From: a virus
Virus record (IMG/VR): IMGVR_UViG_3300020595_002556
Span: 1 to 40,991 of that record
DNA: 40,991 bases
Direction: 5' to 3' (one strand)
How positions within the stretch are numbered: position 1 is the stretch's first letter; every line of letters begins with the position of its first letter. Under the pieces are notes generated by a model. The model was not told the DNA's origin and did no database searches. It saw only the letters and a program-made list of their open reading frames with translations. The translations under genes and the position numbers were made by a program. Of the stretch, positions 1 through 40,991 are shown in pieces.

Positions 1-319
1 ATCCTGTATAAATGATTGCGTATCTATCACTACCTGGTCCATTCCATCTTGGTGGATTCCATTGTTGATAAGGAGTATGGTTACCACCTCTTGGCCCTTG
101 ATAACTTGTTATATCTACAGTTGTATCGACATGAAGTGTAGTACCACCAGAATTAAGATTAACCATATTGTCAAACTCTGAATGAGAATTGGCATTACCG
201 GTATAACCGGCTCCGGAAGATTGATTTCCATAGTGAGTCTTAACTGACCTTAAGTTTACTGTGGTTTGTGCATGTATAAAACCACTAATTAGCATTAATA
301 TAAAAGCTAATCTCTTCAT
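1..319 (-). CDS. Secreted protein, N-terminal part (continues beyond the window)
   Basis: The reading frame opens at an ATG at 319 and runs off the left edge, giving about 106 residues. Residues 1-17 form a classic signal peptide: MKR, a hydrophobic stretch, then FIHA followed by Q, the Bacteroidota-style cleavage context. The mature part is rich in Gly, Asn, Ser and Thr with no cysteine near the cleavage site, so it is not a lipoprotein. I do not recognise the family. A phage protein with a host-type signal peptide would be exported to the periplasm or outside, so a role in lysis, superinfection exclusion or surface modification is possible, but this is inference. It is followed upstream by a terminator at 337-358, so it has its own promoter. 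Confidence 0.75.
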   Translation of the reverse strand, partial: MKRLAFILMLISGFIHAQTTVNLRSVKTHYGNQSSGAGYTGNANSHSEFDNMVNLNSGGTTLHVDTTVDITSYQGPRGGNHTPYQQWNPPRWNGPGSDRYAIIYTG

Positions 320-326
320 ATAAATA
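319..326 (-). promoter_or_regulatory. Possible late-type motif overlapping a start codon
   Basis: The plus strand reads TATAAATA, so the minus strand reads TATTTATA ending on the A of the ATG of the secreted protein. It matches the word found before tail genes but is too close to the ATG for a usual leader. It may be a chance match. Confidence 0.3.
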
Positions 327-336
327 ATTATTTCAT

Positions 337-358
337 AAAAAAGAGGGCTAACGCCCTC
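337..358 (-). terminator. Rho-independent terminator
   Basis: On the minus strand a perfect 6-bp stem GAGGGC/GCCCTC with a GTTA loop is followed by six T. It lies just after the two-helix membrane protein gene (stop at 384) and separates it from the secreted protein gene. Confidence 0.9.
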
Positions 359-383
359 CTTTATAAATTACATTGATTCTAGG

Positions 384-641
384 TTACTTTCCTCTATTGC
401 CGAATACTTTACCAATTTCAGCAATCCCAAAGGCGCCTAATACTATCCATACAAATGAATCGTAAATAAATTCGTTTATTACTAAGTCTTTACCAACATA
501 GCCTGAGACTAAATCAGCTACTGCGAAAATTACCATCACAGCAAATGCTAAAAACCCAACTACGGATTTTTCGTTGATATCATTATTATCTTTAAAAATG
601 TTTCTAAATGCCATCCATTTATTCTTTAAGTGTTTAAACAT
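384..641 (-). CDS. Small two-helix membrane protein (holin-like)
   Basis: An 85-residue protein with a basic N-terminus (MFKHLKNKW) and two predicted membrane helices, about residues 27-46 and 58-78, joined by a short acidic loop, with a basic tail NRGK. Size and topology fit a small class II-type holin, but two-helix topology alone is weak evidence and I see no family signature. It is a single-gene transcription unit: a late-type motif lies upstream at 672-680 and terminators bracket it at 337-358 and 686-709. Isolated expression under its own late motif is compatible with a lysis protein. No endolysin gene is adjacent; the only peptidase domain in the window is in the tail hub. Confidence 0.75.
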   Translation of the reverse strand: MFKHLKNKWMAFRNIFKDNNDINEKSVVGFLAFAVMVIFAVADLVSGYVGKDLVINEFIYDSFVWIVLGAFGIAEIGKVFGNRGK

Positions 642-671
642 AGTGCAACTTATTAAATTAAAACGTTTAAA

Positions 672-680
672 TATAAATAG
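672..680 (-). promoter_or_regulatory. Late-type motif before the holin-like gene
   Basis: The minus strand reads CTATTTATA, 30 bases before the ATG at 641, directly downstream of the terminator at 686-709. It is one of about a dozen copies of this word in the window. Confidence 0.5.
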
Positions 681-685
681 GTAAC

Positions 686-709
686 AAAAAAGAGACCCGG
701 AGGCCTCTT
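686..709 (-). terminator. Rho-independent terminator
   Basis: On the minus strand a 7-bp stem AGAGGCC/GGTCTCT (one G-T pair) with loop TCCG is followed by six T. It ends the zinc-ribbon transcription unit (stop at 766). Confidence 0.9.
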
Positions 710-765
710 AACTGTGTTAGGAGTAAATTTCTCCTTGTAACCCTGAATAGCTTTCTTTTGCTAGC

Positions 766-987
766 TTATGAAAGTTCTTGGATTTCTTTAGGTTGGAATT
801 CTGAATTAACGTGCCCACATGATTTGCATGCAAATACTGGGATTGGTATGTAAGTTGGTTTTCCTGTTCCTGTAAGTAGCCCGGATGCTTTTCTGATAAT
901 AACAACTTGCTCGAAGTGAATACCACCGCATTCATCACAAGTAACCGGTAAAGTTTGATTAATGTCGACATTTAAATTTTCTTGCAT
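766..987 (-). CDS. Zinc-ribbon protein
   Basis: A 73-residue protein with two CxxC knuckles: CDEC near residues 17-20 and CKSC near 54-57. The spacing of roughly 33 residues and the short beta-rich segments between them are typical of a zinc ribbon. Such small phage proteins usually bind nucleic acid or RNA polymerase, but nothing here identifies a partner. Its ATG touches the stop of the upstream membrane-anchored gene (shared base 987), so the two are probably translated from one mRNA starting near 1468. It ends at the terminator at 686-709. Confidence 0.8.
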   Translation of the reverse strand: MQENLNVDINQTLPVTCDECGGIHFEQVVIIRKASGLLTGTGKPTYIPIPVFACKSCGHVNSEFQPKEIQELS

Positions 988-1424
988 TACTTATTATTAT
1001 ATAGAGAGTATACTTTATTTACTAAGTTAGTCTTAGTAATCGATGCAGGATATTCAGTGTCAAAATCTTTACTTGCTAATGCCAAAAGATCTTTTTTAGT
1101 AAGTTTACGTAACTTTGTTTTTGTTACTTTTCCTTGTAGTGCTGAAGAAACATCTGCTAGTTCTTCTAATACATCTTCAAGTTCATCTTTTGCGTTCTTT
1201 GCTCTAGATTTTACCTCTTTTGCTAATGCTTTAGCATCTTTTAGTAATTCCTTTCCGTCTTTAACTTTATCTTCAACAAAGTCTTCTATGTCTTCTGCAG
1301 CATCTTCTACTACGTCCGGAATATAGTCTCCGTCTCTGTCTTTAATTTTACCTTTTTTGATAAAATAAATAATTGTACCTACGCCGATTGCTACAAGTAC
1401 TAAAATAACTAAAATTGTTTTCAT
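987..1424 (-). CDS. Membrane-anchored coiled-coil protein with a SAP/LEM-like tail
   Basis: A 145-residue protein. Residues 3-23 form one membrane helix. Then follows DRDGDYIPD, which resembles the calcium-binding DxDxDxxxD loop of thrombospondin type 3 repeats. A long charged helix (about 40-100, rich in Glu, Asp, Lys) should form a coiled coil. The last ~45 residues (TKTKLRKLTKKDLLALA...) resemble a small helix-extension-helix fold such as SAP or HeH, which often binds nucleic acid. I do not recognise the family. A late-type motif lies upstream (1468-1476), and the gene is coupled to the zinc-ribbon gene downstream. Confidence 0.7.
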   Translation of the reverse strand: MKTILVILVLVAIGVGTIIYFIKKGKIKDRDGDYIPDVVEDAAEDIEDFVEDKVKDGKELLKDAKALAKEVKSRAKNAKDELEDVLEELADVSSALQGKVTKTKLRKLTKKDLLALASKDFDTEYPASITKTNLVNKVYSLYNNK

Positions 1425-1467
1425 AAAACTTTTTTTTTAAATTTGATTTGTTTATTATATATGTATA

Positions 1468-1476
1468 TATAAATAG
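1468..1476 (-). promoter_or_regulatory. Late-type motif before the coiled-coil membrane protein
   Basis: The minus strand reads CTATTTATA followed by more alternating TA, 43 bases before the ATG at 1424. Confidence 0.5.
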
Positions 1477-1487
1477 GCTGTTAAAAC

Positions 1488-2012
1488 CTATTTGCTTTTA
1501 GTTTTCCTAGGAATCCTAATTCTTTTGCCGTACTTTTCTTCTATCTTAAAGTAAAAAGAAACAAGATCATCACAGCCTATAGTTACTTCTACATCGTATT
1601 CTTCTTTTGATATTTTAAACTCTTTTACAAACTGCTCTCTTAAGTCGGTTAACTTACGAAACTCTTCTTTTTCATGATCTTCTATAAGTCTTTTTTTTCT
1701 TGCTCTATCTACAGAGGTTTCAGAAACATACTTACCGTGATCTACCTGACCGTCTCGTCCTATAAGAGCTGAAAACTTTTCATTCATAGTATGCAGTACT
1801 AATTCTACCTCCATTAAGTACGGCCCTGATTCATAGTCTCCGTTTCTTAATCTATCAATAAAGGAAGCTTTATACCCTAGCGGTTTAGTTTTAGGTGTAT
1901 AACTTCTCCACCACATAAACCTATCGTACGGTTTTTTAAAGTATCTCTTCCTGAGTTGCGTTTCAAGCCATTGCTTGCTCCATCTAGGAGTATATGGTAG
2001 TTCTGTGTTCAT
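1488..2012 (-). CDS. Protein of unknown function (174 aa)
   Basis: A basic, aromatic-rich N-terminal part (FMWWRSYTPKTKP near 32-44) and a charged helical C-terminal half. There is no signal peptide, membrane segment, cysteine pair or nucleotide-binding motif, and I do not recognise the family. The start is decided by context: a promoter of the early type (2018-2046) ends only five bases before the ATG at 2012, so the mRNA may begin at or next to the start codon. Confidence 0.7.
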   Translation of the reverse strand: MNTELPYTPRWSKQWLETQLRKRYFKKPYDRFMWWRSYTPKTKPLGYKASFIDRLRNGDYESGPYLMEVELVLHTMNEKFSALIGRDGQVDHGKYVSETSVDRARKKRLIEDHEKEEFRKLTDLREQFVKEFKISKEEYDVEVTIGCDDLVSFYFKIEEKYGKRIRIPRKTKSK

Positions 2013-2017
2013 ATTGT

Positions 2018-2046
2018 AATATACGAAATATTATTCAATTATCCAA
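2018..2046 (-). promoter_or_regulatory. Early-type promoter
   Basis: On the minus strand TTGGAT, 17 bases, TATATT, with CG just before the -10. The -10 is five bases from the ATG at 2012, which predicts a leaderless or near-leaderless mRNA. Confidence 0.75.
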
Positions 2047-2242
2047 ACATTATTTTATTAAAAGCATACTTAATTACTACTTCATCATACTCTGTTAAAA
2101 GTCTGTATGCTTGTTGTTTTTGTTGTTCTGTAAGGTTATTAGGTCTATATTTTCCTAGTTCATGAAACTCACCATTTGAAGTTCCTTTTGGTATTAAACC
2201 ATCCTGTACTAATTCATTATACTTTTTAATTGAATCACTCAT
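2039..2242 (-). CDS. Small protein of unknown function (67 aa)
   Basis: A soluble, helical protein with no recognisable motif. I start it at the ATG at 2242 (MSDSIKKYNEL), preceded by the A-rich leader seen before other genes here. The frame is open further to a GTG at 2275, which would add 11 residues, but that start is less likely. Its 3' end overlaps the -35 region of the next promoter. It probably shares an mRNA with the small gene at 2344-2493. Confidence 0.6.
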   Translation of the reverse strand: MSDSIKKYNELVQDGLIPKGTSNGEFHELGKYRPNNLTEQQKQQAYRLLTEYDEVVIKYAFNKIMFG

Positions 2243-2343
2243 AACTAATTTGTTTTTAATATTACTAGTATTCACCTAAATCTTCTCGATAATCTTTTTT
2301 GTGTTTAGGTTTTCTTTTATAAGCTGTATCATCTCCATGATGC

Positions 2344-2493
2344 TTAGTCAGCATTTTTCTTCTTACCAATTTCGACAGCTCTCTTTCCGAGTAACTCTCT
2401 CCGTTGTCCATCCGGATATTCATTTTCTTTCTCTTCATCTTTATTTAAATTCCATGCATCTTCCCAGTATAAAAATTTCATATCATTCTCCAT
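2344..2493 (-). CDS. Very small protein of unknown function (49 aa)
   Basis: An open frame from the ATG at 2493 to TAA at 2344 encodes a highly charged 49-residue protein (MENDMKFLYWEDAWNLN at its start, basic at its end). The main support is position: an early-type promoter (2511-2539) lies just upstream with the usual leader length, and no other gene occupies the stretch. I do not recognise the family. Confidence 0.5.
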   Translation of the reverse strand: MENDMKFLYWEDAWNLNKDEEKENEYPDGQRRELLGKRAVEIGKKKNAD

Positions 2494-2510
2494 CCATTCT
2501 TTATTTAATA

Positions 2511-2539
2511 AATATAAGAAAAATAATTCTGATTAGCAA
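2511..2539 (-). promoter_or_regulatory. Early-type promoter
   Basis: On the minus strand TTGCTA, 17 bases, TATATT. It should drive the small genes at 2344-2493 and 2039-2242. Confidence 0.75.
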
Positions 2540-2549
2540 CTTTTTGTTT

Positions 2550-2588
2550 CTATTTATTACAAAGAATCCTATGATATGAGTATATAAT
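2550..2588 (+). promoter_or_regulatory. Candidate promoter region of the plus-strand island
   Basis: The plus strand carries CTATTTATTA at 2550-2559, one step from the late word used on the minus strand, and TATAAT at 2583-2588. Neither has a convincing -35 element. One of them presumably drives the plus-strand genes at 2634 and 2986. Confidence 0.3.
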
Positions 2589-2633
2589 GCGGTAGAGGAT
2601 TTGGTTCTATTAAACCTTTAAATCCTACACACA

Positions 2634-2960
2634 TTGAGACTATTTGCTACACTCTTATTACTCTTTACTCTTTCCACGGCTCACGCGCAGCTCTTAACAG
2701 AATACGACAAGCAGTACCACTTTGCCGCAGGCGCATTTGTAGCAGCAGGCACATACACTCTAGTTCACGCTAAGACCAAGAACAAGAAAAAAGCATTGAT
2801 CTACTCCGTTGCTTCTTCTATATTGGTTGGTACATTAAAAGAACTTTCCGATAGCAGAGAGAAAGGTAATCGCTTTGATAAACGGGATTTATTAGCAACA
2901 ACTTACGGAGGCCTCTCCATTGGGGTAACCTTTAACATATTCACAAAGAAAAGGCAATAA
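2634..2960 (+). CDS. Exported small protein, YfiM/DUF2279-like
   Basis: A 108-residue protein and one of only two plus-strand genes. The start must be the TTG at 2634, because a stop lies in frame at 2619 with no ATG between. Residues 1-19 are a signal peptide (hydrophobic LLLLF core, then THAQ). The mature part has DKQYHFAAGAFVAAGTYTL followed later by LKELSDSR and RDLLATTYGG. This DK-xx-HF-xx-G, KE-xx-D, D-xx-xT-xx-G pattern resembles the periplasmic YfiM (DUF2279) family, which carries two hydrophobic helices. Function is unknown; an envelope role such as a lysis accessory is inference. Confidence 0.75.
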   Translation: MRLFATLLLLFTLSTAHAQLLTEYDKQYHFAAGAFVAAGTYTLVHAKTKNKKKALIYSVASSILVGTLKELSDSREKGNRFDKRDLLATTYGGLSIGVTFNIFTKKRQ

Positions 2961-2982
2961 AAAACCCGACACGTCTGCCGGG
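2959..2982 (-). terminator. Terminator for minus-strand transcripts, inside the plus-strand island
   Basis: Minus strand: CCCGGCA/TGTCGGG stem (7 bp with one G-T), loop GACG, then six T. On the plus strand the stem has a mismatch and no T-run follows. It would stop transcripts that read past 3159-3185 before they run antisense into the gene at 2634. Confidence 0.8.
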
Positions 2983-2985
2983 CTC

Positions 2986-3126
2986 ATGTTGTTAAGTAGT
3001 GTACTGCAACCGGATGCAATTAAGATTACCGGAAATTTCTTTTACGCTCTTGGGGTACTTTACGCCGGACTACTCCTTACCGACTTACTTACCTTAACTA
3101 ACTTACTTAAAGATAAGAATAATTAA
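2986..3126 (+). CDS. Very small hydrophobic protein (46 aa)
   Basis: An ATG at 2986 opens a 46-residue frame ending at TAA 3124-3126. The core (NFFYALGVLYAGLLLTDLLTL) is one long hydrophobic segment, and the tail (LLKDKNN) is charged, so a single-pass membrane protein is likely. It follows the exported YfiM-like gene by 25 bases on the same strand and may be co-expressed with it. I do not recognise the family. As a short frame in a lightly conserved spot it could be spurious, but the continuous membrane-like composition supports it. Confidence 0.5.
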   Translation: MLLSSVLQPDAIKITGNFFYALGVLYAGLLLTDLLTLTNLLKDKNN

Positions 3127-3158
3127 GTTCCTAGGCAACTATATCACCATATATTTTC

Positions 3159-3185
3159 AAAAAAACCCCTCCGTTTCCGGAAGGG
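3159..3185 (-). terminator. Strong rho-independent terminator after the groEL operon
   Basis: Minus strand: 8-bp stem CCCTTCCG/CGGAGGGG (one G-T pair), GAAA tetraloop, then seven T. It ends the hsp20-groES-groEL side of the genome before the plus-strand island. Confidence 0.92.
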
Positions 3186-3353
3186 CTTATAAAGAGGTTT
3201 CGGGTCTTTCGGGGTTTCTGGTTGATGTTGGCCTTACTATAAACCCTTTTTCAATGGTGCCAACCTAACAGCTTCACTTACCTCTTTTGTTAAATTCGCG
3301 CGTGTCGACTTCGTCGACGAGAGAGAGAAACGCCCCTCCCCCGCCTCCTCATC
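3186..3353. other. Non-coding, GC-richer structured stretch
   Basis: I find no convincing gene here. It holds an inverted repeat GTTGGC (3227-3232) / GCCAAC (3259-3264) and two copies of the palindrome GTCGAC (3304-3309, 3313-3318) separated by TTC, followed by an alternating GA tract and a C-rich tract. The composition is clearly richer in G and C than the flanks. It lies between the last gene of the groEL operon and its terminator, so on the minus strand it would be a long structured 3' UTR or a small RNA. Confidence 0.55.
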
Positions 3354-3653
3354 TTACTTGTTCTCTGCTACAGAAGCTTTTCTATAGTCGGTGATTAATT
3401 TTTTAATTTCACCTGCTGCTTTTCTAGCTCTCTGTTGAGATGCTTTTGTAGTACCTGCATTATTTTCCGCTAACTCATTAAAGTTTGCTTCAATTGCTTC
3501 GAATAATTCTTGTTTTTTACTCATAATTGTTTTCTTTTTAATTTTAGTTTTTGGGTAGGTCATTTCTGTACTAATCAACGTATTACCCTTATACGTCCAT
3601 TTATCTTTTAATCCGTACTCATTTGTGTATTCTCTAACTATAGTATCCTCCAT
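3354..3653 (-). CDS. Histone H1-like (Hc1-type) small basic protein
   Basis: The full frame from the ATG at 3653 gives 99 residues. The C-terminal 56 residues from an internal ATG at 3524 (MSKKQELFEAIEANFNEL, then an Ala/Lys-rich helix with RARKAAGEIKKLI) resemble the Hc1-like H1 proteins of Bacteroidota. The A-rich sequence before 3524 looks like the leaders of other genes here, so the H1-like protein may be made separately as 56 residues; the first 43 residues have no known match to me. The ATG at 3653 overlaps the groEL stop (TAATG), so the full form is coupled to groEL. A DNA-compaction role is inference from the family resemblance. Confidence 0.65.
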   Translation of the reverse strand: MEDTIVREYTNEYGLKDKWTYKGNTLISTEMTYPKTKIKKKTIMSKKQELFEAIEANFNELAENNAGTTKASQQRARKAAGEIKKLITDYRKASVAENK

Positions 3654-5290
3654 TACATCATCATTGATGGATCAATACCCTGTGTTGGGTCTTGTTTTTG
3701 GTCTTTCTTATTACTAATTACTGCTTCAGTTATTAACATCGTACCGGCTACTGATGAAGCATTTTCTAGTGCTAATCTAGTAACTTTAGTTGGATCGATA
3801 ATACCGGAAGCAAACATATTTACGTATTGTTCTTCTCTAGGATTATACCCTGACCATGCATCTCCGCCTTCTTTAATATGCTCTTCTATACCTCCTATGT
3901 CGCTGTCTGTATATCCTGCATTTAGTAGAATTTTATAGAAAGGTCTTTCGATAGCTGAGATTACTATTTCGTACCCTATCTGGTATTCTGCAGGTTGGGA
4001 GCCGATTGAATCCGCAAGCATCATAGCAGAGTTCAAGAGTGCGATACCTCCACCTGGTAGAATTCCTTCTTCCAAGGCTGCTTTAGTAGCGTGGAGTGCA
4101 TCATCAACTCTATCTTTCTTCTCTTTCATTTCTATTTCTGTCAATCCACCAACGTGTACAATAGATACACCGCCGATAAACTTAGCTAACCTCTCCTGTA
4201 AAGTTTCAATTTCAAAATTAGAAGTACTGTTATCAATTAAACTCTTAATATCCTCTACTCTATTAGCTATTGCAGTTTCTTCTCCTTGTGCATCAATAAT
4301 TGTTGTAGTATCCTTACTAACTGTTACCTTATTAGCTTTACCTAACCAGTCGGTATTAAACTTATCAAGTTTCATTCCTTTTTCATGAGATACTACTGTA
4401 CCACCAGTTAATATTGCAATATCTTCTAATATTGCTTTTCTTCTATCTCCAAAATCAGGTGCTTGGACTGCGACAACTCCTAAAATACCTCTCATCTTAT
4501 TTACTACTAAAGTAGAAAGTGCCTCTCCTCCTATTTCATCTGCTATAATTAACAGTTGTTTATTTTGAGATGAACATGCTTCTAAGATAGGAAGAAGTTC
4601 TTTTATGTTATTAATCTTCTTATCTGTAAGAAGTATAAACGGATCTTGAAGAACAGCTTGCATTGAGCTATTATCTGTGACGAAGTAAGGAGACTTATAA
4701 CCTCTGCCGAATTGAATACCTTCAACAGTTTCTAAATATGTTTCTCCTGTTCGCGACTCTTCGATTGTTACTACCCCGTCACGGCCAACTTTGTCCATGG
4801 CAGTGGAAATTAACTCACCTATTTCGGTGTCATTGTTAGCTGAGATAGTAGCTACTTGCTTTAGCTGTTCTTCATCCGTTATATCTTTTGAATACTCTTT
4901 TAGATATTGCACAACTTCTTTTGTTGCTTCATCAATACCTCTTTTTATGTCTACTGCGTTTTGACCTTTTTTAAGTTTGTCTATACCCTCTGAAAGCATA
5001 GATTGTGCAAGAAGTGTAGACGTAGTTGTTCCATCTCCTGCTTGCTCTGCTGTTTTAATAGAAGCTTGTTTAACAATTTGTGCTCCTAAATTTTGCACTT
5101 TATTTGATAGTTCGATTGACTTAGCTACTGTTACTCCGTCTTTAGTTGATATAGGATTACCCATATCTTGTTCTATAATAACGTTTCTTCCGGAAGGTCC
5201 TAATGTAGCTGTCACAGCATTTGCTAGTTTATCTACTCCTTTTGCTAGTTTTCCTCTTGCTTCTTCTGAAAATATAACTTTTTTACTCAT
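3653..5290 (-). CDS. groL: GroEL chaperonin (60 kDa)
   Basis: A full-length 545-residue chaperonin. The ATP-binding region is intact: TATLGPSGRNVII near 28-40, DGVTVAKSI near 51-59 and GDGTTTSTLLA near 86-96. The conserved GGIAL and later segments are also present. The C-terminus ends in MMM with only a vestige of the usual GGM repeats. GroEL forms a double-ring ATPase that folds proteins with GroES in the cytoplasm. It overlaps groES by eight bases and so forms a normal groES-groEL operon. Many T4-like phages bring only a GroES substitute (gp31) and use host GroEL; here both partners are phage-encoded. Confidence 0.97.
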   Translation of the reverse strand: MSKKVIFSEEARGKLAKGVDKLANAVTATLGPSGRNVIIEQDMGNPISTKDGVTVAKSIELSNKVQNLGAQIVKQASIKTAEQAGDGTTTSTLLAQSMLSEGIDKLKKGQNAVDIKRGIDEATKEVVQYLKEYSKDITDEEQLKQVATISANNDTEIGELISTAMDKVGRDGVVTIEESRTGETYLETVEGIQFGRGYKSPYFVTDNSSMQAVLQDPFILLTDKKINNIKELLPILEACSSQNKQLLIIADEIGGEALSTLVVNKMRGILGVVAVQAPDFGDRRKAILEDIAILTGGTVVSHEKGMKLDKFNTDWLGKANKVTVSKDTTTIIDAQGEETAIANRVEDIKSLIDNSTSNFEIETLQERLAKFIGGVSIVHVGGLTEIEMKEKKDRVDDALHATKAALEEGILPGGGIALLNSAMMLADSIGSQPAEYQIGYEIVISAIERPFYKILLNAGYTDSDIGGIEEHIKEGGDAWSGYNPREEQYVNMFASGIIDPTKVTRLALENASSVAGTMLITEAVISNKKDQKQDPTQGIDPSMMM

Positions 5291-5591
5291 TGTTTGATTC
5301 TTTAATTATTGCTAAAATTTCTTTGTCTGGTGTTATGAAGTATTCCTCTCCATCAAAATCTACTCTTAAAGATCCAATTTTTGGAATAAGTACAGTATCT
5401 CCTACTTTTGCATTAACTCTAATAAATTGACCAAATTCAGATTGACGACCTGGTCCTACTGAGATTACTTCTCCCATTTCCGGTTTGTTCTTACCCATAT
5501 CAGGTACAACTATATTACCGTACATTTGTTCATCTTCTTCTATAGGTTTAATAATAACTCTATCATTGAAGGGTATTAATTCTTTTGCCAT
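5283..5591 (-). CDS. groS: GroES co-chaperonin (10 kDa)
   Basis: A 102-residue co-chaperonin. The order of features fits GroES: NDRVIIKPIEEDEQ at the start, a mobile-loop region around 22-32 (QMYGNIVVPD), then GEVISVGPG, VGDTVLIPK and a C-terminal strand ending ILAIIKE. The mobile loop contacts GroEL. It lies first in the groES-groEL operon, and an early-type promoter (5620-5648) is 28 bases upstream, so the chaperonin is probably made early, before capsid and tail proteins accumulate. Confidence 0.96.
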   Translation of the reverse strand: MAKELIPFNDRVIIKPIEEDEQMYGNIVVPDMGKNKPEMGEVISVGPGRQSEFGQFIRVNAKVGDTVLIPKIGSLRVDFDGEEYFITPDKEILAIIKESNNE

Positions 5592-5619
5592 GTATAACTT
5601 AATTTTTATTGTTTATATT

Positions 5620-5648
5620 AATATAAGAAAAATAAATGAGGGATCAAA
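5620..5648 (-). promoter_or_regulatory. Early-type promoter of groES-groEL
   Basis: Minus strand: TTTGAT, 17 bases, TATATT. The -35 lies within one arm of the inverted repeat that flanks hsp20. Confidence 0.75.
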
Positions 5649-5659
5649 CTTGAGAGCGA
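5642..5659 (+). repeat. Left arm of an inverted repeat flanking hsp20
   Basis: The plus strand reads GATCAAACTTGAGAGCGA. Its reverse complement, with one A fewer, recurs at 6133-6149 on the other side of the hsp20 gene. An A-run follows each gene-facing end. Confidence 0.8.
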
Positions 5660-5667
5660 AAAAAAAC

Positions 5668-6081
5668 CTATTTAATTTTCAAAGTCTTTAACTCTGAACC
5701 TTTGCTAAAAGGTATACTGATTCGAAGTAGTCCGTTTTCAAATGAAGCATCAGCTTTACTTAATTGGAACTTACTATCGATCTTCCAACCTAAATTAAAA
5801 GCTCGTTTAGCTATACCTCTATGGTAAAACTTACTATCAAGCTCTGATTTTGGTTTATCGTATATTACTCTAAGAATGTTTCCTTGTATTTGAACATCAA
5901 TATCCTCTTTATCGATTCCTGTACAAGCAATATCTATACCAATACCGATAGGTGTTTCGAAGATATCAACAGGATGTGGGACTTTTGATTGATCAATTGG
6001 GCGGAAATGCCCTTGGGATTGTAAAAAATTTCTGACAAGTATGTCAAAAGGGTTGTTGTTTAATAATTCTAATGTACTCAT
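5668..6081 (-). CDS. hsp20: Small heat-shock protein Hsp20
   Basis: A 137-residue alpha-crystallin-domain chaperone. Visible signatures are the beta strands with GIGIDIACTGIDKEDIDVQI near 46-65, the RAFNLGW segment near 93-99 and the C-terminal DASFENGLLRISIPF near 110-124, the usual GxLxIxIP pattern. Hsp20 proteins hold unfolding proteins in an ATP-independent way and hand them to GroEL-type machines. Related genes are common in T4-like cyanophages. It stands alone between 17-bp inverted repeats, has a late-type motif upstream (6160-6167), and lies immediately before groES. Confidence 0.93.
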   Translation of the reverse strand: MSTLELLNNNPFDILVRNFLQSQGHFRPIDQSKVPHPVDIFETPIGIGIDIACTGIDKEDIDVQIQGNILRVIYDKPKSELDSKFYHRGIAKRAFNLGWKIDSKFQLSKADASFENGLLRISIPFSKGSELKTLKIK

Positions 6082-6132
6082 ATCATTTTAAGTTTATGAC
6101 GTCCTAAGATCGTCGGTTAATGTAATAAAAAA

Positions 6133-6149
6133 TCGCTCTCAAGTTGATC
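6133..6149 (+). repeat. Right arm of an inverted repeat flanking hsp20
   Basis: The plus strand reads TCGCTCTCAAGTTGATC, the reverse complement of 5642-5659 apart from one missing base. On the hsp20 mRNA the two arms could pair around the gene. Confidence 0.8.
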
Positions 6150-6159
6150 TTTCATCTTA

Positions 6160-6167
6160 TATAAATA
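6160..6167 (-). promoter_or_regulatory. Late-type motif before hsp20
   Basis: Minus strand TATTTATA within CCTATATTTATATAAG, 78 bases before the hsp20 ATG and just after the polymerase stop codon. Confidence 0.5.
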
Positions 6168-6182
6168 TAGGTTAAATTCGTT

Positions 6183-8546
6183 TTAATGCCCTTCTGCCCA
6201 GTTATTAGCAATCTCTGGTGGTGCTTTTAAAGTTACTCCAGGTAGTTTAGTAGTATTCTCCATAATCTCTTGAACATAAGGAGCAAACATTTCTGCGTCT
6301 TTTTCATCAACGTTTACTATCAATTGATCATGCACTTGAGCTTGACATATAGCATCGATATTTAATTCTTTAGCTTTCTGATTAATCTTTAACGCTGCTC
6401 TATTTACTACTGCTGCTGCTAGAGACTGTAATTGAAAGTTAAGACAGTTATTAAGTCCATTACGGTAATCTCTATATGCTTGAAGCACTACGTCTTTTCC
6501 GTATGTTCGCTCTAGTTCTTTTCTAAATCTCCAATCCATCATCTTATCTTGAAACTTAATATAAGTCTTCTGAACTTTAGGTAGGTGTCTTACTCTACCA
6601 ACATAGTTTTTAATAAACCCATGAGCTTTTACTTGCAGTCTTGAATTTTCTCTCCATTCCTTAAGTTGAGGAAATCCATCTAGGTAACCCTGTACTAAAC
6701 GTTCAGCAGTTTTCTGATCTACTCCTAAGGTCATCTTTAAAGCATAAGCTTCCATACCGTATGCAATACCTAATGAATAGGCTTTAGCTTTGTTACGAGC
6801 TGGAGCATCTAGTTTCTTTAAGTAGTTAGGAGCACTTTTATCAGCTGAGACTCCGTTAGGGAACCTGGCAGTATCTTCGTTTAGCTTTTCAGTCTTAATA
6901 GCAACCGTAGAATAAAAATCCCAGTTCTTATTAAAGATCTCCTGTAAAGCTTTATCTCCTGTTACTGAAGCAAAGCAGTGAGGTTCTAGAGATTCATAAT
7001 CGGCATCAATAACCTTTCTACCATTTCCGGCAATAAGAAACTTTCTTACTACGTTTACATATTTCATAATGATAGGAGCTTCTTCTCCTTCTTCTAGAGG
7101 TTTAGGTAGTTGCTGAGCATCAGATCCATAACGACCGGATACAGTTCCGTTCTGCTTAAAGTAGAAGTAGTATCTTCCATCTTCTTGACGATCTCTAAAT
7201 CTATCTACATAAGTAGATTTAATTTTAAGTAACCTATTATATACTCTTAAATTCTCTGCCCATGGATATTCCTTTGCTAATTCTTTAACCATATCCATAT
7301 CAAATTTAGCTCTACCAGATTTAGTATTAGCTCCTTTTACTTTAGGCTCTATACCCATATACTTAAATACGATTTCACCTAAATGCTTTTTTGATTGAAT
7401 ATTAATATACTCTCCGTCATTAGACTCTTTCCACATCGCCATAGAAATCCTAACTTTTTCTACATCTTCTAATATAGACTCATCTCCGGTTAGTAAAAAC
7501 TCTCTAACAAGTCTTTCCTTATCATTAGAAGGTTCAAAAGCTTCTATATTCTTCTGAGTAAGAGAATACTTTCCAGTCTTTTCGCTTTTAGGTAAAGGTA
7601 TTGAGTATCTAGTTATTAAGTTCTGAGCCCAATTACCTTTATGAGAAACAGGGAAGTTAGTCATAGCAGTTGCAACTACCCACTCTTTTACTTCTGTAAT
7701 ATCGAGAAGAGATTTCATTACTATTTCCTTATTAGCTTTTTGATCCTCAACTATTTCGTTATATACTTTTTCAATAAGCTCTACATCTAAGTCGACTCCT
7801 GCTGCTTCCATAGGAACAGTAACTTCACGGTATATAGGCATTACTTCTTCTTCAAAGAAAAACTTCTCTAAACCTTCTTCTTTTAACTTCTTTAAATATA
7901 AATTACATATACGTAAAGTTAAATCCGTATCCGCTGATGCATACTTACTTAGTATGTCTAGGTCTGCTTTAAATATTTCATATAATACTTTAGTAGTAGA
8001 ACCTCCGTTACTTTTAATAGATTCTTTCAGCTCTATCTGCTCTTTGTTAGCAGCTTCTTGTACATCTAGTCCTAGTTCCTTTTGGTTCATTATAGCAATA
8101 GACTTTAACCCGAAAGGATTACCAAATCCAAAAGCACCTTCCTCATAGACTGTATGAACTAATAAACCTGTATCTACATAAACACTAGGTAATAAGTCAA
8201 CTCCGAAATAATTCTTAATAAACTGAACGTCAAAGGAAGCATTATGGAATACTAATTTTTTACCTATTAAAAGTTTTAGTAAATTTTTAGATATTACCTC
8301 TGTAGATTTACCGTTTATTTCCTGTAGTACTAGCTCATCTTTCTCATAATCAAAAACTAAAGTAGGTAAATAAAAACCTACTCCTTCGTCTCCAGAAACA
8401 GACCACCCGATAATTTTATTCTTACGAGGGTTAAGACCGGTAGTCTCAGTATCGACTGCTATTACATCTGAGTCTAGGATATGTTGATGAAGTAATTTTA
8501 AGGTCTCTTCATCTTGAACCGTATAGTACTTTTTTTCTAATTGCAT
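6183..8546 (-). CDS. polA: DNA polymerase I (family A) with 3'-5' exonuclease
   Basis: A 787-residue polymerase, presumably the replicative enzyme. The exonuclease motifs are intact: DTET at 32-35, FHNASFD near 100-106 and YASADTD with D206. In the polymerase domain TVSGRYGS (468-475) matches the TGR motif, IDADYESLEPH (513-523) is motif A with D516, RNKAKAYSLGIAYG (584-597) is motif B, and QVHDQ (737-741) is motif C. The usual HDE of motif C is HDQ here. There is no 5' nuclease domain; a separate one is at 23204-24238. An early-type -10 lies 24 bases upstream. A family A polymerase beside T4-type gp32, UvsX and tail genes shows a mosaic replication module. Confidence 0.95.
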   Translation of the reverse strand: MQLEKKYYTVQDEETLKLLHQHILDSDVIAVDTETTGLNPRKNKIIGWSVSGDEGVGFYLPTLVFDYEKDELVLQEINGKSTEVISKNLLKLLIGKKLVFHNASFDVQFIKNYFGVDLLPSVYVDTGLLVHTVYEEGAFGFGNPFGLKSIAIMNQKELGLDVQEAANKEQIELKESIKSNGGSTTKVLYEIFKADLDILSKYASADTDLTLRICNLYLKKLKEEGLEKFFFEEEVMPIYREVTVPMEAAGVDLDVELIEKVYNEIVEDQKANKEIVMKSLLDITEVKEWVVATAMTNFPVSHKGNWAQNLITRYSIPLPKSEKTGKYSLTQKNIEAFEPSNDKERLVREFLLTGDESILEDVEKVRISMAMWKESNDGEYINIQSKKHLGEIVFKYMGIEPKVKGANTKSGRAKFDMDMVKELAKEYPWAENLRVYNRLLKIKSTYVDRFRDRQEDGRYYFYFKQNGTVSGRYGSDAQQLPKPLEEGEEAPIIMKYVNVVRKFLIAGNGRKVIDADYESLEPHCFASVTGDKALQEIFNKNWDFYSTVAIKTEKLNEDTARFPNGVSADKSAPNYLKKLDAPARNKAKAYSLGIAYGMEAYALKMTLGVDQKTAERLVQGYLDGFPQLKEWRENSRLQVKAHGFIKNYVGRVRHLPKVQKTYIKFQDKMMDWRFRKELERTYGKDVVLQAYRDYRNGLNNCLNFQLQSLAAAVVNRAALKINQKAKELNIDAICQAQVHDQLIVNVDEKDAEMFAPYVQEIMENTTKLPGVTLKAPPEIANNWAEGH

Positions 8547-8561
8547 ATATAACCGTTTTAT

Positions 8562-9107
8562 TTATTTAATAATATACGAAAAATTATTCAGAGTAAAAAA
8601 CTCTTGAACAGCTTTCTTTCCGTCTTTAATATTTAATTTATCTTGATACATTTTTTCTATAGTATCTAGTCTTGGAGTATAATCTACTTCTATATCATCA
8701 TCCATTTGAGTAATTTTTTCATCAAATGCTCTAGCATAGATCTCAAACTCTCCTTTAAACTCTTTTAAGAACTCATGCATTGCTGGTGATAGCCACCCTG
8801 TATTTGCTCCAGATCCTTGTAGATAGTTTCTTCCTATTCTCTGATAGCATTTCTGTGAGCATCCTACTTTAAAGAACTGTTGGGTTCCGGAAGGTGCTTT
8901 ATATACAATAAGGTATATTAACCTTTGCATTGGGAAGTCTTCTGGTACCATAGTAACATGGTCTTTTGTATCTCTTCTAACTTTTAATTTTAAAAAATAC
9001 TTATACCTATTTGCTTCTGTGATATGTTCTGTTAAAGCTCTTGTACTCTGCTCTACCTCTCTAGGAAGTACAAATGAATCTAAATATTTGAAATTTTTTG
9101 GTATCAT
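8562..9107 (-). CDS. Protein of unknown function, possibly GIY-YIG/T5orf172-like (181 aa)
   Basis: The central part reads RLIYLIVYKAP, then FFKVGCSQKCYQRIGRNYL. Such a short strand-loop-strand followed by FKVG-S and an Arg helix is reminiscent of the GIY-YIG-like T5orf172 fold. The match is partial and I cannot confirm the catalytic Tyr/Glu set, so this is a weak call. The C-terminal third is acidic. The ATG at 9107 overlaps the stop of the upstream small gene (ATGA), which indicates translational coupling. The polymerase promoter lies inside its 3' end. Confidence 0.55.
   Translation of the reverse strand: MIPKNFKYLDSFVLPREVEQSTRALTEHITEANRYKYFLKLKVRRDTKDHVTMVPEDFPMQRLIYLIVYKAPSGTQQFFKVGCSQKCYQRIGRNYLQGSGANTGWLSPAMHEFLKEFKGEFEIYARAFDEKITQMDDDIEVDYTPRLDTIEKMYQDKLNIKDGKKAVQEFFTLNNFSYIIK
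8571..8599 (-). promoter_or_regulatory. Early-type promoter of the DNA polymerase gene (weak -35)
   Basis: Minus strand: TTTTTA, 17 bases, TATATT preceded by CG. The -10 matches the family well; the -35 is poor. Confidence 0.5.
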
Positions 9108-9244
9108 CTCGATGTTATTTTTTTTAATCTTTCGTTAAATCGTTTCATTTCTTCTTTCAATGCTTTTTTGCCTGTGGATGATAACTTAGTATCTACCCTC
9201 TGGGCATATTGATTCTTCGCTTTTGAATATCCTGGGTGTTTCAT
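9104..9244 (-). CDS. Very small basic protein (46 aa)
   Basis: An ATG at 9244 opens a 46-residue frame, MKHPGYSKAKNQYAQRVDT at its start, rich in Lys and Arg, ending in an ATGA overlap with the next gene. The overlap and the lack of any other gene here support it. The composition suggests nucleic-acid binding, but no family is recognised. Confidence 0.55.
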   Translation of the reverse strand: MKHPGYSKAKNQYAQRVDTKLSSTGKKALKEEMKRFNERLKKITSR

Positions 9245-9254
9245 ATCTAAATTT

Positions 9255-9407
9255 TTAGTATATGTTATTAGTTTTAGTATTAAGTACCGAAGTAATTAAA
9301 TCGTCGCAAACCTCAGGAGATATTTTTCCGGATGATAATAGATCGTAGATAACTGTTGATAATGTTTCGTGTGAGTGAGTAATTACTCGAGAGTTTGAAT
9401 TTGTCAT
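9255..9407 (-). CDS. Small protein of unknown function (50 aa)
   Basis: I place the start at the ATG at 9407 (MTNSNSRVITHSHETL). The frame is open to 9464, but that extension would be encoded by the promoter at 9436-9464 itself, so it cannot be on the mRNA. The product is a short soluble protein containing one Cys and several Ser/Thr. No family is recognised. Confidence 0.55.
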   Translation of the reverse strand: MTNSNSRVITHSHETLSTVIYDLLSSGKISPEVCDDLITSVLNTKTNNIY

Positions 9408-9435
9408 AACCTTTATTGTTTTATTATTATACCTT

Positions 9436-9464
9436 AATATAAGAAAAATAACAATAGGATCCAA
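9436..9464 (-). promoter_or_regulatory. Early-type promoter
   Basis: Minus strand: TTGGAT, 17 bases, TATATT. It precedes the small genes at 9407 and 9244, with about 28 bases to the first ATG. Confidence 0.8.
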
Positions 9465-9472
9465 CTTTTTCC

Positions 9473-9730
9473 CTAGTATTCTCCGTAAAGATCGAACTTT
9501 TCTGGTTTAGGTTCTTCTATGGTTATCTCCTCTGTTTTTATAGCAAACAGTTTTCCATTCAAAGGTTCTAATCTGTAGTGACCTTTAAATTTAGTTTTAC
9601 GCATAAACTGAGTTAGGGTAGGTACTAAGCCATCGATAAGAGTTTCCTTATCAATGACTAGTTCCCATTTATCCCCTGGAGGGATCCTTTCTGCTATAAG
9701 TTCGTTATGTTCTACTATTTCTTTTTGCAT
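9473..9730 (-). CDS. Small protein of unknown function (85 aa)
   Basis: A mixed alpha/beta soluble protein (MQKEIVEHNELIAERIPPG... ending FDLYGEY). The ATG at 9730 is preferred; the TTG at 9733 is one codon upstream. It overlaps the preceding gene by 26 bases. It is the last gene of the run that starts with the P-loop kinase at 12138. No family is recognised. Confidence 0.6.
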   Translation of the reverse strand: MQKEIVEHNELIAERIPPGDKWELVIDKETLIDGLVPTLTQFMRKTKFKGHYRLEPLNGKLFAIKTEEITIEEPKPEKFDLYGEY

Positions 9731-9971
9731 CAAAATATTCTTTTAAGAATTCTTTTCTATATAACATTACATTACCGGTGTAGGCCTTATTGCTTATTTC
9801 TCTTACTCCCACTGGTTCTTTTTCTCTCAATGCTACTCTGTATACATCTTTTCCTAATTCCGGACCTGCTTTTTGTCCTAAGTAATCAAAAAGTGAATAT
9901 GTTGCATCTAGTGCTGATTTTCCGTTAAATTTTAAACTAGCAATCTCTTCTTGTAACTTTGTATTTTCCAT
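9705..9971 (-). CDS. Small protein of unknown function (88 aa)
   Basis: A helical, mildly basic protein with no recognisable motif (KSALDATYSLFDYLGQKAG in the first third). It starts one base after the queF stop codon and overlaps the following gene, so it is part of the same operon and may be linked to its metabolism. I do not recognise the family. Confidence 0.6.
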   Translation of the reverse strand: MENTKLQEEIASLKFNGKSALDATYSLFDYLGQKAGPELGKDVYRVALREKEPVGVREISNKAYTGNVMLYRKEFLKEYFDAKRNSRT

Positions 9972-9972
9972 A

Positions 9973-10884
9973 TTACTGTCTTAAGGTTTTTTCAATTCTA
10001 TAATCTGTGTGTGTAAAAAAGTCTGGTATAAATCTTGAATGCGTAGCTCTAATTGGGTTAATATCTAAACCACCTCTCCTAGTATATAGACATGATACCA
10101 TTAAATCATCTGGTTGATAAGCATCCATTAGATGTTTAAATACCATTTCGCAAATTTCTTCATGAAAGTGACTAACAGTTCTATGTGATACTATATACTT
10201 AGCTAGTGAATCTACTGCAGGTAAATTTTTACTATTCATTCTTATAAATACATCCCCCCAATCAGGTTGATTAGTTACTCTACAATTAGATCTTAATAGG
10301 TTAGATTTAAGTTTTATTTCCTTAGGAGTTTCAGAGGTATCTTCAATTAGGAGTTGAGATGCATCAGACTCAAAAGCTGTAAAGTCTATTTGATCTAAAT
10401 CCACTATCTCACCTAAATCTGAATATCCTTCAAAAGATAATGCTTTACCGTCATCTATATCGCTATAAAAGCTTACAGTCGTACTTGTTTCTAGTAATTT
10501 ATCTAGATCTTCTTTAACCTTAGCTTCTATTACAGCCATGCAATCCGCAGAATTATCTCCTAATCTGGTCATATTAAAAGAATTTAAATACAACTTAATC
10601 GATTTAGATTCTACGTGATATTCAGAATCGGAAGGACAAACAATCTTCAACATTCCTGCTACAGGTTGTCCTTTAGATGTAATTGCTGATACTTCATAAC
10701 AGTTCCAAGTATCTACTCCTACGAAGCTCTTATCGGTTAACCCGTAACCTTCTCTATTCAAGTACCTTGGTACTTTAACTAATAGTTCAGGTGAGTAGGT
10801 ATCTTTATACCCATCTCCACCGACTTTACCTAAATGCTTTGATGCAATTTCTACTACTTCTTGATAATTTTTTACGTCTGCCAT
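9973..10884 (-). CDS. queF: QueF, NADPH-dependent preQ0 reductase
   Basis: A 303-residue, two-domain (long-form) QueF. It reduces the nitrile of 7-cyano-7-deazaguanine (preQ0) to the amine preQ1. Substrate-binding VESKSIKLYLNSF lies at 91-103, the catalytic RSNCRVTNQPDWGD at 198-211 (Cys201, Asp208), HEE at 241-243 and GGLDINPIR at 271-279. Length and motif order match the E. coli-type enzyme rather than the short unimodular form. It follows the thermonuclease by three bases and shares an operon with mgsA and the P-loop kinase. With FolE, QueD, QueE and QueC in the window, it sets the product at preQ1 rather than preQ0. Confidence 0.94.
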   Translation of the reverse strand: MADVKNYQEVVEIASKHLGKVGGDGYKDTYSPELLVKVPRYLNREGYGLTDKSFVGVDTWNCYEVSAITSKGQPVAGMLKIVCPSDSEYHVESKSIKLYLNSFNMTRLGDNSADCMAVIEAKVKEDLDKLLETSTTVSFYSDIDDGKALSFEGYSDLGEIVDLDQIDFTAFESDASQLLIEDTSETPKEIKLKSNLLRSNCRVTNQPDWGDVFIRMNSKNLPAVDSLAKYIVSHRTVSHFHEEICEMVFKHLMDAYQPDDLMVSCLYTRRGGLDINPIRATHSRFIPDFFTHTDYRIEKTLRQ

Positions 10885-10887
10885 AAT

Positions 10888-11253
10888 TTAATTTTTAAAT
10901 GTTTGTTTTTTTCCACCCTCATATATATAAGCGTGTCCGTTTTCGATTAGTAGTTTGTTTAAAGAGGTTTCTTCTCCTTTTATAAAAATTTCAGCAAGTA
11001 CTCTTCCATACTTACCTTTACCGTGCGACTGAATGATAAACTTACCATCATTCATCTCTAGATACTTTTTTGTAAATGCTGAGGCTTCTAAGCCTTTTGC
11101 TTTTTCTTGTAAATCTCTTGTTCTCTTTTCCCAAGTATCAACTCCTTTAAATCTTAACCTTGCTTTAACCCAAGTATCAAAACCTAAATCGATCATCACA
11201 TCTGCAGTGTCTCCGTCGACTACTCTTACTAATTTTGCTCCGTATCTATACAT
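10888..11253 (-). CDS. Staphylococcal nuclease-like (thermonuclease) protein
   Basis: A 121-residue SNase-fold nuclease. VVDGDTADVMIDLG near 10-23, ARLRFKGVDTWE near 31-42 (Arg and Glu of the active site), GKYGRVLAEI near 79-88 (second active Arg) and LLIENGHAYIY near 100-110 follow the family order. SNases are Ca-dependent and cleave DNA or RNA at phosphodiester bonds. There is no signal peptide, so it acts inside the cell, for example on host DNA. It overlaps mgsA by eight bases and precedes queF. The phage genome may be protected by its modified base, but that link is inference. Confidence 0.88.
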   Translation of the reverse strand: MYRYGAKLVRVVDGDTADVMIDLGFDTWVKARLRFKGVDTWEKRTRDLQEKAKGLEASAFTKKYLEMNDGKFIIQSHGKGKYGRVLAEIFIKGEETSLNKLLIENGHAYIYEGGKKQTFKN

Positions 11254-11623
11254 TTTTACTTTTAAAATATTTAATCATTATATGCCCACTTTTATAGTTC
11301 GTTGCCAATGGTACATTGTGTACGTCACATAACCTCATTAACATACTTATATCCACATCGTGAGGGTGTTTATCTAATGGGTCTCTAAAAAAGAGTACCC
11401 CATCTATTTCTCCACGAGTAACCATCGCTCCAATTTGAGCATCTCCACCTAAGGGTCCGCTTTGTACTAGTTCTACTTTTAAACCAGCATGTTGTATTCT
11501 AGTACCTGTAGTTCCTGTGCCTACTAAATCAACGTCTTTACGTTTGAAAAAATCCATACGTTTCATCACAAAAGCAACCATATCTGCTTTTTTTCCATCG
11601 TGTGCTATAAGTGCTAATTTCAT
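11246..11623 (-). CDS. mgsA: Methylglyoxal synthase
   Basis: A 125-residue enzyme of the MgsA family, which converts dihydroxyacetone phosphate to methylglyoxal and phosphate. Signature segments are LIAHDGKK (5-12), GTGTTGT (35-41), SGPLGGDAQIGAM (55-67), FFRDPLDKHPHDVD (78-91) and VPLATN (104-109). The residues that correspond to E. coli Asp71, Asp91, His98 and Asp101 are all present (Asp61, Asp81, His88, Asp91 here) at a constant offset. It is slightly shorter than the bacterial enzyme at the N-terminus. It overlaps the kinase gene by four bases and the nuclease gene by eight, so it is expressed with the nucleotide genes. A phage copy is unexpected; the role is open. Confidence 0.9.
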   Translation of the reverse strand: MKLALIAHDGKKADMVAFVMKRMDFFKRKDVDLVGTGTTGTRIQHAGLKVELVQSGPLGGDAQIGAMVTRGEIDGVLFFRDPLDKHPHDVDISMLMRLCDVHNVPLATNYKSGHIMIKYFKSKNV

Positions 11624-12138
11624 TTTATAAATTTCATTATTTGTTCTACTCTTTGCATAGGAGAACCAGTTATAGTTAGGTAAGGTTGACGTACTCGATC
11701 TAATACTGCTTTAAATTCTTCATCCACTTCCTTTCTCCATTCTTCACTAATACTTCTTACTCCATCATCTACTGAGTCAAATTCAATAGGGAAGTATATA
11801 TAATGAGTATATTCGTTTTTAACTCTATTCCAAGTATCTTCTATATAGTGAAACGTATGAGAAGTAACTCCTTTCATAAATTTAGTATAAACTACAACAT
11901 CCATATAACATCTATCTAATACTAAATTATAAGGTTGAAGTAACGCCTCTAGATGAAAACTACTAATAGCTAACTGAGTAGCACAGGTACCTTCTTCATT
12001 TATAGGAAATCCGTAACTACCTACAGTTCTAGTAGATTCATTAATAAATTCGTATTTAGGTAATTTATTTTTTAGTAATTCATATACAGTAGTCTTACCC
12101 GTACTACTTGCTCCAACTAATGCTATTCTTTTTATCAT
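11620..12138 (-). CDS. P-loop kinase, NadR/AAA_28-like
   Basis: A 172-residue ATPase with Walker A GASSTGKTT (9-17), an ExxR element (NESTRTVG near 34-41) and a lid region with DRCYMD near 74-79. This arrangement fits the AAA_28 group, which includes the ribosylnicotinamide-kinase domain of NadR. It could phosphorylate a nucleoside (for example a nicotinamide riboside or a deoxynucleoside); the substrate cannot be told from sequence. It is the first gene of an operon with mgsA, the nuclease and queF, under the promoter at 12155-12183. Confidence 0.78.
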   Translation of the reverse strand: MIKRIALVGASSTGKTTVYELLKNKLPKYEFINESTRTVGSYGFPINEEGTCATQLAISSFHLEALLQPYNLVLDRCYMDVVVYTKFMKGVTSHTFHYIEDTWNRVKNEYTHYIYFPIEFDSVDDGVRSISEEWRKEVDEEFKAVLDRVRQPYLTITGSPMQRVEQIMKFIK

Positions 12139-12154
12139 TTAAAACCTTTTATTT

Positions 12155-12183
12155 AATATAAGAAAAAAAATGTTATAAACCAA
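12155..12183 (-). promoter_or_regulatory. Early-type promoter of the kinase-mgsA-nuclease-queF operon
   Basis: Minus strand: TTGGTT, 17 bases, TATATT. It overlaps the 3' end of the formyltransferase gene. Confidence 0.75.
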
Positions 12184-12715
12184 ATACTTTCTTTAAAAAT
12201 ATAGTCCACATGTATAATGATCTATCTCTAAATACCTTCCACATTTCTTCTTCTGTAATCTTAAAAGCATTAAATCTTTCTTCTGCTATTATTTTACCTT
12301 CATCAACTCCTGCATCGACTATATGGAGCACACATCCCATAACTGGGTATTTTCCTTTAAATGCTCTAATCTGTGGGTCTTTACCTTTAAGTTCTGGGTA
12401 TTCCGTTATTAGTCCTGGGTGTCCGTTAAATATAGAAAACTTTTCGCATATTTCTTTCGGCATAATACGTAACCAGCCATGCAAGGTAATTATTGCTTCC
12501 GGAAAATACACTAATACTTCTTCATAATCTTCTAAAGTAGGTTTATTAGGTAACGTAAAGAAACCTTTTTCCACTATTCTAGGATCTATATCTCTTAGAC
12601 TTTCAGGTCTCTCGTTAGTATAAATTCTATCAGGCCATTTACCAAGTGACTTAGCTAAATCAGCTATTTCTCCTCCAGTCTGACTAAAGAATGCTATCCA
12701 GGGCTTAGTTACCAT
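12173..12715 (-). CDS. Formyltransferase of the PurN/Fmt family, candidate modifier of preQ1 in DNA
   Basis: A 180-residue protein with the folate-dependent formyltransferase core. NGHPGLI at 97-103 supplies the catalytic Asn97 and His99, and GCVLHIVDAGVDEGKII (127-143) supplies the Asp, matching the N-H-D triad of GAR transformylase. The first ~95 residues are a Rossmann-like half. Its ATG overlaps the dpdA stop by 11 bases, so the two are co-translated. I infer that it formylates the aminomethyl group of preQ1, free or in DNA. I recall a report of formylated preQ1 in a Flavobacterium phage with an enzyme named DpdN, but cannot verify it here. Purine synthesis is the alternative. Confidence 0.82.
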   Translation of the reverse strand: MVTKPWIAFFSQTGGEIADLAKSLGKWPDRIYTNERPESLRDIDPRIVEKGFFTLPNKPTLEDYEEVLVYFPEAIITLHGWLRIMPKEICEKFSIFNGHPGLITEYPELKGKDPQIRAFKGKYPVMGCVLHIVDAGVDEGKIIAEERFNAFKITEEEMWKVFRDRSLYMWTIFLKKVFGL

Positions 12716-13502
12716 TTGTAAACCATTTAAATTTTTGAATATTATTTAAGATTAAATTACTATCTTCTACTTTATAATTAATTAATTCAAATAACTTCTG
12801 TCTTTGTTTGTCCCATAATCCGTCTGTTTCGTATCTAATATTTAAAATACCATGAACAACTGGGTTTGATGTATCCAACGAATATATCCAATCGTAATCT
12901 GAGTTTTTATAGAAAGCAAATTCTTGAGGTAGTCCGCAACCTAATAGGTGATGAGGTTTATCTTTATTAATAACACCGTCTTTAAGTAAATCTCCTAGTA
13001 ACTTAACACGTCCTAGCATCCAACTAACGTACCTGTTAGGGTGAGGACAAGACTTAGTGTAATACGAATAATCAAATGATATAGCTATCATATCAACATC
13101 TGCTTCTTTATTCATATAGTTATAACAATCTACAATTTCATCATAAGTCTTACCTTGAATTACTCCGATTTTACCGCTTCCTTCATACCCTAATCCTTTA
13201 TTATTCCAATCCTCCATTTGTTTACAAGTTCTGTCAGCATCCTCTAAAGCATCCGGAACAATATACCAGGTAGGTTTAATATCTTTAACCCATTTGTCAA
13301 ACTTTATTGCATCAAATGCCTCTTCTAATTCAAATATAGAATTATCTAATATTACTTCTCGACCGTTTTTAATTGCAGCTCTAAATTGTTCAAGGTATTC
13401 TTTATCTTCTTCAAAAAGATGAACTAATGCATAATCATAATCTGTATGTTTCTGTACTTCGTTAAAAATACTTTTAGGACTTTCGTGTGCTATTTTTATC
13501 AT
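12705..13502 (-). CDS. dpdA: DpdA-like DNA-guanine transglycosylase (TGT superfamily)
   Basis: A 265-residue TIM-barrel protein related to tRNA-guanine transglycosylase. LDNSIFE (52-58) occupies the place of the DSGGFQ motif, followed by IVPDALEDADRT (81-92), IGVIQGKTYDE (112-122), HHLLGCGLP (184-192) and YSLDTSNPV (207-215), whose Asp210 fits the nucleophile position. The zinc site of tRNA-type TGT is not visible. In phages DpdA exchanges guanine in DNA for a 7-deazaguanine base. Its neighbours (FolE, MazG-like, formyltransferase) and the separate Que genes strongly support this over tRNA modification. It overlaps both the small gene upstream and the formyltransferase downstream. Confidence 0.85.
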   Translation of the reverse strand: MIKIAHESPKSIFNEVQKHTDYDYALVHLFEEDKEYLEQFRAAIKNGREVILDNSIFELEEAFDAIKFDKWVKDIKPTWYIVPDALEDADRTCKQMEDWNNKGLGYEGSGKIGVIQGKTYDEIVDCYNYMNKEADVDMIAISFDYSYYTKSCPHPNRYVSWMLGRVKLLGDLLKDGVINKDKPHHLLGCGLPQEFAFYKNSDYDWIYSLDTSNPVVHGILNIRYETDGLWDKQRQKLFELINYKVEDSNLILNNIQKFKWFTNGN

Positions 13503-13704
13503 TTAATTCTTCTAATGTTGGGTTTAAACTCGTTAATTCTACTGATAGGTTATTTATTGCTTCGTCTAAAGCATTTAATAATTCTTGTGAATCATCTTCG
13601 TATGCTTCTTGTACTGCTTGTACTGCTGTTGAAAAAGGTACCATATACATTTTATGTGTTTCAATATAAACTTTATGGTCTTCTAAATTAATTTTATTGC
13701 TCAT
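13474..13704 (-). CDS. Small protein of unknown function (76 aa)
   Basis: An acidic, helical protein (PFSTAVQAVQEAYEDDSQEL in the middle). It overlaps dpdA by 29 bases and the MazG-like gene by 11, so it is translated within the same operon and could be a partner of either. No motif or family is recognised. Confidence 0.6.
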   Translation of the reverse strand: MSNKINLEDHKVYIETHKMYMVPFSTAVQAVQEAYEDDSQELLNALDEAINNLSVELTSLNPTLEELNDKNSTRKS

Positions 13705-14218
13705 TGAAAAATTGTTTTAAGTTAGGTCTGTAGTAATTTATGCTTTTCATTACTTTTTTATCACGTGTTCTATAGACAACATAAGCATCTCCAACCCTTT
13801 CGTAGTGACACGGTTCCTTTTGCTCAGTTGCTCTAAGTTCCACAGTTTCTTGTGCTTCCTCTTCGCTTGAACAAGCCTTTGACATATTCGACCCTTGTAC
13901 TTCAAGATACGCTGGCCATATCTTATCTTTAAGACCGTGAAGCATAGTTCCGTTACCAAGCGAGACATAGGCAATGTCACATAAAGCATCAAGAACCTCA
14001 ACAATATCACCTGCTTCACAGGCAGCTTTGTATTCTTCAAGCTCTTCAAGGATGAAATCATATACAAATTGCCAATCTTTTTTCTCAGGTATGTTAGGTA
14101 CATAGTTATTAGGTTTACCAAATGTTTCGTTAAATTGTTCTACTTCCGATACAAACGGTACGTATGCATCAACTTTTTGACTATCTAGTTCTGGAAATAA
14201 TGATAATTGTTTGTTCAT
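13694..14218 (-). CDS. MazG-like nucleotide pyrophosphohydrolase
   Basis: A 174-residue protein. The helical ILEELEEYKAACEAGD (51-66) followed by EVLDALCDIAYVSLGNG (69-85) carries the EExxE...ExxD metal-binding pattern of the MazG/phosphoribosyl-ATP pyrophosphohydrolase superfamily, and the later EVQGSNMSKA is also typical of this phage subgroup. These enzymes hydrolyse NTPs or dNTPs to monophosphates. In an operon with FolE and DpdA it might clear a nucleotide pool, but the substrate is unknown. It follows folE by four bases. Confidence 0.82.
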   Translation of the reverse strand: MNKQLSLFPELDSQKVDAYVPFVSEVEQFNETFGKPNNYVPNIPEKKDWQFVYDFILEELEEYKAACEAGDIVEVLDALCDIAYVSLGNGTMLHGLKDKIWPAYLEVQGSNMSKACSSEEEAQETVELRATEQKEPCHYERVGDAYVVYRTRDKKVMKSINYYRPNLKQFFNEQ

Positions 14219-14222
14219 AATA

Positions 14223-14936
14223 TTAATGTTTACAAATTGATGCTAATTCTATATTCTTATAAAACTCTGCTTTTGCAGAATCTTCATTTAAAAATGCTCC
14301 TGTTAATTTTGCTGTTTGCATTGAAGCTCCTCTATGTTTTACTCCTCTACAGCTAACACAATTATGAGTAGCTGATATCATTACTGCAACTCCTAAATTA
14401 CCTTCACATATCTTATCTACTGCATTATGAATAGCTACAGTTAATTGCTCTTGAATAGCTCCTCTTCTACCGAATTGTTCTACTATTCTATTGAGCTTAG
14501 ATAGTCCAACTACTTTGCCATCTTCAGATGCAATATAAGCTATACTTACATTACCTCCAATTGTTTGATGGTGATGTGAACACATAGACTGTACAGGTAT
14601 ATTACTCTCTTGTACAATTCCATCATATCCGTCTGAAGGAAATGCTGTTATTCTATCTAAAGGGTTGTATCTTCCTGCCCATAAATCGTTAACATACGCT
14701 TTGGCTACTCTCATTGGTGTATCTGAAGAGTTAGGATCTTCTTTATAGTCACATCCTAATGCAGTTAAAAAATCTGCATAAGCCTTTGCTGCTCTTTCTA
14801 TAATTACTTTCTTTTCATGTTCAGTTAACCTAGCTTCAGGTCCTTCTAATTCTTGCTTTGCAGCTAGTTGACTTGATATACCATTTGCATACCCTGCTTT
14901 TACTAATTCTGTTCCGTCTATAAACTTTTTAGGCAT
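14223..14936 (-). CDS. folE: GTP cyclohydrolase I
   Basis: A 237-residue FolE that opens GTP to dihydroneopterin triphosphate, the first step of both folate and 7-deazaguanine synthesis. Zinc ligands are visible as CSHHH (119-123; Cys119, His122) and HNCVSCRG (191-198; Cys193). GLSKLNRIVE (144-153) and RRGAIQEQL (157-165) are the other family signatures. The N-terminal 40 residues are helical, as in the bacterial enzyme. It heads the operon folE, mazG-like, orf, dpdA, formyltransferase, with an early-type promoter at 14984-15012. Grouping with dpdA points to DNA modification. Confidence 0.95.
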   Translation of the reverse strand: MPKKFIDGTELVKAGYANGISSQLAAKQELEGPEARLTEHEKKVIIERAAKAYADFLTALGCDYKEDPNSSDTPMRVAKAYVNDLWAGRYNPLDRITAFPSDGYDGIVQESNIPVQSMCSHHHQTIGGNVSIAYIASEDGKVVGLSKLNRIVEQFGRRGAIQEQLTVAIHNAVDKICEGNLGVAVMISATHNCVSCRGVKHRGASMQTAKLTGAFLNEDSAKAEFYKNIELASICKH

Positions 14937-14983
14937 AATATTTAATTTGTTTTATTGAGGTTCTACGACTCATTTGTTAATAC

Positions 14984-15012
14984 AATATACGATTTATAAT
15001 TTAATTATCCAA
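14984..15012 (-). promoter_or_regulatory. Early-type promoter of the folE-dpdA operon
   Basis: Minus strand: TTGGAT, 17 bases, TATATT preceded by CG. It overlaps the last codons of the phosphoribosyltransferase gene. Confidence 0.8.
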
Positions 15013-15405
15013 ATAATCTTGAATAGTTTTCGAATTTTCTTTCTCCCAAGGGTATACCACCCAGCCGAAATCATCTCCTATTTCTTCTGCATAGTATTCT
15101 GGTTTTGCTTTTGATGATGTTTTATAGTGTAGAGTAGCAAACTTAGGATTAAACATTTCGGCTCTCCACTTTAAAATTGTATCTCCGCTATCTGCTATAT
15201 CATCTATAATTAATAGCCTAGGATAGTGGTTACTTCTATACTCCATATATGGAATCTCAAATCGATGAGAATACATAATAGCAAGTATGGTTCCTCCTCT
15301 GGGTATTCCTGTTACATAGTCTATCTCTCCTTTACATTTTTCGTGTATAATATCTAAGAGTCTGTTGATATCATCCCACGTTAGAAAAACTTTTTTTACT
15401 GCCAT
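15001..15405 (-). CDS. Phosphoribosyltransferase (HGPRT-like)
   Basis: A 134-residue type I phosphoribosyltransferase. The pyrophosphate loop is VTGIPRGGTI (31-40) and the PRPP-binding motif is RLLIIDDIADSGDTI (63-77). It is short, close to the xanthine/hypoxanthine-guanine subgroup. Such enzymes join PRPP to a purine base. Lying in the queD-queE operon, it might salvage guanine or, less likely, a deazaguanine base; sequence cannot decide. Its start overlaps the small gene at 15396-15569 by ten bases. Confidence 0.85.
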   Translation of the reverse strand: MAVKKVFLTWDDINRLLDIIHEKCKGEIDYVTGIPRGGTILAIMYSHRFEIPYMEYRSNHYPRLLIIDDIADSGDTILKWRAEMFNPKFATLHYKTSSKAKPEYYAEEIGDDFGWVVYPWEKENSKTIQDYLDN

Positions 15406-15569
15406 GTATGGTTCATTACCCAGTTGCCAGTAGAATAATTTGCTGTAGATTTACTACCTACTGATTGTAGCTTCTCTTTTAAATGGTCCCATTGTTTAGG
15501 AGTGATATTATAATGGTGCACTCCTTCTGCAAATCCTCGTAACCATTCTATAAATTGTGATTCATTCAT
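15396..15569 (-). CDS. Very small conserved-looking phage protein (57 aa)
   Basis: An ATG at 15569 opens MNESQFIEWLRGFAEGVH, then a helical WDHLKEKL segment and a Trp-containing tail. Small proteins beginning with FIxWLRGF are, from memory, common in phages, with no known role. It is overlapped on both sides (eight bases with 15562-15696, ten with the phosphoribosyltransferase), which strongly supports translation. Function unknown. Confidence 0.65.
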   Translation of the reverse strand: MNESQFIEWLRGFAEGVHHYNITPKQWDHLKEKLQSVGSKSTANYSTGNWVMNHTWQ

Positions 15570-15696
15570 TTTCTATATAACTTTTTAATTTATCTATTAA
15601 TACTAGTACTTCGTCTGGTTCCATTGTTATAGCACAACAAGTATTTATATTTTCTGCTACTTCTTCTAATACCTCTAAAGCTTCATCTTTAGTCAT
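15562..15696 (-). CDS. Very small acidic protein (44 aa)
   Basis: An ATG at 15696, sharing one base with the queE stop codon (TAATG), opens an acidic 44-residue frame (MTKDEALEVLEEVAENINT at its start, one CC pair). The exact coupling with queE and the overlap with the next gene support it. No family is recognised. Confidence 0.55.
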   Translation of the reverse strand: MTKDEALEVLEEVAENINTCCAITMEPDEVLVLIDKLKSYIENE

Positions 15697-16484
15697 TATA
15701 CCTCTCTTTGGTCTTCAAAAGCAATAATATGAGGTCTCCAAGTCATTCTATAACCATTATCTCTAACCCAATCAAATACTAAAGGGTAAGACTTAAATAA
15801 TCCTTCTCTTGAATCGCCAGCAGGCATAAACCATACCTTATCTTGAGGTACATCTAGCAATTTAATACAGTTTAGTATCTCTTCTAAAGCACCTTTATCT
15901 CTACCGTCCCATACAGGTTTAATGTGATAGTCTGAATGATAAGCAATGGATTTAGAAATGGCATCATAATTAAGTCTAAACTTATTATGACGTTTTACCA
16001 TTCTTTCGTCGGTAATGGATCCTTGAGGAGTTTCAACACCAACAACGGGGACACTATTACTAAACTTAGGACTAATGCTAAGCAAATTAATAGGATAATC
16101 GGTAGGAAGAAAATGAGATCCCTCAGTTTCAATAGTAATGAATATATTGTTTTCATGTGCAAAGTGTGTTAGTTCGTTTACTAAAGCTGGATGCATTGTC
16201 GGTGAACCACCTGTCAACATCATTTCCTTTATATGAGGATTATCTTCATATGCCTTAATAATATCTTTGAAATTAAAATGACCTTTTTCCGGATGAATAC
16301 TTGTATACCAACTATCACACCATCCTCCTTCACCAAAGTAACATCTATGTGTACATCCTGTAGTTCTAACTACTACTGTAGGATACCCTGCTCTTGAACC
16401 TTCTGATTGTACTGCAGTATATATCTCTACAATAGGTAAGTTTTTATCGTAATCCTCTATTCTTTTTAGTTTCTTATCCAACAT
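15696..16484 (-). CDS. queE: QueE, 7-carboxy-7-deazaguanine synthase (radical SAM)
   Basis: A 262-residue radical SAM enzyme that contracts 6-carboxytetrahydropterin to 7-carboxy-7-deazaguanine. The N-terminal PIVEIYTAVQSEGSRAGYP (17-35) is typical of QueE. The cluster cysteines are Cys44, Cys48 and Cys56: spacing C-x3-C-x7-C instead of the usual C-x3-C-x2-C, with YFGEGG looking like an insert before WCD. MLTGGSPTMHP (92-102) replaces the usual TGGEP. It overlaps queD by 11 bases, so product and substrate enzymes are coupled. Cluster-spacing variants are known in QueE families. Confidence 0.92.
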   Translation of the reverse strand: MLDKKLKRIEDYDKNLPIVEIYTAVQSEGSRAGYPTVVVRTTGCTHRCYFGEGGWCDSWYTSIHPEKGHFNFKDIIKAYEDNPHIKEMMLTGGSPTMHPALVNELTHFAHENNIFITIETEGSHFLPTDYPINLLSISPKFSNSVPVVGVETPQGSITDERMVKRHNKFRLNYDAISKSIAYHSDYHIKPVWDGRDKGALEEILNCIKLLDVPQDKVWFMPAGDSREGLFKSYPLVFDWVRDNGYRMTWRPHIIAFEDQREV

Positions 16485-16938
16485 AATACGCTGCGTTTTT
16501 ACCGTGTTCCATAAATTTTACTTTTACAACTTTAACTCTACCTTCTGTCTCTTTAACAACAAATTCATTTATTTTGTTAAAGATATATTCTGCAAATTTC
16601 TCTGCTCCGGTAGCTGGAATTACTCTTACCTGGGCAACTCCTGCTTCTGCCATTCTCTTAAAAGATTCTAAGAATGGATCATCTGCTGCTACTATAAAGG
16701 TGTGATCAAACATAAAATCCATCCACTCTTTAGGAGATTTACCATCTATTAGAGTTTTTGCTCTTTTCATTCCTCCGAAATCCCATACCCAATTTCTTTC
16801 ATCTAACTCACCTTCAAAATATACTTTAAATGATATCCCGTACCCGTGTAAGAATCTACAGTGTGTGTTTTCTGCTGAATGTTGACGAAACACTGTACTA
16901 AATCCGTCAAAAACTTTACTTGATTGAAATTTTCCCAT
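16474..16938 (-). CDS. queD: QueD, 6-carboxytetrahydropterin synthase
   Basis: A 154-residue member of the PTPS/QueD T-fold family, which converts dihydroneopterin triphosphate to 6-carboxytetrahydropterin. FRQHSAENTHCRFLHGYG (17-34) holds zinc-ligand candidates His20 and His31 and the catalytic Cys27. The third zinc histidine (HGH in E. coli QueD) is Tyr33 here. WDFGGMKRA, FDHTF and GAEKFAEYI follow in the family order. It is the second gene of the operon with a small membrane protein upstream and queE downstream. Confidence 0.9.
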   Translation of the reverse strand: MGKFQSSKVFDGFSTVFRQHSAENTHCRFLHGYGISFKVYFEGELDERNWVWDFGGMKRAKTLIDGKSPKEWMDFMFDHTFIVAADDPFLESFKRMAEAGVAQVRVIPATGAEKFAEYIFNKINEFVVKETEGRVKVVKVKFMEHGKNAAYYVG

Positions 16939-16948
16939 ACTTTTTTAT

Positions 16949-17152
16949 TTATACTAATTCTTCTATTATTCCTACTACCTCACTTAAAACTAAAAAGGTT
17001 GTAGCCCATACCAGACTAAAGGGTATGCAAATATACCCCAGTATTCTTATACCGGATTTTATAAAACTTACTAATTGATGTAATTTTGGATCTGGAATTT
17101 TATGATCGTTAATCTTAATTCCTTGGAAGTTTTCTTTTACTACTTTATTCAT
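16949..17152 (-). CDS. Small membrane protein (67 aa)
   Basis: A 67-residue protein with a polar N-terminal half and a hydrophobic C-terminal half (residues ~36-60, GYICIPFSLVWATTFLVL), so one or two membrane helices. It is first in the queD-queE operon, ten bases upstream of queD, and lies under the early-type promoter at 17198-17226. No family is recognised. Confidence 0.65.
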   Translation of the reverse strand: MNKVVKENFQGIKINDHKIPDPKLHQLVSFIKSGIRILGYICIPFSLVWATTFLVLSEVVGIIEELV

Positions 17153-17197
17153 ATTCGTGTTTTTAAAGTGGTGCTACGACACTATTGTCTTATAACT

Positions 17198-17226
17198 AAT
17201 ATATGAATAATAAACTTATAAAACAA
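17198..17226 (-). promoter_or_regulatory. Early-type promoter of the queD-queE operon
   Basis: Minus strand: TTGTTT, 17 bases, TATATT. It sits 20 bases downstream of the tRNA gene. Confidence 0.7.
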
Positions 17227-17245
17227 CTTTTATTCATATTTGTTG

Positions 17246-17319
17246 TGGAGAATATCGGAGTCGAACCGATGACCTCCTGCGTGCAAGGCAGGCGCTCTAG
17301 CCAGCTGAGCTAATTCCCC
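17246..17319 (-). tRNA. tRNA-Ala (anticodon TGC)
   Basis: A complete cloverleaf on the minus strand. The acceptor stem GGGGAAT pairs with ATTCTCC (one G-T), followed by discriminator A. The D arm is AGCTCAGCTGGCTAGAGC, the anticodon stem CCTGC/GCAGG encloses CTTGCAC with anticodon TGC, and the T arm carries GGTTCGACTCC. The 3' CCA is not encoded. It is the only tRNA gene in the window and lies between queC's small partner gene and the queD promoter. Confidence 0.96.
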
Positions 17320-17324
17320 TACCT

Positions 17325-17471
17325 TTAGATGGTACGATGTCTTCGCATACCATCCCACTGTACTTTTTTGGTTTGACTAAGCATTCTGAGTTTATCTACT
17401 CTACTGTTGAGTCTATTTCTTTCAGAATTAAGCTGAGTGTTACCGTTTGTTTGGTTACTTTGTGGATTCAT
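17325..17471 (-). CDS. Very small basic protein (48 aa)
   Basis: An ATG at 17471 opens a 48-residue frame (MNPQSNQTNGNTQLNSERNR, then a basic helix ending RRHRTI), 23 bases after queC and five before the tRNA. Asn/Gln-rich then Arg-rich. No family is recognised; nucleic-acid binding is a guess from charge. Confidence 0.5.
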   Translation of the reverse strand: MNPQSNQTNGNTQLNSERNRLNSRVDKLRMLSQTKKVQWDGMRRHRTI

Positions 17472-17494
17472 TTCTTAATTAATTAAATTTAAGA

Positions 17495-18283
17495 TTATAA
17501 ATATGATGATAAAACGTTTTCAACGTGCTTTCTAGCAACTTCGTATCCAACTTCTCCTGTTTCATCTTCGTATTGTACTGGATCAGGTCTCCCTAATGCA
17601 ATAAATGCTTCAATTCTTTCTACTGAAGAAGCTGATTTATAGTCTGAATTACCGCTTGGGTAGGGTTTATAAGAAGTGTTAGTTCTTTTGTAAACTTCAT
17701 CAAAATCTAAATCTAAAACCTCACATAAATTTAATCCGTCTTGTAGAATACCGAACTTATCGGTATTTAAATAAGGTGTAAAATAACCTACTCTATCCGC
17801 ATCCCAATTTCCCATTCTAAAAGCTGCATCATCTGCATCTCTAAATTCTTGTCTGCAATCAGGATAAACAGCATGATCACCAGCATGAATTCCTAAAGCA
17901 ATATCACAAACATCTTCTTTTTTATTTGCTATAGATAAAGCTACTGCTTGAGTAATAGAAGCAAACATTTTGTTTCTGTTAGGAACAACAGTTTCTTTCA
18001 TATTATCTTGTTCATAATGCCCTTCAGGTACATCATCTCCACCTTCTACTAATGCAGAATCTAGTAAATCTACTAATCCATCTAGTTTAATTTGACGATA
18101 ATTTACTTTGTGACCTTTACTTGCAAGGTAATCAATTAATGATTGAGCTCTTTCAAGTTCAACTCTATGTTTTTGACCGTAGTCAAATGAGATACCTGTT
18201 ACTGTATCATACTCTTCAATAGCTCTTAACAATAGGGTGCTGCTATCCATTCCACCGCTTAAACTAACTACACAATGTGCCAT
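17495..18283 (-). CDS. queC: QueC-like preQ0 synthase lacking the zinc cysteines
   Basis: A 262-residue adenine-nucleotide hydrolase-fold enzyme that should convert 7-carboxy-7-deazaguanine to preQ0 using ATP and ammonia. The PP-loop SGGMDSS (9-15), DYGQKH (34-39), VVPNRNKMFASI (99-110) and LGIHAGDHAVYPDCR (130-144) are intact. In normal QueC the C-terminal part has four zinc cysteines. Aligning TNTSYKPYPSGN...VERIEAF (201-227) without gaps to the E. coli segment places Ser204, Asp214, Ser217 and Ser220 at those positions, so none remains. Function is probably kept through other contacts, but a changed reaction is possible. Confidence 0.9.
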   Translation of the reverse strand: MAHCVVSLSGGMDSSTLLLRAIEEYDTVTGISFDYGQKHRVELERAQSLIDYLASKGHKVNYRQIKLDGLVDLLDSALVEGGDDVPEGHYEQDNMKETVVPNRNKMFASITQAVALSIANKKEDVCDIALGIHAGDHAVYPDCRQEFRDADDAAFRMGNWDADRVGYFTPYLNTDKFGILQDGLNLCEVLDLDFDEVYKRTNTSYKPYPSGNSDYKSASSVERIEAFIALGRPDPVQYEDETGEVGYEVARKHVENVLSSYL

Positions 18284-18337
18284 AATTTACTTATTTAATA
18301 TTTGCCAGGTATTTTGCGTATAGGCTAACGCTTATAA

Positions 18338-18637
18338 TTAATTGTCTAAGAAGGAAGATAATTTTTCCTGAATAATTCTATACTCTTTAACGTATTCTTT
18401 TATGCTATCAAAAGATCTATTTGCATTTAGTAATTCTTCTGCTGCTTTTTTGATTGCAAAATTAAAGTTTGATGGATAGCATATTGTTTTAATATACTCT
18501 GTATCGTTAACTCCTTTTACTACTCTTTCATATAATGTAAAACCTCCTGTTTGAGATCTAGTAATAAAGAAAGGTTCTAATGCTGGATCTGTTATTACAG
18601 TATCACTAGCGGGTATTGAATCTGGTTGTCGTAACAT
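18338..18637 (-). CDS. Protein of unknown function (99 aa)
   Basis: A soluble alpha/beta protein (PFFITRSQTGGFTLYERVVKG in the middle, helical acidic tail), lying nine bases after the thioredoxin gene and before queC. Expression with thioredoxin and QueC is likely from the promoter at 18926-18954. I do not recognise the family. Confidence 0.6.
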   Translation of the reverse strand: MLRQPDSIPASDTVITDPALEPFFITRSQTGGFTLYERVVKGVNDTEYIKTICYPSNFNFAIKKAAEELLNANRSFDSIKEYVKEYRIIQEKLSSFLDN

Positions 18638-18646
18638 TTTTTTAAT

Positions 18647-18907
18647 TTATTTTATTAATAACTCTTTTAATACGTCTTCGTCTAACACACCTACCTGTTT
18701 ACGTACTTCTTCGTCTTTGATAATTACTGTAAAAGGGATTGATCTAACTCTATATTCTGCTGCAAGTCCTGAAGTATCTTTATCTATATTAATTTCAGTA
18801 AACTCTACATCTGTATGTTTAAAGTCTTCCTCGACTTTATTCCATATTCTTGAATACGCTTTACATGGTCCACACCAATCTGCATAAAATTTGATAGCTT
18901 TTGTCAT
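18647..18907 (-). CDS. Thioredoxin
   Basis: An 86-residue thioredoxin-fold protein with the canonical active site WCGPC (11-15), a central strand VEFTEINIDKD and the cis-Pro segment RSIPFTVI. It is shorter than bacterial thioredoxin (~105) at both ends. Thioredoxins return electrons to ribonucleotide reductase; it lies 50 bases downstream of nrdA, the enzyme it most likely serves, but it has its own promoter. Confidence 0.92.
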   Translation of the reverse strand: MTKAIKFYADWCGPCKAYSRIWNKVEEDFKHTDVEFTEINIDKDTSGLAAEYRVRSIPFTVIIKDEEVRKQVGVLDEDVLKELLIK

Positions 18908-18925
18908 TCTTATTGTCTTTATATT

Positions 18926-18954
18926 AATATACGAAAATTTAATCTAAATAGCAA
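18926..18954 (-). promoter_or_regulatory. Early-type promoter of the thioredoxin-queC operon
   Basis: Minus strand: TTGCTA, 17 bases, TATATT followed by AATA. The -35 lies right against the nrdA stop codon. Confidence 0.8.
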
Positions 18955-18956
18955 CT

Positions 18957-20672
18957 TTATCCGTCACAACTTAAGCAATCTGTTGCTGTTCTACTCCCAA
19001 TATCCCCGTTAATAACTGAATCTGTTCTTAGGTAATACAGTGTTTTTACTCCTAACCTCCAAGCGGTTTGATGTACTTCGTTAATAAATTTAGGATTATC
19101 GGTAGGATCGAATGCTAAATTAAGAGATTGAGTTTGATCAATATACTTCTGTCTTGCTGCTGCTTGTTCTACTAATTTTAACTGATTAATTTCGGCGAAA
19201 GTTAAGAAGATAGGTTTATCTTCTGCTGGCATTATTTCTTCAGGTAAATTAGCAATACTTCCTCTATCAAGCATAATTTGATCCCAAACTTCTTCTGTGT
19301 TATGACCTTTTTCACTTAGGTAAGACTCTAATGCTGGGTTCTTTCTAATAAATGTACCTTTAGCAGAGTTAAAAGTGTATACGTTTGCTGGTACTGGTTC
19401 GATTCCTGCAGAAACTCCTCCTGAGATTGTAGAGTTAGATACTGTTGGAGCTATAGCTAATAAATGGCTATTTCTCATTCCTGTTCCTTTACACCATACT
19501 GGTTCTCCGTATTCATTTGCTAATTTTCTTGAAGCATTTTCTGCTTTTTGTTTAATGTCAGAAAATATTTGATGAGTATATGACGTTGCTGCTATTGAAT
19601 CAAAAGGGATTCTTTCGTTCTGTAAGAAAGTATGCCATCCTAGTACACCTAGACCTAATGCTCTTCCTTTTTTAGCTGACCTATGGGCTCTAATTAATGA
19701 ATCTCTTCCAGAAGTTTTAGCTAAAAACTCTTCTAATACCCCATCTAAAAAGTAAGTAGCAGTTTCTACTAAATCACTATTCTTCCATTCGTGGTACTTT
19801 GTTAAGTTTAAAGAAGATAAGCAACAAATAAAACTATGTTCTTCATCAGTGTGTAATGTAATTTCTGAGCATATATTAGTCATTGAAACATCTAAGTTAT
19901 TTCTTTTATACGCAGGTGGGTTAGCATTATTAACAGTATCCTTAAACATTATATAAGGTTCTCCTGTTTCCATACGAGACTTCAATATAGTTACCCACGT
20001 ACCCATAGCATCAACGTCTCTATGCTCTAATTTTTGCATAAATGTATCATCCACTACAACACATTGATGAAGGTTTAGACACTGTCTATTAGGATCTCCT
20101 TTTGGTCTTCTAATCTGTAAGAATTCTTCAATATCCGGGTGATTAATATCAAGATTCACAGATGCTGCTCCTCTTCTTACTGCTCCTTGGTTAGTTGCAA
20201 TAATTGTAGAATCGTAAATCTTAGCCCACGGTACAACACCTTCTGATTGTCCTATGCCTTCTCTTCCGATTTGTTCTCCTCTTCCTCTCACTTTTGAAAG
20301 TCCAATTCCAACTCCTCCTCCAAGAGATGTTAATCTCATCAGTTCAGCATTTGTAAGTCCGATACCTCTAATAGAATCTGGTGTGTCTATTCCAAAGCAA
20401 GATATAGGTAACCCTTTATCTGTTCCTGTATTAGAAAGTACCGGTGAAGCAAGATTTAACCAACCTTTCCACATATACCTAAAAAATTTATTTTCTAAAT
20501 CAGGTCTATCTAATCTACTAGCTACTGTTGAAGCTACCCGCCTATAGGCTTTTTTTGGTGTTTCATCAGGTAGTAAGTAACCTTTTGATATTGTTGCTAT
20601 TGAAATTTCGTTCATCCATTCTGGATAATCCTTACCTGCTTCCCACGCCGAGGTATCTACTGTTATACTCAT
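18957..20672 (-). CDS. nrdA: Ribonucleoside-diphosphate reductase, large subunit
   Basis: A class I large subunit of 571 residues that reduces ribonucleotides to deoxyribonucleotides. The catalytic cysteines are in ISCFG, NICSEI and CCLSSLNLTK. GVGIGLSKVRG and NQGAVRRGAASVNL are substrate-loop signatures, and the C-terminal CLSC provides the redox pair that thioredoxin would recharge. No N-terminal ATP-cone is present, so dATP inhibition of the usual kind is unlikely. I start at the ATG at 20672, 19 bases after the nrdB stop; a longer frame would need a TTG inside nrdB. Confidence 0.95.
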   Translation of the reverse strand: MSITVDTSAWEAGKDYPEWMNEISIATISKGYLLPDETPKKAYRRVASTVASRLDRPDLENKFFRYMWKGWLNLASPVLSNTGTDKGLPISCFGIDTPDSIRGIGLTNAELMRLTSLGGGVGIGLSKVRGRGEQIGREGIGQSEGVVPWAKIYDSTIIATNQGAVRRGAASVNLDINHPDIEEFLQIRRPKGDPNRQCLNLHQCVVVDDTFMQKLEHRDVDAMGTWVTILKSRMETGEPYIMFKDTVNNANPPAYKRNNLDVSMTNICSEITLHTDEEHSFICCLSSLNLTKYHEWKNSDLVETATYFLDGVLEEFLAKTSGRDSLIRAHRSAKKGRALGLGVLGWHTFLQNERIPFDSIAATSYTHQIFSDIKQKAENASRKLANEYGEPVWCKGTGMRNSHLLAIAPTVSNSTISGGVSAGIEPVPANVYTFNSAKGTFIRKNPALESYLSEKGHNTEEVWDQIMLDRGSIANLPEEIMPAEDKPIFLTFAEINQLKLVEQAAARQKYIDQTQSLNLAFDPTDNPKFINEVHQTAWRLGVKTLYYLRTDSVINGDIGSRTATDCLSCDG

Positions 20673-20691
20673 ATGTTTTCTTATTATTTTT

Positions 20692-21669
20692 TTAAAATGC
20701 TGTGGACCAATCCATTGTACCTTTGCTGTAGTTTGTAACTCTATTTGCAAAGAAATCAGTCTGTTGTTTTCCTGCTATTACTGCATCAAACCATTTCATA
20801 GTCTTTAATGCACCTTTATCTATATCTTCAGATGGAACTAATGGTGCAAGACCTAAATCTCCCATTTTTGTATTAACTCTATGACGTATAAAGTTTTTTA
20901 ATTCTTCTTTAGATAGATTCTCTAAATCTCCTTGCTCAAAAACTTTATCTATAAAGCCAAATTCTAAATTAATTGCTGCGGTTGCTGCTTCTCTAATATC
21001 TGCTTCTAGTTTTTCAGTTTTTAATTCTGGATGCTCTTCCATAAGTGTTCTAAAAAGCCAACAGCCTGCGTTACTGTGTAAAGATTCGTCTCTTACTGAC
21101 CATTCTACTATTTGACCTACACCTTTAAGTAAGTTTCTCATCTTAAATGATAACAGTACTGCAAAAGAACTAAAAAGATTAACTCCTTCAGTAAAAGCTG
21201 AAAATATAGCTAATGATACAGCTCTAGAATGCCAATCAGGAGTACCATCATGTGCGTCTCTGACTTTCATTAGGTTTTCAATTTTAGCTAATGTAGCTTC
21301 ATCTTCTAAGAATTCAGCAAAATCATCTAATCCTAATTCTTCATTTAATAAAGAGTAAGCTTCGGCATGTATAGTTTCGAATGCTCCAAAGGTTACACCC
21401 ATCATAATAACTTCTGGTTTCCGGAACCAACTAGTAACTAGATTAGTCCAATAATCGTTTACCACAGTTTCGGTTTGAGCAAAACCTTTTAGTATACCAC
21501 CTATTAAGTTCTTTTCATGCGGCTTTAAATTAGACTTCCAATCTGTTACATCCTGTGCCATAGGAACTTCGGTATGTAACCAGTGTGCTTGTTGTTGCTT
21601 TAACCAATAATCAAATGCTTGTGGGTATTCAAATGGTTTGTATACTATTCTTTCTGTTTGTAAACTCAT
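20692..21669 (-). CDS. nrdB: Ribonucleoside-diphosphate reductase, small subunit
   Basis: A 325-residue class Ia R2 protein that holds the diiron-tyrosyl radical. Ligand and radical residues are visible: QTETVVNDYW, FETIHAEAYSLL (E-xx-H-xxx-Y, the last being the radical Tyr), FTEGVNLFSSF and VRDESLHSN (E-xx-H). It is first in an nrdB-nrdA pair. The upstream region has a late-type motif and a strong hairpin rather than an early-type promoter. Confidence 0.95.
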   Translation of the reverse strand: MSLQTERIVYKPFEYPQAFDYWLKQQQAHWLHTEVPMAQDVTDWKSNLKPHEKNLIGGILKGFAQTETVVNDYWTNLVTSWFRKPEVIMMGVTFGAFETIHAEAYSLLNEELGLDDFAEFLEDEATLAKIENLMKVRDAHDGTPDWHSRAVSLAIFSAFTEGVNLFSSFAVLLSFKMRNLLKGVGQIVEWSVRDESLHSNAGCWLFRTLMEEHPELKTEKLEADIREAATAAINLEFGFIDKVFEQGDLENLSKEELKNFIRHRVNTKMGDLGLAPLVPSEDIDKGALKTMKWFDAVIAGKQQTDFFANRVTNYSKGTMDWSTAF

Positions 21670-21705
21670 ATATCTGTATATATTATTAATGTTAGTAGAT
21701 AAAAT

Positions 21706-21742
21706 GTCCCCAAGAAACTGTAGATAAAAATCTCTTGAGGAC
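21706..21742 (-). promoter_or_regulatory. Hairpin in the nrdB leader
   Basis: Minus strand: GTCCTCAAGA pairs with TCTTGGGGAC (ten pairs, one G-T) across a 17-base loop. No T-run follows, so it is not a normal terminator. It lies between the late-type motif and the nrdB ATG and would be in the mRNA leader, as a stability or control element. Confidence 0.55.
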
Positions 21743-21747
21743 GCTTA

Positions 21748-21755
21748 TATAAATA
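21748..21755 (-). promoter_or_regulatory. Late-type motif before nrdB
   Basis: Minus strand TATTTATA in CCATATTTATATAAG, 78 bases before the nrdB ATG, just past the helicase stop codon. Confidence 0.5.
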
Positions 21756-21760
21756 TGGTG

Positions 21761-23122
21761 TTAGGAGATATTCTGCTGTTCAATACTGAAAAACTTCTTA
21801 GCTAGTTCTCTATGTGTTGGGGTAACACCGTTGTCATTTGTACTATTTAAGTCGTCCATATCAGCTTCTCCTTCAAAGGTAATATGTCCGTTGTTAGTAT
21901 CCATTTTAACGTGGTAAGTCATCCCATCCATTCCGTACCTGTTTTTCATTACGTGAACACGTCCTGTTCCTAATACCTTATCTTCTTTTTGTCTTGAAAG
22001 TGATAAACATACATCGGCAATCATCATTTTATCATACGAACCTGCTGCTTTGTCTCCTTCAATTATACTATCTTTTGCACCCATTCTATTAACCTGTGAT
22101 GGTGTTAAAATTGGTATTTTTAAATCTTTTGCTAATCCTTTTGTAGCAATAAATACATCATCTACTTCATGTTTTCTTTCAGACTGATTCCCTTTAGAAG
22201 GTGCTTTTAGGTAGTCAACGTAGTCAATTATTACTATGTCGGGTTTATGGTCCATATCAATACATTTCTGTATATGTGATTTGATAGTATTAACGCTTGC
22301 TTGTTTAGGTGCATACTCCTTTACTATTAACTTACCTTTTAAATTATCTACATGTGTTTGAACTTCTTTACGATGTTTGTTAACTTCATCGATAGAGTAC
22401 CCTGTAAAGTAGCAATCGAATCTTTTACCCACATAGTCTTCTCCGAGTTCGAGAGTGTAGTAGTTAACTTTATGACCCAATTTAACAGCATTAGCAGCAA
22501 TTGCAACCATAGTCCAAGACTTACCACCACCAGGGCTACCAAAGATAATACCAAGATCACCAGGACCAAAACCACCTTGTAAGCCATCGTTAAGAATAGG
22601 CCAAGGAGAAGGTATAGTAGGCCTGTAATTTTCCCTATACCTGCTTTCAACGTCTTTATTATATTCATGTCCAATATTTTTATCCATTCCTGCTTTCATT
22701 GCTCTTTCAACAGTATTTCTGATACCGTCAAAATCACCTTGTTTAAGTAAGTCTGCAGAATTAAGTATTGCTTGTTTCATCTCTTGATTTTTACAAAAAC
22801 CTAGAAACTCTTCTTGAACATACTCTAAATCATCTTGAGATGCTTGATAAGAATTACGTAACTCTTCTTTTAACGCTACTTGCAGTACTTCGTTCTCTAA
22901 CTTTTGTAGTTCTACTTTAAGTACATCCATTGTTACTGTAGTATGATACTTATCAAAGTAATTGCATATTTCTGTGATAATCCATTTATGTGAATCAGCA
23001 TCAAAGTATGCTTCTTGCAATACATCTCGTACGTTTAGAAGAAATATTTTATCTGTTAGCAGGGAACCTAATACTTTCAGTTGAAAACTTTTTCCGTATG
23101 CTTGTAAACTTTTTAGTGTCAT
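21761..23122 (-). CDS. Replicative DNA helicase, DnaB/T4 gp41-like
   Basis: A 453-residue helicase. The N-terminal ~150 residues are helical; the RecA-like C-terminal domain has Walker A GSPGGGKS (195-202), NYYTLEL, Walker B DIVIIDYVDYLKAP near 286-299, and TPSQVNRMGAK (DnaB motif 4 region). It unwinds the replication fork as a hexameric ring on the lagging strand. No primase domain is fused, so a primase must lie elsewhere. It has its own early-type promoter (23144-23172) and lies next to the 5' nuclease, UvsX and gp32. Confidence 0.92.
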   Translation of the reverse strand: MTLKSLQAYGKSFQLKVLGSLLTDKIFLLNVRDVLQEAYFDADSHKWIITEICNYFDKYHTTVTMDVLKVELQKLENEVLQVALKEELRNSYQASQDDLEYVQEEFLGFCKNQEMKQAILNSADLLKQGDFDGIRNTVERAMKAGMDKNIGHEYNKDVESRYRENYRPTIPSPWPILNDGLQGGFGPGDLGIIFGSPGGGKSWTMVAIAANAVKLGHKVNYYTLELGEDYVGKRFDCYFTGYSIDEVNKHRKEVQTHVDNLKGKLIVKEYAPKQASVNTIKSHIQKCIDMDHKPDIVIIDYVDYLKAPSKGNQSERKHEVDDVFIATKGLAKDLKIPILTPSQVNRMGAKDSIIEGDKAAGSYDKMMIADVCLSLSRQKEDKVLGTGRVHVMKNRYGMDGMTYHVKMDTNNGHITFEGEADMDDLNSTNDNGVTPTHRELAKKFFSIEQQNIS

Positions 23123-23143
23123 ATTGTAACCTTTATTTATTTA

Positions 23144-23172
23144 AATATAATGAAAATCAACATGAAAAGCAA
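23144..23172 (-). promoter_or_regulatory. Early-type promoter of the helicase gene
   Basis: Minus strand: TTGCTT, 17 bases, TATATT. Confidence 0.75.
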
Positions 23173-23203
23173 CTAAAAGATGCTTTATCTTCACGTTTTT
23201 TTT

Positions 23204-24238
23204 TTACTTCTTTTTGTAGGTAGTTAAACCTCTAAAATTCTCTAGCCATGCTTCGGTATTTTTGGTAATACCTTCGATGCCGTCTAGTTCTAACATTCGT
23301 AAAAAAGCACCTGTCTGTAAGTTATTTACCGGTGTTTTAATTACGTCTCTTACGTATTGCTTTTCACTATCATCTAAGCTTGTTACATGTAGATCCATCA
23401 ATTGGAAGTTTGTTTCTACTCTATCCCATTCTGTGATTATCTTTGGGAAAATTTTCTTTACTTTCTTTTCGTCTAGTTTTGCTTCACATACATCGTAAAC
23501 GTACTGTAAAGTAGTTCCAGGTTTGTCAATTAAGTCCGGAAATTCAGATAATATAGTTTTTATCCCTAACCCTTTCACTCCTGCTAAGTTATCGGAATTA
23601 TCTCCTAGAAGCGCTTTTACTACATTATAGTTTTCTGGGATTACTTGCAATTCTGCATTTATATTATCTTGTGTAAAAGTTTTCTTTTTAACCGGTGCGT
23701 ATACTTCTACTGTATCGTCTACTAATTGTAAAAAGTCTTTATCTGAAGATATAATTGTACATTTTTTAACATTGGAGTTAGAAGCTAATTTAGCCATATA
23801 CGCTATTATATCATCCGCTTCTAATTTCTCTAACATCATAGATTGCATAGGGAGACATTCTAAATAATCCTGAACTCTATGTAGTTGTCCTATAAGAGCT
23901 TCCATCTCTTGCTCTTTAGTATCATATAATCCCCAGTGGGTTATTCTACTTGTTGCTCTTTGAGCTTTATAGTTTGGATCTACATTTTTCCTATTAGCAG
24001 ATCCTCCTTTACCGTCCCATACTATTACCACTCTAGTAGGATCAAAGATCCTTGTTACGTATCCCAATGAGCGAAGGAAGCCCACCAAGCCGCCTACATG
24101 GGAGCCTGATGGGTTCATCGCTTTGAGTAGAGAGAAGCTACGAATTAACATATTCATAGCGTCTACGACCAAGATATGATCGTTTAACTCACGGGGTGGG
24201 GTTTCTTTTAAATTGTTGAGTATGTTTTCGTACGCCAT
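23204..24238 (-). CDS. 5'-3' exonuclease / RNase H of the FEN family
   Basis: A 344-residue flap-nuclease-type protein. Metal-binding clusters appear in order: VVDAMNML (24-31), VIVWDGKGG, LEADDIIAYM, SSDKDFLQL, and the helix-hairpin-helix GDNSDNLAGVKGLG. T4 RNase H of this family removes RNA primers from lagging-strand fragments. The polymerase at 6183-8546 has no 5' nuclease domain, so this protein supplies that activity. It shares an overlap of one base with uvsX. Confidence 0.9.
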   Translation of the reverse strand: MAYENILNNLKETPPRELNDHILVVDAMNMLIRSFSLLKAMNPSGSHVGGLVGFLRSLGYVTRIFDPTRVVIVWDGKGGSANRKNVDPNYKAQRATSRITHWGLYDTKEQEMEALIGQLHRVQDYLECLPMQSMMLEKLEADDIIAYMAKLASNSNVKKCTIISSDKDFLQLVDDTVEVYAPVKKKTFTQDNINAELQVIPENYNVVKALLGDNSDNLAGVKGLGIKTILSEFPDLIDKPGTTLQYVYDVCEAKLDEKKVKKIFPKIITEWDRVETNFQLMDLHVTSLDDSEKQYVRDVIKTPVNNLQTGAFLRMLELDGIEGITKNTEAWLENFRGLTTYKKK

Positions 24239-25311
24239 TAGTCTAATAGGTTTGGAGATATTGGTGTTTCTTCTAAATCTCCTTCTTCAATTAGATCAAA
24301 GTCTACTGAACCTACTAGTTTTAACCAGTGTTCTTTATGAGCATCTCTATACTTATCAATTGCTTTTTTATCATCTTCGATAAATCCGTGGGATGTCATA
24401 ACTACTCTTCCTCTTGACTGCACTCCTCCAATATGGTTCTTTTCAATCTGTATATTCGTTCGTTTTGCAAATTCTACTTGAAGACCGTTCTTTACTGCTT
24501 TAATTTTTGAAGTACCTGGATTAGTAATGTTACCAAAAGTTACTACTAGTGTAGCATCATACCACATAGACATTCCTCCTTTATTCTGCAACTTAGGTTG
24601 ACCCATAGGATGCTCTGGTTTCATAGTCCATACCTTATTAATAGCTACTAACGTATTTGTATAAGGTGAATTCTCTTTTCTAGATAACAAAATCTTTTGA
24701 TTTAAATTATTTCCGAATTGAGTAGACATAGCTCCTGCATTCCATTCATTATTATTCTTATTAGAACGTACTGATAAGTCACAAGGTATAGATCCAATAG
24801 AGTCCCAAAAGAAACACATATCGTAAGGTAGGTTACCTTTAGCTTGTTCATCCATTAAGTCAGCCATATAGACTGCTACTTCTTCAATAGTGTTTAATGA
24901 ACCTCTATCAGCGTACAGAAAGTGTCCTTCATAGTCCACAACATTCCCGTTCTCATCTTTTACTTCATTAAACTTTAGTCCCATTTCCTTGGCATGTTCC
25001 CATGACCATTTCATCTCTGAGATTACAAAGACGGGTAGTATCCCCATCTTTTGAGCGTTTACAGCTGCTTCTAGTAAAGCTGTTGTTTTGCCAGTATCAC
25101 TATGCCCTCTAAGTAATGTAATATGTCCTGTTGGGATTCCCGGTAAGGAAGTAATATCTACAAAAGCTTTAGAAAGAGGTATCCATCCTTGCTCTTTAAA
25201 CTTAACAGATGAGGAGGAATATCCTTTCTTCTTCTTAAAGTTTCCTAAGTTGAATGATTTTTGTACAGACGCTGTTGCACGTGCTTGTGTTTGTTCTTTC
25301 TTTTTCGCCAT
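24238..25311 (-). CDS. uvsX: UvsX/RecA-like recombinase
   Basis: A 357-residue recombinase with a basic N-terminal tail, Walker A GHSDTGKT (69-76), the strand ILPVFVISEMKWSWEHA and the Walker B-like DMCFFWDSIGSI. T4 UvsX forms filaments on single-stranded DNA and drives recombination-dependent replication. The position directly after the gp32-like gene (two bases) fits this role; the partner UvsY is not seen in the window. Acidic C-terminal tail. Confidence 0.88.
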   Translation of the reverse strand: MAKKKEQTQARATASVQKSFNLGNFKKKKGYSSSSVKFKEQGWIPLSKAFVDITSLPGIPTGHITLLRGHSDTGKTTALLEAAVNAQKMGILPVFVISEMKWSWEHAKEMGLKFNEVKDENGNVVDYEGHFLYADRGSLNTIEEVAVYMADLMDEQAKGNLPYDMCFFWDSIGSIPCDLSVRSNKNNNEWNAGAMSTQFGNNLNQKILLSRKENSPYTNTLVAINKVWTMKPEHPMGQPKLQNKGGMSMWYDATLVVTFGNITNPGTSKIKAVKNGLQVEFAKRTNIQIEKNHIGGVQSRGRVVMTSHGFIEDDKKAIDKYRDAHKEHWLKLVGSVDFDLIEEGDLEETPISPNLLD

Positions 25312-25313
25312 GT

Positions 25314-26108
25314 TTATTCGTTAAATAAGTCATCAAATTTACTAACAGTGTCTTTATTCCCAGTTGCAGCCTTATCTAAAGTAAAGTCTGTTTTTGCAGG
25401 GGTTGTATTATCTGTACCTCCCGGTAATGCAGCAGGTTGATCTTCCTCTACTGAACCAGGATTTAAGTAATTTTGCAATTGCTTTTTAACAAAATCGTAA
25501 TCATATTGAGTAAAAGATTCCACAGGGTTTGGTTGCTCTTTTAACCAAAGGTCTACTAAATCATTATTGTCTGATAATGGTGTTTGTTTTGGTTTTATTC
25601 TTACTGTTGTAGTAGGGTATGGGTTACCTTGTTGTTGTTCAACAATTAAATCCCAACCGTTAATTACATCTGTAAAGTCACCTACATCTTCATCTTCAGC
25701 AAGAGCTAAAAGAGCTTTATAAATAGTAACTCCGAAGCCCCATAACCTGACACCTTTATCTTCTTCTCCTCTTACTACTACAGGAGCAAAGACTCTAGTT
25801 TTTGGGTTAATTTTACCTGATAAAGACCAGTTGTCTTTGTCATTGGTTTTTCGTAGTTCTTTCACAAATTCTTCGATAGGATCTTGCTTACCGAAATTTG
25901 ATAAGGCAATCATAGGGTACTTCCCTATTCCATAGTGAAATTTTAATTCCTTAAAAGGAAATGCAGGGTCTAGAGTAGATGGAACAATTCTAAGAGTTTG
26001 TTTACCTAATTCAGGTTTCCAAAAAATCTTTGAATAGTCTGTCTTTTCTCTGTCCTGTCCGTTGTTGTTTAAGGCATCGAGTTTAGCCTTGATAGCATTT
26101 AAATCCAT
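25314..26108 (-). CDS. Single-stranded DNA-binding protein, T4 gp32-like
   Basis: A 264-residue protein with the gp32 order: a basic N-terminal segment for cooperativity, the core with KIFWKPELGKQTLRIVP and FKELKFHYGIGKYPMIAL, a central OB-like region (LWGFGVTIYKALLALA), and an acidic C-terminal tail ending SKFDDLFNE that would recruit replication partners. The gp32 zinc knuckle is not visible as a Cys cluster. It lies first in the gp32-uvsX-nuclease run, under the promoter at 26142-26170. Confidence 0.9.
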   Translation of the reverse strand: MDLNAIKAKLDALNNNGQDREKTDYSKIFWKPELGKQTLRIVPSTLDPAFPFKELKFHYGIGKYPMIALSNFGKQDPIEEFVKELRKTNDKDNWSLSGKINPKTRVFAPVVVRGEEDKGVRLWGFGVTIYKALLALAEDEDVGDFTDVINGWDLIVEQQQGNPYPTTTVRIKPKQTPLSDNNDLVDLWLKEQPNPVESFTQYDYDFVKKQLQNYLNPGSVEEDQPAALPGGTDNTTPAKTDFTLDKAATGNKDTVSKFDDLFNE

Positions 26109-26141
26109 ATAACATTTTATTTTTAATTATAACCTACTATT

Positions 26142-26170
26142 AATATACGAAAAAATAATTAACGAAGCAA
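26142..26170 (-). promoter_or_regulatory. Early-type promoter of gp32-uvsX
   Basis: Minus strand: TTGCTT, 17 bases, TATATT preceded by CG and followed by AATA. It is among the best matches to the consensus. Confidence 0.8.
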
Positions 26171-26172
26171 CT

Positions 26173-26622
26173 TTAAAGCTCAATGATATTAAAAAGTTTT
26201 GTGTTAATTCTTTTAAGTTCTGGTCCTTTTGTAAGTAGTATACAGTTTCTATAGTCTGACCAGTTTATTTTGAAAGAGTTATCTAACTTGCCATCGTTTA
26301 GTTCTTTTATTAATGTGTTTAGGGCATTAATAGTGTACAATGTGTTAGTCTCTTTTTTTCTATGTACTAGTATGGTATTATCTAAAAAAGTAGATACATT
26401 ACCGAAATCAACATTATATGTACAAATATATTCGTTTTGACTTTTTGAGTAAAGTACGAATATTTTATTATACACTATGCGATATTTTTCTCTTATGGAT
26501 GTAAGTACGTCGTCTAATGTTTCTTCAGTAGAGAACGTACAAAACAGCTTGTTGCTCATATCTTCGTTTAAATAAACTTCATTGAGATCATAGCTCAATG
26601 AAAAATCTGTAACTGTTTGCAT
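26173..26622 (-). CDS. Protein of unknown function (149 aa)
   Basis: A soluble alpha/beta protein (residues ~30-60 LFCTFSTEETLDDVLTSIRE) with no signal peptide, membrane segment or catalytic motif that I recognise. A late-type motif at 26627-26634 ends only four bases before the ATG. It lies between the second polymerase-like gene and the gp32 promoter; a replication-related role is guesswork from position. Confidence 0.65.
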   Translation of the reverse strand: MQTVTDFSLSYDLNEVYLNEDMSNKLFCTFSTEETLDDVLTSIREKYRIVYNKIFVLYSKSQNEYICTYNVDFGNVSTFLDNTILVHRKKETNTLYTINALNTLIKELNDGKLDNSFKINWSDYRNCILLTKGPELKRINTKLFNIIEL

Positions 26623-26626
26623 TTTA

Positions 26627-26634
26627 TATAAATA
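26627..26634 (-). promoter_or_regulatory. Late-type motif next to a start codon
   Basis: Minus strand TATTTATA, then TAAA and the ATG at 26622. If it is a -10-like element, the mRNA would be leaderless. Confidence 0.45.
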
Positions 26635-26645
26635 TTAAACTGTTT

Positions 26646-27971
26646 CTATAAAACTAAGTCTTTACTGAATTTAAATTTTACTGGGTAGATATTATCCTTT
26701 TCTAATATAGCTTGTATACCTTCCAGTACCTCTTTTCCATCTTCTTTAGAAAAGTCAAAAAGCAATGCATCATATGTATATAACACTACTTTAGTCTTTT
26801 TATCCTGTAAATACCTTAGTACTTCTTTTAATATAAGAATATTATTTGAGGTTTCCAACGATTGCATCATATAATTCATTAGTTTAGCTGGATGCATGTC
26901 TTTTAGCTCTTTATTAAATGCTTTGCCTGATTGTGGATTCCATACATAACCTGATTCTGTATAGCTTTCCCACATGTTATTAATATATTCTTGTATTTCT
27001 TTAAATATTTTTAATTCTTTATGCTTTTCGGGTATTTTACCGTATATAGCATGAAAGTTTATTTGTTTTGCTTCTTTATATTGCTCTTCAGTTATATCAT
27101 CAGTCCCGAAGTAGTGTTTTGCGAGTTGCTTATGAGCAGATTTAGGTGATAGCTTATAGTCAATTTCATTACAAAGTAACCTAAGATGATAACCATCAAA
27201 ATCAAACTCGACAAAGTAATCATTCTGTGGTTTGAAGGTTTTTCTATAATTTTCCGTGTGAGGGATAGCAGCGAAATTAATACTATTATAAGCATTAGTG
27301 GGTCTAGATGTAGCATTATATAAGTTATATGAAGTGTATACTATGTCTTTTTCTATATTATACCTAGGTTCTCTTGGTTTAAAATTACTAATAAAGTCGT
27401 CTCTATGTATACCTAATCCCTGTTGTTCTAATAGGAAAAATACTGAGGTTGCTATATTATTATAGAAATCAAAACCATCTGGTAGTTTATTGTTAATTAA
27501 TTCTTTTGCTTTACTGTATAATTCTTCACAAGATTCATACAATTTAGGTATCGGTATAAGTTGGTTTATATTACTATGCTCTCTAAATTTGTTATAAAAT
27601 GGTGTAATACTTTTAGTAAATTTAGAATATTCAAATCTACTATAGTTTGTCATTGAGTAGGCTAACGAAAGGTCTATAGCAGAAGGTACATTAAAATGGT
27701 AGAGCAGTTCCTTTTTATTTAATGTATACAGTGTAGGTGCTTTTTTTAAAATATCATAGACACGTGTTTTCTCTATATTCAGACCTTCACTATGATTTAT
27801 AGGAATAATATAACCATGATGACTATTTAACAGTCTTAGGTATACAGCAACTGTAGAAGTTAATTTTGGATGAAAATTATAGTCTGATGAAATTACATCT
27901 ACATAACATCCTAATTTAACTAGTTTTTCTAAGTTTTCTAATTTTGATTCTTTCTCTACTATATAAAACAT
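26646..27971 (-). CDS. Second, divergent family A DNA polymerase-like protein
   Basis: A 441-residue protein whose C-terminal half carries a PolA palm and fingers. NATSRPTNAYNSINFAAIP (219-237) matches the TGR-NLQNIP region. EFDFDGYHLRLL (255-266) is motif A with Asp257; the steric-gate Glu is His262. KEAKQINFHAIYGK (299-312) is motif B with Lys302 and Tyr310 at the normal spacing. LYTYDALLF (397-405) is motif C with Asp401 and Ala in place of the Glu. Both metal-binding Asps are kept. The N-terminal half has no visible exonuclease motif. It may act in repair, primer extension or recombination; I do not know the family. Confidence 0.75.
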   Translation of the reverse strand: MFYIVEKESKLENLEKLVKLGCYVDVISSDYNFHPKLTSTVAVYLRLLNSHHGYIIPINHSEGLNIEKTRVYDILKKAPTLYTLNKKELLYHFNVPSAIDLSLAYSMTNYSRFEYSKFTKSITPFYNKFREHSNINQLIPIPKLYESCEELYSKAKELINNKLPDGFDFYNNIATSVFFLLEQQGLGIHRDDFISNFKPREPRYNIEKDIVYTSYNLYNATSRPTNAYNSINFAAIPHTENYRKTFKPQNDYFVEFDFDGYHLRLLCNEIDYKLSPKSAHKQLAKHYFGTDDITEEQYKEAKQINFHAIYGKIPEKHKELKIFKEIQEYINNMWESYTESGYVWNPQSGKAFNKELKDMHPAKLMNYMMQSLETSNNILILKEVLRYLQDKKTKVVLYTYDALLFDFSKEDGKEVLEGIQAILEKDNIYPVKFKFSKDLVL

Positions 27972-27977
27972 ATATAC

Positions 27978-28006
27978 AATATAGTAAAAAAAAATCTACT
28001 TTCAAA
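27978..28006 (-). promoter_or_regulatory. Early-type promoter of the second polymerase-like gene
   Basis: Minus strand: TTTGAA, 17 bases, TATATT. The -10 is six bases from the ATG at 27971, predicting a leaderless mRNA. Confidence 0.65.
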
Positions 28007-28023
28007 CTATCTCTGCTAAAATG

Positions 28024-29016
28024 TTAATAGTAACCACCACCGCCACCGCTTGATGAGCCACCACCGCTTGAGGAACCTCCAGAAGAAGGTGTTGCTCCTT
28101 CATTACCTAGGGATACTGATGATGGGGTTGCGATTGTATTTCGACTATCTGTTTGTGCTGTAGGTGATTCGTTGTTTATAGAGAATATCGGCACAAGTAA
28201 GTCGTGCGGTGTAGATGAATGAGTTTTACCAACCATAGCGCCTTTTGTTGAGTGTATATGGTAAAATCCTACATACTCCATATTTGTTGACTTTACCTTA
28301 TATCTCCCGCCAGGTGTATATAGATTTTCCTTATTGCCCTCTTTTAAATTTTTACCTTTAAATCTACTTTTAGATTTAGTTAACGGCACTTCTTGTAAGT
28401 TACTTCTAACACTCTTAATAAGTCTTCTTTGATCCTTTTTAGGAAGTTCTAAAAATTCATAACCTTCGATATCTGATTCTATATCTGCAAATTGACCGTA
28501 ATCTGTTATAGTTTCTGTTATTGTAGGTATAGTTAAAGATGCTTTAAGTATATTTTCCCTATTTCTAGTGGCTGCTCCTTTATATAGGTATCCGCTAGAA
28601 AATATATCTTTAACCGGTTTCTCTAAAATCCATTTTACTTCTACTCCTTTAATAAAAAGTTCTTCAGTGTACCTGTCATAGGACTGTAAATCTACCTCTC
28701 TGACTAATTTATTACGTGTATCTAATAAAAAGTACCTAATAAAGTACTCTCTTTTATAGTCTTCCGGAGTTGGGTAAACTAATTCTGTTTCTATTTCAGA
28801 TAACTCTCCTTCATATTCTAAAAATTTATCGTTTTCTGATGCTATTTCTAATTCTGGTGTAAGTGGTATTGAATCTTCAGATGGAGATTCTCCAGTGTAT
28901 GTATTTCCGTCTATTGATTCGTGTATTGGCCCTTCATAACTAGAACCATCAGGTTTAGTAAATTGCCCTAGAAGTGCAAATAATCCTTTAATAATATGAA
29001 ATGGAGGTGTCCACAT
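28024..29016 (-). CDS. Tail or baseplate structural protein with a Gly/Ser tail
   Basis: A 330-residue protein. The body is acidic and beta-rich with no enzyme motif. The last ~25 residues are an SSSGGGSSSGGGGGYY-type linker, likely a flexible end. It follows the baseplate hub gene by three bases, and its position at the end of the baseplate run indicates a tail or baseplate component. I do not recognise the family. Confidence 0.65.
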   Translation of the reverse strand: MWTPPFHIIKGLFALLGQFTKPDGSSYEGPIHESIDGNTYTGESPSEDSIPLTPELEIASENDKFLEYEGELSEIETELVYPTPEDYKREYFIRYFLLDTRNKLVREVDLQSYDRYTEELFIKGVEVKWILEKPVKDIFSSGYLYKGAATRNRENILKASLTIPTITETITDYGQFADIESDIEGYEFLELPKKDQRRLIKSVRSNLQEVPLTKSKSRFKGKNLKEGNKENLYTPGGRYKVKSTNMEYVGFYHIHSTKGAMVGKTHSSTPHDLLVPIFSINNESPTAQTDSRNTIATPSSVSLGNEGATPSSGGSSSGGGSSSGGGGGYY

Positions 29017-29019
29017 AGT

Positions 29020-32000
29020 TTATACTGTAAAAGTTTTAAATTCTGGGTTATCTTTTAATCGTCTTCTTGCTACTCTAAGTTCAGATGCTCCATCTTTTCC
29101 GCCTTTACCAAACACCACGTGCATATGGGCACCTGTTGCTGCTCCGGAAAGCCTCGCATACTCATCTTTAAATTTAACTTGTCCATCGGTTCCAAGAGCA
29201 TACCCGTAAAGTATATCTCGAACTTTCTGGTAGTTCTGTGAAGTATATGGGGTGAATGTAAAATCAATTGCGTTCCCCATAACATGTCTACTTGTATACT
29301 TTAAATTATCTCCATGATGATAGTGATCGTTTCCTCCTGTTGTTCTTATATTAAGCGATGGGACTTCGGACTTTAACGTATTAAATAGTGATATTGCTGC
29401 TTCCGCCATATTTGATGATATATCAAATCCTGGTGATCCGCTTTTTAATTTTTCTCGATCAACAGCACTTGTAAGTTCTCCTACAGTGAATTCTGGTTTT
29501 TGTTTTTCTAAATAACCTAAATCTGCTAATGCTGCTCTAAGTCTATTTGCATTAGGAGTATCTTTGGTTGGTACGGGTTCTTCTGGAGGTGATTCTTCAA
29601 CTCCGGGTGCGTCGTAGTTATCCTCTTCCGGTACTGGGTCTGCAACATCGGGGAGGTTATACATTAGTGTATTTAGATTTGTTGTCCAGTTGTTATCTAA
29701 ACCTATACTATGGTCTATACCTACAACTGTAAAAGCTATTCTTCCTCGGTTTCGCGATGGAAGTATTTCTTCATTTATTGTGAATGCTTCTCCAACTTTT
29801 ATACCTGCTATACCTCTTACTGTTAAGCTTAATCCAATAGGTAATGCTCCGCCGAAAGGACGTGGTACCTGTTCTTCTCGTAATTTTTGTTCCTTCATCG
29901 CGAAAAGTGCTACCATATACGTCCTGTGTAGCTCTTTAGTTTCCTCGTATTCTTGCTTACTGTATATACCTTTTACAGTTAAGCTGTGCCATGGTTTTGA
30001 TAAACTTTCAAAAGTTTCATTTGTTGCAATGCTCTTCCAATTATCTCTTATCGAAGGCACATTTGTCTTTGGTGCCGTTGGAGCGTATGGAGAGTATCTA
30101 TCACGTAAGTTTTTATTGTACTGTAAGAATCCTTCGATCGGTTCATCTGTGCTATAACCTCCTGCTGCAGCTGCTGAAGACATCATATTAAACATTTCGT
30201 TTGATACCTTACTTTCTACCTTTAAACCGGATACTTCTGTTTTAAGTCCTAATATATTTAACTTAGGTGGCATTAACGAAGAACCGGGGTCTACAGAATG
30301 TGCGCCAAGATCAAAGTTGTTTGCATCTACTATATGCCAGCTTGAAGCATCATCGTTAAAGTATAGAGATAGTTTATTTATACCACCTAGAGTAGTATTT
30401 AAATCACCTAGTAACCTACTAAAAAATTGGGACACTACTGCTTTAATATCTAAATCTTTATTCCTATTGTCTACAAAGGACTTTTGTATATTAATTAAAT
30501 GACTAATTGATACCATTATCTTTAACGGGGAATCTTCTGCTGTATCTTCTCCTGAAAGTTTTAGTAATCTAGGTAGTGTATATTTTGCTGCTGCTGCTAC
30601 TGACCACGGGACTGATTTATTATTATAACTTATTAAATCAGATATATCCTTTTTTCTAACTCTGTCCCTATTTTGAGGGTTTACACCAGGTTTATGAAAC
30701 TCTGTACCATATTCATCCGCGGCAAAGCCGTAAAGGTTATACTCCTTAGCATTAACATAGGAATTCTTAAAAGGTTTTCCGTCTCTATATGGCATTATTG
30801 CTATTGCTGGATCATTAGTTATGTGCCCTGGGAATGTTGACATAACTTGATCAAATTTAGTATCAAATTTTACAGCAACATTACCCGTGTCCTGTTCTTC
30901 TAAAATTACCTTATTAAATATTTTTAAGAATTCGCATAACGAAATATAAGCTCTTTTTTTACGTCTTCTTTTTGTAGACTCCCCTGATTGTTTTACTGAA
31001 AATGTTTCGGATAGTCTATATACTTCATCTTTGCCGAACTTTTCATCACAGAATTCTTTTACTGTTTGTTCACCTTCTTTATGTGGCTGACGTATATAGT
31101 CAAGGACTGCTATTAGATAATCATCGTTTGGTTTTGAATTTGTTGCATCTACTATCTCCTTAGGGGCTACGAATGTTGTCTTAACTGCGTCAATAGTTTC
31201 TCCTTCTGAAAGTACTGTTAGGGTTGCTGTATATGCCATATCCTTATCTAAACTCCAAGAAAAATTAACAACTTTCCCTACCATAGCATCGTAATTACCT
31301 CCAGAATCTTCTCTATGCTCTTTAATGTCTTTTTTTAACATTTGCATAGGAGCTTTTGTAACCATGGTAGGATTATCTTCAGTTCCTTCGTTTACTTCAG
31401 TTTCTTCATATTTACCAAGTACAAATTTTTTAGATGCTGAGTACATACCACTGGTTAAGTCCCCCTCTTTATCTATATAAGCAGTATTTCCCCATTCCAG
31501 TAACATTGTAAATCCTGGTCTAAAGTATAGCTGCTCTAACATACTGAGTTGTTCTGGTGTATAAGCTTTTATCTGAAGGGTAGCTTTTCTTAAAGTTCCG
31601 AAAGATGATTGTGATACTAATTTAAAATCCGTTATACCTGGCATTGGTCTTAATCCTAGTATTTCAGAGTCTTCATAAGATGACGGTGTACCGTACGGGT
31701 TAAAAGGTGCATCAAAAATTATACCAGTCCTACGTTCATACTTAAAAGTTTTTTTATTTGGATCTGCTGTATCTCCTAAATTTCCATATAGTACTCCACC
31801 TGAGAGAACATTTGCACGGGCAAACTCATTTCCGTAACCTGCGACATCTTTCTGTATTTCTGCTTCTAATTCTGCTGCTTTAGTATGCCATTTTCCGTAC
31901 ATATACCCGTCTGGGGTACCTTTGCTTTTTAAAAGTTGAATGTATTCTTGTTTTTCTTGTTGAAGTTCACTTAAAATAGATACTCCAGAAGTTAAAGTCA

Positions 32001-32145
32001 CCCATGCTCCTCTATTATTGCCGAGCATAAGTTCATCTACATTTTTTTCTGCTTTTGCTAGAAGTTCCTCTCTGTACTTAAGTTGTTTTAAAACTCCTTC
32101 ATTTAGAGGAACTCCATGGAGCTTACCTTTTAAGTTATCCGCCAT
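29020..32145 (-). CDS. Baseplate hub/tail protein with a C-terminal M15-type peptidase
   Basis: A 1041-residue protein. Most of it is an unrecognised, beta-rich tail-hub body. The C-terminal ~150 residues carry SRHVMGNAID (952-961; His954, Asp961) and AHMHVVFG (His1007, His1009), the SxHxxGxAxD...HxH zinc pattern of M15/LAS peptidases (D-Ala-D-Ala or L-Ala-D-Glu cleaving). The enzyme would open the peptidoglycan during injection. It overlaps the LysM baseplate gene by one base. Large size and position next to tail genes fit a hub protein. Confidence 0.82.
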   Translation of the reverse strand: MADNLKGKLHGVPLNEGVLKQLKYREELLAKAEKNVDELMLGNNRGAWVTLTSGVSILSELQQEKQEYIQLLKSKGTPDGYMYGKWHTKAAELEAEIQKDVAGYGNEFARANVLSGGVLYGNLGDTADPNKKTFKYERRTGIIFDAPFNPYGTPSSYEDSEILGLRPMPGITDFKLVSQSSFGTLRKATLQIKAYTPEQLSMLEQLYFRPGFTMLLEWGNTAYIDKEGDLTSGMYSASKKFVLGKYEETEVNEGTEDNPTMVTKAPMQMLKKDIKEHREDSGGNYDAMVGKVVNFSWSLDKDMAYTATLTVLSEGETIDAVKTTFVAPKEIVDATNSKPNDDYLIAVLDYIRQPHKEGEQTVKEFCDEKFGKDEVYRLSETFSVKQSGESTKRRRKKRAYISLCEFLKIFNKVILEEQDTGNVAVKFDTKFDQVMSTFPGHITNDPAIAIMPYRDGKPFKNSYVNAKEYNLYGFAADEYGTEFHKPGVNPQNRDRVRKKDISDLISYNNKSVPWSVAAAAKYTLPRLLKLSGEDTAEDSPLKIMVSISHLINIQKSFVDNRNKDLDIKAVVSQFFSRLLGDLNTTLGGINKLSLYFNDDASSWHIVDANNFDLGAHSVDPGSSLMPPKLNILGLKTEVSGLKVESKVSNEMFNMMSSAAAAGGYSTDEPIEGFLQYNKNLRDRYSPYAPTAPKTNVPSIRDNWKSIATNETFESLSKPWHSLTVKGIYSKQEYEETKELHRTYMVALFAMKEQKLREEQVPRPFGGALPIGLSLTVRGIAGIKVGEAFTINEEILPSRNRGRIAFTVVGIDHSIGLDNNWTTNLNTLMYNLPDVADPVPEEDNYDAPGVEESPPEEPVPTKDTPNANRLRAALADLGYLEKQKPEFTVGELTSAVDREKLKSGSPGFDISSNMAEAAISLFNTLKSEVPSLNIRTTGGNDHYHHGDNLKYTSRHVMGNAIDFTFTPYTSQNYQKVRDILYGYALGTDGQVKFKDEYARLSGAATGAHMHVVFGKGGKDGASELRVARRRLKDNPEFKTFTV

Positions 32146-32447
32146 TACCTATTTTTGTTTAACTCTTTATACTGCTGTATTATACTACTTGTATCCATTG
32201 GTATTCTTATCTGTACACCGGGTGATACATTCAATGAATCTTTCTTACTATTGTTTGCTGATGCTATTATCCACCATAATGCTGAATTCTTATAGTATGT
32301 TGATGCTAAAGTATCGTATCTATCTCCTCCTGTAGTAATAACATATAAATCATCTTCTTGAGGTTCTATTGTTGGGAATATTGTATTAACTCTATAATTT
32401 ATCCCAGAATCTGATGGTGCTACGTAAATGCCTTTATATCTATTCAT
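32145..32447 (-). CDS. LysM-like baseplate protein (gp53/tail X type)
   Basis: A 100-residue protein whose central part (DRYDTLASTYYKNSALWWII followed by ASANN and PGVQIRIP) is a LysM-like fold as in T4 gp53 and other tail-X proteins. It probably sits in the baseplate and contacts the hub. It overlaps the hub gene by one base. Confidence 0.82.
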   Translation of the reverse strand: MNRYKGIYVAPSDSGINYRVNTIFPTIEPQEDDLYVITTGGDRYDTLASTYYKNSALWWIIASANNSKKDSLNVSPGVQIRIPMDTSSIIQQYKELNKNR

Positions 32448-32474
32448 AATTATTTAATTTACTGTTTACTTTTA

Positions 32475-33890
32475 TTAAGTTAACAGCTTTTCGCTACCTA
32501 TAAAGATGTTACCGCTTTCAGGAACTCTTCTGTGTATAGGCTGATATGCTATCTGTACATCTAAGATTGTTGGTAGTTCCTGAGAGGCATCGTCTGCTCT
32601 TGATGCAAATGGATAATCTGTATTCCATGTTAAATTTACTGATTTAATAAAGCCCGGTATGTTTCTCATGTAATCTCCAATTGTCACTCTGTTAAATGTA
32701 CCTCGCATAAAGTTTTGCCCTAAGTATGTAGGTGCTGTTGATCCTACTAGTGCATTAAGTTTTTTATACATTGGTATTAACTCTTGAGCACTTGATGCTA
32801 CTAACTTAAATCCGAAACTTACAGCTCTACTAAAGCCGGTGTAGCTATACATTTCTTCTGCTCTTCCTATATACTGTGTGCCATTCCAGTTACCTGTAAA
32901 GGTATCGGTAAAACTATCTAGGTATGCTCGAAAATCTAGTCTTGTTATAAGCGGTCCATCTTCACTGTCAGAAATAGATGTCACTGTATCTATAGAAAAT
33001 TTTATTAAATCGTGACCTTTAAATTTCTTTTTTTCCTCATTACTAGCGTATTTTTCATTAAATTCTGCCATTGATGCAGTAAAAGGACTCCGCATATTAA
33101 TTGCATCTCCTCGAAATGATTCATCTTCTCCTGTTGATGTATGAAACCCTTGTGCATTCCTATTATTTACTGCTGATGCTTCTTGATTCCTAGTATGTGT
33201 TCCTAATGCAAGTGAGTTTGCAGTATATTCGTTAAATCCAGGTACAAATTCATTTGTAATAAACTTATTTTTGGTACCATTGAATGGATCATCTCCAAAA
33301 GTCTCTAATGGTCTTATCTGATCGACCATATACTTCTGTGTGTTCCCGTAGGAATCTTTCTTAACGTATTTTTTTAGTATCTTAGATCCTATTAATACTG
33401 TATCTTCGTTGTCATTGAATGGAAGGTACTGTTTAAGATTTCTTACATCTCTATTAGAACCGTCAATTGTACCTTGGGTTCTTGATACTTTATGCCCTTG
33501 TATACCTTTTAGATAACCTCTTTTTCCTCCAAAGCCTTCAATAAAGTGAGTTCCTGTGCCATTAACGGGTATTTGTGCAGTTGTAGATGCAATTTGCTTT
33601 ATAGTAGACCACCCGCCGCCAAGTAACCTACCGCCTAAACCTCTATCACTATTTTTTATACCTTCTTCAATAACATTTAATCCACCTAGTTTACTCGCCC
33701 ATGCTATTCCTTTTCCAGAAATTAGAAATTTTGTAAATCTAGAAAGGTCATCTATACGTGCTCCAGTTTCTAAAGTAAGCCCTCTCCTATTAGGTGGGTT
33801 ATTAATATCCTTCGTAATAAAAGGAGATTCTGAACCAAATTCACCGTAGGTTAAACTTTTAAGATTTGTCTGTAAGTTAATTAAAGGCAT
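32475..33890 (-). CDS. Tail/baseplate structural protein (471 aa)
   Basis: A 471-residue protein with no enzyme signature. The C-terminal third (YSYTGFSRAVSFGFKLVASS, then LIPMYKKLNALVG) resembles, from memory, tail or baseplate proteins of T4-like marine phages. Position between the tape measure and the LysM baseplate gene supports a baseplate role; exact function unknown. Confidence 0.7.
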   Translation of the reverse strand: MPLINLQTNLKSLTYGEFGSESPFITKDINNPPNRRGLTLETGARIDDLSRFTKFLISGKGIAWASKLGGLNVIEEGIKNSDRGLGGRLLGGGWSTIKQIASTTAQIPVNGTGTHFIEGFGGKRGYLKGIQGHKVSRTQGTIDGSNRDVRNLKQYLPFNDNEDTVLIGSKILKKYVKKDSYGNTQKYMVDQIRPLETFGDDPFNGTKNKFITNEFVPGFNEYTANSLALGTHTRNQEASAVNNRNAQGFHTSTGEDESFRGDAINMRSPFTASMAEFNEKYASNEEKKKFKGHDLIKFSIDTVTSISDSEDGPLITRLDFRAYLDSFTDTFTGNWNGTQYIGRAEEMYSYTGFSRAVSFGFKLVASSAQELIPMYKKLNALVGSTAPTYLGQNFMRGTFNRVTIGDYMRNIPGFIKSVNLTWNTDYPFASRADDASQELPTILDVQIAYQPIHRRVPESGNIFIGSEKLLT

Positions 33891-33905
33891 TGTATCTATC
33901 TTCTA

Positions 33906-34115
33906 TTAAATGTTTTCGCCGGTATTATCAGTTGCAAAAGAAGTATCAATATCTGCGCTTTTTAATACATCTGTGTATGTTTGTGCAGGTTTTTTACCCT
34001 TTAGACTGTATGGTGTATTTAGCAAATCTTGCAATTTCTGCGTAGTGTGGTTTGCTTTTAAGTCTGCTCCTCTTAATCCAAGGGGAGAGTTTTGAATTGT
34101 GTTTTTAATTGACAT
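33906..34115 (-). CDS. Small tail-region protein (69 aa)
   Basis: A polar 69-residue protein (MSIKNTIQNSPLGLRGADLK at its start) located directly after the tape measure gene and before the 471-residue baseplate gene. A late-type motif is at 34131-34138. Function unknown. Confidence 0.6.
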   Translation of the reverse strand: MSIKNTIQNSPLGLRGADLKANHTTQKLQDLLNTPYSLKGKKPAQTYTDVLKSADIDTSFATDNTGENI

Positions 34116-34130
34116 AGTTGTTTATTTATT

Positions 34131-34138
34131 TATAAATA
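34131..34138 (-). promoter_or_regulatory. Late-type motif
   Basis: Minus strand CTATTTATAAATAAATAAAC, 15 bases before the ATG at 34115. Confidence 0.5.
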
Positions 34139-34151
34139 GTTATTTTTTACT

Positions 34152-36551
34152 TTACTGTAATCCTGCTCTTGATGATAATGCCATAACTTCTCCGACTTTA
34201 TACCCATCCATACTAACATTTCCGCCTTTCCTAACTTCCATAATCAATGTTTCAAGTAGAGATTCTACATTACCTCCTAATTTAGTTCCTCCTGCCATTG
34301 TTATTGTATCCTTTGGATTTGTTCTAATTGTAAAATCATCTGCATAAATACCATCATCAGTTGTGTTATCAACAGTCGGTGATGAAGATTTTGCGGATTT
34401 TGTTTTAGTAGCTTTATTACCTGTAACTCCACCTGCATCCATCGCCATTAAACCTGCGTCTAGTCCAACTGATACTGCTGTTCCTACACCTGGAAATATT
34501 GATGCGATTCCTGATAGAAATTCCATACCTGCTCCTAACCAATCTCCGTCCATTGCTCTTTTTGCAGCAAAACCTATACCTACTAAAGCTCCTAAAATAG
34601 GTATTTTTTTAAGTAGTGATTTAATTCCACCTTTACCGGCTATTTTTATTCCTGATCCAAACGCTTTAAATAATGTTGTTATTCCTCTACCGGATTTTGC
34701 TATTGTTTGACTTATAAATCTAAACTGTTTTCCAAAATCCATTGCAAAGGCGCCGAGTGCTTTCACCTTTGAACCCATTTTCGTTATAAAACCAAATGTT
34801 TCTCCTGCTACTGTTGATATACCGCTAAATATAGCAGTTATTGGCTGTAATGCTATTGCTAGATCTCCAACTGCTGCTGTCATGTCTTGCATTGCTTCTT
34901 TTTGTGCTTCTGCAGCAGATTTATTTTCTAACTGTCTATAAGTTTCTGTTTCTCCTAATTCGTTTTGAAGTTTTTGTTGTCTTGCATTTGCTTCTTTAAT
35001 TTTTCCTTGCTCTCTTAAAGTCTTAATAGCTTCCATTTCTTTCTTGACATTTTCATCAAGAGATTTGGATGTATCGAAACTTAAATTTTTAATTGCTTCT
35101 TGTTTTATCAGTGAGTCCGCCATTTCTTCTCTAGACATTCCCATTGCTTTTGCAATTGCAGTTTGCTGGATTCGGTTCATATTACCGAATTTTGCTTGAG
35201 TGATACCATTTTTAGCTAACTCTTGACTCATACCAACTAAATCATTTCTAAGTGCCGCTTGCCTTGCCCCATCAAGATTTAATTGTTGGCCAGTTAGTAA
35301 CTCTGCTTCCATCTCATTAGCTATAGAAGTTTCGTAGTCCAGTAGACTATCTGCTATACCTTCCATTTTATCAAAGGATAAACCAAGTTTTCTCGCTTCA
35401 AATGCTGCTTTAGCTAATCCTCCTGGCATTTTAGATGTTGATAATTTTGTTGCTGCTGAAGAATCTGATATATCTTTCATTACATCCTGGTACCTAATGG
35501 CTGTTCCGTTGGCAGCGTTTTGGAGAGTCACTGTACCTATAAGGCTATTATTAAATTGTTTTAAATTCTTTCCTGTAGCGCCAGTGAATGCAGTTAGATT
35601 AGCTGCTTGGTCTGCGGATAATCCAAACTTCTTTACCATTGTTCCTGCTGCTGCTGCGGTCTCTATACTTAAGTCTGCAGATATACCTAATTGATCTGAG
35701 ATAGCCATTGTAGCTTCTCTTAAGTTGTCACCTGAAAGTCCTTTTATAGATATTCCTGCGTCGCGGAATTTTTTATCTAAATCTGTAGCAGCGTCTCTGC
35801 TTATGTTTAAGTTACGAGCAAGATCTGTTATATCTTGATTTGTTTTAAAAATACCCTTAGTAAAAATAGCTCCAGAAAATGCTAAGGTCATTTTTCCTGC
35901 AGCTTTACCCACAGCTCCCATTCCTGCTGTTAGTGCACTACCGCCGTCTGCTCCTGCTTTTCTAGCTTCTTTTGCTGCTGAGTCAAAATCTTTGAAGAAC
36001 TTGCCAAGTACCGGTATATCGCCTGCTACTTCTGCTATAGATTCTATCCAACCAGTCTTACTATTTAGATTATCATTTGCAGCTTCCAGTTCATTAAATG
36101 TACCTAAGAGTGATTCTGCTTCTACGGCAGCATTACTTAAATTTTCAACTGTTTTAAATATAAGTTTAGCTTCTTTTTCAGTTGCGTTTGCTGCTTTTTC
36201 ATTTAAGACTTGAATTTTTGATTCTATAGCCTGTATTTGACCTTTTACTAATTTTTGTTTTTTTAGTATTTTATTTGTCTGTGTCTTATCCTTTAGGTCT
36301 TCAGCTGTAAACTTTGATAGTGCTTCTGCTTGACTTGCTACCTGTTTAGTTAAGTTACCTGCGCCTTTTAATTCTGCTCCAAAGTCTACGGAAGCAGATG
36401 CTGTTTTTCGCATCATTGCAGATATTCCAACTAAAGCTTGATTTACTCTTTCTGCTTCTTTTGAATATCTTTCAATCTGTGATACAGCAGCAGCGGTTTC
36501 TTTTTTTACCTCTTCTGCTTTTTTAGGGTCTAAGTTCTTATCGTCAGCCAT
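34152..36551 (-). CDS. Tail tape measure protein
   Basis: A 799-residue Ala- and Lys-rich protein. The N-terminal 200 residues are heptad-like coiled coil; hydrophobic segments occur near residues 220-235 (GKMTLAFSGAIFTKG) and 630-660 (LLKKIPILGALVGIGFAAK). Length, composition and position between the gp26-like pair and baseplate genes identify the tape measure, which sets tail length and fills the tube. It is preceded by a late-type motif at 36569-36576. Confidence 0.9.
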   Translation of the reverse strand: MADDKNLDPKKAEEVKKETAAAVSQIERYSKEAERVNQALVGISAMMRKTASASVDFGAELKGAGNLTKQVASQAEALSKFTAEDLKDKTQTNKILKKQKLVKGQIQAIESKIQVLNEKAANATEKEAKLIFKTVENLSNAAVEAESLLGTFNELEAANDNLNSKTGWIESIAEVAGDIPVLGKFFKDFDSAAKEARKAGADGGSALTAGMGAVGKAAGKMTLAFSGAIFTKGIFKTNQDITDLARNLNISRDAATDLDKKFRDAGISIKGLSGDNLREATMAISDQLGISADLSIETAAAAGTMVKKFGLSADQAANLTAFTGATGKNLKQFNNSLIGTVTLQNAANGTAIRYQDVMKDISDSSAATKLSTSKMPGGLAKAAFEARKLGLSFDKMEGIADSLLDYETSIANEMEAELLTGQQLNLDGARQAALRNDLVGMSQELAKNGITQAKFGNMNRIQQTAIAKAMGMSREEMADSLIKQEAIKNLSFDTSKSLDENVKKEMEAIKTLREQGKIKEANARQQKLQNELGETETYRQLENKSAAEAQKEAMQDMTAAVGDLAIALQPITAIFSGISTVAGETFGFITKMGSKVKALGAFAMDFGKQFRFISQTIAKSGRGITTLFKAFGSGIKIAGKGGIKSLLKKIPILGALVGIGFAAKRAMDGDWLGAGMEFLSGIASIFPGVGTAVSVGLDAGLMAMDAGGVTGNKATKTKSAKSSSPTVDNTTDDGIYADDFTIRTNPKDTITMAGGTKLGGNVESLLETLIMEVRKGGNVSMDGYKVGEVMALSSRAGLQ

Positions 36552-36568
36552 TGTGTATTGTTATATAA

Positions 36569-36576
36569 TATAAATA
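36569..36576 (-). promoter_or_regulatory. Late-type motif before the tape measure gene
   Basis: Minus strand CTATTTATATTATATAAC, 17 bases before the ATG at 36551. Confidence 0.5.
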
Positions 36577-36589
36577 GTTAAGGCCTCTA

Positions 36590-36886
36590 TTATCTAGAAG
36601 CCTTTGTACTATAAGTTGGCTTTGATCTAGGTTTTATGTTAGGTTTAGCAACTTGTCGGTTTTTTGCTTTATCGTACTGCTTTTGATTCTCTTCATTTTC
36701 CTTAGTGTAAAATTCCTTAATTTTATTAAAGGTAAACTTTCTAAGCCATATTGGCATGTTGTATACTTCATTCCAAGTATAACCTCCTTTACCGTGGAAA
36801 ACTATTTCATGAAGAAGTGAGAATATATTTAGACGATCAGCCTGCGTCAGGCCAAAAAAAGCTAAGCCCAATGGGCAAATCGACAT
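36590..36886 (-). CDS. Tail assembly protein overlapping the gp26-like gene in another frame
   Basis: A 98-residue protein: ATG at 36886, hydrophobic QADRLNIFSLLHEIVFH region, basic Pro-rich tail. The first ~17 codons overlap the end of the gp26-like gene in a different frame. AGGAGG abuts the ATG with no spacer, so normal Shine-Dalgarno initiation is doubtful. A T7 run (36854-36860) in the overlap offers a frameshift route instead. Position upstream of the tape measure is where tail-assembly chaperones lie; a gp51- or GT-like role is inference. Confidence 0.65.
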   Translation of the reverse strand: MSICPLGLAFFGLTQADRLNIFSLLHEIVFHGKGGYTWNEVYNMPIWLRKFTFNKIKEFYTKENEENQKQYDKAKNRQVAKPNIKPRSKPTYSTKASR

Positions 36887-37583
36887 CCTCCTGAATGCCG
36901 TCTTCGTCTGTGTATAAGAATGTCATCTTAACGTTTGGTTGGTTTTTAGCGTAATCTGCTCTTAATGCTCTTGCGTCTTTTGCAAGTAGGTAGTTATCTA
37001 CAAAATCTCTAATATCTTTCTTCTCTGTCATACCGTTTACAGATGTAATGATATATTTCATTCTTGTAGATATTTCCGGTGAAGAGTTTTTTGTAATTTT
37101 TTTAAGTCCTTCTATTTCTCTTTCAAGTAATTTTTCATCACCATGAGTTAAGAGTTTATAGGTTACTGCATTACCTGTTGAAGGAAGATCAAATGAGAAA
37201 GAATTAGTACCTTGTGAATATTTAGTTTCATCAATTTCTATATTCTGTAATGTTGTTAAGTCAACTGTGATTTTCTCTCCATTGTACGTAATATCATAAT
37301 CTTTACCGTAAGAGAGTATTCTTGCTGCTATCATAACAGCATTTTTATCTCCTATAAGTAAATCATTATAGTTTACTTCTTTATTAACTACAAGAGACTT
37401 AAGTAACTTATCAATTACTGTACCATTGTTGATTAGATTTCTGTTTGTAAGAATATCTTCTTCTTTAGCAGTCATGTACTTCATTTCTAACTTACCTGAA
37501 GCTAGTGGTGAGTCTGGTGAGTATAGAAGACCTTTTGAGGGTAATTCGATCTCTTCTGTTGGGATTGAAAACTTTGATTCCAT
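36837..37583 (-). CDS. T4 gp26-like baseplate/tail assembly protein
   Basis: A 248-residue protein. PSKGLLYSPDSPLASGKL, then EMKYMTAKEEDILTNR near the N-terminus is the signature of T4 gp26-type baseplate proteins (DUF related to T4 base plate hub assembly). The rest is helical. It lies upstream of the tape measure, and the overlapping frame at 36590-36886 continues from its end. Preceded by both an early-type promoter and a late-type motif (37614-37646). Confidence 0.85.
   Translation of the reverse strand: MESKFSIPTEEIELPSKGLLYSPDSPLASGKLEMKYMTAKEEDILTNRNLINNGTVIDKLLKSLVVNKEVNYNDLLIGDKNAVMIAARILSYGKDYDITYNGEKITVDLTTLQNIEIDETKYSQGTNSFSFDLPSTGNAVTYKLLTHGDEKLLEREIEGLKKITKNSSPEISTRMKYIITSVNGMTEKKDIRDFVDNYLLAKDARALRADYAKNQPNVKMTFLYTDEDGIQEDVDLPIGLSFFWPDAG
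36854..36860 (-). other. Possible programmed frameshift site (T7 run)
   Basis: On the minus strand seven T sit in the codons AGC TTT TTT TGG of the gp26-like gene. A +1 (or -2) shift here enters the 98-residue frame; a -1 shift meets a stop after two codons. Confidence 0.4.
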
Positions 37584-37613
37584 AAATTTTATTTAGTTAT
37601 AACTTATTCTATA

Positions 37614-37621
37614 TATAAATA
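37614..37621 (-). promoter_or_regulatory. Late-type motif overlapping an early -10
   Basis: Minus strand TATTTATA, sharing bases with the TATATT of 37618-37646. It could be a dual element for the gp26-like gene, ATG at 37583. Confidence 0.4.
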
Positions 37622-37646
37622 TACGAAATAAAAATTTAGTAGGCAA
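37618..37646 (-). promoter_or_regulatory. Early-type promoter before the gp26-like gene
   Basis: Minus strand: TTGCCT, 17 bases, TATATT. It sits right behind the terminator at 37648-37671. Confidence 0.65.
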
Positions 37647-37647
37647 C

Positions 37648-37671
37648 AAAAAACCCGGATAAGTTCCGGGT
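37648..37671 (-). terminator. Rho-independent terminator after the tail tube gene
   Basis: Minus strand: perfect 7-bp stem ACCCGGA/TCCGGGT, five-base loop, then six T. It ends the sheath-tube transcripts. Confidence 0.93.
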
Positions 37672-37701
37672 CTTTCTTTTAATTCTTATGTAAGTTAATT
37701 T

Positions 37702-38187
37702 CTAGTAGTTTAGTACGCAGTAATCCATTGCTACTGTTATCTGTACTTCTACTGGTTCATCAGATGACCAATCATATTGTCCAAAGTCTCCATTTGTTAA
37801 AATAGCTCCTTTAATGATCCACTCTCCAACTACGTCTCCTACAGGACCTAGAATATTTAAAGTTAAATCCTTTTTATACATATCAGAATAACCTGCTCTA
37901 CCGGTTACTGATTCATATCCTAATCTTGCCCACTCCATTACAGCTTGAGCTCCAGAAGGTGTTACAGGATCGTATAATGTGAAGGTCATATCTTCCCATT
38001 CTCTTTTTCCTCTAATCTTTCTATAAGAGTTAATGTGGTCTAGTTTTATAATGTTATCCGTAAAAGTAGGTGCTTTAACATTCTTTACCATAAAGGATGG
38101 AATGTTATCGATATACATTACAAATCTGTTTTGTACCTTTGGTTCAAAGGCTTTAAACATTACTTCTGATGTGTCTAATACTGCCAT
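37702..38187 (-). CDS. Tail tube protein, T4 gp19-like
   Basis: A 161-residue tube subunit. FVMYIDNIPSFMVKNVKAPT near 22-41, KREWEDMTFTLYDPVTPSGA near 61-80 and the C-terminal strands VEVQITVAMDYCVLNY match gp19-type tube proteins of T4-like phages. It forms the inner tube inside the sheath, is encoded directly after the sheath gene as in T4, and has a late-type motif upstream (38204-38211). Confidence 0.93.
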   Translation of the reverse strand: MAVLDTSEVMFKAFEPKVQNRFVMYIDNIPSFMVKNVKAPTFTDNIIKLDHINSYRKIRGKREWEDMTFTLYDPVTPSGAQAVMEWARLGYESVTGRAGYSDMYKKDLTLNILGPVGDVVGEWIIKGAILTNGDFGQYDWSSDEPVEVQITVAMDYCVLNY

Positions 38188-38203
38188 GTTGTATTTACTT
38201 TAT

Positions 38204-38211
38204 TATAAATA
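38204..38211 (-). promoter_or_regulatory. Late-type motif before the tube gene
   Basis: Minus strand TATTTATA in CCATATTTATAATAAAG, 16 bases before the ATG at 38187. Confidence 0.5.
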
Positions 38212-38224
38212 TGGTTATTTTTAA

Positions 38225-39979
38225 TTATTGTACAAATGTTGCTCCAGTTGGCTCAATTGTAAAGTCTAGTACTATGAATTCTGCTGTTTTTGCTGGCTGA
38301 ATAAATACTTGACCTATTAATTGATTTCTATCTACTACATCTGCTGTGTTATTTGATTCATCCATTACTACTCTGTAAGCGTAAAGACCTTGTCTCTGTA
38401 CCACTGATTCTAAGTAAGGATTAACGTTTGCTAAGAATTTATTTCTTGTTGCAATCGTATTTTGTTCAAATACTAAGTTTGTTGCTTGATCTCCTAAGAA
38501 CTTCTTAAGAGCTATTAATAATCTTCTAACATTTACTCTGTCTAATGCTGAAGCTTTTGTCTGTAAAGTTTTTTGTCCAAATACTGCTATACCTTGTCCA
38601 GGGAAAGTAGCGATTGGATTTACTTTTGCAGCATATAATATATCTCTCTGATTTCTGCTTAATTTCTGTTCTGCTTGTATTACTCCTGTTATACCACCTC
38701 TTACTAAACCTGCTGGGGCAAACCAAGGTGCTGCAGCGCTATCGTTAAATGCATAAACTCCAGGTACCGTACAAGAAGCTGGTGCCCATTGCAATCCTGC
38801 TCCTCCGCTTAACTGTACCCATGGCCAGTATGCTGCTGAATATGAACTGTTTACTTTTTTAGCTTGAGTTACTAAATTTGCTGTAGTTGAGCCGTGATTA
38901 GCTAAATCTACTATCGCTATACAATCACTTCTAAATTGTGCTGCGGACATAAGTGAATCTAATACTGTAGCATGAGTTGCATTTTGATATAGTAAGCCGG
39001 GTGTTGATATTACATTGATTACGTATTCGTCTCTGTTTTGTAGTATGTTTATCGCATCTTCATAATCTGCTGCAACTAATCCCTGTGTATCGGTATTGGA
39101 TATTGATTCGTTAAATGTCATAGATGCTTTAACGATATTTCCTACACCGTTATAAAATGATCCTGATGTTTCTAGCGGTAAAGATGCTGAATATGAAGTT
39201 GTTCCTTTCGAGTTAACTGTGAAGCCATCTGCTGCTAAATAATTGATAGTTGCTCCTGCTACTGCAGAAACATAAACATATCTAGATTTATTTACATAAT
39301 TACCAGAAGATTGTACGTATTTCTGTGTACCGTCGGTTACTACAGTTGTTACTTGATTTCCAATTCTTTTTTCAATATAGTTATCACTATTAGGATCTAA
39401 TGATAAATTATTATATTGCTCTAAAATTACTTTATTAGAGTGGTTATCGTTTCCTCGTCTTAACGATAAAGTAAATGTTCCTGCTTCATTATCTTTAGCT
39501 GATACTTCCCATCTTATATTATCAGCTGACCCAGATTGCAATGTACCGCCACTGTTGGTAATTTCTCCACCATGATCTGTTGCGGATGTACCGTTATTGT
39601 ATATAACTCCTTTACCGTGTGTTTTAAGTTCGAATGGTACTTCTGCTGCTGCTGAAGCAGTAACTGCTCCTGATTTTGCACTTGTCCAGGTTCCTGATGC
39701 ACTAACGACTCTTGTTACTAATGCTGAATTACCTCCTTGTTGGAAGAAGTTTTTAATTGCTAATGATGTTAAGAACTCTTTATTAACAGATGCTGATACA
39801 AAGATATCGCCGAATATAGCTTTATATTCATTAAATGAAGTTACTATAGTTGGTTGCTCTACTGGTCCTTTTACCGTCGGTCCTATAAATGCTGAACTCG
39901 CATCGACTGGTGCTGGCGTTACAAATGAAATATCGTTTTCTCTTGTAAAAACACCTGGGGAAATAATTTTTTCTGCCAT
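38225..39979 (-). CDS. Contractile tail sheath protein, T4 gp18-like
   Basis: A 584-residue sheath subunit. It opens with the sheath signature ISPGVFTRENDIS (6-18) and SAFIGPTVKGPVEQP (29-43), has a variable surface domain in the middle, and the C-terminal contractile core with VNVRRLLIALKKFL and FIVLDFTIEPTGATF. It proves that the phage has a contractile tail. The late-type motifs at 40007, 40066 and 40103 lie upstream. Confidence 0.95.
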   Translation of the reverse strand: MAEKIISPGVFTRENDISFVTPAPVDASSAFIGPTVKGPVEQPTIVTSFNEYKAIFGDIFVSASVNKEFLTSLAIKNFFQQGGNSALVTRVVSASGTWTSAKSGAVTASAAAEVPFELKTHGKGVIYNNGTSATDHGGEITNSGGTLQSGSADNIRWEVSAKDNEAGTFTLSLRRGNDNHSNKVILEQYNNLSLDPNSDNYIEKRIGNQVTTVVTDGTQKYVQSSGNYVNKSRYVYVSAVAGATINYLAADGFTVNSKGTTSYSASLPLETSGSFYNGVGNIVKASMTFNESISNTDTQGLVAADYEDAINILQNRDEYVINVISTPGLLYQNATHATVLDSLMSAAQFRSDCIAIVDLANHGSTTANLVTQAKKVNSSYSAAYWPWVQLSGGAGLQWAPASCTVPGVYAFNDSAAAPWFAPAGLVRGGITGVIQAEQKLSRNQRDILYAAKVNPIATFPGQGIAVFGQKTLQTKASALDRVNVRRLLIALKKFLGDQATNLVFEQNTIATRNKFLANVNPYLESVVQRQGLYAYRVVMDESNNTADVVDRNQLIGQVFIQPAKTAEFIVLDFTIEPTGATFVQ

Positions 39980-40006
39980 GTCTGGTCTAGTTTATTAATT
40001 GTTTAA

Positions 40007-40014
40007 TATAAATA
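40007..40014 (-). promoter_or_regulatory. Late-type motif before the sheath gene
   Basis: Minus strand TATTTATATTAAAC, 27 bases before the ATG at 39979. Confidence 0.5.
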
Positions 40015-40065
40015 TCGTTTAGGAATGTAAAACAGTCTAGTATATAAATGTTTTTATTTCTCTTA

Positions 40066-40073
40066 TATAAATA
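40066..40073 (-). promoter_or_regulatory. Second late-type motif before the sheath gene
   Basis: Minus strand CTATTTATATAAGAG, about 86 bases before the sheath ATG. Confidence 0.5.
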
Positions 40074-40102
40074 GGGAAGGAGGATGTAAAAACCCTCCAA
40101 CC

Positions 40103-40110
40103 TATAAATA
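40103..40110 (-). promoter_or_regulatory. Third late-type motif, weaker context
   Basis: Minus strand TATTTATAGG, between the stop of the 92-residue gene and the sheath gene. The bases around the core differ from the other copies. Confidence 0.35.
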
Positions 40111-40128
40111 AGTATGTATATTTGCTGA

Positions 40129-40407
40129 TTACTCTGCCGATACTACTTCTTCTTCTTTAGTTGCTGCGATGAATTCACCGGATTTAAGATCAATTTGACC
40201 TGCTCCGTATTTCTCCTCTAAGCTTTTTGCTAATTCTCTTTCTTCAGATCTAAGTTCTTCTAAAAATGATTTAGCTGCATTAGAACGATCTACTAAGCTA
40301 ATCTCTGCTAAGCTAATTGTTCCTAGTTCATTTACTAAAGCTGCGTTCTTTTGTTGAAGTTCGTTTAAGCTTTTTACTTCTTCTTCAGTTAATTTTGTTT
40401 TTGACAT
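40129..40407 (-). CDS. Small coiled-coil protein (92 aa)
   Basis: A 92-residue, highly acidic helical protein (LTEEEVKSLNELQQKNAALV near 6-25; later heptads of Leu and Glu), predicted to be a coiled coil over most of its length. It is encoded between the collagen-like fibre and the sheath and has an early-type promoter (40446-40474). It might be a structural or assembly protein; no family recognised. Confidence 0.65.
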   Translation of the reverse strand: MSKTKLTEEEVKSLNELQQKNAALVNELGTISLAEISLVDRSNAAKSFLEELRSEERELAKSLEEKYGAGQIDLKSGEFIAATKEEEVVSAE

Positions 40408-40445
40408 AATTGTAAAACTTTTATTTAATCGATTAATATTATTAT

Positions 40446-40474
40446 AATATAAGAATAAATATATTACTATCCAA
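40446..40474 (-). promoter_or_regulatory. Early-type promoter
   Basis: Minus strand: TTGGAT, 17 bases, TATATT. It precedes the 92-residue coiled-coil gene by 38 bases. Confidence 0.75.
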
Positions 40475-40489
40475 CTTATTTATGTTTTT

Positions 40490-40991
40490 TTATTTTGCAG
40501 ATATAAGTAACCCGCCTTCAAAGACTAGGTTAATTGTCGCTTTACCGGTTGATACAGTTATTTCTTGAGATGTACCATCTAGCTTTGCATCGCTACCTGC
40601 AGGACCTCTAGCTCCTGTATCTCCTTTAGCTCCGGCAGGACCTCTATCTCCAGTATCTCCTTTAGCTCCGGCAGGACCTTGAGCACCAGCTGCTCCGGCA
40701 GCACCATTTGTACCATTAGCTCCAGCAGGACCTCTTGCACCAGCTGCTCCTGCTGCACCTGTATCTCCTTTTGGCCCTTGTGAACCTGTACTACCAGCTG
40801 CTCCTGTATCTCCTTTAGGTCCTTGTGAACCTGTACTACCAGCTGCTCCAGCAGGTCCTCTTGCCCCATCTGAACCGTCAGAACCAGCAGGTCCTCTTGC
40901 TCCATCAGCTCCATCTGTGCCTGCTATACCTCTTGCACCTGTATCACCTTTATCTCCTTTAGCTCCAGCACTTCCTGCAGCCCCTGTATCA
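40490..40991 (-). CDS. Collagen-like fibre protein, C-terminal part (5' end beyond the window)
   Basis: The frame enters from the right edge and ends at TAA 40490-40492, giving the last 166 residues. About 130 of them are Gly-X-Y triplets (GAKGDTGARGPAGA and similar), typical of trimeric phage fibres and collagen-like proteins. The final ~35 residues (SDAKLDGTSQEITVSTG, then a short beta-rich end) are non-repetitive and may form a trimer cap. A 45-base direct repeat in the DNA reflects duplicated triplets. Probably a tail fibre or decoration protein, but its N-terminus is not seen. Confidence 0.85.
   Translation of the reverse strand, partial: DTGAAGSAGAKGDKGDTGARGIAGTDGADGARGPAGSDGSDGARGPAGAAGSTGSQGPKGDTGAAGSTGSQGPKGDTGAAGAAGARGPAGANGTNGAAGAAGAQGPAGAKGDTGDRGPAGAKGDTGARGPAGSDAKLDGTSQEITVSTGKATINLVFEGGLLISAK

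Follow-up and report, generated by a model that had tools for sequence, protein, structure and literature searches.

The window, a 40,991-nt stretch of viral DNA, raises the question of what a formyltransferase gene is doing directly beside dpdA. The first-pass annotation had read the gene as encoding a formyltransferase of preQ1, acting before or after insertion of the base into DNA. Cui and colleagues are said to have described, in 2023, DpdN and fdPreQ1 in a Flavobacterium phage. We take the formyltransferase gene of Flavobacterium phage immuto (vB_FspM_immuto) to be the DpdN gene of that fdPreQ1 system. The gene in the window (12173-12715, minus strand) starts with ATG and encodes 180 amino acids. 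Its product matched Pfam Formyl_trans_N (PF00551) with an E value of 2.7e-9 and 37.5 bits against a cut-off of 26.1. The residues N97, H99 and D138 were invariant in an alignment of 65/65 diverse homologues, a set drawn from contigs of viruses and from two bacterial MAGs. Their aligned counterparts in E. coli PurN, for which a reference identical to PDB 1c2t was used, are N106, H108 and D144. An AlphaFold2 model built on the 65 homologues reached a mean pLDDT of 94.7. The best structural match of this model was PurN 4s1n (Z 21.2, rmsd 2.0 over 168 residues), with superposition over the full length. The extra C-terminal domain of the longer Fmt/ArnA enzymes was absent from the model. Thus the earlier description of a 180-residue formyltransferase with a complete Asn-His-Asp triad and a PurN-like fold was confirmed.

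The dpdN-like reading frame overlaps dpdA (12705-13502, ending at 12705) by 11 nt, as had been stated. The wording that the two are "fused by overlap" was too loose, since the genes overlap but encode separate proteins. An overlap was likewise found in the near relatives L006, L008 and L009. Instead of an overlap, L012, L014 and L016 have a gap of about 168 bp, and in immuto a small ORF separates the two genes. In the first locus set, every locus carrying both genes (153/153) had dpdN in the same orientation as dpdA and downstream of it, at a distance below 1 kb. It is the adjacency, not the overlap itself, that is conserved.

One explanation for the gene would be an auxiliary PurN, a GAR transformylase boosting purine synthesis. 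PurN proteins are the closest solved structures and share the fold and the triad with the window protein, the immuto homologue is named "phosphoribosylglycinamide formyltransferase" in GenBank, and PurN-like genes are carried by cyanophages. However, the PurN equivalog TIGR00639 (NCBIfam) gave 43.5 bits, below its cut-off of 150.1, and PurN-specific residues are replaced. All 17 PurN sequences (17/17) have Asn at the position of E. coli N13, where 64/65 DpdN relatives have Glu. At the position of E173, Glu is kept in 17/17 PurN sequences, and most of the relatives have a hydrophobic residue or Thr. We take N13, in the GAR-site phosphate loop, and E173 to be GAR contacts. Furthermore, Ala86 of PurN is replaced by His in 62/65 relatives and Phe88 by Trp in 54/65. 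With these four positions replaced and the triad kept, the donor side and catalysis are probably retained, and the acceptor site is probably different. The genomic context also spoke against PurN. Wherever a sampled viral locus had enough flanking sequence, it carried QueF and nearly always DpdA, and other purine-synthesis genes were not seen there. Judged by its sequence, the protein is not PurN, and we regard the auxiliary PurN explanation as highly improbable.

A candidate acceptor is supplied by the neighboring genes, all on the minus strand. FolE (GTP cyclohydrolase I, 14223-14936; Pfam 2.3e-42), QueE (7-carboxy-7-deazaguanine synthase, 15696-16484; phrog_2076 1.1e-51, Pfam Radical_SAM), QueD (16474-16938; Pfam PTPS 9.6e-15, phrog_2389 3.3e-39) and QueC (17495-18283; Pfam QueC 2e-37) were identified. 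A bimodular QueF, the nitrile reductase converting preQ0 to preQ1, lies at 9973-10884 (QueF_N 1e-28, QueF 3.8e-17 in Pfam); the first-pass annotation had given it no emphasis. It contains VESKSIKLY, with the motif ESKSIKLY, and SNCRVTNQPDWGD, with the catalytic Cys/Asp region SNC...QPDWG. In QueF, SNC...QPDWG is the catalytic motif and ESKSIKLY the NADPH motif. TIGR03138 scored 238.5 bits, under its cut-off of 293.45, as for a clear homologue of divergent phage form. Since FolE, QueD, QueE and QueC are present together with a QueF that has both its catalytic and its NADPH motif, the phage should be able to make preQ1. This is an amine as needed by a formyltransferase, so that the pathway supplies the putative substrate.

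The DpdA homologue (12705-13502, minus strand, 265 amino acids) was assigned by homology to phage genes. Over its full length it is 75% identical to the immuto protein annotated as "DNA guanine transglycosylase" and 42% identical to the product of the gene adjoining a kinase in Campylobacter phage CP220. We assume that the subfamily name DpdA3 applies to the window, immuto and Campylobacter proteins. No TGT match was obtained with Pfam, and a DpdA3 profile search against the PDB gave no matches. Comparison with the TGT profile by hhalign was weak (P 7e-4, probability 26%), with QG, LLGC and D210 in register. Neither isoelectric point nor net charge, considered as clues to DNA binding, was informative: with -10, DpdA3 cannot be told apart from DpdA1 and DpdA2 (-8, -10). 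PADLOC returned nothing for DpdN or DpdA.

The closest known system is that of immuto. Its gene order is the same, and its formyltransferase lies beside annotated DpdA and QueF. The proteins are 50% (formyltransferase, over 97%), 75% (DpdA), 66% (kinase), 62% (QueF), 77% (FolE) and 84% (QueE) identical to those of the window. The two differ in the small ORF of immuto between dpdA and dpdN, and in the methylglyoxal synthase and nuclease genes that precede queF in the window. A search of 50,697 phage records found full-length close homologues of DpdN only in the four records of Flavobacterium phage immuto, at 50% identity, and divergent DpdN queries added just weak, PurN-like matches. In IMG/VR the family was common: pattern scans confirmed 372 DpdN candidates in one scan and at least 562 in a second.

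The composition of the module was counted over 134 DpdA loci, all distinct and with 4.5 kb or more of downstream sequence. DpdN, kinase and QueF occurred together in 83/134 loci, kinase and QueF without DpdN in 40/134, and DpdN and QueF without kinase in 4/134; the remaining loci were of rare types. More than 80 distinct viral loci thus carry a module made up of dpdA, dpdN, queF and the gene of a NadR/TMPK-like kinase. The cluster is kept under rearrangement. In L301 the four genes are grouped in a different order, and in L243 and L245 dpdN, kinase and queF are still together, at a distance of several kb from dpdA. Viral loci that seemed to have DpdN without QueF carried QueF elsewhere on the same contig. 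DpdN is therefore optional in the preQ1 module and was seen in no virus lacking QueF, which fits an action of DpdN on preQ1. Two bacterial contigs also carry DpdN-like genes. One, a Microcoleus MAG contig (L326 7998-8537), lacks the kinase; the other, a partial Clostridiales MAG contig (L327 1606-2193), has an adjacent DpdA, no kinase and no detected QueF, which speaks against the preQ1 reading.

The same linkage bears on a formyltransferase for some other amine, such as an amino sugar nucleotide or a modified base other than preQ1, placed in the cluster by chance. The superfamily has many substrates, and sugar N-formyltransferases are among the structural matches. Against this, the linkage to QueF and DpdA is conserved across diverged phages and gene orders, and no further amine-making gene was recognised in the module. 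Moreover, an acetyltransferase substitutes for DpdN in the same module. In L144 and L146, dpdA, kinase and queF are present and dpdN is absent from the available 27-31 kb. Their kinases (L144 6123-7079; L146 10331-11287) are fused to a C-terminal domain that matches GNAT acetyltransferases. For L146 the scores were 28.1 bits against 23.6 for Acetyltransf_10 and 27.4 against 27 for Acetyltransf_7; those of L144 were weaker. The two fusions are 78% identical and thus represent one lineage. A formyltransferase for another amine is in our view improbable.

The simplest reading of the GNAT domain in place of DpdN suggests that an N-acetyl cap would replace the N-formyl cap, giving acetyl-preQ1. We know of no report of acetyl-preQ1 as a DNA base. 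From the exchange, a second N-acylated form of preQ1 would be expected in DNA. The exchange also points independently to acylation of the preQ1 aminomethyl group.

The sequence and the model show the genes and their order, the active sites, the fold, the conservation and the linkage. Based on these observations we propose the following chemistry, in which substrate, donor and product are deduced. GTP would be converted to preQ0 by FolE, QueD, QueE and QueC, and preQ0 to preQ1 by QueF. DpdN would then move the formyl group of 10-formyl-tetrahydrofolate to the aminomethyl nitrogen of preQ1, using its Asn-His-Asp triad as in PurN. DpdA3 would exchange guanine for the formylated base, so that the genome would contain 7-(formylaminomethyl)-7-deazaguanine (fdPreQ1), whose probable role would be to protect it from restriction. 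As a whole, synthesis of preQ1, formylation by DpdN and insertion as fdPreQ1 by DpdA3 is the best explanation, and we hold it with good confidence. The chemical part, formyl-preQ1 made by a DpdN-type enzyme, we consider very probable. Most likely, then, 12173-12715 encodes a DpdN making formyl-preQ1 in an essentially already known system. The first-pass reading of preQ1-type formylation is supported by gene context, active site, loss of PurN residues, linkage to QueF and DpdA3 and 50% identity to the immuto homologue. Three points go, to our knowledge, beyond what has been described: how widespread the module is, the exchange of DpdN for a GNAT domain, and the regular pairing of DpdA3 with a kinase. 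A formyl-preQ1 system known to us from one isolated phage appears as a widespread viral module with comparable parts.

The kinase bears on the step at which the base is formylated. The gene (11620-12138, minus strand) encodes a P-loop nucleoside or nucleotide kinase (Pfam AAA_28; NadR/TMPK/dGK-like). Its profile matched NadR ribosylnicotinamide kinase in the PDB with 5.6e-8, as well as thymidylate kinase and deoxyguanosine kinase. A kinase gene adjoins dpdA in nearly all DpdA3 loci, and a small P-loop neighbor was found in every DpdA3 lineage tested. In Campylobacter phage CP220 an AAA_28 kinase gene follows the DpdA3-type gene. CP220 and CPt10 share this pair with the window, but the searches made for Campylobacter DpdA3 phages detected neither QueF nor DpdN. 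Small P-loop proteins, here of other P-loop families, are also encoded directly upstream of the remote DpdA3 homologues of Cellulophaga phiST, Chryseobacterium MA9V-3, Bacillus BSTP12 and Weizmannia Youna2. Remote loci with such a preceding kinase-like gene are L382 (5499-6759), L383 (4357-5705), L384 (5507-6774) and L385 (3387-4705). The phiST protein, whose Walker A motif is a variant one, was identified through Pfam AAA_18. For the Bacillus and Weizmannia neighbors, identification was solely through the Walker A motif and low profile scores. Overall, the partner kinases belong to at least three P-loop families. The DpdA homologue BSTP12_038 carries the GenBank label "NadR".

DpdA1 (phage 9g) and DpdA2 (phage nt-1) are 7-deazaguanine transglycosylases accompanied by preQ0 genes, as in the window, but they lack an adjoining P-loop kinase. 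Within 2.5 kb of DpdA1 or DpdA2, 0/12 loci had one, apart from one chance antisense frame. Seven loci with dpdA, dpdN and queF had no adjacent kinase (L271, L272, L295, L302, L303, L306 and L281), all on fragments of 4.7-15 kb. They are the chief exceptions to the pairing of DpdA3 and kinase, and they amount to four distinct ones among the 134 loci counted. In Streptomyces phages the kinase homologue adjoins a methyltransferase, and no annotated DpdA was found nearby.

The timing of the reaction and the role of the kinase are deduced from this association. Exchange would be slightly likelier at the level of a nucleotide such as dGMP; the adjoining kinase would then phosphorylate this nucleotide for the polymerase, and formylation would precede DNA synthesis. 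The pairing makes action before insertion somewhat more likely, and we lean slightly towards formylation prior to incorporation. The kinase fits, and as association evidence from lineages that are partly non-independent favours, a nucleotide route of base exchange on a guanine nucleotide, phosphorylation and polymerization. The same chemistry could alternatively proceed in finished DNA, where DpdA3 would put in preQ1 and DpdN would formylate the resulting dPreQ1. Cui and colleagues reportedly concluded that DpdA insertion is post-replicative, and the name "dPreQ1 formyltransferase" agrees with this. The TGT-like active-site motifs of DpdA3 fit such an order, and DpdA1/2 phages without kinase also carry 7-deazaguanines (PMC6884629). 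The post-replicative order is less easily reconciled with the constant pairing of DpdA3 with small-molecule-type kinases of several families that are absent beside DpdA1/2. Likewise, DpdN consists of the catalytic domain only, matches PurN over its full length and has no Fmt-type extra C-terminal part. Finally, in CP220 and CPt10, carriers of DpdA3 and kinase, replacement is complete, with 100% of dG replaced by dADG (PMC8306585). In nt-1 and relatives, replacement was low or partial where measured (PMC6884629, PMC8306585). We judge the post-replicative order to fall a little short of an even chance.

A modified-dGTP route has been mentioned as proposed for Campylobacter phages (Hutinet et al. 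2019, PMC6884629). As a tentative generalization, which we place somewhat below an even chance, DpdA3 modules might build 7-deazaguanine deoxynucleotides before replication. The base would be exchanged on the nucleotide, capped by an N-acyl group (formyl by DpdN, acetyl by GNAT) and phosphorylated by the kinase to a polymerase substrate. If true, this would account for the complete replacement of G. With DpdA3 and a kinase regularly paired, the route to full guanine replacement, DNA-level exchange or modified dNTP, becomes directly testable. An adjacent DNA polymerase gene was dropped as an argument for the nucleotide route, as DpdA1 loci have one too.

Several further features of the loci were recorded. 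A MazG-like nucleotide pyrophosphohydrolase gene lies upstream of dpdA (13694-14218, minus strand; Pfam PRA-PH 1.1e-9, phrog_671). It was rejected as a universal module partner, being frequent but undetected in most loci without DpdN. A methylglyoxal synthase-like gene (11246-11623, minus strand; NCBIfam NF003559, 156.3 bits against a cut-off of 84) lies between kinase and queF. Among the listed loci, this arrangement was found in the window and in L017 (from about 12208) only. A tRNA-Ala (tgc) gene (17245-17319, minus strand) lies between the queD and queC regions. In L258 (6815-7786), L273 (2334-3239) and L311 (2203-3126), DpdN carries a conserved extension at its C-terminus, about 130-146 residues long, with the motif QFDYGPGNISxGQD. 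No Pfam match was found for this extension, and its identification as DUF1599 was unsupported by the Pfam search. Between the window and L006, DpdN is 94% identical and the overlapping DpdA just 83%, which suggests recombination at gene borders.
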